Shown here: positions 1 to 41,705 of the stretch, one piece after another
How positions within the stretch are numbered: the first letter of the stretch is position 1
How the letters are laid out: every line of letters starts with the position of its first letter
DNA from: Deltaproteobacteria bacterium
GTDB lineage: Bacteria; Desulfobacterota; Syntrophia; Syntrophales; JAFGHS01
Direction of reading: 5' to 3'
NCBI GenBank assembly: GCA_016928025.1
Contig: JAFGLN010000066.1
Span: 1-41,705, forward strand
Length of the DNA: 41,705 nt
Program-made: the position numbers and the translations under genes
Notes under the pieces: generated by a model
Database searches by the model: none
Told to the model about the DNA's origin: nothing
What the model saw: only the letters and a program-made list of their open reading frames with translations

Positions 1-461
1 GCACCGAAACCAAATCCGGCAACAGCCAGTCCCGTGATCATCCCCTTCTTGTCGGGAAACCACTTAACGCCCACGGCAATGGGAACGACATAGGCCAACC
101 CGATACCGGCACCACCGATAATACCGATGCAAATCAACTGCGCAGCAAAGCTGCTGCCGAACATGCCGCCGAGTACATAGCCGACACCGAGTACAATACC
201 TCCCGACATGGCCAGTTTTTTGGGACCGACACGCTGCATCATCCTGCCGGCCAGCACCATAACGACTGAAAAGACCAAAAGGCCGACTGAAAAAATCCAA
301 GCCGCTTGAGTTGCACTGAAACCATAAGTTCCCCCTTGGGCGATGGCCAAGGTCAGTTTTGGGGTAAAGACCGACCACGCATAGATCGCGCCAAGACAAA
401 GCTGGATGAGGATAGCCCCGATTGCCACATACCACCTATTCATTATTTTTTCCTGAACCAT
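1..461 (-). CDS. OFA-family (oxalate/formate antiporter type) MFS transporter, N-terminal part
   Basis: The frame is open past the left window edge, so only about 153 N-terminal residues are visible. The protein starts MVQEKIMNRWYVAIGAIL and has several hydrophobic helices. The first helix carries GAIYAWSVFTP, a signature of the OFA family of the major facilitator superfamily, and a GRMMQRVGPKK loop follows the second helix (the MFS motif-A position). OFA proteins exchange or import small carboxylates such as oxalate and formate across the inner membrane; the substrate cannot be read from this fragment. The ATG at 461 is chosen because GGAGG (469-473) lies 7 nt upstream. A second ATG six codons downstream is possible. 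The family is clear, the substrate is not. Confidence 0.85.
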   Translation of the reverse strand, partial: MVQEKIMNRWYVAIGAILIQLCLGAIYAWSVFTPKLTLAIAQGGTYGFSATQAAWIFSVGLLVFSVVMVLAGRMMQRVGPKKLAMSGGIVLGVGYVLGGMFGSSFAAQLICIGIIGGAGIGLAYVVPIAVGVKWFPDKKGMITGLAVAGFGFG

Positions 462-631
462 TCAATAGCCTCCTTTTTCGTGATGAATTGTAGTCGATTA
501 TAGCTAACAAACAGACGCCAGTGCCTGACGCATTATCAGAATCGGCCATATTTTCCAAACAAAAAATTTTAATTTCAAATTTTTAACGCATGTTCTTCGG
601 GATTCACGAAGTCAACTTTTATTTAACACCC

Positions 632-1963
632 TCAGTACAATCTCTTCAACTGGGCGCCACGGAAATAATGCCATAAAATTTCTTCTGCCTTGAATCCTCT
701 TTCCGCCATCACTGCGGCACCGATCTGGCACAAACCGACGCCGTGCCCCCACCCGGCCCCGTGTATTGTGAAGCTGATGGGCTTCTCCAATAAATCCCGT
801 TTGGTAATCACAATAAAACAACTGCTGTAAAGGTGAGATGGAGAAAGGCATCGGCGAATTTCCAGTTCCTTACCGATCACCATCGCCTTTTTAGTCCCTT
901 CGATCTTCAGACGAACAATCCTGCCCGACGGCCCTCGCTCCAAAGGAATGATATTTTGAATCCTTCCGAAATCAAATCCTAATTTTTTCCACAGGATGTT
1001 TTCCAGTTCATCCCTTTCGTAATGAACCCGCCAACGGAAAAAATCCATAGTTTCCCGATCGAATCCGGGAAGAATCCGATTTATAATTGCTTCATCCCGG
1101 GTATTACAATAGGCTTCCGGTGAGGACAGTATCCAGTTTTGTGCGTCCCTTTCATTAAAAATCGTTTGATGATTCAACAGGGAATCGGAAACAGATGTTA
1201 AATAGGGAACGGCTTGATTTTCCCAGGCGTTTTCAAAAAGATCCGTAAGTCCACCGCAACATTTATGATAGCGGGCGTCGCAGATGCCATTATCATAGAC
1301 AAGAAAAAGCCCACGTGTTTCTTCACACGCTTCTCTTGTAAAGCCGCTGAGTGGTTTTATTCCCTGGTACCGCTGGCAGTGATCGTCGGCACAGACATCA
1401 AAAGCGGTGTGATCTTCCCGGTCATACCACCGAACGATCTCATTTTCCGATTGAATGCTATTCTTGTCCTTTGCTCTTTTTCCATCTATATCGCCGCGTC
1501 TTTCCAGCGTGGACATCAGCCAGCTTCTCGACATGATCGCATGGGCCTTCAAAAATTCCGAAGGGGCCTCCGCACTCATTTCCGATGAAATGACGCAGGA
1601 AAGATAATCTTCCAAAGCAATCGTATTAATAGCCGTCATCAGGCCGTTCTTATCAAGCGACAATGTCAGATCGCCTCTGAATGTCAGCTTTTCGGATCTC
1701 TCCCAGTGGAAATCTATGCCGACGGCAACGTCATAGAGTGTAAAAAAAGCTTCCCCGGAAGGCTTCATTTTGATGGACGCTTTTTTAAGGATTAAATGAC
1801 CAGATGCGTCATAAAGGAAAATGCCGCCCTTTGCCGCCTTTGCAGTAAATCCGCCTGTCAGAGGGGTTTCCCCCGCTATATAAAATTCGCCGCTTAATTC
1901 TCCTTCGATATGCCTGCGCTCCTGTAGGATACCGACGTCAATATTGGGTTCTTCCGTTATCAT
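632..1963 (-). CDS. SpoIID/LytB domain protein
   Basis: This 443-residue protein has a SpoIID domain. The ALEDYL and VISSEMS segments (about 117-130) hold the conserved glutamate (E128) that acts as the catalytic acid in SpoIID lytic transglycosylases. The C-terminal block GAGWGHGVGLCQIGA is the most conserved family motif. In sporulating Firmicutes SpoIID cleaves peptidoglycan glycan strands; homologues in non-sporulating Gram-negatives are assumed to act on the cell wall. No signal peptide is visible at this start, which is unusual for a wall enzyme. It is transcribed alone, divergent from the RNase D gene. The family call is firm; the cellular role is inferred. Confidence 0.85.
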   Translation of the reverse strand: MITEEPNIDVGILQERRHIEGELSGEFYIAGETPLTGGFTAKAAKGGIFLYDASGHLILKKASIKMKPSGEAFFTLYDVAVGIDFHWERSEKLTFRGDLTLSLDKNGLMTAINTIALEDYLSCVISSEMSAEAPSEFLKAHAIMSRSWLMSTLERRGDIDGKRAKDKNSIQSENEIVRWYDREDHTAFDVCADDHCQRYQGIKPLSGFTREACEETRGLFLVYDNGICDARYHKCCGGLTDLFENAWENQAVPYLTSVSDSLLNHQTIFNERDAQNWILSSPEAYCNTRDEAIINRILPGFDRETMDFFRWRVHYERDELENILWKKLGFDFGRIQNIIPLERGPSGRIVRLKIEGTKKAMVIGKELEIRRCLSPSHLYSSCFIVITKRDLLEKPISFTIHGAGWGHGVGLCQIGAAVMAERGFKAEEILWHYFRGAQLKRLY

Positions 1964-2062
1964 GGCTGATCATCGAATCTAAGACTTAATCATTAAATAT
2001 CATTAAATATTTTTCATCACTTATTTGTAATGAGCCATATCAGAAAGCCGGTAATCATTCAA

Positions 2063-2079
2063 CACATAACTGTTATGTG
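2063..2079. promoter_or_regulatory. 17-bp perfect palindrome in the SpoIID/RNase D divergent gap
   Basis: CACATAAC-T-GTTATGTG is a perfect inverted repeat in the 248-bp gap between two divergent genes. A weak sigma-70-like pair, TTGACG at 2104-2109 and CATAAT at 2125-2130 (15-nt spacer), lies downstream towards rnd. The palindrome could be a repressor operator. It is not followed by a T run, so a terminator is unlikely. Nothing else recognisable was seen in the gap. Confidence 0.35.
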
Positions 2080-2211
2080 CTCATGCGTTTATGAACAAAT
2101 AAGTTGACGTTTAATGTATTTTCTCATAATGAGTCATCAAAATAGATCAACAGCTTTATCGGCCTCGCCCGCGCAGCTGAACATCATAATTATAAAAAAA
2201 CGGAATTTCAG

Positions 2212-3099
2212 ATGAATAATGACCGGATATGGGTCGATAATGATTTAAAGATTCTTAATGCGAAAAAACATATCACAAATGCACCGTTAATCTGTCTCGA
2301 TACGGAATATGATTCGTTTCGTTACTTTCGTGAAAAACTCTGTTTGATTCAGATTAAAGCCCAAGAACGCATCTATCTGATCGATCCCCTCGAAGATTTG
2401 AATATGGATTGCTTAGGTGATGTTTTCGCCAATTTCGGTATTGTGAAAATTATGCATGCCGGCGATAATGATATTCGAATTCTGAAAAGGGATTACGGAT
2501 TCGAATTCAGTAATATCTTTGATACGCAGCGCGCCGCCTCAATTCTTGGCAGCCAATACTTGTCTCTTTCCGCAGTCATTCATCAATATCTGGGTATTGA
2601 GTTTACGAAAAAGAAGAAATTGCAGCGATCACAGTGGGGGAAACGTCCCCTTTCCGAAGAACAATTGCAATACGCCGTTCAAGACACAATGTTTTTAGAG
2701 CCTCTCTATAAAATTCTTCGGCAGGAGATACATCGAAAGGGACGGCACTCCGACTTGCAGAAAATCTTTAATGAGATGACAGAGGTCACCTGGCACGAAA
2801 AACCTCTTGACTGCAAATCTTTTAGAAAAATACGAAAAAACGGCTGCTTATCGGCCAGTCAACTGCAGTGTCTGAAAGAACTTTATGAATGGCGTTATGG
2901 AAAGGCAAAAGAACTCAATCGTGCGATTTTCATGATTCTTTCTGACCAGGACTTATTAAATATTTGCAAAAATAATCCCTGTACCCTTGAAGATCTGACT
3001 GCCAAAGGAAAACTGCCCCCCCATAAGATAAAAGATTATGGTTCAGAAATCGTCGCTATCATAAACCGGGATCGATCAGCCTGTTCTTTTGAAGATTAA
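2212..3099 (+). CDS. rnd: Ribonuclease D
   Basis: This 295-residue 3'-5' exoribonuclease of the DEDDy family trims the 3' ends of tRNA precursors and other stable RNAs. The exonuclease domain covers about residues 5-190. It has the DxE motif (CLDTEYDS, D30 and E32), the second-motif aspartate in HAGDNDIRIL, and the YAVQDTMFL motif (YxxxD). An HRDC-type nucleic-acid-binding domain fills about residues 215-290. It is shorter than E. coli RNase D (about 375 residues), which has two HRDC domains; here there is one. The stop is 3 nt before the ATG of the VTT membrane protein, so the two are very likely cotranscribed. Confidence 0.9.
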   Translation: MNNDRIWVDNDLKILNAKKHITNAPLICLDTEYDSFRYFREKLCLIQIKAQERIYLIDPLEDLNMDCLGDVFANFGIVKIMHAGDNDIRILKRDYGFEFSNIFDTQRAASILGSQYLSLSAVIHQYLGIEFTKKKKLQRSQWGKRPLSEEQLQYAVQDTMFLEPLYKILRQEIHRKGRHSDLQKIFNEMTEVTWHEKPLDCKSFRKIRKNGCLSASQLQCLKELYEWRYGKAKELNRAIFMILSDQDLLNICKNNPCTLEDLTAKGKLPPHKIKDYGSEIVAIINRDRSACSFED

Positions 3100-3102
3100 A
3101 CC

Positions 3103-3822
3103 ATGAGCACAAACTACCAGTTGATTAAAGCGATTGTCCGAAGTATCTTCCTCATTTTAATGATCACTTTTGCCGGTTATTTATTTCAACACTACAACCT
3201 GCATATCTATTTGACGAATACGGAAAAAGGGATTCGTTTTATCAACTCATTTCGCCCATACAGCGAAATCGTTTTTATTTTTTTTCAAATCATTCAAGTT
3301 CTTTTCGCCCCGATCCCTGGTGAAGCCACCGGTTTTATGGGCGGGTTTATATTTGGCGCCTTTCCGGGAGCCATTTATTCCACCATTGGTTTGAGCCTCG
3401 GATCCTGGGCGGCTTTCATTCTGGCCAGAATTTTCGGCAAACCCTTGGTGGAAAGAATCATCAAAACCAAAACGATCGACAGATACAACTATTTTATAGA
3501 ACAAAGGGGCACATATATCTCCTTTATCCTCTTTCTTATACCGGGATTTCCCAAAGACATGCTTTGTTATATCTTGGGATTAAGTCGAATGAATCTGGGC
3601 GAGTTTATGATTGTATCCTCCCTGGGCCGATTACTGGGCACGATTCTCCTTTCCGCAATCGGCGCATCATTGAGAAGCGAAAAGATCATTGTCTTTTTTA
3701 TTCTTCTCATCCTCGGCGGTTTAATGTTTATTTGGGGGATCTTTCATTCAAAAGCAATTATGAATAAATTACATCGAAAAAAAACCAGGAACGACGATAA
3801 ACAGAATACGGCTATGTCTTAG
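3103..3822 (+). CDS. TVP38/TMEM64 (VTT domain) membrane protein
   Basis: This 239-residue integral membrane protein of the SNARE-associated/DedA-like VTT family has about five or six hydrophobic segments. The family signature is visible as APIPGEATGFMGG followed by FIFGAFPGAIYSTIG, with a second re-entrant-like segment FLIPGFPKDMLCYILG. VTT proteins are linked to lipid scrambling and undecaprenyl-phosphate or phospholipid translocation; the substrate here is unknown. The tail is basic. It begins 3 nt after the RNase D stop, but a functional link to RNA processing is not evident. Confidence 0.85.
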   Translation: MSTNYQLIKAIVRSIFLILMITFAGYLFQHYNLHIYLTNTEKGIRFINSFRPYSEIVFIFFQIIQVLFAPIPGEATGFMGGFIFGAFPGAIYSTIGLSLGSWAAFILARIFGKPLVERIIKTKTIDRYNYFIEQRGTYISFILFLIPGFPKDMLCYILGLSRMNLGEFMIVSSLGRLLGTILLSAIGASLRSEKIIVFFILLILGGLMFIWGIFHSKAIMNKLHRKKTRNDDKQNTAMS

Positions 3823-3881
3823 AACCATCGGGTAGACACAAATTGCTCCGTGTTCAGGGGCTATCCGACCCCATAATTCTT

Positions 3882-4706
3882 TTACTTGCCTATTTTCCTG
3901 TTCATCATAACCGGTAATATTTTGTCATTTCGCCGTATGCCCAAAGCATCCGGGGCTACGAATTTATCCGTAGAATAGTATACCTTTTCGAGAAACAAAC
4001 CTGACGGTGGCGCCGTAAATTTAGCCGGGATATCTGATTTTCGCACCAACATGTCTTCAACATCTGCTTTTGATAAATTTCCGCGACCGACTTCAACCAA
4101 AATGCCTACCAAACGGCGCACCATTTTCCACAAAAAATGGGAAGCGACGATTCTGATGAAAATCAAATCGTCCCTCTCACTAAGACTGATGTGGCTGATC
4201 AGCACCATATCGGATGAATCCTTATCGCGCCTTTTGTCCGCAAAAGATGCAAAATTATGGAAATCTTTAAAAACTGAAAGGGTTGTCCTCATCTGTCTGA
4301 TATTCAGGGGATCTTTGATCCACCAGACGTATTTCTTGCCGAATGCCGTCCTCGACTTTGAAACAATGTAAATATAACTTCGCGCCTTCGCATGATGGCG
4401 GGCATGGAAGGTGGTGGGCGCCTCTTCAACTTTCAGAATGTTGATATTTGCGGGCAGGAGATCGTTTAGACCGTCCCGAATTTTAACAGCCGGCATTTTT
4501 TTTGAAACCGACAGATGAGCAACCTGCTCCAAAGCGTGCACACCCGCATCCGTTCGCCCGGCACCCTGAATATCCACATCAGGACCAAACAGCTTTTGTG
4601 CGGCATGGATTAGTGTTCCCTGGATACTTTTCGCGTTTTTTTGGTTTTGCCAGCCACTATAATTCGTTCCGTCATATTCGAGGGTTATCTTATATTTCAT
4701 CATCAT
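3882..4706 (-). CDS. truA: tRNA pseudouridine(38-40) synthase TruA
   Basis: This 274-residue enzyme isomerises uridine to pseudouridine at positions 38-40 in the tRNA anticodon stem-loop. The N-terminal KITLEYDGTNYSGWQNQ and the catalytic-loop motif GAGRTDAGVHA (catalytic aspartate D53) are diagnostic. The later FLWKMVRRLVG segment is the conserved C-terminal TruA motif. Length is normal. Three consecutive ATG codons (4698-4706) make the exact start uncertain. The gene is divergent from htrA and converges with the VTT gene. Confidence 0.95.
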   Translation of the reverse strand: MMMKYKITLEYDGTNYSGWQNQKNAKSIQGTLIHAAQKLFGPDVDIQGAGRTDAGVHALEQVAHLSVSKKMPAVKIRDGLNDLLPANINILKVEEAPTTFHARHHAKARSYIYIVSKSRTAFGKKYVWWIKDPLNIRQMRTTLSVFKDFHNFASFADKRRDKDSSDMVLISHISLSERDDLIFIRIVASHFLWKMVRRLVGILVEVGRGNLSKADVEDMLVRKSDIPAKFTAPPSGLFLEKVYYSTDKFVAPDALGIRRNDKILPVMMNRKIGK

Positions 4707-4897
4707 TAACGCGTCGAACCTCTCATAGGAGAATGATTATATTTTTTATAGCGTTCGGTCAAGAAGACTGTTATACTCAACTCCCAAAGAAATTATCATC
4801 CGGAAAAATGCATTTCGACAAATAAAATATCTAATACAATTGGGCGGCTGTCGCATATCAATGTGCAGCCGTCTTCCAAAAATAAGGGAGGTTGATT

Positions 4898-6376
4898 ATG
4901 TATAGAGTTTTGGGATATTTTATTCCAACGGGAAGCGTTCGTTGCATCTTTTGGATATCCCTGGCAATCGCATGCTGGGTAATTAACGTAACTGTGCACA
5001 CATTTATTTTTACTGACACGGCCTATGCGGCCCACCAAAAATCATCCGCGATTGCACCGTTTTCATTTGCCGACCTGGCGGAACAGTTAAAGCCCACTGT
5101 TGTTAATATCAGTACCACCAAAACCATCAAAGGTATTCAACGTTCACCCTTTGGCAGCGGAACTCCTTTCGATCGTTTCTTCGGTGACGATGAATTTTTT
5201 CAAAGATTTTTCGGTAATATGCCCGAAAGGGAATTCAAACAGAAAAGCCTCGGATCGGGTTTTATTATTTCCAACGACGGTTACATATTTACCAATAATC
5301 ATGTCGTGGAAAAGGCGGATGAAATTCAAGTCACCTTATCCGACGGCAAACAATACGACGCAGAGGTCAAAGGACAGGACGCCAATACCGACATCGCCTT
5401 AATCAAGATCAAACCTGACAAAGATCTCCCCGTAGCCAAACTGGGAGACTCTGGCAAGTTACGTGTCGGCGATTGGGTATTTGCCATTGGAAATCCATTC
5501 GGTCTCGAACATACGGTGACGGCGGGCATTGTGAGTGCCAAGGGTCGCGTGATCGGATCCGGTCCCTATGACGATTTTATTCAAACGGATGCATCCATCA
5601 ACCCGGGCAATAGCGGCGGACCTCTTTTTAATCTGGACGGTGAGGTTATCGGAATCAATACGGCTATCGTTGCCCAGGGCCAGGGCATCGGATTTGCCAT
5701 ACCCGTTAATATCGCAAAGAATATTCTGGATGACCTTAAAACCAAAGGCACGGTCACGCGAGGCTGGTTAGGCATATCAGTACAGGATATAACGGATGAT
5801 ATGGCCGAAAATCTGAAATTGAAAGAAAAAAATGGTGCCCTCGTCGGCAATGTTTTTGAAGGCGATCCGGCAGGTCAAGCCGGTATCAAGACAGGGGATA
5901 TTATCATTGAAATTAATGGCGAAAAAATTAAAAATACGCATGAATTATTGAACATTGTTGCCTCTCTTAAAGTCGGTAATGAAGTTTCCATAAGGGTCCT
6001 GCGTGACGGAAATATTCTGACCTTTGAAGTCACTGTGGGTGAACGTAAAGAAGAAAAGGAATTGGCCCAGAAGGGGAAAACAGCGGAAAAATACGGGATG
6101 AGCGTTCAGGAGATTACCCCGGACATGGCAAAACACTTTGGTTTAACCGAGCAAACCGGTGTGATCATCACCGGCATTCAACAAGGTAGTCCCGCGGATG
6201 AGGCTGGTTTTAAAGTCGAGGACATTATTCTTCAGGTCAATAAAATCAAAATAACATCCATGAGTGTCTTTTTAAAAGAAATGACCAAAGGAAAACAACA
6301 GGATATATTACTTTTTTTAATCAAACGCGGCGAAGCAAACCTCTTTTTGACGTTGCGAAAAAGTATGGAAAAATGA
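4898..6376 (+). CDS. htrA: HtrA/Deg-family periplasmic serine protease with two PDZ domains
   Basis: This 492-residue Do-type protease degrades or refolds damaged envelope proteins. An N-terminal hydrophobic segment (about residues 15-38) ends in AYA-AH, a plausible signal-peptidase site. The trypsin-like domain (about 50-270) has the full triad: H135 in FTNNHVVEKA, D165 in DANTDIALIK and S239 in NPGNSGGPLF. PDZ1 spans about 285-385 and PDZ2 about 400-490. The phenylalanine-rich insert before the triad matches the LA-loop seen in Deg proteases. The ATG at 4898 is preferred to an upstream TTG because GGGAGG (4886-4891) sits 6 nt upstream. It appears to be a single-gene unit; no sigma-E-type promoter was identified with confidence. 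Confidence 0.93.
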   Translation: MYRVLGYFIPTGSVRCIFWISLAIACWVINVTVHTFIFTDTAYAAHQKSSAIAPFSFADLAEQLKPTVVNISTTKTIKGIQRSPFGSGTPFDRFFGDDEFFQRFFGNMPEREFKQKSLGSGFIISNDGYIFTNNHVVEKADEIQVTLSDGKQYDAEVKGQDANTDIALIKIKPDKDLPVAKLGDSGKLRVGDWVFAIGNPFGLEHTVTAGIVSAKGRVIGSGPYDDFIQTDASINPGNSGGPLFNLDGEVIGINTAIVAQGQGIGFAIPVNIAKNILDDLKTKGTVTRGWLGISVQDITDDMAENLKLKEKNGALVGNVFEGDPAGQAGIKTGDIIIEINGEKIKNTHELLNIVASLKVGNEVSIRVLRDGNILTFEVTVGERKEEKELAQKGKTAEKYGMSVQEITPDMAKHFGLTEQTGVIITGIQQGSPADEAGFKVEDIILQVNKIKITSMSVFLKEMTKGKQQDILLFLIKRGEANLFLTLRKSMEK

Positions 6377-6475
6377 TGATCGAACATGATCATCGCATCA
6401 TAGGTACATTTCATACGTGATATTGGTTAGTTATTTGAATATAGATGAATGATTGCAACCGCTTTAAGAATATTA

Positions 6476-6504
6476 TTGACATAATGCGAACGAACTGTTA
6501 TGCG
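6476..6504 (+). promoter_or_regulatory. Possible sigma-70 promoter upstream of pdaD
   Basis: TTGACA (6476-6481) is a perfect -35, followed after 17 nt by TATGCG (6499-6504), a poor -10. A second candidate, with TATATT near 6572, lies closer to the gene. Only the -35 is convincing. Confidence 0.3.
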
Positions 6505-6600
6505 GGGCACCTCAATTACTTGTTGTGATCGTTGGACCTAAACTTTTTTGCACTATGGGAAAAACCTTCGGTATATTGATAGAACGATCATGGAGGTGCC

Positions 6601-7149
6601 ATGCAAAGCTTCGTACCCAAAAAGATTTTTTTTACCAAGGGTGTCGGCACCCATAAAGATGAGCTCCATTCATTTGAACGGGCATTAAGGGATGCCGGTA
6701 TTGAAAAATGTAACATCGTCAACGTATCCAGCATATTTCCGCCGGGCTGTAAGATGATCTCCAAAACGCAGGGACTCAAAGAGCTTGTGCCCGGTGAAAT
6801 CACCTATTGTGTTTTAAGCCGTTGCTGCAGCAATGAACCAAAACGATTGATTGCGGCCTCCGTGGGCTGTGCCGTGCCGGCCGATAAAAAATCTTATGGC
6901 TATATCAGTGAACACCACGCATTTGGTGCCACGGAAAAGCAGGCTGGGGATTATGCCGAGGATATGGCGGCGGCTATGCTTGCATCAACTCTCGGCATCG
7001 ATTTCAATGTAGATGAAAGCTGGGATGAAAAAAAGGAAATATTTAAGATCAGCGAGAAAATCGTTAGAACCAGAAACGTAACGCAATCGGCCATCGTCAA
7101 AAATGGTGGCTGGACAACGGTTATTGCAGTAGCTGTTTTTGTTTTTTAA
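6601..7149 (+). CDS. pdaD: Pyruvoyl-dependent arginine decarboxylase
   Basis: This 182-residue proenzyme of the PvlArgDC family self-cleaves to create a pyruvoyl group, then decarboxylates arginine to agmatine, the first step of polyamine synthesis. The self-cleavage site is visible as NVSSIFPPG: cleavage between S43 and S44 would leave S44 as the pyruvoyl residue of the larger chain. [10 protein letters not shown] and the C-terminal half also fit the family. GGAGG (6592-6596) is 4 nt before the ATG. No agmatinase, agmatine deiminase or spermidine synthase gene lies nearby, so its pathway partners are elsewhere. Confidence 0.92.
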
Positions 7150-7176
7150 TTTTCTTTTTCCAAATTTTGCACATCC

Positions 7177-7216
7177 AAAAACCATGACGGTCATCGTTAT
7201 TTCCAACATGGTTTTT
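7177..7216 (+). terminator. Likely Rho-independent terminator after pdaD
   Basis: The arms AAAAACCATG (7177-7186) and CATGGTTTTT (7207-7216) pair perfectly around a 20-nt loop and run into eight T residues. The stem is AT-rich and the loop is long, so efficiency may be modest. Confidence 0.5.
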
Positions 7217-7219
7217 TTT

Positions 7220-7741
7220 AATTTTTTACACGTCCGCCCTATGAACGTTCCCTTTTCATGGAATCCATCCCTTGAACCTCGTTTTGTTCTTCATGACGTT
7301 CAGACGTTGATTATTTGACAGGTAACACCCTGGAGACGGATTTGGCCCGCATGAAGTAGATGCTAAAATTCTCATCGGGAAGGACGCCTCAAATTCAGTT
7401 TCCATCTTTGCTGGAGCTTATTTTACGGCTCAAGTAAAACCAACAGCATGATGATTTCCCCTTCATAAAATTAATTGAGCTTACTGGATTGTTCCTCTTT
7501 GGCACCATAATTGCTAATTTAAAAAAAAATGAATTTTACTTTTCGAAGCGAAAAATTATCATCATCGGAGGATATCTCGAAACAGGCAAATGGTGTTTTT
7601 GCCCGGGGAAAAATCCATCAGGGTTAAGGAAGCATCCATACATTTTAAATAGTTGATGACAATTTCTTTCTTATAGGATAAAGGCATTACATATTTTCAT
7701 GCAGCAAAAGCATTTTCACCATGTAAAGAAAGGAAACCGGT
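7220..7741 (+). other. Long non-coding leader/intergenic region before the HDOD operon
   Basis: This is about 520 bases without a convincing gene. It holds the sigma-54 promoter at 7499-7515 and a predicted leader of about 215 nt. A 32-codon open frame (7529-7627) has no ribosome site and is not called. No known riboswitch was recognised; a GEMM (cyclic di-GMP) pattern was looked for and not found. Confidence 0.5.
7499..7515 (+). promoter_or_regulatory. Sigma-54 promoter of the HDOD/GGDEF operon
   Basis: TTGGCACCATAATTGCT matches the sigma-54 consensus (TGGCAC, five spacer bases, TTGCT) at essentially every conserved position, with GG and GC exactly 10 nt apart. It points at the signalling operon starting at 7742. 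The start site would be near 7526. The operon should therefore depend on RpoN and on an NtrC-type activator bound upstream. Confidence 0.75.
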
Positions 7742-8038
7742 ATGCCGAAAATATCGGTTAGCGATCTTAAGCCCGGCATGGTACTGGCAAAGCCCCTTGC
7801 AAGAGGGAATATGGTCATTCTGGGTGAAGGGACGGTTCTTAACGAAGCCTGGATATCACGGCTGGATGATATGAATGTTGAACATGTTTATATCGACGGA
7901 CCGTCGGAACAGCCTGTATCAAAGGAGCAAGCGCTAAGGGACCTGGAAGCAAGATTTCGCAACGTTATTGATATGCCTCACATGCGGGCGCTCAACAATC
8001 TTGTCAAGAATCATATAGAATCGCTTTATGGCCGATAA
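7742..8038 (+). CDS. Small HDOD-operon protein (DLKPGMVLA-type domain)
   Basis: This is a 98-residue protein of unknown function. Its first half (SDLKPGMVLAKPL through GTVLNEAWISRLDDMNVEHVYID) resembles the short N-terminal region found before HD-GYP phosphodiesterase domains. The second half is predicted helical. AAAGGAAA lies just upstream of the ATG. Its last 11 nt overlap the start of the HDOD gene, implying translational coupling. A partner or modulator role for the HDOD/GGDEF proteins is inferred from position only. Confidence 0.75.
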   Translation: MPKISVSDLKPGMVLAKPLARGNMVILGEGTVLNEAWISRLDDMNVEHVYIDGPSEQPVSKEQALRDLEARFRNVIDMPHMRALNNLVKNHIESLYGR

Positions 8039-8864
8039 AATTGACGCAAAAACGATACGCAGCAAGGTTGAACAAATCAATACGCTGCCTACGGTGCCCG
8101 GCACACTCAAACGCATTTCCCGCACACTGGAAAAACCGCGCATCAGTCTGGATGAACTGGGGAAAATCATATCCAATGATCCGGCTTTGACCACCAAGAT
8201 ACTCAAGATGGTTAATTCTGCATCTTATGGCTTCCCGGGCAGAATATCTTCCGTATCCCACGCCACTATGCTTTTGGGCTTAAATGTTATTAAGGGGTTG
8301 CTCCTTGGGGTTTCGGTATTTGAATTAATGGAAAAGACGATGACGGGCCTTTGGGAGCACTCGATGGCTTGTGCCATGGCATCCCGAATCATTGCCCAAA
8401 AGAAAGGACTCAAGGAACCGGAAGAAGTTTCCGTATGCGGCCTGCTCCATGACATCGGCAAGACGATCCTCATGCTTCAATATTCGGAAATATTTCAAAA
8501 GGCCATGCAGGAAGCGGAAAATAACGGTATCACCATCTACGAATCTGAATCCCGTCATTTTTCGGCAACCCATGCCGAAGCCGGCCAATGGTTATTGCAA
8601 AAATGGCATTTTCCACCGACGCTTGTTGATACGATTCAATATCACCACCAACCGACCCTGTCCAAAAATTCACCGATGGAAACGGCAATCGTCCATGTCG
8701 CCGATGTCCTGGTTAGGGCAAAAGGGCTGGGTTTTGCCGGCGATCATGTCGTTCCGGAATTGAATTCAGCGGCCTGGGATATGGTTAGTCTTTCGGAAGA
8801 TGACATTATGGAAATTCTTTCGGACTTAGAGGATGGCGCTCAAGCGGCACGAGAGGAAACATGA
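8028..8864 (+). CDS. HDOD domain protein
   Basis: This 278-residue protein is a single HDOD domain, a helical relative of HD phosphohydrolases used in bacterial signalling. Diagnostic segments are LPTVPGTLKRI near the N-terminus, ISNDPALTTKILKMVNSASYG, and VSVCGLLHDIGKTIL, which retains an HD pair. Later come FSATHAEAGQWLL and IQYHHQP. Whether the HD pair is catalytic is unknown; most HDOD proteins have no proven enzymatic activity and act as adaptors in stress, motility or biofilm control. It overlaps the genes on both sides (11 nt and 4 nt), forming a tight operon under the sigma-54 promoter. Confidence 0.88.
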   Translation: MADKIDAKTIRSKVEQINTLPTVPGTLKRISRTLEKPRISLDELGKIISNDPALTTKILKMVNSASYGFPGRISSVSHATMLLGLNVIKGLLLGVSVFELMEKTMTGLWEHSMACAMASRIIAQKKGLKEPEEVSVCGLLHDIGKTILMLQYSEIFQKAMQEAENNGITIYESESRHFSATHAEAGQWLLQKWHFPPTLVDTIQYHHQPTLSKNSPMETAIVHVADVLVRAKGLGFAGDHVVPELNSAAWDMVSLSEDDIMEILSDLEDGAQAAREET

Positions 8865-9790
8865 GCCTTGGATCGGTGTTGATCATATCGCCCAATTCAT
8901 CAACAACGGAACTTCTGGAGAAAACTCTCGGAACGGCGGCTGAGGTAACTGTTTTCGGGGATCTTCAGCAGGCCTTCGATTATATTTACAACAATGTACC
9001 GGATCTATTGATTTATGATTTTTTTGAATATGACGATTCCCTTCATCTTCTAAAAACCCTTAAAGATGATCCGTTTTTCGCCCATCTTCCTGTTCTTGTC
9101 GTCCTCCGTTCTGGTCAGGAGGCCCCCGAGTGGATCAGCTTGCCTGTGGAGGACTACATTCGTTATGAGGAAATCGGAAAAGATATCTGCCTGAAGGTCG
9201 GTCTGTGCATCATACGTTCGCAGAGGGTTGTGGAAGTTAATCCTCTGACCCGTCTTCTAGGTAACATCTCCATTAATCGACAGATACAAAGCCGTCTTGA
9301 CAACCATATTCCCTTCGCCTTAGCCTACGCCGATATGGATCATTTTAAACCCTTCAACGATAAATATGGATTCAGTCGCGGAGATGATGTCATCAAAATA
9401 GTCGGCAGGCTGCTGTTTAATATTGTGACAAACAAATCTTCCCGGGATGTTTTCGTCGGCCATATCGGAGGCGATGATTTCGTCTGCATTATGGATCCGT
9501 TGGTCATTGAGGAAACATGCCAAGAGTTGATTAATACATTCGATCGTATTGTTCCCTCCTTTTATAATGTCGATGACAGACAGGCCGGACAAATTCAATC
9601 CTTATCCCGGGAGGGCAAAATTCAAACTTTTCCGATAATGAGTCTTTCCATCGGCATCGCTGTAGCGCAAAAAGGCGTTTTTTGTCACTATGGTGAAGTT
9701 ACCAGTCTGGCGTCGGAAATGAAGAACTACGCTAAAAAACAAGACCAAAGCTGCTATCGTCTTAACAAGCGCGCCATATCTCCCCCGTAA
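8861..9790 (+). CDS. Diguanylate cyclase with degenerate receiver domain (REC-GGDEF)
   Basis: This 309-residue protein has an N-terminal receiver-like domain (about 1-125) and a GGDEF domain (about 130-300). The GGDEF domain has DMDHFKPFNDKYG (metal/GTP-binding region) and the active-site signature GGDDF, an accepted variant, so cyclic di-GMP synthesis is likely. No RxxD inhibitory site is seen in the usual place before GGDDF. The receiver keeps an aspartate (D53 in LLIYDFF) but lacks the usual acidic pair near residue 10 (SPN instead) and the conserved lysine after the fourth strand (DYIRYE). Normal phosphorylation is therefore doubtful. ATGA overlap with the HDOD gene suggests coupled translation. 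Confidence 0.88.
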   Translation: MSLGSVLIISPNSSTTELLEKTLGTAAEVTVFGDLQQAFDYIYNNVPDLLIYDFFEYDDSLHLLKTLKDDPFFAHLPVLVVLRSGQEAPEWISLPVEDYIRYEEIGKDICLKVGLCIIRSQRVVEVNPLTRLLGNISINRQIQSRLDNHIPFALAYADMDHFKPFNDKYGFSRGDDVIKIVGRLLFNIVTNKSSRDVFVGHIGGDDFVCIMDPLVIEETCQELINTFDRIVPSFYNVDDRQAGQIQSLSREGKIQTFPIMSLSIGIAVAQKGVFCHYGEVTSLASEMKNYAKKQDQSCYRLNKRAISPP

Positions 9791-9852
9791 TCCCGGGAAG
9801 GTAAATTTATTTATCCCGTCCGTTAGGAGAAAACGACCTGACAGCTGTTTCG

Positions 9853-10061
9853 AATAATAAAAAACCCCTAAAAGATTATTCCTTTAGGGGATTAGCGAAT
9901 ACCGCCTATGCCGTCTTGTTATGTGGTGGAATCAGGCTAACGAATTTTCGGTCTTCAACGGGTGACCATCACCAATAGACCTTTCGTGTTTCATGCGTTA
10001 GATTCCAACATCATATCCAAAAAACAAACATCGCAGACACTTCGCTTGTTTTATATATCGT
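9853..10061 (-). ncRNA. Structured small RNA on the minus strand, 6S RNA-like architecture
   Basis: The minus strand folds into one long rod. The closing helix pairs 10041-10045 with 9895-9899, followed by 10035-10038 with 9904-9907, 10029-10031 with 9908-9910, and 10023-10028 with 9915-9920. A bubble comes next, then an apical arm: 9996-10006 with 9928-9933 plus 9938-9942, 9977-9981 with 9950-9954, and 9969-9973 with 9961-9965. Two pairs are G-U on the minus strand but would be C-A mismatches on the plus strand, which favours minus-strand transcription. A strong minus-strand terminator follows. A possible promoter (TTGAAA at 10092-10097, TATGAG at 10068-10073, 18-nt spacer) would give a transcript of about 200 nt. 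Size and helix-bubble-helix shape resemble 6S RNA, but no 6S sequence match could be tested. Confidence 0.5.
9859..9890 (-). terminator. Rho-independent terminator of the minus-strand RNA
   Basis: On the minus strand, CCCCTAAA (9883-9890) and TTTAGGGG (9865-9872) form an 8-bp stem with a 10-nt loop, followed directly by six T residues. On the plus strand no T run follows, so it acts in the minus direction. No minus-strand protein gene lies upstream of it, which implies a non-coding transcript. Confidence 0.75.
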
Positions 10062-10151
10062 CATTATCTCATATTCCCTTTAACGCACTTTTTTCAAATG
10101 AATGGTCTATAGTCATTCAAGATTACTTGAAACAAGTCCTTAAATTTGTTA

Positions 10152-10182
10152 TTGCTTACCACCACAGAAAAGCCGGTATAAT
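10152..10182 (+). promoter_or_regulatory. Possible aspS operon promoter
   Basis: TTGCTT (10152-10157) and a perfect TATAAT (10177-10182) lie 65 nt upstream of aspS. The 19-nt spacer is long. A palindrome TTCAAG-ATTA-CTTGAA (10116-10131) lies just upstream. Confidence 0.4.
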
Positions 10183-10246
10183 TCAGGGTGGGTCTAAAAA
10201 CACTATGCTTAAAATATTAAAATAACTTGTGGAAAAGGAAAATTTT

Positions 10247-12367
10247 ATGACATTCCAGGGTCGATCAGAATGCGGCCGATTGGGGCTTTCCGATTGCGGC
10301 AGCGACGTGTTTCTGGCAGGATGGGTTGACGCTTTGCGTGACCACGGTGATTTGCTTTTTATCCATCTGCGGGACCGCAGTGGAATTATTCAGGTGGTAT
10401 TCAGCCCCGACCATGCTTCGCCAACCCTCTGCCAAACGGCCGCGGACCTTCGCAATGAATTTTGCCTTCTTCTCAGAGGTCGCGTGCAAAAGCGGGCGGA
10501 GGGCACTGAAAATCCCAACCTCGAAACCGGTCTTGTTGAAGTTATGGCCACGGCTCTGACCATCCTGGGGAAGTCCGACCCGCTCCCCTTTACCGTTTCG
10601 GAAAAAGCGATGGTTACCGGCGCGACCGTCAGTAGCGCCGATACCGTTACGGAAGAACTGCGACTTCAATACCGCTATCTCGATCTGAGGCGCCCTTCGA
10701 TGCAGGATTACCTCATAAAACGGCATCGCATCGTCAAGACCGTCCGTGATTTCCTTGATGAACGGGGTTTCATCGAAATAGAAACGCCCATGCTGACCAA
10801 GAGCACGCCGGAAGGCGCCAGGGATTATCTCGTACCCAGCCGGGTCCATCCTGGACATTTTTATGCTCTTCCCCAGTCGCCGCAGCTATTTAAACAGCTT
10901 CTCATGGTGAGCGGATACGAAAAATATTTCCAGGTGGTCCGCTGCTTCCGCGATGAAGACCTGCGCCCGAACCGCCAGCCGGAATTCACTCAACTTGATT
11001 TGGAAGCCTCTTTTATCGACGAGGAGTTTATCTATGAACTGATGGAAGCGTTGATCTGCCGAATGTTTGTCATCGGCGGTATCGATCTCTTCCGCCCCTT
11101 CCCCCGAATGACCTATGCCGAGGCTATGGACACCATGGGCTCCGACCGCCCGGATACACGCTTCGGTTTGCGTTTTATTGAAGCCACGGATATTTTCCAA
11201 AACACATCCTACGGTATTTTCAAGCAGATTCTCGATCGGGGCGGTTGCATCAAAGGAATCAATATCAAGGGCCGTTCGGAGCAACTCAGCAAAAACGTTC
11301 TCCAGAACGAATACGCCAAGGAAATTGTTCCGAGTTTCGGCGCCAAGGGAATGACCTGGATGCGCGTCATCGACGGCACTCTGGAATCCAACATCGTGCA
11401 ATTTTTCAGTCCGGAGGAGCAAAAAGCCATTCTTAACCGCTTCGGTGCGCAAAATGGGGACGTCATCATCATGATCGCCGATGCCTCGTATGAGGTTGTC
11501 ACGACCGTCCTTGGTCAACTCCGGCTCCATCTTGCCGAAAGACTCGATTTAGTCCCTCGAAGCACTTTTTCACCTTTGTGGATCACCGATTTTCCACTCT
11601 TTACAGCCACTGAAGAGGGCGTTACGTCCAGTCATCACCCCTTTACCGCTCCCGACCGGACGGATTTCGATCCAACGGATCGGGAGGCACTCCTGTACCT
11701 GCGGTCCCGGGCTTATGATATCGTTGTTAACGGCGAGGAACTGGGCGGCGGAAGTATTCGAATCAATGACCGCAACGTGCAGAATAAAATTTTTCGAGCC
11801 CTGGGACTGACTGATAATGATGTGGAGGAAAAGTTCGGTTTTTTCCTTCGTGCCCTCGATTTCGGAGCGCCTCCCCATGGCGGCATCGCTCTGGGTATGG
11901 ATCGGGTGTGCTCTATGATCCTTCAGGCTTCGTCGATCCGCGAGGTCATCGCGTTTCCCAAAAACCGCAGCGCTTACTGTCCGCTGACGGGAGCACCGTC
12001 TTTTGTGGCCATGGATCAACTTCAGGAACTCGGCCTGTTCGATGTGAAAGAAAATGACATCATCCAGGGTATGGATCAAAACCTCGATACCGTAGACGCC
12101 CTCTCTTGGGTTTCACGAATCGGTATTGAAGAGTCGGAACGTTCCCTGATAGCTGATGCCGTGGATGAAGCCGTTCGTCTGGCCGAGATTATCGGAGCAA
12201 AGGCCGGCGCGGATGATCCCCTTTTTACGAATATCAACGCTGTCAACCGCATGCGAACCAAAGGCGACCCTCTTCCCTCCAACCACGCGAAAAAAGGCGC
12301 CATTTTTAAAAACGCCCCCGCGGTAAAGGGTAACTTCTTTAAAGTTGCCGCCGTCTTAGAATTTTAG
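10247..12367 (+). CDS. aspS: Aspartyl-tRNA synthetase fused to GatC (AspRS-GatC)
   Basis: This 706-residue protein is a complete bacterial-type AspRS (about 1-600) with a complete GatC subunit attached (about 616-706). AspRS is usually about 590 residues. The AspRS part has the OB-fold anticodon domain, motif 2 (CFRDEDLRPNRQPEFTQLD) and motif 3 (GIALGMDR). H33 (RDHGD) and G86 (AEGTENPN) occupy positions where non-discriminating AspRSs keep His and Gly, suggesting it charges both tRNA-Asp and tRNA-Asn. The GatC part shows VDALSWVSRIGIEESE and ends KNAPAVKGNFFKVAAVLEF, the classic GatC C-terminus. The ATG at 10247 follows AAGGA (10235-10239); an upstream GTG at 10229 is less likely. gatA-like and gatB follow after 13 and 0 nt. 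The fusion ties the misacylating synthetase to the amidotransferase. Confidence 0.92.
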   Translation: MTFQGRSECGRLGLSDCGSDVFLAGWVDALRDHGDLLFIHLRDRSGIIQVVFSPDHASPTLCQTAADLRNEFCLLLRGRVQKRAEGTENPNLETGLVEVMATALTILGKSDPLPFTVSEKAMVTGATVSSADTVTEELRLQYRYLDLRRPSMQDYLIKRHRIVKTVRDFLDERGFIEIETPMLTKSTPEGARDYLVPSRVHPGHFYALPQSPQLFKQLLMVSGYEKYFQVVRCFRDEDLRPNRQPEFTQLDLEASFIDEEFIYELMEALICRMFVIGGIDLFRPFPRMTYAEAMDTMGSDRPDTRFGLRFIEATDIFQNTSYGIFKQILDRGGCIKGINIKGRSEQLSKNVLQNEYAKEIVPSFGAKGMTWMRVIDGTLESNIVQFFSPEEQKAILNRFGAQNGDVIIMIADASYEVVTTVLGQLRLHLAERLDLVPRSTFSPLWITDFPLFTATEEGVTSSHHPFTAPDRTDFDPTDREALLYLRSRAYDIVVNGEELGGGSIRINDRNVQNKIFRALGLTDNDVEEKFGFFLRALDFGAPPHGGIALGMDRVCSMILQASSIREVIAFPKNRSAYCPLTGAPSFVAMDQLQELGLFDVKENDIIQGMDQNLDTVDALSWVSRIGIEESERSLIADAVDEAVRLAEIIGAKAGADDPLFTNINAVNRMRTKGDPLPSNHAKKGAIFKNAPAVKGNFFKVAAVLEF

Positions 12368-12380
12368 AATAGGAATTATT

Positions 12381-13601
12381 ATGCAAACAGACCTTTTTAC
12401 GTTCTTCAATCCGTCTGAACCATGTGCCGAGCAGGGAGGCCCGCTGCAGGGAAAATCTTTTACCATCCAGCCCAATATGTCCGTATGCGATTGGCCGACG
12501 GAGGCGGGCTCTCCGGCCCTAAAAAAATTCGTCGCCATCGAAGACGCCACAGTCATTGAGCGCTTGAAAAAAGCCGGGGCCTATCTGGTCGGTTCGACCT
12601 GTATGAGCGAACTGGGTTTTGGGTTGGCCGGAGACACAACCGGTAAGGTCATTGCCGGTGGACTATCCGACATGGCTTTGATGATGGACATGATGGGAGA
12701 GGTACGGATCGCCGCTGCCCGCGAAAGGGTTTTCGGTTTTAAACCCACCAATGGCATTATCTCGCGCTTCGGCTTGATTGGACTCGTCCCGTCTATGGAA
12801 TGCTTCGGTGTCCTGGCCAAAGATCCAACGCTGATCGCTGCGGCCATGGGTGTCATGACCGGCCAGGACGAACGTGATTTTTCCATGGACGAAACGGAAC
12901 CACCCTCATTCGACTTAACTGACAGCGAAAAACTGTCTATCAGGACGATGGGCATTATCAGAGAATGCGTTGACGTTCTTGAAGACACAGTGATGTCTAA
13001 ATTCAAAACGGATCTTGAAAAGCTTAAAACCTGGGGATTTTCTATCAAAGAACTAAGCCTGCCAGATTTTGATCTCTTCCGCACGATCCATCAATGTATT
13101 GGTTCCGTTGAGGCGTCTTCGAGTTGCGGGAAATATGACGGCGTTCGATACGGCCACCGTTGTCATCAGGCAAAAAACTGGAACGATATGTACCTTAAAT
13201 CCCGGGCTGAATCTTTCGGCACCCTGATCAAATCCTATCTTTTCCAAGGCGCTTATTTCCAGTTTCAAAATTATGACGCATTTGAAAATGCCGGCCGCAT
13301 CAGGGCCCGTCTCGCTGGAGATATTCATCAACTATTCGCCGAATGCGACGTTCTGACCTTTCCCACCGGAAACGGACACACCGCCGACCCGAAGACGTCA
13401 AATCAGGTTTCGGATATCTATGATGAATTGGCACTAACCCTGCCAGCCAACGTTCTGGGCATACCAGCCGTCCAGATACCGGCTTTCTCAGCCGATGGAG
13501 AAATCGATCCGGGCCTGCAACTCATGGGCCCCCGATTCAGCGATGCTCGGCTTCTGGCGACGGCTTGCCGGCTGTCCCGATCGGTCGAAGGAGGTAGATA
13601 A
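12381..13601 (+). CDS. gatA: GatA-like subunit lacking the amidase catalytic triad
   Basis: This 406-residue protein (GatA is normally about 480) sits between aspS-gatC and gatB. Homology to GatA is clear in GFKPTNGIISRFGLIGLVPSM, KYDGVRYGHR and ANVLGIPAVQIPAF through GLQLMGPRFSDARLLA. All three amidase catalytic residues are gone. The lysine of the IKDN motif is Q30 (FTIQPN). The GGSSGGS loop with the cis-serine is replaced by GGLSDMALMMDMMGE, about 12 residues shorter. The nucleophile serine of DTGGSIRQP aligns with E107 (GEVRIAAAR). The N-terminal helices are also shortened. The frame is intact without stops, so this is a maintained pseudoenzyme rather than a decayed gene. It cannot hydrolyse glutamine by the known mechanism; a scaffold role, or use of free ammonia, is inferred. 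Confidence 0.88.
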   Translation: MQTDLFTFFNPSEPCAEQGGPLQGKSFTIQPNMSVCDWPTEAGSPALKKFVAIEDATVIERLKKAGAYLVGSTCMSELGFGLAGDTTGKVIAGGLSDMALMMDMMGEVRIAAARERVFGFKPTNGIISRFGLIGLVPSMECFGVLAKDPTLIAAAMGVMTGQDERDFSMDETEPPSFDLTDSEKLSIRTMGIIRECVDVLEDTVMSKFKTDLEKLKTWGFSIKELSLPDFDLFRTIHQCIGSVEASSSCGKYDGVRYGHRCHQAKNWNDMYLKSRAESFGTLIKSYLFQGAYFQFQNYDAFENAGRIRARLAGDIHQLFAECDVLTFPTGNGHTADPKTSNQVSDIYDELALTLPANVLGIPAVQIPAFSADGEIDPGLQLMGPRFSDARLLATACRLSRSVEGGR

Positions 13602-15032
13602 ATGGAATACGAAGCGGTTATCGGTCTTGAAATCCACGTCGAACTGAACTGTGCGACCAAGATGTTCTGTGACTGTCCCAACAGCGCCGGCGCCGATCCC
13701 AACACCAACACCTGTCCGATTTGTTTATGGTTTCCGGGGGCTATCCCCAGGTTCAGTGAGGAAGCTCTCGAAAAAGCCGCCTTAACGGCTATGGGGTTAA
13801 ATTGCATCATTCAGGAGCGAAGCGCCTTCGACCAAAAGGTTTACTATTATCCCGATCTTCCCAAGGGATATCAGCTCTCTCAAGCGCACCTGCCCCTGGC
13901 CAGAAACGGCTGGCTCGATATTACGGCGGAAAACGGCGAAACGAAACGTTTACGGATCCATAAAATTCACATGGAGGAAGATGTGGCCAAGCTGGTACAT
14001 GAAATTGAAGGGCGAACACCCATCAGTCTGGTGGATTTTAATCGTGCCGGTGTTCCTCTGGTGGAAATCGTTACGGAACCGGACATGCGAAGTCCCCATG
14101 ATGCCATGGAGTTCATCCGTGTTTTGCGGACCCAGATCCGTTATATCGGCACGGCGGAATGCAGCATGGAGGCAGGCACCATGCGTGTCGACGCCAACAT
14201 TTCACTCCGGCCGAAGGGGTCGGAACTGCTCAATACGAAGGTTGAAGTTAAAAACATGAACTCCATCCGACACCTGGGTGATGCCATCGCGTACGAAATT
14301 AATCGCCAGACGGCCAGCCTTCATGCGGGGGACCCCATCGTTCTGCATACCCGCCTCTGGGATCCCGAAAAATCCATCACCGTGGCCATGCGGGGCAAGT
14401 TCGAGGGCCCGTGCATCCCTGACCCCTCCGTCCCGCATATTGTTGTAACCGAGGACTGGAAAAAGAAAATACAGGCCAGGTTACCGGAAATGCCCGGCGC
14501 CAAAGCTGAACGTTTTTGCCGCCAATACGGCCTGAATCGAGAAGAATCACTTATGGTCAGCGGCGAGCGGGAGTTGTCGGAATATTTTGAAGCCGTTGTG
14601 AAGCAAAAAGTTTCCCCGCGGACGGCGGTCCATTGGATTTTTTCTCAGTTGGCCCCCGCGCTCAAGGAGCATGAACAAAGATTCAATGATACGGCAGTTA
14701 ATCCTGAACGCTTTGCCGGCTTGCTGATTTTGTTGGAAAATAATGAGATCAATGCAAAGGTGGTCAGAAAGGTCATTGATCTGCTCTTCGAGAGCGATCA
14801 AACACCTGCTGATATCATTGATCAGCAGGGTTTCCGTCAGGTTTCCGATGTGGACCAAATCGAAGCAATGATCCGGGACATCCTTGCAGCCAATCCCTCC
14901 GCTGTGAATGATTATAAAAGTGGCGTCGAGAAAGCCCTGGGCTTTTTGATGGGACGTGCCATGCAGGCCCTAAAAGGCAAGGGTAATCCCCAGATCATTC
15001 GTGAGATCCTGATCCGGAAGCTGGACGCCTAA
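13602..15032 (+). CDS. gatB: Asp-tRNA(Asn)/Glu-tRNA(Gln) amidotransferase subunit B
   Basis: This 476-residue, full-length GatB is the kinase/amidotransferase subunit. It activates the side-chain carboxylate of misacylated Asp-tRNA(Asn) or Glu-tRNA(Gln) with ATP and transfers ammonia to it. Active-site segments are present: IGLEIHVEL, IHKIHMEEDVAK (canonical HxEEDAGK) and VPLVEIVTEPDMRS. The cysteine cluster (FCDC and TCPIC) fits the GatB zinc site. The C-terminal YqeY-like tRNA-binding domain is complete to the end. It differs from the usual sequence at CPICLWFPG (usually CPVCLGHPG) and TMRVDANIS (usually MRCDANIS). The ATG starts immediately after the gatA-like stop, so translation is probably coupled. 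Confidence 0.94.
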   Translation: MEYEAVIGLEIHVELNCATKMFCDCPNSAGADPNTNTCPICLWFPGAIPRFSEEALEKAALTAMGLNCIIQERSAFDQKVYYYPDLPKGYQLSQAHLPLARNGWLDITAENGETKRLRIHKIHMEEDVAKLVHEIEGRTPISLVDFNRAGVPLVEIVTEPDMRSPHDAMEFIRVLRTQIRYIGTAECSMEAGTMRVDANISLRPKGSELLNTKVEVKNMNSIRHLGDAIAYEINRQTASLHAGDPIVLHTRLWDPEKSITVAMRGKFEGPCIPDPSVPHIVVTEDWKKKIQARLPEMPGAKAERFCRQYGLNREESLMVSGERELSEYFEAVVKQKVSPRTAVHWIFSQLAPALKEHEQRFNDTAVNPERFAGLLILLENNEINAKVVRKVIDLLFESDQTPADIIDQQGFRQVSDVDQIEAMIRDILAANPSAVNDYKSGVEKALGFLMGRAMQALKGKGNPQIIREILIRKLDA

Positions 15033-15150
15033 ATAATCACCCTATTCGTTCATTGATCATTCAATCAAGATTATCTATTTATGGGCAATCAAAATTGTAT
15101 AAAGTCAGCCCCGATAATCCGTCACCGTTTATTTTTATAGCCTGCGCTCG

Positions 15151-15573
15151 TTAGGGATCAATCAGGGCCGTGGCTGAGCCGGAAAGGACGACCACACCGT
15201 TTTGATTGGTCGTTTCAATTTTCAAATCGACAAAGTTATCCCCGGCTTCTTCGCGAATCGCCTCGACGATGGCTTTGGCCTCCAGGTCATCACCCGGCCA
15301 GACCTGATTGGTAAAACGAACGCCGTACTTAGTCAGTCTTCCGTCCCCCACATAATTGGTCAGCATTTTTCCCGTCATGCCCATGGTCAACATGCCGTGG
15401 GCAAACACGGAGGGATATCCAGCCACTTTTGTCGCAAATATTTCATCCGTATGGATGGGGTTATAATCTCCTGAAGCACCTGCGTATTGGACGATCTGGG
15501 TTCTTTTCAAATCTTCTACAATGCGCTCCGAATGGACATCGCCGACTTTGAGATTACTCGATTTTAATGCCAT
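15151..15573 (-). CDS. MaoC-family (hotdog) dehydratase subunit
   Basis: This 140-residue single hotdog domain carries the hydratase motif: YAGASGDYNPIHTDE holds the Asp and His of R-specific enoyl-CoA hydratases, followed by FAHGMLTMG. It probably hydrates or dehydrates acyl-CoA or acyl-ACP intermediates, likely as a heterodimer with the product of the gene 14 nt upstream. The ATG at 15573 is chosen because GGAGG (15583-15587) is placed correctly; an in-frame upstream extension lacks MaoC homology. It is the last gene of the pyrE-MaoC-MaoC unit. Confidence 0.88.
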   Translation of the reverse strand: MALKSSNLKVGDVHSERIVEDLKRTQIVQYAGASGDYNPIHTDEIFATKVAGYPSVFAHGMLTMGMTGKMLTNYVGDGRLTKYGVRFTNQVWPGDDLEAKAIVEAIREEAGDNFVDLKIETTNQNGVVVLSGSATALIDP

Positions 15574-15587
15574 TTTCTTAAACCTCC

Positions 15588-16082
15588 TTATCCCTGATCC
15601 ACTGCCCGTTCCGTCTGAACGCCCACGCCGCACGCCGTCACCACGAGATCGCCTTTTTCATCGCGGAACTCGATAATCGTTTCTGAAAAAACGAGTTTTC
15701 CCGAACGCTTGCCTTCCTTTTCCCATTTCTTTCCGGGTTTTACCGTCGCATAGAGGACTTCACCGGGCCTCATCGGCTTGTGGTATTCGTAATGCTGTTC
15801 CGCGTGAAGGCCCCGTCCCGATCCGCCTCCACTGCCCTGCCCCGGCTTGATGCCTGTCGGTTCCTTGCCTGAACCCATCCAGGGTTGACCGATTTTCGGA
15901 CGCAGAAAGTAATCGGGATCATACTGAGCACTCGACTGAACAAACGTAGGCGGCGCGATAACGCCCCCCAACTCCGTCGTTTTGGCGTAATTCTCATCGT
16001 AATAAATCGGATTTGCATCCCCGATGGCCCTGGCAAACATCATGATATGACCTGCCTCAATTGGAAATTTTTCAACAGCCAT
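15588..16082 (-). CDS. MaoC N-terminal-type (FAS1-like) dehydratase subunit
   Basis: This 164-residue hotdog protein is of the MaoC_dehydrat_N type, beginning with FPIEAGHIMMFARAIGDANPIYYDE and continuing with VIAPPTFVQSSAQYD. It includes a glycine-rich stretch (GQGSGGGSGRGLHAEQHYEYHKP). Such proteins typically pair with a second, catalytic MaoC protein to form a heterodimeric (R)-hydratase or dehydratase. The neighbouring gene supplies exactly that partner. The start at 16082 is set by a GGAG-type site just upstream; a longer frame to 16145 lacks family similarity. Confidence 0.87.
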   Translation of the reverse strand: MAVEKFPIEAGHIMMFARAIGDANPIYYDENYAKTTELGGVIAPPTFVQSSAQYDPDYFLRPKIGQPWMGSGKEPTGIKPGQGSGGGSGRGLHAEQHYEYHKPMRPGEVLYATVKPGKKWEKEGKRSGKLVFSETIIEFRDEKGDLVVTACGVGVQTERAVDQG

Positions 16083-16128
16083 AGTCTCTCCTTCCTTAAT
16101 TTTTAAGTAAACGTTGAATCTATGCTTT

Positions 16129-16662
16129 TTAAGCTGCCGCACCAAGTCTTTTCAATTCGGACATGGTGAACAGGGCGTGAAGCCTTAATTTTTCTCCGAC
16201 AAGATTGTCCTGTCCTCCCGCCTCACGATCGATGACACATAGGACGTCTGATATAACGGCACCCAATGTTCGCAGCTCCGCCACGGATTTAATGATCTGG
16301 CCGCCCGACGTCACGACGTCTTCGATGATGACAAGGCGGCGGCCTTTCACATCACCGCCTTCAGCCAGTTTACAGGTGCCGTAATCCTTTGCTGCTTTTC
16401 TTATAAAAAGAGCCGGAATACCTGTAATTTGCGATAACATGGTCGCCAAGGGAACCCCCCCCAGTTCCAGTCCCGCAAGAGCGTCTGTTTTGGGCGGTAA
16501 AAGCTTGGACATGGATTCGGCAACAGCCTTTAGAATGTCCGGCGGCGATTCAAAAAGGTATTTGTCGAAGTATTCGTTGCTTGTGACGCCCGATCGCAGT
16601 AGAAATTCCCCCTTGATATTGGACAATTCGAAAATACGTTTGCCGAGCTCGTTTTTTGTCAT
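16129..16662 (-). CDS. pyrE: Orotate phosphoribosyltransferase
   Basis: This 177-residue type I phosphoribosyltransferase converts orotate and PRPP to orotidine 5'-monophosphate in pyrimidine synthesis. The PRPP-binding loop is RRLVIIEDVVTSGGQ. GLELGGVPLATMLS and FIRKAAKDYGTCKLAEGG supply the PPi-binding and flexible catalytic-loop regions. Length is slightly short but within the range for bacterial PyrE. It is the first gene of a three-gene unit with two MaoC genes (47 nt to the next start). The link between pyrimidine synthesis and the hydratases is not obvious. Confidence 0.92.
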   Translation of the reverse strand: MTKNELGKRIFELSNIKGEFLLRSGVTSNEYFDKYLFESPPDILKAVAESMSKLLPPKTDALAGLELGGVPLATMLSQITGIPALFIRKAAKDYGTCKLAEGGDVKGRRLVIIEDVVTSGGQIIKSVAELRTLGAVISDVLCVIDREAGGQDNLVGEKLRLHALFTMSELKRLGAAA

Positions 16663-16847
16663 ATGATGCAGACCATCCTATATCTTTACAGATTGAAGCA
16701 AAATTTTTTGTGATACCATTTGATAAGGTTTTATGCTGATTCCGTGATTACATGAAGGTGGATATGTTTTGACAAACTTCCACAAACGTCTTAGGTTGAC
16801 TATCAAAATGTCTTTGAAATATCAATTGCAAATTATACAAAGCAGCC

Positions 16848-17546
16848 ATGAAGATTAACCATTTGCATCGTTGGAACTGCAATTACCAGGAAGCGGTGGT
16901 TATCCAGAATGCACTCCGCAACAAATTAATATTGCAGGACCAGGATTTACCCATGCCGATCCGGACCATTGCGGGCGCCGACATATCGTATGCCAAAGGA
17001 AGCAATATCTTTTTCGCGGCGGCGATATTACTGGACTACCAATCCATGTCCGTCATCGAAGACTGCACCCACATCGTGGAATCAACCTTTCCTTACGTAC
17101 CGGGCTTCCTCAGTTTCAGGGAAGGACCCGCCCTTCTTGCCGCATTTGCCAAACTTCGAAATAAACCCGATGCGGTCATGTTCGACGGCCAGGGCATCGC
17201 TCATCCGCGCGGCATTGGTCTCGCCTCTCATATGGGGTTATTTCTCGATATTCCCGCCATTGGATGCGCAAAAACCCGTCTTTGCGGCACCCATGAAACC
17301 GTTGAAAATGAAAAGGGCCGATTCACACTTCTGCATTTCAACAACAGCGTCTGTGGGGCCGTGGTAAAAACAAAGCATAATGTTAAACCGGTTTTCATTT
17401 CACAAGGACATAAAATCAGCCTGCCCTCCGCCATCGACATTGCACTGTCGTGCTGCCGAGGCTATCGTCTTCCGGAGCCTGTCAGGAAGGCGCATCTGCT
17501 GGTCAATAAAATTCGAATGAACTATTTCAAGACAGACGCAGATTAA
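16848..17546 (+). CDS. nfi: Endonuclease V (deoxyinosine 3'-endonuclease)
   Basis: This 232-residue DNA repair nuclease nicks DNA one nucleotide 3' to deoxyinosine. The catalytic residues fit the family: D45 in AGADISYAKG, Y83 in the strand-separating motif FPYVPGFLSFRE, E92 in the same motif, and D113 in DGQGIAHPRGIGLASHMG with H128. It is a stand-alone gene. Its last 4 bases overlap the end of the convergent metH gene. Confidence 0.93.
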   Translation: MKINHLHRWNCNYQEAVVIQNALRNKLILQDQDLPMPIRTIAGADISYAKGSNIFFAAAILLDYQSMSVIEDCTHIVESTFPYVPGFLSFREGPALLAAFAKLRNKPDAVMFDGQGIAHPRGIGLASHMGLFLDIPAIGCAKTRLCGTHETVENEKGRFTLLHFNNSVCGAVVKTKHNVKPVFISQGHKISLPSAIDIALSCCRGYRLPEPVRKAHLLVNKIRMNYFKTDAD

Positions 17547-20026
17547 GCGGATTTGATTAACTTCTCGACGGTTTTCACCGCGGATACCCCATCCTGCGCG
17601 TAAGCCGCGCCGATAGACCGTGCATAGGCGTCCGTCACAACGGCTCCGCCGACCATAAACTTCAGTTTAAGGCCTTCTTTGGCCGCCAGTCCTATTACGT
17701 CTTTCATGTTGACCATGGTCGTGGTCATAAGTGCCGAAAGACCAACGACATCGGGGCGTAATTCTTTTGATTTTTCGATAATGCTCTCCGGCTTAACGTC
17801 TTTGCCAAGATCGATGACTCGATATCCCTGGTTTTGCAGCAAAAGGACGACAATATTTTTGCCGATGTCATGAATGTCTCCCTTGACCGTCGCCATCAGT
17901 ACCGACCCTTTTACCTTTTTTGTTACTTTTGTTGTTTTCAACATGGGCTCCAGGTACGCAAGGCCCTTTTTCATGGCCTCTGCGCTGGCGATCAACTGCG
18001 GTAGGTAGTATATCTTTTTTTCAAACAGCCCGCCGACATGAATAATTGCAGGAATCATCATGCTGTCGACGATATGCGAAGCTTCTTCGCCCGCCGCCAG
18101 TCTTTCTTTCAGTATTTCAACAATCCTGTCCCGGTTTCCTTCAATAACAGCTTGATGAACGCTGTCCTCTGAGGTGGTAATTTTTATCTCAGCGGCGCTT
18201 ACCTTAACCGGAGGTTTTTCCGACGGTCCTTTCATCGGCTTCGGTTCCGGAGGTAGATCTGAAAAATGGGCGATATAAGTCGTTGCGTTTTTATCCTTCC
18301 CCAGCAGGACATCACCCGCTACTTTCATATGAATCAATTTTTCACTGCCGGGGTTGGCAATCGCCATGGTTAATCCTGCGGTTTGAGTCATCGAGAAAAA
18401 AGCGGCGTTCATCCATTCCCTCTCCGGCATACCAAAAGAAACATTGGACAGCCCGACAATTGACCGACAGTTAAAAACGTCAGTATACCACTGGATGGTT
18501 TTGATCGTTTCCACCGCCGCCTGTGAATTGGACGCCACGGTCATGACCAGACCATCGGCCACAATATCCTCTTTGGTGAAGCCGTACCGGTGGGCTTTTT
18601 TGAAAACATCCTTCACGATCTCTATGCGTCGAGCCGCAGTCTCCGGTACCTCGCCGTCCGTCAAAGGCAGGAGAATAAACATGGCGCCGTATTTGGCCGC
18701 CAGGGGCAAGAGTTTTTTGACTTTTTCCTGCTCGCCGGAAATGGAATTGATCAAGGCCCGGCCCGGATAAAAACGCAGGGCCGCCTCAATCGTCTCGATC
18801 TTTGATGAATCGACAACGAGCGGAAGCTTTGAGACCGTGGCCAGCACGCGGATAATATCTTCTATTTTCCTGACCTCGTCAATTCCGGGGACGCCCACAT
18901 TGACATCCAGAAGCTCGGCGCCGCTCTGCTCCTGCTCACGAGCCATCTGGCGCACAAGGGTCATGCTGCCGTCAAGAAGCTCCTGCTGCAGGCGCTTTTT
19001 CCCCGTCGGATTGAGTCGCTCACCGACGATCGTCAAAGGATTTTCTTTTTCGAATATTTTATGGCCCCAGGCCGAGCTGACGGCACTGATGGATTTTCTT
19101 TCCACCGCCGACGGTTTGATACCCGAGAGAGATCGTTTTAACCGGCGAATAAATTCAGGCGTCGTTCCGCAACAGCCGCCGATGATATTGGCGCCGGCCG
19201 CCGCCAGTTTCGGACCGAATGAAGCAAAGCTCCTGGCATCCATGTCAAATATCGTTTGGTTGCCTTCCAGTCGCGGCATTCCCGCGTTGGGCTTCACAAC
19301 CAGGGGAACCTTCGCATAGGGCTTTATCGCCGCAATGATCGCGACCATGTCTTCAGGTCCGGTAGAGCAATTGCAGCCCACGGCATCGGCGCCCAAACTC
19401 TGAAGGGTAATGAGCGCCGTCAATGGATCCGTCCCATTTAAGGTTCTTCCTTCTTTTTCATAGGTCATGGTGACCAGGGTAAAATAGGGCGCCGTTTCTT
19501 TCACGGCCAGAAGAGCCGCCCGGGTCTCCTGAATATCGATCATCGTTTCAATGACAAAAAGGTCGACGCCGCCTTCGATCAAACCCTGCACCTGTTCTTT
19601 ATAAATATCAACGGCTTCTTCAAATGCCAGGGGACCGAAAGGATCGACAAAAAGACCGGTCGAACTGATGTCGCCGGCCACCAGGGTATCTTTGCCGACG
19701 GCCTTCTTTGCCAGGCGCGCCAGCTTTTTGTTCATTTCCCGTACATTGGTCAAACCGTACTCCGCCAGCTTTATTCGATTGCCTCCGAACGTGGCGGTGT
19801 AAACCACATCAGCCCCCGCCTTTTTGTAAGCGGTATGGATATCGCTGACGGCTTCCGGATGTTCCAGACACCACAGCTCCGGGCAGACACCGACCGGCAT
19901 GCCTTTTTTCTGCAGTTCCGTTCCCATGGCGCCATCCAGGATCATGACTTTTGTTCCCAAAGCACCGTCGAGCAGCAGAATCTTTTCCTTTAACATGGCC
20001 TTGATTGTTTGTTTCTTGTTCATCAT
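17543..20026 (-). CDS. metH: Cobalamin-dependent methionine synthase, core without activation domain
   Basis: This roughly 827-residue protein transfers the methyl group of 5-methyl-tetrahydrofolate to homocysteine through cobalamin. Domain order: homocysteine-binding (about 1-310, zinc cysteines in VGCNCSTGPED and IGGCCGTTPEF), pterin-binding (about 325-590, from NPLTIVGERLNPTGKK), and B12 cap plus cobalamin-binding (about 620-827, DIHDIGKN holds the axial histidine). The C-terminal SAM-binding reactivation domain of long MetH is absent; a separate upstream gene probably supplies it. The N-terminus has the loop motif twice: ILLLDGALGTKV then MILDGAMGTEL. The start at 20026 is chosen because GGAG (20033-20036) lies 6 nt upstream; an ATG at 20038 is possible. 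Confidence 0.93.
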   Translation of the reverse strand: MMNKKQTIKAMLKEKILLLDGALGTKVMILDGAMGTELQKKGMPVGVCPELWCLEHPEAVSDIHTAYKKAGADVVYTATFGGNRIKLAEYGLTNVREMNKKLARLAKKAVGKDTLVAGDISSTGLFVDPFGPLAFEEAVDIYKEQVQGLIEGGVDLFVIETMIDIQETRAALLAVKETAPYFTLVTMTYEKEGRTLNGTDPLTALITLQSLGADAVGCNCSTGPEDMVAIIAAIKPYAKVPLVVKPNAGMPRLEGNQTIFDMDARSFASFGPKLAAAGANIIGGCCGTTPEFIRRLKRSLSGIKPSAVERKSISAVSSAWGHKIFEKENPLTIVGERLNPTGKKRLQQELLDGSMTLVRQMAREQEQSGAELLDVNVGVPGIDEVRKIEDIIRVLATVSKLPLVVDSSKIETIEAALRFYPGRALINSISGEQEKVKKLLPLAAKYGAMFILLPLTDGEVPETAARRIEIVKDVFKKAHRYGFTKEDIVADGLVMTVASNSQAAVETIKTIQWYTDVFNCRSIVGLSNVSFGMPEREWMNAAFFSMTQTAGLTMAIANPGSEKLIHMKVAGDVLLGKDKNATTYIAHFSDLPPEPKPMKGPSEKPPVKVSAAEIKITTSEDSVHQAVIEGNRDRIVEILKERLAAGEEASHIVDSMMIPAIIHVGGLFEKKIYYLPQLIASAEAMKKGLAYLEPMLKTTKVTKKVKGSVLMATVKGDIHDIGKNIVVLLLQNQGYRVIDLGKDVKPESIIEKSKELRPDVVGLSALMTTTMVNMKDVIGLAAKEGLKLKFMVGGAVVTDAYARSIGAAYAQDGVSAVKTVEKLIKSA

Positions 20027-20037
20027 TAAGGACTCCA

Positions 20038-20658
20038 TTATCCGATGATCCCGGCGATGGCCGTCACGGATTTTTCGGGAATTAACATGCAGCTTTCCGT
20101 TATCGAAACACCAATTTTTTCCAGATTTAAAATCTTATGGATCACGACCTGATCCGTTAATGGAAAATCACCATAGCCGGCAGAAAACCGGCTTTGGGTC
20201 ACCGTTCTGTTTTCCCTGCGCAGCAACTGATTAAAATAAGCTACAATCCAGTCTAATGCGGCATCGACCATTTCGCTGGCTGTTGCATCCAGGACAACAC
20301 CACGTGTTACATTACTGCCGGTCGTATCTTTTCTAATCGCCTCCATGATATCGTTTCCCGCCGTCGCGGCCATTATGAGAACTTCCGTGCTTTTCGACAA
20401 GAAAGTCGACAACTTGCGGCTATGGAACGTCACGCCATTTTCCAGTCGTATATCCACGGCCGACCTTTCCGCAATCGGCAAATGCAAGGCCGTACCCATT
20501 AGATGGATTATAGACTGGGCGTCTTCTACATATTTTTGTATTTCGGTGGTCTGTGCGGGCGTTACTTGGGTGACGCCCGTCTTATAACCCAGCCTTCGGT
20601 ATATCATTTTCTCCGGGAGGGGGATCACAATAGGATCAAACGTAACGATCTTTTTCAT
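20038..20658 (-). CDS. MetH reactivation-domain-like protein
   Basis: This 206-residue protein resembles a stand-alone vitamin B12-dependent methionine synthase activation domain. The region from VIMAATAGN through SEMVDAALDWI and the segments RFSAGYGDFPL and CMLIPEKSVTAIAGI fit the family core. The activation domain binds S-adenosylmethionine and remethylates oxidised cobalamin in MetH. Its gene overlaps leuD by ATGA and directly abuts metH, which itself lacks this domain, so the two probably form a split enzyme. The family is recognised by segments rather than by a complete motif, and the function by context. Confidence 0.8.
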   Translation of the reverse strand: MKKIVTFDPIVIPLPEKMIYRRLGYKTGVTQVTPAQTTEIQKYVEDAQSIIHLMGTALHLPIAERSAVDIRLENGVTFHSRKLSTFLSKSTEVLIMAATAGNDIMEAIRKDTTGSNVTRGVVLDATASEMVDAALDWIVAYFNQLLRRENRTVTQSRFSAGYGDFPLTDQVVIHKILNLEKIGVSITESCMLIPEKSVTAIAGIIG

Positions 20659-21152
20659 GCCTTTTTCTTTAAGGCCAGGTGCTTCATCAATCCGCCGTCT
20701 TTGATGAGTTCCTGCATAAAAGATGGAATAGGATTAATGGACAGTTTTTCTTTTTGATCATCGTCAATGACAATATCACCTTTATCTCCATCGACTTCAA
20801 TGACGGAACCTTCGGAAACCTTATCCCATAATTTCTGAGATTCGAAAATGGCCAACCCCATATTGAAGGCGTTTCTGTAGAATATACGGGCAAAGCTCTT
20901 CGCCACAACACAGGCGATGCCGGCTTCTTTAATGGCGATCGGGGCATGTTCACGGGAAGAACCGCAGCCGAAATTGTCACCGGCCACGATAATATCTCCC
21001 CGACTGATCTTTTGAACAAAATCCGGGACAATGTCCTCCATTAGATGGGATGCGAGGATCCTGGGATCGGAGGTGTTGAGATAACGTGCCGCAATAATGG
21101 CGTCCGTATCGATATTATCGCCGAATTTCCAGATTCTTCCTTTAAAAAACAT
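20655..21152 (-). CDS. leuD: 3-isopropylmalate dehydratase small subunit
   Basis: This 165-residue small (swivel-domain) subunit of the isopropylmalate isomerase/homoaconitase family begins [23 protein letters not shown]. The YLNTSDP segment is the substrate-specificity loop, and [11 protein letters not shown] is the family active-site motif. With LeuC it isomerises 2- to 3-isopropylmalate in leucine synthesis. The short length fits the archaeal/anaerobe subtype, so related substrates such as citramalate cannot be excluded. It lies 70 nt downstream of leuC and overlaps the MetH-activation gene by 4 nt. Confidence 0.92.
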
Positions 21153-21222
21153 TTCGATACCCCTCCCTCAATTTTTACCTTGAACTTCTATTCTTGACCC
21201 TTGTTCCTTGCCTCATGTGCCG

Positions 21223-22479
21223 CTATTTTAATTCCCCCGGTCCACCAATTCTCCCTAAAACCGCCGAGGCCGCGGCAATAACGGGACTGGCCAGGTAGAC
21301 CTCGCTGCCCGTATGCCCCATGCGTCCGATGAAGTTTCTATTGGTCGTGCTGACGCAACGCTCCCCATCGGCCAGGATACCCATGTAGCCGCCCAGGCAG
21401 GGTCCGCAGGTCGGTGTACTGATCACGGCCTTGGCATCCAGGAATATATCAAAAAGACCTTCCTGCATCGCCGTCCGATAAATCTCCGGCGTCGCCGGAA
21501 TAATAATGAGCCGCACATAAGGCGCAACCTTACGGTTTTTTAAAATGGCAGCGGCGGCGCGCAGGTCCTCGATACGTCCGTTTGTACAGGACCCGATGAC
21601 GGCCTGATCGATTTTGATATTTCCCACCTGGCTGATCCCCCGCGCATTCGACGGTAAATGGGGAAATGAGACTTGGGGCTCTATTTTCGATACATCGATT
21701 TCAATGACCTTTACATAAACGGCATCGGTATCGGACTGATGGAATTGATACGGCTTTTTTGCCCGGCCTTTGACGTATTCGGTCGTTGTTTCGTCAGGAG
21801 CGAAGATACCGTTTTTGGCGCCGGCCTCGATGGCCATGTTACAGATCGTCAATCGATCGGCCATGGTCAAGTCTTTGACCGTTTCTCCGGTAAATTCCAG
21901 AGCTTTGTAAAGGGCGCCGTCTACGCCGATCATACCGATCAGATAAAGGATCAAATCCTTACCCGAAACCCATTGATTAGGTTTTCCGGAAAAAACGATT
22001 TTGATGGATTCGGGGACTTTGAACCACGCTTCGCCCGACAGCATGGCCGCCGCCAGATCCGTGCTTCCGGAACCCGTGGCAAAAGCGCCCAACGCACCAT
22101 AGGTGCAGGTATGGCTATCGGCGCCGATAACCACGTCACCCGGCAAAACAATGCCCTGCTCGGGCAGGAGGGCATGTTCGATGCCGCATTCCCCTACTTC
22201 GTAATAGTGGGTAAGGTTCTGTTCTATGGCAAACTCTTTCATCATCTTGCATTGTTCGGCGGCGCTGATATCCTTGTTGGGCGCAAAATGATCGGGCAGG
22301 AGGACCACCTTATCCTTGTCGAAGACTCTTTCCCCGCCGGCCTTCCGAAACTCATCTATTGCGATAGGAGCCGTAATGTCATTCCCCAGAGCTATATCCA
22401 CACGGGCATTGATCAGCATCCCGGGATGCACCTCCTTCAAGTCCGTATGGGCGCAGAGTATCTTTTCCGTAATCGTCAT
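21223..22479 (-). CDS. leuC: 3-isopropylmalate dehydratase large subunit
   Basis: This 418-residue large subunit belongs to the shorter archaeal/anaerobe LeuC subtype (the E. coli type is about 466 residues). Iron-sulfur ligands are visible in VIGSCTNGR and [10 protein letters not shown], and substrate-binding segments in [25 protein letters not shown]. It forms the [4Fe-4S] isomerase with LeuD. The start at 22479 is chosen by family length; a GGAGAGG motif lies about 10 nt upstream. A 20-residue upstream extension looks non-homologous. It is the first gene of the leuC-leuD-metH activation-metH unit. Confidence 0.93.
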
Positions 22480-22571
22480 TCCCACGTTGCCTCTCCTGTG
22501 TGATGTTTTATGTGGTTCACTTATAACAGAACGCCGCATTATTCAACTTTAAGTTTAGATGCCCCCCTACC

Positions 22572-22612
22572 TTGACAATTAAGGAAATTTCATGTTAGAC
22601 AAACTCTAACAT
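22572..22612 (+). promoter_or_regulatory. Candidate promoter with overlapping perfect palindrome
   Basis: A consensus TTGACA (22572-22577) is followed after 17 nt by TTAGAC (22595-22600). This overlaps the perfect inverted repeat ATGTTAGA-CAAAC-TCTAACAT (22592-22612). It lies between leuC (minus) and the secreted-protein gene (plus). The position fits an operator that blocks a plus-strand promoter, but the -10 is poor. Confidence 0.4.
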
Positions 22613-22697
22613 CATAATCGATGATTTTTCCGGTCTGCACGCAAAATTTTTCGCATGCCTGCCTCCCATTTGGCTTGGTTAGAAGGAGGTTTCTCAA

Positions 22698-24581
22698 ATG
22701 CCCGCTCATAACCCTCAAAATCCACGCCAACCCGTTATCATTGTTTTTTCAACAATCTTTTTTTTCATTCTCATTATGATGATCGGTATTCCCGCCTGGG
22801 CGGAAGAAACATCCGAAGACGCCTTGTGGAACGGCGAGCTGTGGGGTTCCGTCCAATCCATACCCGACCAGGTTGCCCCCGAGGGGGAAATAACCATAAC
22901 CGCCACAATTCATGACGGATCTCCAACACCCCGGTGGGAATGCTGGATCGATGAGCTCACATCCGAGGAACGATGTATGGCCTGTGGAACCTATGCCGTC
23001 ACCATCTCCGGCTGGGACGATTCATTGACGGATGATTTGCGCCTGTACGATATTATCGATTATGGCCCCGATGCCGGTTCCGAGATTCAAATCACCCTTG
23101 TCGGGGACGGTGAAGACAGCACGACCGCACCCTCTATCAAATGGACAGCTGTTACCGCCGACTGGCCTGAACCAGGGACCGAAAATCCACCGCCGCCCAA
23201 TACCTTCAGGAGCGGCGATACGTTCTGGATCAAACTGCAGGCCCGGCCTTCCTGGCCCGGATGGTACAATGCCTCCGGTGTAAGCCGGAAGATAACCGCT
23301 TCCTTCGAAGGCACCAGCCCGCACGTATGGTCTGATGATGCTTTCATTTATGGTGCCGCCCCACTGGCCAAGGTCAAGATCGATTTCAATCCCGAATCGT
23401 TTGATATTTTTGCCACCGCCGGAGACACCCAGGACCTGACTTTCTTCACCTATGATGAGAACTCCGGCAAACCCCTGAAGCACTATCCTGTTTTACTGAG
23501 CGCAACGAAAGGCGCTATCGAGCCCCTTGGTACGGGAAACGAAACCATGACCTATCAGGACAGCCAACAGGAAGGACTGGTCGTCTACACCGACAACCTG
23601 GGCTACGGATACATCAGGTATCAGGCCGAAGACGCTCTCGTCACGGCCACCATCTCCGCCGAAGCCTGGTATTGGGGGCATATCGATTCCCCCCCGATGT
23701 ACGGCCGGGTAGAAGCCCATTATCAACCCCTGCTGAACGTCGCCATGGAGCCCCTCGATTCCACCATCCCCCTGGGCACTTTCTTCCCCGTTCAAATACA
23801 GATCGAGAATGTTTCCTCTTGGGATCTTACCGACGTCACACTGAACGGATTCGGTCTCTACGGTACCGGCGACGCCGAACTGATCAGTGGAACCGCACCA
23901 ATCAGTATCGGAAACCTGGCCGCCGGCCAGACAACGGCATCCTATGAATATATCTATCAGGCCACCGACGAAGGCAATTTTTCCCTCTATGGATACGTCG
24001 GCGCTACCAACGACTCTTATGATGAAACTTACAGTTACTCAAAGGGGTCTCTTTCCACGATCACTCCCGGCCTTGACGTCACCGTCGATCTGCCGATGGA
24101 ATCCCCGCTCCAGGACCAGACGTTTACCCTGACCGTTCAGGTAATCAACAACAGTTCGCAGAACCTGGAGACTGTTTATCCGATGGTGACCGCCGTTTAC
24201 ACAAGCTTCCCCGGCGGACCCTCGTTAATCAGCGGGCCCGATCCCTCCTCTGTTTCGATTTTGAATCCCGGCGCTGAGACTGTCTTTACCTATCAATACA
24301 AAGCCTCCCGCACCGGCGAAATTTTTTTCCGAATCTACGCCGAGGGTAAAACGGCATCCGGCAACCGTATCGTTTCCGAAACGGTCCGCACCGACAACAT
24401 GACGGTCACAGAAAATACTCTGATCAGTATGGAATCCGTGATTGCCATCTTAAAGATTGTCGCCGGCATAACGCCTTCGGGTGATTTTGACGATCTGGAT
24501 GTGGTCAAGGACGGTGTTGTCGGCATGCCGGATGCCATCCGATCGTTGCAGTGTGTCGGTGAATTGGCTACCTGCCGCTAG
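22698..24581 (+). CDS. Secreted Ig-like/CARDB-like repeat protein with dockerin-like C-terminus
   Basis: This is a 627-residue protein of unknown function. An N-terminal signal peptide (hydrophobic about 13-34, ending PAWA-EE) indicates export. The body is beta-rich. Two related segments near 345-450 and 455-560 (LLNVAMEPLDSTIPLGTFFPVQIQIENVS and, later, LDVTVDLPMESPLQDQTFTLTVQVINN) look like CARDB or Ig-like adhesion repeats. The C-terminus (ILKIVAGITPSGDFDDLD then KDGVVGMPDAIRSLQ) resembles an EF-hand dockerin-type motif, which could bind calcium and a cohesin-like partner. A strong AGAAGGAGG site precedes the ATG. A cell-surface or extracellular role is inferred. Confidence 0.8.
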   Translation: MPAHNPQNPRQPVIIVFSTIFFFILIMMIGIPAWAEETSEDALWNGELWGSVQSIPDQVAPEGEITITATIHDGSPTPRWECWIDELTSEERCMACGTYAVTISGWDDSLTDDLRLYDIIDYGPDAGSEIQITLVGDGEDSTTAPSIKWTAVTADWPEPGTENPPPPNTFRSGDTFWIKLQARPSWPGWYNASGVSRKITASFEGTSPHVWSDDAFIYGAAPLAKVKIDFNPESFDIFATAGDTQDLTFFTYDENSGKPLKHYPVLLSATKGAIEPLGTGNETMTYQDSQQEGLVVYTDNLGYGYIRYQAEDALVTATISAEAWYWGHIDSPPMYGRVEAHYQPLLNVAMEPLDSTIPLGTFFPVQIQIENVSSWDLTDVTLNGFGLYGTGDAELISGTAPISIGNLAAGQTTASYEYIYQATDEGNFSLYGYVGATNDSYDETYSYSKGSLSTITPGLDVTVDLPMESPLQDQTFTLTVQVINNSSQNLETVYPMVTAVYTSFPGGPSLISGPDPSSVSILNPGAETVFTYQYKASRTGEIFFRIYAEGKTASGNRIVSETVRTDNMTVTENTLISMESVIAILKIVAGITPSGDFDDLDVVKDGVVGMPDAIRSLQCVGELATCR

Positions 24582-24640
24582 CCCCCTTGGATTCCTTGCA
24601 TCCTGGCTTTCACATGGGTACTCAAGTCGTTTCACAACGA

Positions 24641-24679
24641 AAAATCCCCGGCAGCACAGATCCATCCGCCGGGGATTTT
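24641..24679. terminator. Bidirectional Rho-independent terminator
   Basis: AAAATCCCCGGC (24641-24652) and GCCGGGGATTTT (24668-24679) pair perfectly over 12 bp with a 15-nt loop. A-rich and T-rich flanks on the two sides let it serve both the secreted-protein gene (plus) and the convergent Spy/ZraP-like gene (minus). Confidence 0.85.
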
Positions 24680-24703
24680 GAAGGAGGGTGATTAAAAGTT
24701 GGT

Positions 24704-25231
24704 TTACCGGTTGCCCCTCATGCCTCTGTCCGGACCAGGTTTGTAACCTCGACCGTAAAAACCGTCCGGACAACCATACGCACCATACCGGTCGTGATGG
24801 TGTCGATAGCCACGGTTTCTAAAAGATGTCTGAAGCTTTTCCTTCTGTTCCGGCGTCAGGATTTTCCCTACGGCAATCCTGAACTCCGTGGCTTTGTCCT
24901 GCATCTTGTCGCGGATGGTTCTGATCTCCTTCTGCAGAGCCAATATCTGTTCCTGATTCGGTTCCGTCTCCAGCCACATTAGTCTTAGATCGCCCCGCTT
25001 GGCGAACATCTCATCCTGAAGCGGTTTTATGTCCTTCAGGTGTTCTTTGCGAAGAGCGTTAATCGATGTGTTTTGTTCGTCCGTAAGATTAAGGTATTTC
25101 GAGATGCCGGGCCAGTCTCCACGGTCCTTAAGTCCACGTCCCGGCCCTCTGTTCCAGTCGAAGGCAAAGGCGGATGTCGCCAGGGTGGTCAGGAAGACGA
25201 CGCTCATTACGACCATGCTTATTTTTTTCAT
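24704..25231 (-). CDS. Spy/CpxP/ZraP-family periplasmic protein
   Basis: This 175-residue exported protein has a signal peptide (about 1-23, TSAFA-FD) and a helical body with two LTxxQ motifs (LNLTDEQ and ILTPEQ), the hallmark of the Spy/CpxP family. The C-terminal tail is rich in Gly, Tyr, His and Arg (RGYRHHHDRYGAYG), suited to metal binding. Spy and CpxP are envelope-stress chaperones; ZraP is a zinc-binding chaperone that feeds back on ZraSR. The gene is divergent from a kinase/sigma-54 activator pair and has its own sigma-54 promoter, matching the zraP-zraSR layout. The ZraP role is therefore favoured by context; the inducing signal is unknown. Confidence 0.87.
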   Translation of the reverse strand: MKKISMVVMSVVFLTTLATSAFAFDWNRGPGRGLKDRGDWPGISKYLNLTDEQNTSINALRKEHLKDIKPLQDEMFAKRGDLRLMWLETEPNQEQILALQKEIRTIRDKMQDKATEFRIAVGKILTPEQKEKLQTSFRNRGYRHHHDRYGAYGCPDGFYGRGYKPGPDRGMRGNR

Positions 25232-25273
25232 TGTTTAATTCTCCTTTCGGTTCTTCTCTTTTGCCCTGAGTAT

Positions 25274-25289
25274 TGCACCGGTCATGCCA
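25274..25289 (-). promoter_or_regulatory. Sigma-54 promoter of the Spy/ZraP-like gene
   Basis: On the minus strand TGGCATGACCGGTGCA matches TGGCAC-N5-TTGCA closely, with GG and GC 10 nt apart. Transcription would start near 25263, giving a leader of about 32 nt before the ATG at 25231. Confidence 0.7.
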
Positions 25290-25311
25290 CATAATCTATC
25301 TCTTTAATTAT

Positions 25312-25396
25312 ATGGATTATTATTCCATTCTCTTCTGTTGCGAACCTATTAATCCGATATGTTGTGGCTAAAAAATATCCGATATGGTATCCATAT
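25312..25396. promoter_or_regulatory. Upstream activator region with palindromes between ZraP-like and ZraS-like genes
   Basis: Two inverted repeats share TGG/CCA half-sites: ATGGA-N7-TCCAT (25312-25328) and ATATGG-N3-CCATAT (25382-25396, perfect). A direct repeat ATCCGATATG occurs at 25352-25361 and 25377-25386. They lie 25-120 bp upstream of the sigma-54 promoter, the usual place for NtrC-type activator sites. The response regulator at 27244 is the likely binder. Confidence 0.5.
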
Positions 25397-25505
25397 GGTT
25401 AATTAATAGTCATTACGGTATGCGTTCTTTTCAACAACGCATCACGAATGGACGGTCTTACCACTCAACCCGTCACTGGGCGCTTATTTTGCAGGAACGG
25501 CCCAT

Positions 25506-27239
25506 ATGAAGAATAAATCCCTGTTAAAAAAAGAGAACATCTGGGTTTTTATCTCGCCCTGGTTTATCATCGCGGCAATTGCCGTTCTGCTGCCGCTTTT
25601 CATCTACTTGACGCTGGAGAATATCAACAAGCAAAGGGAGTACACCACGAAGCTTCTGGTGGAAAAAGGGGCCGCTCTGATCCGCTCTTTCGAAGCCGGC
25701 GCGAGGACGGGGGTCGGCATGCGATGGAGCGGCTTTCAGCTGCAGAAGCTTTTAATCGAAACGGCGCAGCAGCCGGGTATCGATTATCTTGTCGTGACGG
25801 ACCTGCGAGGCACCATCCTCGCCGACAGCGACCCTTCCTTAATCGGCGAATCCTACGGCACAGAACTCGATCTGGTTGCTGTTTCAAAAATAAAAAACGT
25901 CCAATGGCGCCGGGTCGCCAAATCAGATGGCGTGGATACATTCGAAGTTTATCGACGCTTTGCCCCGTTGGATGCGCGCTTCGAGACCTTTCACGGCCGG
26001 ATTTCCTCCAAATACAAACGGTATGACGATCAGGGTTCGCTCGGATACATCATTTTTGTCGGCCTGGACATGGAACCGATCGAAAAAGCCAGGGCGGAAG
26101 ATTTGAATCACGCTATCTTCATGGGCGTTATCCTCCTCTTAATCGGATTTTCCGGCATCGTTATGCTTTTACTGGCTCAAGGGTATCAGTCCACCAAAAC
26201 GTCCCTGTCCCGAATTAAAGCTTTTTCCGACAGTCTGGTGGACCATATGCCTATCGGCCTGATTGCTATCGATCAGAAAGGGGCCGTCATTTCTATCAAC
26301 CAGTCGGCGGAAAATATCCTGTACCTTTCCGCTTCGGAGGTCCTCAATAAGGAGGCGTCTGAAGTGCTGCCCATGTTCATCAAAGATTTGACGCAGGAAC
26401 TTAAAACCGGTGGCCGCGTGATCGAAAAAGAGCTGGATTGTCCGGCGGGTGGGCAATTTATACGATTGGATGTCGTTGCCGCGATCCTGGAAGAGGAAGA
26501 CGGGGCTTTTATGGGTTATGTCATCCTCTTCCGGGATATCACGGAAGTGCAGCAGCTTAAAAGAGAAATCGCCCGTACTCAGCGCTTGGCCTCCATTGGG
26601 AGCCTCGCTTCGGGGATTGCCCATGAAATTCGCAATCCTTTAAGCTCCATCAAGGGCTTTGCCACCTATTTCCGGGAGCGGTACCGCGATGTTCCCGAAG
26701 ACAGGAACACGGCCGACATCATGGTTCGGGAGGTCGAACGTCTGAACCGCGTCATCACCCAGCTCCTGACATTTACCCGTCCCCTGTCCCTCGAAAAAAA
26801 ACGCCAGTCCCTGCAACCGATTATCAGTCATAGTCTAAAATTGATAGAACGACAGACTAAAGAAAAAAATATAACCATCAAAACGGATGTCCCGGCAGGG
26901 GTCCGAGAGGTTCTGATCGACAAAGACGCCATGGAACAGGCCTTGCTAAACCTCTTTTTAAATGCCGTGGAGGCGATGGATGCGGGCGGTGTTCTTTCCG
27001 TTTCGCTCACGGATACGGACGCCGTCATCCGGATTGAGATTGCCGATACAGGCCGCGGCATTGAAGAAAAGGATCTCGAACGGCTTTTCGATCTTTATTT
27101 TACGACAAAACAAGCCGGCACAGGTTTGGGACTTCCCATTGTTCAGAAAATCATGGATGCCCATGACGGCGACATCAAAATAGCCGGCGAACCCGGCCGC
27201 GGTACCATCGTGACCCTGCTTCTGCCGGCTGAAGGATGA
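25506..27239 (+). CDS. Membrane sensor histidine kinase (ZraS/HydH-like)
   Basis: This 577-residue sensor kinase has a first membrane helix at about 13-36, a periplasmic sensing domain at about 40-200 and a second helix at about 203-225. A cytoplasmic PAS domain follows (about 243-345), then HisKA with the phosphorylated histidine H373 in GIAHEIRNPLSS, then HATPase with NLFLNAVEAM, DTGRGIEE and GTGLGLPIV. It probably phosphorylates the sigma-54 activator encoded 4 nt downstream. The divergent Spy/ZraP-like gene suggests that it senses metal or envelope stress. AGGAA lies just upstream of the ATG. Family and topology are clear; the ligand is not. Confidence 0.93.
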   Translation: MKNKSLLKKENIWVFISPWFIIAAIAVLLPLFIYLTLENINKQREYTTKLLVEKGAALIRSFEAGARTGVGMRWSGFQLQKLLIETAQQPGIDYLVVTDLRGTILADSDPSLIGESYGTELDLVAVSKIKNVQWRRVAKSDGVDTFEVYRRFAPLDARFETFHGRISSKYKRYDDQGSLGYIIFVGLDMEPIEKARAEDLNHAIFMGVILLLIGFSGIVMLLLAQGYQSTKTSLSRIKAFSDSLVDHMPIGLIAIDQKGAVISINQSAENILYLSASEVLNKEASEVLPMFIKDLTQELKTGGRVIEKELDCPAGGQFIRLDVVAAILEEEDGAFMGYVILFRDITEVQQLKREIARTQRLASIGSLASGIAHEIRNPLSSIKGFATYFRERYRDVPEDRNTADIMVREVERLNRVITQLLTFTRPLSLEKKRQSLQPIISHSLKLIERQTKEKNITIKTDVPAGVREVLIDKDAMEQALLNLFLNAVEAMDAGGVLSVSLTDTDAVIRIEIADTGRGIEEKDLERLFDLYFTTKQAGTGLGLPIVQKIMDAHDGDIKIAGEPGRGTIVTLLLPAEG

Positions 27240-27243
27240 CAAA

Positions 27244-28620
27244 ATGAAAACAAAACAACCCTCCATATTGGTAGTGGATGACGATCCGGCCCACCGGACC
27301 ATGTTGAAGACGTTGCTTTCCGGATGGGAATATTCCGTGGCGGAGGCCGGCGATGGCAGTGCGGCGGTGGATGAGGTCAGTCGAAGACCCTATGACCTGA
27401 TCCTCCTGGACGTCCGCATGATCAAGGTCTCCGGTCTGGAAGCGCTGACACAGATCAAAGCCATCAATCCGTCCATCCCCGTGATTATCATGACGGCCTA
27501 TGCTTCCGTCGAAACAGCTGTGGAGGCCCTGAAAAAAGGTGCCTATGATTATCTGACGAAACCCCTGGATTTCGACGAATTACGGCTGGCTATGGAACGG
27601 GCCATGGACCACATGCAGCTTCGTGAAGAAAATCTTCAGCTCAAGGAAACCATCGGCGCCCGGTTTGACAGACGAAACGTGATCGGTCGCAGCGCCGCCA
27701 TGACCAAGCTTATGGAAACGGTTGCTCTGGTCGCCCCCACGGAAGCCGTGGTGCTCATCACCGGCGAGTCCGGCACCGGTAAAGAAGTGATTGCCGGGGC
27801 CATACATTACAACAGTTACAGAAAAGATGGTCCATTCGTCAAAATCAACTGCGCCGCCATTACGGAAACCCTGCTGGAATCGGAACTCTTCGGCCACGAA
27901 AAAGGTGCTTTTACCGGTGCCGACCGTCGCAAGGAAGGTAAATTCCGCCAAGCCGAAGGCGGCAGCCTGTTTCTGGATGAAGTGAGTGAAATGTCCCTGG
28001 CCATGCAGGTCAAACTTCTGCGCGTCCTTCAGGAAAGGGAAATTACCAGAGTCGGCGGTGAAGAAGTGATCGGCGTCGATGTCCGCATCATCGCCGCCAC
28101 TAATAAGGACCTCTTTCAGGAAATAGAAGCCGGCCGTTTTCGTGAAGACCTCTATTACCGGTTAAACGTCGTCACGCTGAATGTACCGCCGTTACGACAC
28201 AGGAAGGAAGATATTCCTCTGATCGCCCAGCATTATCTTAAAATATTTTCAGAGAAAAACCGGAAGGACGTCAAGGGATTTAAGCCTCAGGCTATGGACC
28301 GCCTCCTCAAATATCACTGGCCCGGCAATATCAGGGAATTAATGAACGCCGTGGAACGGGCCGTCATCCTGTCACAGACGGAATACCTGAGTGAAGAAAT
28401 ATTTCCCGCCCCTCTCGATGAAGAATCCGTTGAATCCATCATGAAGTCCCTTTCCGGCGATTCCAACGCCTTGTCTGACATGCCCCTTGATCTGGTCGAA
28501 AAGGCAACGATCATCAAAACTCTGGAGGCCGCCGTCGGCAACAAAAGCGAAGCGGCCAGAAGACTGGGCATCACCCGGCGGACCCTTCATCAGAAACTAA
28601 AAAAATACGGGATGATGTAA
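27244..28620 (+). CDS. Sigma-54-dependent response regulator (ZraR/NtrC-like)
   Basis: This 458-residue activator has three domains. The receiver (about 5-120) carries phospho-acceptor D56 in DLILLDVRM. The AAA+ domain (about 143-375) has Walker A GESGTGKE, the sigma-54-contacting loop GAFTGA and Walker B GGSLFLDE. The Fis-type helix-turn-helix at the end is KSEAARRLGITRRTLHQKL. It remodels sigma-54 RNA polymerase to open promoters. The predicted target is the Spy/ZraP-like gene, with possible autoregulation. It follows the kinase by 4 nt. Confidence 0.94.
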   Translation: MKTKQPSILVVDDDPAHRTMLKTLLSGWEYSVAEAGDGSAAVDEVSRRPYDLILLDVRMIKVSGLEALTQIKAINPSIPVIIMTAYASVETAVEALKKGAYDYLTKPLDFDELRLAMERAMDHMQLREENLQLKETIGARFDRRNVIGRSAAMTKLMETVALVAPTEAVVLITGESGTGKEVIAGAIHYNSYRKDGPFVKINCAAITETLLESELFGHEKGAFTGADRRKEGKFRQAEGGSLFLDEVSEMSLAMQVKLLRVLQEREITRVGGEEVIGVDVRIIAATNKDLFQEIEAGRFREDLYYRLNVVTLNVPPLRHRKEDIPLIAQHYLKIFSEKNRKDVKGFKPQAMDRLLKYHWPGNIRELMNAVERAVILSQTEYLSEEIFPAPLDEESVESIMKSLSGDSNALSDMPLDLVEKATIIKTLEAAVGNKSEAARRLGITRRTLHQKLKKYGMM

Positions 28621-28799
28621 GAAAACAATCAAATAAATATTTTACCGCCTCTCGAATTATGTTAGAGATTTTTTTATTTTTCAAATGCTTGGTCCTGATA
28701 AGACGATCGAACACAGCGGAATATCCATCAGGTTAACAGGTTCGTAAACAAAAGCCTGCGCTATAAATGCTGGACAAGGTGTTTGAGGGGAAGGTTTAC

Positions 28800-29708
28800 A
28801 TGATAAAAATCAACCGTCAATTAGAGCCCGGCGAGTATAAAATCACGGATATTTTTCCCAATATCAGGATGAGCCCCGCCCTGATTGATATCTTCGGCAG
28901 CAAAGAAGCAGCGGAAGACATCTTGCAAAACAACAAAGTCCATATCATCGACAGGCCGTATTATATGTTTGTCGACGATGACGATGGAACGGTTTACATT
29001 TCCCAAAATCATCTGCAAACGTCTCCGAAGGAAATTCTCCATCTCGACATCATCCATGAACTGGTTCATGTTAAACAACACAAAGACGGCCGGGAACTAT
29101 TCGATCGAACGGTCAGTTATGTCGATCGGTGCACGGAAATTGAAGCCTATGCCGTCACGGTCAAGGAGGCGAGACGAATCGGCTTTACGGAAGATCAGAT
29201 CGTCCGTTATCTGCAAGTTGAATGGATTACACCGGGTGAACAGTTAAGGCTTGCCAAATCGCTTAATGTTTCCATCGACCATGCCTCTGCTTTCGTTATG
29301 GATTATGAAATCTACCTGAGGCGTCTCCGATCGGGCGAGCCAGCCAACCCGTTTCTGAAATTTCTGGGGACCTTATCGGATGAAATCAAGAAAGGCTTTG
29401 CCAGGTTCCGCTTACCGATCAGAAACGATTTTATCCAGATCAACGGTACCGTTCAGGACGGGTTGATCTCGGCCCTGGCCGTTGAAACCATCTCTCATGC
29501 CGGTATGACGCTCCTGTCCGCCAACGAACGCATAACATGTGTTGAGATGAAAAATGATTTTCCGGCAACGGTCAGCGACGGCAGTCTCATCGCCGAAGCC
29601 AGGGCTTACAAAGTTGAAGGCTCCCGGATCAGCGGCGAGTGTATTGTACAATCCGACAAGGACACGACGATTTGCCGCACGGAGGCATCATTTCTTATAC
29701 GCAATTGA
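28800..29708 (+). CDS. Zincin-like metalloprotease domain fused to a hotdog (PaaI-like) domain
   Basis: This 302-residue protein has two unrelated parts. Residues about 50-190 hold a zincin motif: IIHELVHVKQH (HExxH at 86-90), followed 25 residues later by EIEAYAV (E115), a plausible third zinc ligand as in gluzincins. Residues about 205-302 resemble a PaaI/4HBT hotdog thioesterase: NGTVQDGLISALAVETISHAG, then VEMKNDFPATVSDGSLIAEARAY and a final TEASFLI strand. The usual HGG catalytic turn is QDG here. No signal peptide is seen. The start at 28800 is set by GAGGGGAAGG just upstream; a longer frame from 28767 lacks such a site. It probably forms an operon with the next two genes. Function unknown. 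Confidence 0.75.
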   Translation: MIKINRQLEPGEYKITDIFPNIRMSPALIDIFGSKEAAEDILQNNKVHIIDRPYYMFVDDDDGTVYISQNHLQTSPKEILHLDIIHELVHVKQHKDGRELFDRTVSYVDRCTEIEAYAVTVKEARRIGFTEDQIVRYLQVEWITPGEQLRLAKSLNVSIDHASAFVMDYEIYLRRLRSGEPANPFLKFLGTLSDEIKKGFARFRLPIRNDFIQINGTVQDGLISALAVETISHAGMTLLSANERITCVEMKNDFPATVSDGSLIAEARAYKVEGSRISGECIVQSDKDTTICRTEASFLIRN

Positions 29709-29724
29709 ATGAAAGGAACTTAAT

Positions 29725-30315
29725 ATGGCGGAAAAAAAACATCATTATGATCTAAACTGTCGTTATTTTTTAAAAGCAGGCGCCATAAATACGAAATCCG
29801 TCTTGGAGGTCGCTGCCAAAAGGGCGCAGGAATTATCCGTTAAAAACGTTCTTGTCGCTACGTGCAGCGGCAAGACGGCCATTTCTGCCCGCAATGTTTT
29901 TCTCGAAGAGATCAAAATAATCGCTGTCACCCATGTGGCAGGTTTTCTGAAGCCCGATTACCAGGAATTATCCGATGAAGAACGCCAGCGCCTTGCATCG
30001 CGGCATGTAACCATCTTTACCGGCCAGCATGCCTTCGGCGGCGTCGGGCGCGGGGTGAGAAAAAAACTGGGGACTTATCAGGTCGATGAAATCATGGCCT
30101 ACACGTTGCGAACATTCGGTCAGGGCACCAAAGTAGCTATCGAGCTGGCATTGATGGCAACGGATGCCGGCCTCATTCGCACCGATGAAAACGTCATATC
30201 CATCGGCGGCACGGCCCACGGCGCCGATACGGCACTGGTCATCAAGCCGGCCAACAGCGCAAATTTCTTTGATCTTAAAGTCAGAGAGGTCATTTGCAAA
30301 CCGGCAGTCTTCTAA
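29725..30315 (+). CDS. Stand-alone pyruvate kinase C-terminal (alpha/beta) domain protein
   Basis: This 196-residue protein resembles the C-terminal allosteric domain of pyruvate kinase without the catalytic barrel. The Rossmann-like core is visible as SVLEVAAKRAQELSVKNVLVATCSGKTA, with later GQGTKVAIELALMATDAGLI and IGGTAHGADTALVIKPA. Stand-alone versions occur in archaea and anaerobic bacteria, with no defined function that I know of. It starts 16 nt after the zincin-hotdog gene, with AAAGGAA upstream. Confidence 0.82.
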   Translation: MAEKKHHYDLNCRYFLKAGAINTKSVLEVAAKRAQELSVKNVLVATCSGKTAISARNVFLEEIKIIAVTHVAGFLKPDYQELSDEERQRLASRHVTIFTGQHAFGGVGRGVRKKLGTYQVDEIMAYTLRTFGQGTKVAIELALMATDAGLIRTDENVISIGGTAHGADTALVIKPANSANFFDLKVREVICKPAVF

Positions 30316-30354
30316 TTCGACGTCATCACAGCGAAGACATCAAGGAAACATTAA

Positions 30355-32049
30355 ATGAAAAAAATTTTCTGTCTCATTATTGCCTTATTTCTTGTTGCTC
30401 CCATTCCCGCCGTGGCTGAAAATATCACTGTCCAGGGCAATATGGGCTCGTTCATCCATTATGAGCTACGGGAACAAATAACCACGATGGACGGGATGAG
30501 AAAACTCGACTTAAGCTTCGTGATTCCGCAAAGCTTCCAATCGCCCACTTATCAACAGTCTATAAAGGATGTCGCGCTTATTTTTTCTCCCGATCCTCAG
30601 GAAAAGAAAAAGAATACAGATCGGCGCGGCAACGAGATTGTAACCGCCACCTGGGCCAAAGTGCCCAAGGCCGTGGACGTCCGCCTCAGCTTCAACGCCT
30701 CCAGCCAAACAAAGCTCGATACCATCCATACGGAAGCGCCCTTTCCGCTGGAAAAGTTTGATGACCGCCTGGCGTACTACCTTAAAGCCACAGAGCTTGT
30801 CCAGACGAACCATCCACAGATTCGCGACCTGGCGGTTCGACTCACGATAGATGCTCGCACGGAGTTTGACGCGGTGCAACAGATCATCTCCTGGGTTGTC
30901 GATCATATCCAATATGTGACGCCGCCCGTTCGCTATGATGCCCTCTATGCCCTGGAAGCGGGCAAAGGTAATTGCCAGAACTATTCTCACTTAAGTTCCG
31001 CTATGCTTCGGGCGGTTGGAATCCCCGTACGCATCGTCAATGGCGTCACACTGAATCAGTCTTATGATATCACCTGGCAAAACGGCGTCCTGACCTTAAA
31101 AATGGGACAGGGGCGTCATTCCTGGATTGAAGTCTGGTTTCCCGATCTGGATTGGGTTCCTTTCGATCCTCAAAATACGCAACTTTTTGTGTCCAATCGT
31201 TTTGTGCGTATCGAAATCGGCACGGATAATCAGGAGACAAAAAATGACGGCTTGCTTCGCTGGACACAAACACAGGATGCAACGGGAAGTCCCTCTCTGC
31301 AGGAGACCATTCATGCCGATTTTATCAAAGACAATGTCAAAATAACGGGCAATCGGCAGACTTACGGTCCGAAAAATTTCCTTCTTTCGCCGGATGTTAA
31401 AGCCCATTTCAAACAGATCGAAGTGAAGCCGACGCCCCCGCCGCCCGTCATCCCGGAAAAGGTAAAAAAGGAACTGGTCTATGATACGCCGTTTGTTTTC
31501 GGAAATCTTCAATTTCCGGAAGATGTGGATTTTGCCTTCCCACGAAAAACGACCGCATCGGGGAAAAACCAGTTTGAAATGACCAAGAATTTTTTGGTTG
31601 AAACGGCCGAATATGTCACCACGAATGTAACCCAGTATGCTCAGATCGTCATTTTGAGAAAACCTCTGCAATTAAAAAAAGTAGGACTGGCCCTTCACAA
31701 TTTCGGCGGTGAAGGCTGGCTCTGGATCAATATATATCAGGATCACAACGGCAAACCGGGTGAGCCTCTTTATACCAGTGACATGGTCGCCCTCGACGAA
31801 TTATCCCTCAAGCCCGGCTATCGATGGCAGGATTTCGATTTCGGCCGCGACAATGCCGTTCTCATGCCGGGCGCTTATTGGATTGCTCTGGGATTTACAG
31901 GCAGTCCTATTGTGAACTGGTTTTATACTTACGGGAAACCGGTCGGACCGACATACGGGACACGATACAAAAACGTTTTTCAGGAAAATTGGAGCGGCGC
32001 TCTTAATTACGAATTCAATTATCGAGTGGTCGGACTGACGGTAAAATAA
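30355..32049 (+). CDS. Exported transglutaminase-like cysteine protease domain protein
   Basis: This 564-residue protein has a signal peptide (about 1-21, AVA-EN) and a transglutaminase-like core with the complete Cys-His-Asp triad: C207 in GKGNCQNYSHL, H255 in GRHSWIEVWF and D271 in VPFDPQNTQ. A proline-rich linker (KPTPPPPVIP, about 362-371) leads to a C-terminal beta-rich region (about 385-564) that resembles a sugar-binding or adhesion module; its family is not recognised. Bacterial exported members usually act as proteases or amidases rather than cross-linkers. It lies 39 nt after the previous gene. Confidence 0.85.
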   Translation: MKKIFCLIIALFLVAPIPAVAENITVQGNMGSFIHYELREQITTMDGMRKLDLSFVIPQSFQSPTYQQSIKDVALIFSPDPQEKKKNTDRRGNEIVTATWAKVPKAVDVRLSFNASSQTKLDTIHTEAPFPLEKFDDRLAYYLKATELVQTNHPQIRDLAVRLTIDARTEFDAVQQIISWVVDHIQYVTPPVRYDALYALEAGKGNCQNYSHLSSAMLRAVGIPVRIVNGVTLNQSYDITWQNGVLTLKMGQGRHSWIEVWFPDLDWVPFDPQNTQLFVSNRFVRIEIGTDNQETKNDGLLRWTQTQDATGSPSLQETIHADFIKDNVKITGNRQTYGPKNFLLSPDVKAHFKQIEVKPTPPPPVIPEKVKKELVYDTPFVFGNLQFPEDVDFAFPRKTTASGKNQFEMTKNFLVETAEYVTTNVTQYAQIVILRKPLQLKKVGLALHNFGGEGWLWINIYQDHNGKPGEPLYTSDMVALDELSLKPGYRWQDFDFGRDNAVLMPGAYWIALGFTGSPIVNWFYTYGKPVGPTYGTRYKNVFQENWSGALNYEFNYRVVGLTVK

Positions 32050-32104
32050 TATTTTTAAAACGGTCTATAAAAAAGCAATTTTTTTTGATAAACATATATT
32101 TATC

Positions 32105-32144
32105 TTGACACAAATTGAATCGCTTACGTATACTCCAAACGTAA
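32105..32144 (+). promoter_or_regulatory. Sigma-70 promoter of the thiolase gene with overlapping operator-like palindrome
   Basis: TTGACA (32105-32110) and TATACT (32129-32134) are separated by 18 nt, a good sigma-70 promoter. An inverted repeat TTACGT-N9-ACGTAA (32124-32144) covers the -10 and the start region, the position expected for a repressor such as a TetR- or GntR-family fatty-acid regulator. Confidence 0.6.
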
Positions 32145-32215
32145 AATACTGGTTTTTATCGTATGGATAAAAGCTGCAAATAAACCCTGTCCAGGGAATT
32201 CCAGGAGGATTTAAA

Positions 32216-33391
32216 ATGAAAGAATGTGTATTTATTGATGGTATCAGAACGGCCAATGCGCGTGCTCACAAGGAAAAGGGCTGGTTCAAAAACGTCAGGC
32301 CAGATCAACTCCTTGAAACACTTTACAAAGCCATGTTTGAAAGAAACCCCAAAGTGAAACCCGAAATGATCGAAGGCTCATTTATTGGCGCGGCGAATCT
32401 TTCCGGGATGCAGAATGATATCGGTAGGGCCTCCTGGCTGGCAGCAGGTCTACCGGAATCGATCCCCACACAGTCGGTCTGCAATCAATGTCCGTCCGGG
32501 ATGTCCGCCACGATGAATGCCGCCAGAGCCATTATGACGGGAGAAGTCGACATTATGCTGTCCGGTGGCGTGGAAGACATGGAAAAGGTCCCCATGGGTT
32601 ACGCCATGGATATGTCACCGAACCTGATGAAACGTTACAATGTCGGTGATCTGGGCATGGGTATGACGGCGGAAAAGGTGGCCGATATTTATAATGTGTC
32701 TGTCGATGATATGATCGAATTTGCCGTCTATTCCAATGAAATGGCCAAAAAAGCGAGAGACGAAGGGAAATTCGCCAATGAGATTATCCCGGTCAAAGGG
32801 CATAAAGAAGACGGAACGGAATTTGACGTTATACATGACCAGTGGATCCGTGAAAGTACGGACCCCGTTGCCATGAAGGCGATGAAAACCCCCTTCAAGG
32901 AGAACGGAAAGATATCGGCAGCGCTTTCATCACCCTTAACAGCCGGTGCAGCGCTTTTGCTGCTGATGAGCCGCGATAAAGCCGACGAGTTGGGCCTTTC
33001 CTATACCTACAAATACAAATTCGGCGCCCAGGCCGGCAATGACCCAACTGTCATGGGTATCGGCCCCATTTTCTCCACCAAAATACTCTTCGAGAAAACG
33101 GGTTTGACTCCTGATGATATCGGCGCTGTTGAGCTTAACGAAGCTTTCGCCAGCCAGTCTCTCGTTTGCGTCAGGGAGTTGAAACTTGACAACCCCAAAC
33201 CGCCCTTTACGAAAGTCAACACGTGGGGAGGCGCCATTGCGCTGGGACATCCCCTGGGAGAATCGGGTGCCCGCGTTCTGGTTACTCTGTTGAACAGGAT
33301 GAAAACGGATTATCCGGATGCAAAATACGGTTTGGCAACACTCTGCGGCGGATTCGGAAATTCCAATGCCGTTGTTATTGAAAAAGTTTAA
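32216..33391 (+). CDS. Thiolase (acetyl-CoA C-acetyltransferase)
   Basis: This 391-residue thiolase condenses or cleaves acyl-CoAs at the beta-keto position. The acyl-accepting cysteine is C92 in NQCPSGMSA. VELNEAFASQSL, WGGAIALGHPLGESGAR (catalytic His) and LCGGFGN (second Cys) complete the active site. Length is standard. It may serve beta-oxidation or its reverse in an organism that grows on fatty or aromatic acids, but acyl-chain specificity cannot be read from sequence. An AGGAGG site precedes the ATG. It is monocistronic, between its own promoter and terminator. Confidence 0.93.
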   Translation: MKECVFIDGIRTANARAHKEKGWFKNVRPDQLLETLYKAMFERNPKVKPEMIEGSFIGAANLSGMQNDIGRASWLAAGLPESIPTQSVCNQCPSGMSATMNAARAIMTGEVDIMLSGGVEDMEKVPMGYAMDMSPNLMKRYNVGDLGMGMTAEKVADIYNVSVDDMIEFAVYSNEMAKKARDEGKFANEIIPVKGHKEDGTEFDVIHDQWIRESTDPVAMKAMKTPFKENGKISAALSSPLTAGAALLLLMSRDKADELGLSYTYKYKFGAQAGNDPTVMGIGPIFSTKILFEKTGLTPDDIGAVELNEAFASQSLVCVRELKLDNPKPPFTKVNTWGGAIALGHPLGESGARVLVTLLNRMKTDYPDAKYGLATLCGGFGNSNAVVIEKV

Positions 33392-33415
33392 TAATTATTA
33401 TTGATCCAAGAATTC

Positions 33416-33460
33416 AAAAAGGCCTGACCCAAGGGATTTCCGAAATGTCAGGCCTTTTTT
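33416..33460 (+). terminator. Rho-independent terminator after the thiolase gene
   Basis: AAAAAGGCCTGAC (33416-33428) and GTCAGGCCTTTTT (33447-33459) are perfect 13-bp arms with an 18-nt loop, ending in a T run. Confidence 0.88.
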
Positions 33461-33556
33461 ATTAACGTCTCGAGGCCCGGCCGTGCAAATTTTTTTTTTT
33501 ACATCTTTCAATTTGGGACCATATTCTCTCAAGCAAATTCTACCTGAAGTCCTTTC

Positions 33557-33586
33557 TTGACTTTGAAAACTTCTTTAAACTATACT
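33557..33586 (+). promoter_or_regulatory. Sigma-70 promoter of the uspA-like gene
   Basis: TTGACT (33557-33562) and TATACT (33581-33586) are separated by 18 nt, 38 nt upstream of the start codon. Confidence 0.6.
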
Positions 33587-33623
33587 TTTTCAACCGATCA
33601 AACTGAGTGGCGGAGAAATAATA

Positions 33624-34043
33624 ATGTTTAAGAATATTCTGGTCCCTCTGAATTTCGCCAAGGAAAACAAAAAGGCGCTCGATATCGCCTTCAAAATTGC
33701 AATGGATGACGGTAGCGCAGTTCATTTATTACATGTCATTGAAATAATCGCTGATACGACTTTTACAGAATTCCAGGATTTCTATACGAAGCTGGAAATC
33801 AAAGCCCAGAAAAATATGAACACCTTGACAGCACCGCGAATAAACAATGCGATGGATATGACCTCGACAATATTATTTGGCGATCGTGTTCAGGAAATTT
33901 TGTCTTTTGCGGAAAAAAAACATATTGATCTTATTATCATGAACTCCCACAAAATTAATTTGGATAATCCTTCCCAGGGATGGGGAACGATCAGTTACAA
34001 AATCGGCATTCTTTCTCAGTGTCCCGTCATGCTGGTCAAATAA
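33624..34043 (+). CDS. Universal stress protein (UspA family)
   Basis: This 139-residue single Usp domain begins MFKNILVPLNFAKENKKALDIA and ends CPVMLVK, both typical. The usual ATP-binding G2xG9xG(S/T) motif is not clear; the corresponding stretch reads NSHKINLDNPSQGWGTIS, so it may be of the non-ATP-binding type. It is monocistronic, with its own promoter and terminator. Confidence 0.9.
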   Translation: MFKNILVPLNFAKENKKALDIAFKIAMDDGSAVHLLHVIEIIADTTFTEFQDFYTKLEIKAQKNMNTLTAPRINNAMDMTSTILFGDRVQEILSFAEKKHIDLIIMNSHKINLDNPSQGWGTISYKIGILSQCPVMLVK

Positions 34044-34049
34044 AAATGT

Positions 34050-34099
34050 AAAAAACCCCCTTTCACGCTAAAATCATTATAGTGTGACGGGGGTTTTTT
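34050..34099. terminator. Bidirectional terminator between uspA-like and desulforedoxin-like genes
   Basis: AAAAAACCCCC (34050-34060) pairs with GGGGGTTTTTT (34089-34099). An inner stem TCACGCTA/TAGTGTGA extends the hairpin with one G-U pair. T runs exist in both directions, serving both convergent genes. Confidence 0.9.
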
Positions 34100-34127
34100 A
34101 ATTGCACCTATTATAAAAGTCCGCTTA

Positions 34128-34493
34128 TTATTTTTTTGTCTTTGCGGCTTTCGCTTTGGCTGCGGGCTTTTTCGCTGCCGGTTTTTTTGCCGAAGCCTTT
34201 GCTGCAACAGTTTTGGTTGTTGTTGTTTTTTTAACTGCCTTAGCTTTTGCGGCCGGTTTTGCAGATTTGGCAGCAGACTTACTCTTTACTTTTTCCGCTA
34301 CTTTGGCAACCGTTTTTGCTGCTGCCAGTTTCGCTGCCTTTTGCTTGGATTTCGCCGCCGCTGCTTTTCCTTTGACCATCACTTTTTTGCAGCAAATAAT
34401 GTCGGCCGCTGCTGCATTACCTGCGTCATCGACAACCATCACAAGACCGCACTGCTCACAACTAAACACATCACCCTTTCTTGCCTTTGCCAT
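34128..34493 (-). CDS. Desulforedoxin-like domain with Lys/Ala-rich histone-H1-like tail
   Basis: The N-terminal 37 residues of this 121-residue protein match desulforedoxin: KGDVFSCEQCGLVMVV then DIICCKK, with the ligands C12, C15 and the adjacent pair C34-C35 that bind iron (or zinc) in that family. From about residue 40 the protein is an unbroken Lys/Ala/Pro-rich tail with PAAKAK- and KKPAAK-type repeats, like histone H1 or other nucleic-acid-condensing tails. The tail should be disordered and strongly basic. A GAGGAGGAA site precedes the ATG at 34493, ruling out a 12-residue upstream extension. A DNA- or RNA-associated metalloprotein is inferred. Confidence 0.8.
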   Translation of the reverse strand: MAKARKGDVFSCEQCGLVMVVDDAGNAAAADIICCKKVMVKGKAAAAKSKQKAAKLAAAKTVAKVAEKVKSKSAAKSAKPAAKAKAVKKTTTTKTVAAKASAKKPAAKKPAAKAKAAKTKK

Positions 34494-34641
34494 TCTTGTT
34501 TCCTCCTCGATAATTTTTTGGGTTATCATTGGTTTGAAAACACTTAATGCCGCAAATTCGATATGTTTTTACATGATAATAAATAAAATTTCAATCAATT
34601 ATCGTATTTTCCCAAGTTTTTTTTCGATTAATGATCTATCT

Positions 34642-35520
34642 CTATTTTTTTATTAGATTGCCTAAATAGTCCAATATGATATTGGCCGTTTCCCTTGGCT
34701 TTTCCATGGGAATAAGATGGCCGGCCTCCTTTAGCTGCCTGTAAGATCCTTGCGGCATTTGCGAAGACGCTTTTTTCAACTGAACATAATTTTGATTTTC
34801 GCTTTCTTCTCCTTCTAATACAAGAACGGGACTTTCAATCCCGGGAAAAAGCGGCCACGGATTATACGACATGCCTCCCATAAATAATATCGCTTCGCGC
34901 TGCGGCGAGCAAATCAGGTGAATCCCTTCATCCGGCGTCGACTTATAACCATATCGAATATAAAGTTCCAGGACATTGTGATCCCATCTTTTAAAGAGCG
35001 GTCTCGATTTCAGGTATCCGCTGAGTTCTTCTTCATCGCGCCAATGATCAATACGTTTGATCGATTTTGAAGCGAAGGGGTGGTCTTCTACCGTAAAAGG
35101 AATACCGTATAATTCCGGAATGAGAAATATGGGTTCGATAAGAATCAAGGCGGCGGGTTTCAATCCACAGACCGCTTCGGAAATGACGGCAATGTTTGCG
35201 CCCATCGAATGGCCTACCACCAAAGGTCTTTTCATATTCAGACCGCGGCAGAATTCTTCAAAGTCTTTCGCCAGAGACATCCAGCTTATCGTCCCGCTGT
35301 CTGCATCCGGTTCTCTGTGGTCAGTATAAAACGGAACAATGACTCGATAGACCTCAGAAAGTTGCATGGCAACAGGATGCCAGAGCTGGGGAGGGAAACC
35401 GGTTGCATGAAGCAGAATCAGACTTTGCCCGTGCCCATCAGGCGTATTATCATAATACAGATAGGGCATGTCCACGTTGTCTATCTTCTGTTTCAATAAT
35501 TCATACGCAGCTTTGATCAT
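34642..35520 (-). CDS. Alpha/beta hydrolase
   Basis: This 292-residue alpha/beta-hydrolase fold enzyme has the oxyanion region LILLHATGFPPQLW, the nucleophile elbow VVGHSMGAN and a C-terminal AGHLIPMEKP with the catalytic histidine. The acid residue is probably in or near LVLEGEESEN. No signal peptide or membrane helix is present. The substrate cannot be assigned. The ATG at 35520 has a weak ribosome site; an internal ATG at 35469 (MPYLYYD) is a plausible alternative that still keeps the whole fold. Confidence 0.88.
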   Translation of the reverse strand: MIKAAYELLKQKIDNVDMPYLYYDNTPDGHGQSLILLHATGFPPQLWHPVAMQLSEVYRVIVPFYTDHREPDADSGTISWMSLAKDFEEFCRGLNMKRPLVVGHSMGANIAVISEAVCGLKPAALILIEPIFLIPELYGIPFTVEDHPFASKSIKRIDHWRDEEELSGYLKSRPLFKRWDHNVLELYIRYGYKSTPDEGIHLICSPQREAILFMGGMSYNPWPLFPGIESPVLVLEGEESENQNYVQLKKASSQMPQGSYRQLKEAGHLIPMEKPRETANIILDYLGNLIKK

Positions 35521-35790
35521 AATTTAAACGGTCTTCAGTTAAAATCGGGGCGATTAGGTTTACCTGATTTTTCGGCTACTATGGGAAAATACGGTGATTA
35601 AATCAAGACATTTGTTTACATGATTTAATCCAATGTTTTTTCAAACAATAGCCTGACAATGTTGATTCTACGAAGATTTCCCGGCGCACACTCTCATCGT
35701 AAAGCTTGATTGACTCATAAATAAATGTAAGATAGGATGCAAACGCACCAACAAACAGTGCGCGATAAAAAATCATAGGATTCGGCTACT

Positions 35791-37077
35791 GTGGAATTGC
35801 TCGTTATCACCATCCTGCTTTTATTGAACGGCGTTTTCGCCATGTATGAAATCGCCCTTGTTTCAGCACGCAAATCGTTGCTGGAAGAACAGGCACGATC
35901 CGGCCGTATCGGAGCCAAAGCTGCGTTACGGCTCCTGGAGGAGCCGGAAAAAGTCCTTTCGGCCATTCAGGTGGGCATTACACTGATAGGAATTGCGACC
36001 GGCGCCTATGGCGGTTTGACCCTGTCGGGGGATTTAGCGGCTTTTTTTTTGAATATTGATCTCCTGGTCCCCTATGCCCATACGCTCGCCGTTCTGATTG
36101 TTGTCGGTGTTATTACGTACTTCTCTTTAATCATCGGCGAACTGGTCCCTAAAACAATCGCTCTGAACAACGCCGAATCGATTGCCATGTTCCTGTCTCC
36201 CGCCATGAAGGTCTTCGGCGCTATCACGTATCCGATTGTCTGGGTTCTGAGCATTTCGACAAAATTCGTCATAAAACTTTTCGGCATTAAAACCCGCGAA
36301 GAGGCGCCTTTATCGGAAGAAGAATTGCTGATCCTTCTAAGAAAGGGCTCTGAGCACGGCATCATTGAAAAAGAAGAATCCGATATCATTAATGAAGTCA
36401 TCCGCTTCGGAGACAAGCATGCCAGTGCCTTGATGACACCTCGCGTGGATGTGGAATGGATTGATTTGAAGGATGATCCAGGCAAAATCATCGAAAGAGC
36501 CTTAAAATCCCCCCATACGCGTTTGCTCGTTTGCGAGAACCATATCGATAACATTCGGGGGGCGGTAAGCATCAAGGACATTCTGTCCGACTATATCAAC
36601 AACCAGTCGCTTCACATGGATGAAGTTGTTTTCGAGCCTCTGTACATCCCCGAACAAACACCGGCCTTAACCGTGTTGGAAACGTTTCGGAGGACAAAAA
36701 ATCATATCGGAGTCGTCATCAATGAATACGGATCCATAGAAGGAATCATCACGCTTCACGACCTGGCGGAAAACATCATGGGCGACCTGCCGGCAATGGG
36801 CGATCTCGCCAATCCGGAAATCGTCCCGCGAGATGACGGAACGCTTCTGGCGGACGGCTCGGTGAAGATCGAAGACATTGAAGACAAGCTGCAAATCCCT
36901 TCGCTGTTTGAAGATGATGAAGGGAAACCGGATGTAAACACCTTGGGCGGCCTGGCAATGTATAAGCTTAAACGGGTTCCCGAAACAGGCGACATTTTTT
37001 ATGCCGGCGGCTACTCTTTCGAAATTGTCGACATGGACGGAAACCGTGTCGACAAATTGCTCATCAAAGAGGGTTAA
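35791..37077 (+). CDS. CNNM/CorC (HlyC/CorC, UPF0053) family membrane protein
   Basis: This 428-residue protein starts at GTG. The N-terminal CNNM (DUF21) membrane domain (about 1-190) contains SAIQVGITLIGIATGAYGG and LIIGELVPKTIALNNAE. Two CBS domains follow (about 205-330, including VINEYGSIEGIITLHDL). A C-terminal CorC_HlyC domain (about 345-425) ends the protein. Members are linked to magnesium or cobalt efflux and divalent-ion homeostasis; older haemolysin annotations are unreliable. The next gene follows after 79 nt. Confidence 0.92.
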   Translation: MELLVITILLLLNGVFAMYEIALVSARKSLLEEQARSGRIGAKAALRLLEEPEKVLSAIQVGITLIGIATGAYGGLTLSGDLAAFFLNIDLLVPYAHTLAVLIVVGVITYFSLIIGELVPKTIALNNAESIAMFLSPAMKVFGAITYPIVWVLSISTKFVIKLFGIKTREEAPLSEEELLILLRKGSEHGIIEKEESDIINEVIRFGDKHASALMTPRVDVEWIDLKDDPGKIIERALKSPHTRLLVCENHIDNIRGAVSIKDILSDYINNQSLHMDEVVFEPLYIPEQTPALTVLETFRRTKNHIGVVINEYGSIEGIITLHDLAENIMGDLPAMGDLANPEIVPRDDGTLLADGSVKIEDIEDKLQIPSLFEDDEGKPDVNTLGGLAMYKLKRVPETGDIFYAGGYSFEIVDMDGNRVDKLLIKEG

Positions 37078-37156
37078 AACGGCTTTCGGATGTCATACCC
37101 CCGAGTCTCAGGCTTCGCCATAACACAATACTTTCCAAAGATCTGAGGAAATATTC

Positions 37157-38110
37157 TTGGAAAACATCAATCCATCGTATGCCACACTTTTGAAAACAGC
37201 ACTGCGTAACGGCACGAAGAAAGGCTGGAGCGGCTTTTTATGGATGATCAAAATAGTGGTACCTGTTTCCTTCCTGACGACCCTTCTTGCCTGGAGCGGC
37301 TGGCTCAATAAAATCGAATTTATCATTCAACCGGTTATGGGGGTTCTGAGCCTGCCTGCCCAGGCGGCGCTGCCCCTTTTAATCGGCATCCTGACAGGCA
37401 TTTACGGCGGCATCGCGGCGATGGTCGTGCTCCCTTTCAGCGCGGGAGAAATGACACTCATGGCCGTTTTTCTGCTTATGGCCCACAATATGATTCAGGA
37501 AGGTATCGTCCAGGGAAAATCTGGCATCCATCCGGTGAAGGCCACCTTGTTCCGCCTTTCGGCGGCAACCCTGACGGTTATCATCGTTGCTCCCTGGCTG
37601 GCCGTGCCCTCCCCTTCTTCGATAACAGCCGCTCCGCTAACGTTTGTTCGGACGCCGCTCTTCGATATGCTGCTGCAATGGCTGGATGTAGCACTCGGAC
37701 TGTGCCTTAAAATCTTCGTTATTATCATGATCCTGCTAACCTTTCTCGAGATCATGAAGATATTTAATTGGATTGTGCCGATCGTTCGTTTTATGTCGCC
37801 CCTTCTGAAAATTATGGGTCTGGATCGAAATGTCGGTTTCCTCTGGATGACGGCCATACTTTTCGGCTTAACCTATGGAGGGGCTGTCATTGTCGAGGAA
37901 GCCAAAGAACGCGGCCTGTCGAAAAAAGATTTGGAAATGCTGCATCTGTCCGTCGGAATCAACCATTCCCTGATTGAAGACCCGCCGCTTTTTATCGTTC
38001 TCGGTTTGAATGCTTTCTGGCTTTACATCCCTCGTTTAATAACGGCCATCTTGACGGTTCATCTGATTCGATTATGGCAGGAATTCGCAAAGAGGTATAT
38101 CAATCGGTAA
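37157..38110 (+). CDS. Gate/nucleoside-recognition domain membrane protein (SpmA/SpmB-like)
   Basis: This 317-residue integral membrane protein has two Gate-type repeats: WMIKIVVPVSFLTTLLAWSG with GILTGIYGGIAAMV, and KIFVIIMILLTFLEIMKIF with LFGLTYGGAVIVEEA. Gate domains occur in nucleoside transporters and in spore-maturation proteins SpmA/SpmB; the substrate is unknown. The start is TTG at 37157, supported by GAGGAAA (37145-37151); no ATG lies near the start of the homologous region. It is possibly cotranscribed with the CNNM gene. Confidence 0.82.
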   Translation: MENINPSYATLLKTALRNGTKKGWSGFLWMIKIVVPVSFLTTLLAWSGWLNKIEFIIQPVMGVLSLPAQAALPLLIGILTGIYGGIAAMVVLPFSAGEMTLMAVFLLMAHNMIQEGIVQGKSGIHPVKATLFRLSAATLTVIIVAPWLAVPSPSSITAAPLTFVRTPLFDMLLQWLDVALGLCLKIFVIIMILLTFLEIMKIFNWIVPIVRFMSPLLKIMGLDRNVGFLWMTAILFGLTYGGAVIVEEAKERGLSKKDLEMLHLSVGINHSLIEDPPLFIVLGLNAFWLYIPRLITAILTVHLIRLWQEFAKRYINR

Positions 38111-38235
38111 ATGACTCCACTCACAAAGCGTGACAATTCAATATCAGCTCAAACAAGATAAATAACGAAGGCATCTTCTTGCTTTTCCGCTTTACTTCGT
38201 TCATTCCAACATAAAGCCGCTTTGCTGAAAAATCT

Positions 38236-39372
38236 TCAGACCACTTCCGTAATATACTTCTTTTTCAGCAATCGCCAGAACACCACGGCAAATGCGGTCA
38301 GAGGAATGGCAAGCATCATGCCGAGAATACCGTTAAGGGCCACCCCCCAGAAGAAGATGGCAAAGATGATCAGAGCGGGATGGAGTCCGGTGCGGTTACC
38401 CATAATTTTCGGTGTCAGAACATAGCCTTCGATCATTTGCACGACACCAAAAACCGCCAGAACCATTACCAACCGCCACACGCCTCCGTCATCACCAAAA
38501 TAAGCCAACGGCAAGGCAACGCCGAGACCCGCGATACTTCCCAGGTAGGGGATAATATTGAGCAGCCCCAGCATCATTCCGATGACAATACCAGAGGGCA
38601 ATCCGACCAGGGCAAAACCAATCGCATACAATACACCCTGGGCCAGGGCGATAATGATCTGCCCGCGAAAAAAGGTCAGGAGAATGCCGATGAATTGATC
38701 GATCAGGTAGATAACGTCTTCTCTGGTTTCTTTTTTCAGAAAGGGCAGAAATTCACCAATTTGACTGGTTTGGAACGGCCTTGCCATCAGAAAGAAGGCA
38801 AGATAAACAGGAAGAACCGCCCAGGCGAATAAACTCGCTGCGGACTGAAACATTTGAACGACAGATTGCGCCACGCGCTGAGCTGAAGCCTGGAGTGCTT
38901 TGGCCACCATTTCACCGGGATTTTCCAAAAGATTTCCGAAATCCGTCATAACTCCGTACTTCTCCAGCAATGCCGTAACCTGCGGCCAATGCGCCCGCCC
39001 GGCATCCAGCATCGCGTTGATTATGGATGGCAGGTCGTCGAACAGCCGAAGTAATTGCTTCGCCGCAAAGGCGCCGGCAAACCAGATAAAGACCGTCATT
39101 GGAACAAGGGCCGTAAGAAAAAACAGGATCAGGGCCGCCGCCCGGATCCCCCGACAGACCTTGAGCAGCCAGTCATAATAGGGCCGCAGCAACATCGTCA
39201 GAATGACGGCTATCACGGGCGGCAGCAAGACATTTTTGAAAGTAGCGACAAAAAGAGCCAGCCCCCATACAACAGCACTGATAATGATCACGAGCACCAG
39301 CGCCGCCCCCAGCGTTACCGCCGCCGCAACGGTCGCCCGCTGCCTCGGTCCCAATCTGAGCTCTTCGAACAT
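38236..39372 (-). CDS. AI-2E family transporter (PerM-like)
   Basis: This 378-residue membrane protein of the AI-2E/UPF0118 family has about eight hydrophobic segments. The first pair (about 15-75) includes LLPPVIAVILTMLLRPYYDWL. The C-terminal half shows the family signature GLPSGIVIGMMLGLLNIIPYLGSIAG and GYVLTPKIMGNRTGLHPALIIFA. Members are reported as exporters of autoinducer-2 or as sodium/proton antiporters; neither is demonstrable here. AGGAGG (39377-39382) fits the second of two tandem ATGs (39372) better than the first (39375). Confidence 0.9.
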   Translation of the reverse strand: MFEELRLGPRQRATVAAAVTLGAALVLVIIISAVVWGLALFVATFKNVLLPPVIAVILTMLLRPYYDWLLKVCRGIRAAALILFFLTALVPMTVFIWFAGAFAAKQLLRLFDDLPSIINAMLDAGRAHWPQVTALLEKYGVMTDFGNLLENPGEMVAKALQASAQRVAQSVVQMFQSAASLFAWAVLPVYLAFFLMARPFQTSQIGEFLPFLKKETREDVIYLIDQFIGILLTFFRGQIIIALAQGVLYAIGFALVGLPSGIVIGMMLGLLNIIPYLGSIAGLGVALPLAYFGDDGGVWRLVMVLAVFGVVQMIEGYVLTPKIMGNRTGLHPALIIFAIFFWGVALNGILGMMLAIPLTAFAVVFWRLLKKKYITEVV

Positions 39373-39604
39373 CATGCCTCCTATGGTAATGTCTTGTTAA
39401 CCATCTTGAACCCCGTTAATGCATTGCCTGAACCGCTCCGGTCACATTTTTGCAGATAGCGATTTCATTGAAGCCGTACTCAATCCAATTGATGGGTGCG
39501 GCTTGTTAAAATATGCTCCTCGATTTTTCAATCTCCTCATCGATCTCATTGTTGATTTTTTACAACAAATCGGGAAGTAGGCCTTTTGTATTGGTACCTT
39601 GGGC

Positions 39605-40456
39605 TTATCCAATATCTTGTGCCGTTTTATCAGTCACTTTCACAACGGCGTCTGCTTCCGGATCAAAAGGGTTTGTACGAATCGCCAGGGAGAAAAGGTA
39701 TCCGTAACGTTTTTTTAAATAGCGCATATAACGCAACCACTCAAATATCAATAAGCGATAAACACGAGCAATATCATTTTCGAGATGTCTACGATCGGAA
39801 TCCAATAATCCGAATATTTCATCCCGGTTCAGCAGTTCATCTCGAAGATGGAATAAGGCCCTGAGTAGATCCGTAAAACTCTGATGTTCTTGAATAGTCG
39901 GATTTTCAATCAACCTTAGAAGTAAATCCGCCCTGTCCTTTAGATATTCAAATAAAGCAGGAATATCAGCTCGGTGAGAATCGATTGATATACGATGTTT
40001 TTTAAAGTGATTTTGCGCTCTGTCAAAATCTTCATCTCTCCATTCCGTCGAAATTTTCAAAACATTGCGAAACGTTTCAATTTCAGGGTCATACTTGATG
40101 AATATTTTTAGGAGTCCGTTACCCATCTCGCTGAAAAATAAGCCAGTGACCATATCAATCTTTTCCTGCCTTATGGCCTCTTCACGACGATTGACAAAAA
40201 AATCCGTAATACTGGCAATGACACCGAGAAAGGTTCCAACGCCGCCAATAATAATGATCACCGCTAGAATTTTGCCGATTTCGGTTTGGGGATGTAGATC
40301 ACCATAGCCCACAGTAGCCATGGTGACGATTGAAAAATAAACGGCATTCGTTAATGACATATTTTCCAGAAACATGAAGCCTATGATGCCTGTTAAAAGC
40401 AGCACAGTAAAAACCGCCAAATATATTCTAAGACGAGATTTTATTTGTTCTTTCAT
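39605..40456 (-). CDS. Two-helix potassium channel with unusual C-terminal domain
   Basis: This 283-residue channel subunit has a first membrane helix at about 10-30, a pore helix with the potassium filter TMATVGYGD (about 45-53) and a second helix at about 62-88. It would tetramerise. The cytoplasmic part (about 90-283) is helical and charged and does not show the RCK/TrkA-N nucleotide-binding motif typical of such channels; its family is not recognised. The transposase element begins about 21 bp upstream of the start codon, so its promoter may have been replaced or displaced. Confidence 0.87.
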   Translation of the reverse strand: MKEQIKSRLRIYLAVFTVLLLTGIIGFMFLENMSLTNAVYFSIVTMATVGYGDLHPQTEIGKILAVIIIIGGVGTFLGVIASITDFFVNRREEAIRQEKIDMVTGLFFSEMGNGLLKIFIKYDPEIETFRNVLKISTEWRDEDFDRAQNHFKKHRISIDSHRADIPALFEYLKDRADLLLRLIENPTIQEHQSFTDLLRALFHLRDELLNRDEIFGLLDSDRRHLENDIARVYRLLIFEWLRYMRYLKKRYGYLFSLAIRTNPFDPEADAVVKVTDKTAQDIG

Positions 40457-40477
40457 GATTCCAGCCTTTTATTCAAA

Positions 40478-40505
40478 AAAGGGGTCAAGTCTTTGCTTGG
40501 CTCAT
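40478..40505 (+). repeat. Left inverted REP-like repeat
   Basis: The 28-bp repeat begins AAAGGGGTCAAG and contains GTCAAG-TCTTTG-CTTGGC. It is inverted relative to 41492-41519, with one mismatch (G at 40500). Confidence 0.85.
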
Positions 40506-41464
40506 GTCAGAAGTCTTTCGATGCTTGCAACCTTTTGTTGTAGCTTTTTATTCCGTTTCATCGCCTGTTTTATTCTTAAAATAACACTGCTGACGCTGCT
40601 GTAACTGTTCATGCCAAAACGGATGCCGATAGTCTTAAGCGGCGCTCCGGTATGTTTCCTGATAAGATAAATGGCCACGTTGCGAGCCTCATTCGCTTTG
40701 CCTCGCTGCAATTTTAAAAGATCGTCAACCTCAATTTGATAAATCCGGCTCACCGCTGTCTCTATCTCAACCTGATCCAAAGCTAATTCTTTTGCCTGAG
40801 GCATTTCTTCTATTATTGCTTTATTTCCATACTTCTGTCTGATGTTATCTACAAAATCCTTTGTTCCCAATAACAACGGCGATTTTCTTTTTTCATATGA
40901 TGCGATGAGGCTTTCCGGTTCCTCCTTATCAACAAAATTAATATAGGCTTGCCGTCTCTTAGCTTTATTTCCCTCCAGCATGGTCAAAACAAAATCCTTA
41001 TATAACCAGTTCTCTTCATTGCCTTCTGATATATATGCCCTGTGTGAACTCCATGTATAGTCGTCAATTCGCTTCACAATACCGGCATGCAAAGGATTAC
41101 GGTGTATGTATCGCACCAGTTCTAAAAGATAACTGTCGCCGTCAATGACAATACTCTTATAACGCCCACGAAATAACGGTCCGTCTATTTTATATAACCT
41201 GTTGAAGCGTTGTGTGTAAATGCCGTTGATATGACGCATGCAGCGCGAAAGATTCCCCTCCGGCGTCTGTAAAAGCAGATGATAATGATTCGACATGAGG
41301 CAATATGCGGCAATCCGAACCTTCCACATAGCAGAAGCTTCTTTCAAGAGTCCGATAAATGCTTGATAATCATGTGGTGAAGAAAAAATCTTTGACCTGT
41401 TGAGCCCCCGGTTCATGACATGATACCAGGCATCAGGATATTGAATGCGTAAAGGCCTTGCCAT
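40502..41464 (-). CDS. REP-associated tyrosine (Y1/IS200-like) transposase
   Basis: This 320-residue HUH single-strand transposase begins MARPLRIQYPDAWYHVMNRG. The metal-binding HUH motif is in MSNHYHLLLQ; the catalytic tyrosine is probably in RHINGIYTQRFN. The C-terminal part (about 230-320) looks like a DnaA-type helix-turn-helix extension (RGKANEARNVAIYLIRK then IGIRFGMNSYSSVSSVI), common in one RAYT group. Length is complete and the frame is intact. Such transposases move or maintain REP repeats and are often single-copy. Confidence 0.9.
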   Translation of the reverse strand: MARPLRIQYPDAWYHVMNRGLNRSKIFSSPHDYQAFIGLLKEASAMWKVRIAAYCLMSNHYHLLLQTPEGNLSRCMRHINGIYTQRFNRLYKIDGPLFRGRYKSIVIDGDSYLLELVRYIHRNPLHAGIVKRIDDYTWSSHRAYISEGNEENWLYKDFVLTMLEGNKAKRRQAYINFVDKEEPESLIASYEKRKSPLLLGTKDFVDNIRQKYGNKAIIEEMPQAKELALDQVEIETAVSRIYQIEVDDLLKLQRGKANEARNVAIYLIRKHTGAPLKTIGIRFGMNSYSSVSSVILRIKQAMKRNKKLQQKVASIERLLT

Positions 41465-41491
41465 AATTGTTGACTTACACTAACCTTAAAG

Positions 41492-41519
41492 ATGAGTCAA
41501 GCAAAGACTTGACCCCTTT
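41492..41519 (-). repeat. Right inverted REP-like repeat
   Basis: The repeat starts ATGAGTCAAGC and ends ACTTGACCCCTTT, mirroring the left copy. Its internal palindrome GTCAAG-CAAAGA-CTTGAC is perfect. Confidence 0.85.
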
Positions 41520-41520
41520 G

Positions 41521-41705
41521 TTCCTCCTTGTTCCCTCGGTTGGGCACAGGTCACCAACCGCACTCCCTTCATCATCGGGCTTAACTCCGCCTGAAATTGA
41601 ATACGCTGTTCCGTTTGCAGGCATAAGTAAATAACCCGGATCGAAGGATCGATCGGCGTATCCAAATCGGAGGCCACACTGCCATAGTCCCCCCTGGCTT
41701 CAGGA
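41521..41705 (-). CDS. Possible C-terminal fragment of a gene running off the right edge
   Basis: The minus-strand frame is open from the window edge (PEARGDYGSVASDLDTPI, then IRVIYLCLQTEQRIQFQ and KGVRLVTCAQPREQGG). It then runs into the right REP repeat and stops inside it, near 41486. No family is recognised. It could be the tail of a real gene whose end now lies in the repeat, or chance. Confidence is low because only about 60 codons are visible. Confidence 0.3.

Follow-up and report, generated by a model that had tools for sequence, protein, structure and literature searches.

The amidotransferase GatCAB is regarded as an enzyme driven by glutamine, in which glutaminase and transfer step are described as coupled. 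GatCAB, AspRS and tRNA-Asn together make up the asparagine transamidosome (structures 3kfu and 4wj3). As described in PMC4027206, the GatFAB enzyme can use NH4Cl as the donor for transamidation in vitro, and this activity was higher with one GatF truncation. On the tRNA side, the U1-A72 pair of tRNA-Asn is described as an amidation determinant (PMC9976931).

Here, we describe an operon in a 41,705-nucleotide stretch of DNA from a Deltaproteobacteria bacterium (the whole stretch analysed, which we call the window). The operon is a second AspRS-GatC/GatA/GatB set in its genome, that is, an AspRS fused to GatC (AspRS2-GatC), a GatA without its glutaminase site (GatA*) and a GatB (GatB2). Tentatively, with a probability of about 0.42, we read it as a predicted tethered asparagine transamidosome that would amidate Asp-tRNA(Asn) with free ammonia. 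We refer to the three genes, here and in other genomes, as the module or dead cassette (Table 1).

Table 1. Features of the operon in the window
Feature	Position	Strand	Description or basis
AspRS2-GatC fusion	10247..12367	+	full-length bacterial AspRS including its GAD domain, followed by a GatC domain (~90 residues)
GatC-like domain of the fusion, about residues 612-712	12062..12364	+	PF02686 and profile-profile match
GatA*, pseudo-glutaminase GatA, 406 aa	12381..13601	+	replaced or deleted catalytic and glutamine-contact positions
GatB2, 476 aa	13602..15032	+	NF004012 and residue comparison

The open reading frame of the fusion begins at GTG 10229, and several homologues in the alignment begin at the Met of ATG 10247, which is probably the true start. 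The initial annotation had set GatA* between an AspRS-GatC fusion (10229-12367) and a GatB with its catalytic residues (13602-15032). Both neighbours are borne out, the former by NF009460, TIGR00459 and hhalign and the latter by its retained ATP/Mg residues; the coordinates, frame and strand first given for GatA* were checked and are right. Elsewhere in the window, a 627-aa open frame (22698-24581) has no Pfam match at E <= 1e-5. An Rfam scan of the window returned no regulatory RNA match, and a promoter scan returned one match, on the opposite strand, against 5.7 expected, which is uninformative. A dedicated tRNA for the module was considered and rejected, since neither the window nor any of the 35 scanned module loci contains a tRNA gene.

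The glutaminase site of GatA*

The canonical GatA of the same genome served as alignment reference, with the triad K82, S157 (the cis-Ser) and S181. Against it, GatA* has Gln30 in place of the lysine, Glu107 in place of the nucleophile and a gap where the cis-Ser loop would be, and the triad loss read earlier from the window alone is confirmed. The accompanying loop loss is larger than the roughly 12 residues first proposed: the stretch from a conserved Glu (E129 in the canonical protein, E77 in GatA*) to the nucleophile position is shorter by 22 residues. About 50 N-terminal residues are also absent from GatA*, and canonical K82 corresponds to its residue 30. The frame is intact, as had been claimed, and so is the remaining fold: the protein models as a complete GatA, with GatA of 3kfu as best match, tied within 1 Z with other GatAs (structural families here are those of the rechecked Foldseek matches, and others may lie outside that list).

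The loss is a property of the family. We compared 150 distinct GatA* homologues (the best 120 of 935 matches plus those read from loci) with 104 canonical GatAs chosen by similarity alone. The lysine position holds Gln in 147 of the 150 and Lys in none, the cis-Ser is deleted in all of them, and the nucleophile position holds Glu in 147 and Ser in none. The canonical proteins keep the lysine and the cis-Ser in 104 of 104 and the nucleophilic serine in 103, with one gap. An earlier set of 37 canonical GatAs is no control because it had been chosen partly by the triad motifs in question, and the count was redone on the 104. The initial annotation had named an intact triad in related genomes, and with it a sequencing or strain defect here, as the finding that would count against it. 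The triad is kept in 0 of 150 homologues, and such a defect is excluded because the loss is common to all of them.

Catalytic and contact columns were mapped with what we take to be the S. aureus GatA numbering (K79/S154/S178/Y309/R358/D425), and the Tyr column is presumably a glutamine contact, after the same protein. At these contact columns, whose mapping rests partly on that numbering, the window's GatA* has His237, Tyr286 and Leu350 for Tyr, Arg and Asp. In yeast, R334 and D418 are named as glutamine contacts in PMC4027206. Throughout the 150 homologues the Tyr has become His, the Arg is replaced (by Tyr in 138, Phe in 11 and Leu in one) and the Asp is replaced (by Phe in 108, Cys in 33 and others in nine), against Tyr in 104, Arg in 104 and Asp in 103 of the 104 canonical proteins. 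Five of the six changed positions show one conserved new state, or a deletion, in 92-100% of family members, and at the remaining position, that of the Asp, 94% of the proteins have Phe or Cys. Lacking the triad and the glutamine contacts, GatA* is not expected to work as the known glutaminase.

The dN/dS of GatA* is 0.195-0.229 in five of seven pairs (the remaining two are saturated), and that of its partner genes is 0.05-0.25. In four of the five estimable pairs GatA* lies above the comparable partner genes, two of these with one partner only. Taken with the conserved loss, a dN/dS of ~0.2 makes GatA* look like a maintained pseudoenzyme under purifying selection.

The partner proteins and a live sister cassette

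The fusion aligns with NF009460 (AspRS/GatC bifunctional) over 3-711 at 1244.5 bits, below the cut-off of 1379, and with TIGR00459 at 693 bits. The same NF009460 model gives 1096-1319 bits on four other dead-cassette fusions, also below cut-off. The GatC tail is very divergent, reaching 17.4 bits against PF02686 (cut-off 23), and is matched to the canonical GatC profile by hhalign (probability 97.1%, E 4.8e-11, ~90 columns). Class II motifs 2 and 3 and the Asp-pocket segments are present in AspRS2, which differs consistently at 74 positions from AspRS1, the ordinary AspRS. Particular to the fusions in the anticodon domain are D34 and H46 (21 of 21) and A35, S51 and T93 (18-20 of 21; 19 of the fusions are distinct).

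His39 of AspRS is taken here as a mark of tRNA(Asn) use, after P. aeruginosa AspRS His31/Gly82. It is found in all 21 fusions (19 distinct) and in 33 of 36 AspRS1 proteins, a set that includes the divergent AspRS of genome G001; AspRS1 of the window's own genome has His39, like AspRS2. Leu39 occurs in AspRS1 of G002 and G048, which have AsnRS, and of G050, a module genome with no AsnRS match. It recurs in five further module genomes: G261 and G305, with AsnRS-like frames, and G179, G350 and G253, where AsnRS was judged solely from cross-matches of the AspRS model. A switch of AspRS1 to Leu39 due to the module was tried and rejected: Fisher's test on 4/20 vs 0/23 gives p 0.039, a confounded comparison of the phylum with one order. 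Within the order, Leu39 is found in one of 13 genomes with the module and without AsnRS vs none of 23 others, which is anecdotal and shows no trend. The searches of G006, a genome listed as 100% complete, found the fusion as sole AspRS (on a 7.7-kb contig) and no AsnRS; with Leu39 in AspRS1 and no AsnRS match in G050, this suggests that AspRS2 is the likely charger of tRNA(Asn) in these two genomes.

Other arrangements of AspRS occur among the relatives. Unfused AspRS2 persists without GatA* and GatB2 in G037, G046 and G057. Four unfused AspRS2 genes (612-616 aa; L170:7923-9761, L171:6415-8265, L172:5789-7639 and L173:4070-5908) fall within the dead-cassette clade. No GatA* or GatB2 lies alongside them, and each is near a gene with a match to the amidotransferase portion of the AsnB model, presumably purF (the name is our guess). 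A single AspRS (L169:5716-7569) was found in G001, of the same genus as the window's genome. It shares 40% identity with the fused AspRS and 46% with AspRS1 of the latter genome, and its branch is very long. In G007, AspRS1 is in two pieces with an in-frame TAG (L179:2368-4269), and the fused AspRS2 is intact.

GatB2 matches NF004012 at 570.9 bits (cut-off 338). In a comparison of 35 module GatBs with 44 canonical ones, 92 positions conserved in the canonical set are kept by the module proteins. GatB2 retains E10, H12, E125, E126, D127, E155, N199 and S201, matched by motif, with the yeast protein unaligned, to yeast E34, H36, E156, E186, N230 and S232 (PMC4027206), as well as the zinc-cysteine residues C23, C25, C38 and C41. 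On the other hand, its commonest residue differs at 48 positions (one of them a gap column) with canonical conservation of at least 95%. Several fixed changes fall in the stretch 77-82; A77D, R78Q, N80V, A128V, G129A and E249H are fixed near retained active-site residues in sequence, and three residues of the DYRYFPDPD motif are lost. The chemistry of GatB2 may therefore have changed. In a GatB tree, the dead-cassette proteins group in a single clade (SH-aLRT 100).

Two genomes, G261 and G305, carry a second cassette in the same order, AspRS-GatC fusion, GatA and GatB (loci L323 and L324), which we call live. Its fusion has 723 aa in G261 (that of G305 is cut by the contig end), its GatA 477/478 aa and its GatB 483/484 aa. 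Both GatAs keep all three triad residues as well as the Tyr, Arg and Asp contacts, the GatB of G261 keeps DYRYFPDPD, and Pfam lists a GatC domain in the fusion (P0121), which scores 992 bits against NF009460. The best 120 matches to the live fusion, query included, are all of this fusion type, 66-100% identical, with GatC listed by Pfam for every one. In an AspRS tree (a quick search with SH-aLRT support only), the live fusions (99) and the dead-cassette fusions (97) are sister clades under a joint node of 100, apart from AspRS1, with the four unfused AspRS2 proteins within the dead clade. In the GatB tree, subject to a long-branch warning, live GatB adjoins the dead clade. A live sister cassette and sister AspRS clades point to a working fused transamidosome as the probable ancestor of the dead cassette, and we infer as the simplest history one AspRS-GatC fusion event, then loss of the glutaminase in one branch.

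Distribution and the canonical pathway

Among 60 relatives, dead GatA is found at E < 1e-110 in 13 (the window's genome included), and a 14th, G031, has a partial copy across an assembly gap. All 14 have the fused AspRS, as a contig-end fragment in G049 and on another contig in G033. Across the phylum, dead GatA is found in 17 of 395 genomes at E <= 1e-70 (all at E <= 3.1e-144); by their labels these belong to twelve families. Relatives and phylum together give 28 distinct module genomes, all with at least two GatB matches (the canonical copy of G019 is a contig-end fragment). All 29 loci in which every gene is present to at least 85% (27 of them distinct) keep the order fusion, GatA*, GatB2, with intergenic gaps of 7 to 237 and -11 to 72 bases. 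No other gene cluster recurs in more than three of 39 loci (two contigs are counted twice, L046/L159 and L048/L163, and several loci are short), except an antisense frame over GatB in five. In G001 no dead GatA was found. In G150 and G179, of one genus, an intact amidase-family gene lies 163 bases after GatB2 on the same strand (L241:8782-10212 and L242:8999-10429). It was not seen at the other modules read, and a dedicated amidase partner is rejected, the gene being confined to these two.

A second, canonical gatA, which the initial annotation had proposed to look for, is present in the window's genome (3.68 Mb, 126 contigs, 89% complete). It stands in a gatC-gatA-gatB operon with full triad on G000:C48 (locus L011), and the ordinary AspRS1 is encoded on contig C126. 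Normal Asn-tRNA(Asn) synthesis can therefore run through these genes. The suggestion that the dead-GatA operon is the cell's own tRNA-Asn pathway is thus not supported, and a role as sole route to Asn is rejected. That a canonical GatCAB elsewhere does all the work, with this operon silent, had been named as the case against a distinct pathway; the part of it that stands is the presence of the canonical genes. An AsnRS search found none in the window's genome and a match in five of 60 relatives. In the window's genome, AsnB gives no more than a weak partial match. Replacement of asparagine synthetase by the module is rejected, as AsnB exceeds the cut-off in 8 of 14 module relatives vs 19 of 46 others, with no association. 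The two tRNA-Asn(GUU) genes found in the window's genome (G000:C59:38994-39066 and G000:C70:9517-9589) differ from each other, with 69 of 76 bases alike, and both have U1-A72. Extra tRNA-Asn shows no visible association with the module among the matches listed, where a 2-mismatch pattern also caught other tRNAs.

Possible functions and comparison with known systems

In the proposed mechanism, AspRS2 would put Asp on tRNA(Asn), the tethered GatC would bring GatA* and GatB2 to the charged tRNA, and GatB2 would phosphorylate the Asp side chain. Ammonia would enter by the old glutaminase side, where the conserved Glu107, His237 and Gln30 may take in ammonium, and GatA* would stay as scaffold and tunnel mouth. 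The whole would be a glutamine-sparing accessory route beside canonical GatCAB. Free ammonia is suggested as donor by the missing triad and glutamine contacts, the kept ATP/Mg residues of GatB2 and the use of NH4Cl by GatFAB. Our confidence stays below even because GatB2 has changed and a canonical GatCAB, which could do the whole job, is present. Also counted against this reading are the divergent GatC tail, the unfused AspRS2 without GatA*/GatB2, the want of any tracking with AsnB absence, extra tRNA-Asn or Leu39, and the lack of a dead GatA in G001. A bolder and rather unlikely version makes the dead GatA a rebuilt ammonium port (Glu107, His237, Gln30) feeding GatB2, in an ammonia-driven tethered transamidosome that would be the tRNA-bound counterpart of AsnA. 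If so, Asn-tRNA synthesis could continue under glutamine shortage, or with the canonical GatCAB blocked by glutamine analogues or GatA-binding toxins.

The same conserved residues can be read differently. That the old GatA site has new conserved residues and not drift (Gln30 and Glu107 in 147, His237 in 150 and Tyr286 in 138 of 150), together with the fixed class-specific changes in GatB2 and the class-specific D34, H46, A35, S51 and T93 of AspRS2, would also suit a neofunctionalised aminoacyl-tRNA modifier. Here Asp would be activated on the tRNA and the GatA* pocket would deliver another amine or small nucleophile, so that the product would not, or not only, be Asn-tRNA. We consider this unlikely: no conserved neighbour points to another substrate or a biosynthetic cluster, none of the scanned loci offers a tRNA gene, and the sister cassette is by sequence an ordinary glutamine-type transamidosome. 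Conservation of the old active-site positions, which are not free to vary, also speaks against a purely structural GatA*, as do the ATP and Mg residues of GatB2, which a pure scaffold would not need. Such a hand-over complex, likewise unlikely in our view, would charge tRNA(Asn) with Asp, shield it from EF-Tu and pass it to canonical GatCAB. It would be tethered by the AspRS-GatC fusion, and it is consistent with the second GatB in 28 of 28 module genomes and with the higher dN/dS of GatA* in four of five pairs.

Decay is another matter. The patchy distribution (17 of 395 phylum genomes), an interrupted GatB2 in G305 and one stop counted in each GatA* of G049 and G392, where the protein is nonetheless spanned by open frames of 399 and 403 aa, are what a degenerating transamidosome duplicate, kept by chance and gene transfer, might leave. 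However, dN/dS is ~0.2 for GatA* and 0.05-0.25 for its partners, 27 distinct loci carry 85% or more of every cassette gene, and at five of six positions the same replacement is shared by 138-150 of the 150 proteins. In G031, what looks like a truncated gene is an assembly gap of 100 N, and decay of the module there is rejected. Degeneration is thus very improbable.

What appears new is the conserved glutaminase-dead GatA; the AspRS/GatC fusion is already known, being named by NCBI (NF009460). The open-access literature, which was the scope of our search with subscription papers mostly outside it, yielded no study of either. A conserved, separately evolving GatCAB without glutaminase would show that the coupling to the transfer step can be abandoned. 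The dead cassette would be a natural system for the ammonia tunnel and free-ammonia use. Asparagine made on tRNA from free ammonia would amount to a glutamine-free version of an essential pathway.

Compared with the canonical GatCAB on G000:C48, the window operon shares the GatB fold and catalytic residues, the GatA fold, a GatC domain and operon neighbours. It differs in a GatA* without triad, glutamine contacts, ~50 N-terminal residues and cis-Ser loop, in a GatC fused to AspRS and in a GatB2 of its own clade. In other words, it has the GatB ATP/Mg residues and the GatC of a glutamine-dependent GatCAB, and lacks the amidase triad and glutamine contacts. The protein components of the asparagine transamidosome are all encoded together in the window, where the fusion and fixed order point to AspRS and GatCAB acting together, and the genome's tRNA(Asn) has U1-A72. 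Unlike that complex, the window's AspRS and GatC form one chain and its GatA is glutaminase-dead; a complex in the window is predicted from genes and single-chain models. NF009460 (PRK12820) aligns with the fusion over its full length, with the window protein below cut-off, and is silent on GatA. AsnA, the ammonia-dependent asparagine synthetase named in PMC4206432, uses free ammonia to turn aspartate into asparagine, but as the free amino acid and not on tRNA; it is likened here by function alone, with no relation to GatB assumed. Clostridium acetobutylicum has extra AspRSs and an additional GatCAB, and the account of PMC4206432 that we draw on mentions neither fusion nor dead GatA. The live cassette of G261 and G305 has the same order and an AspRS-GatC fusion of the sister clade, and differs from the window in its intact GatA. 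The system also provides a covalent AspRS-GatC chain, and the live/dead pair within G261 offers a comparison for the origin of a pseudoenzyme inside an essential complex.
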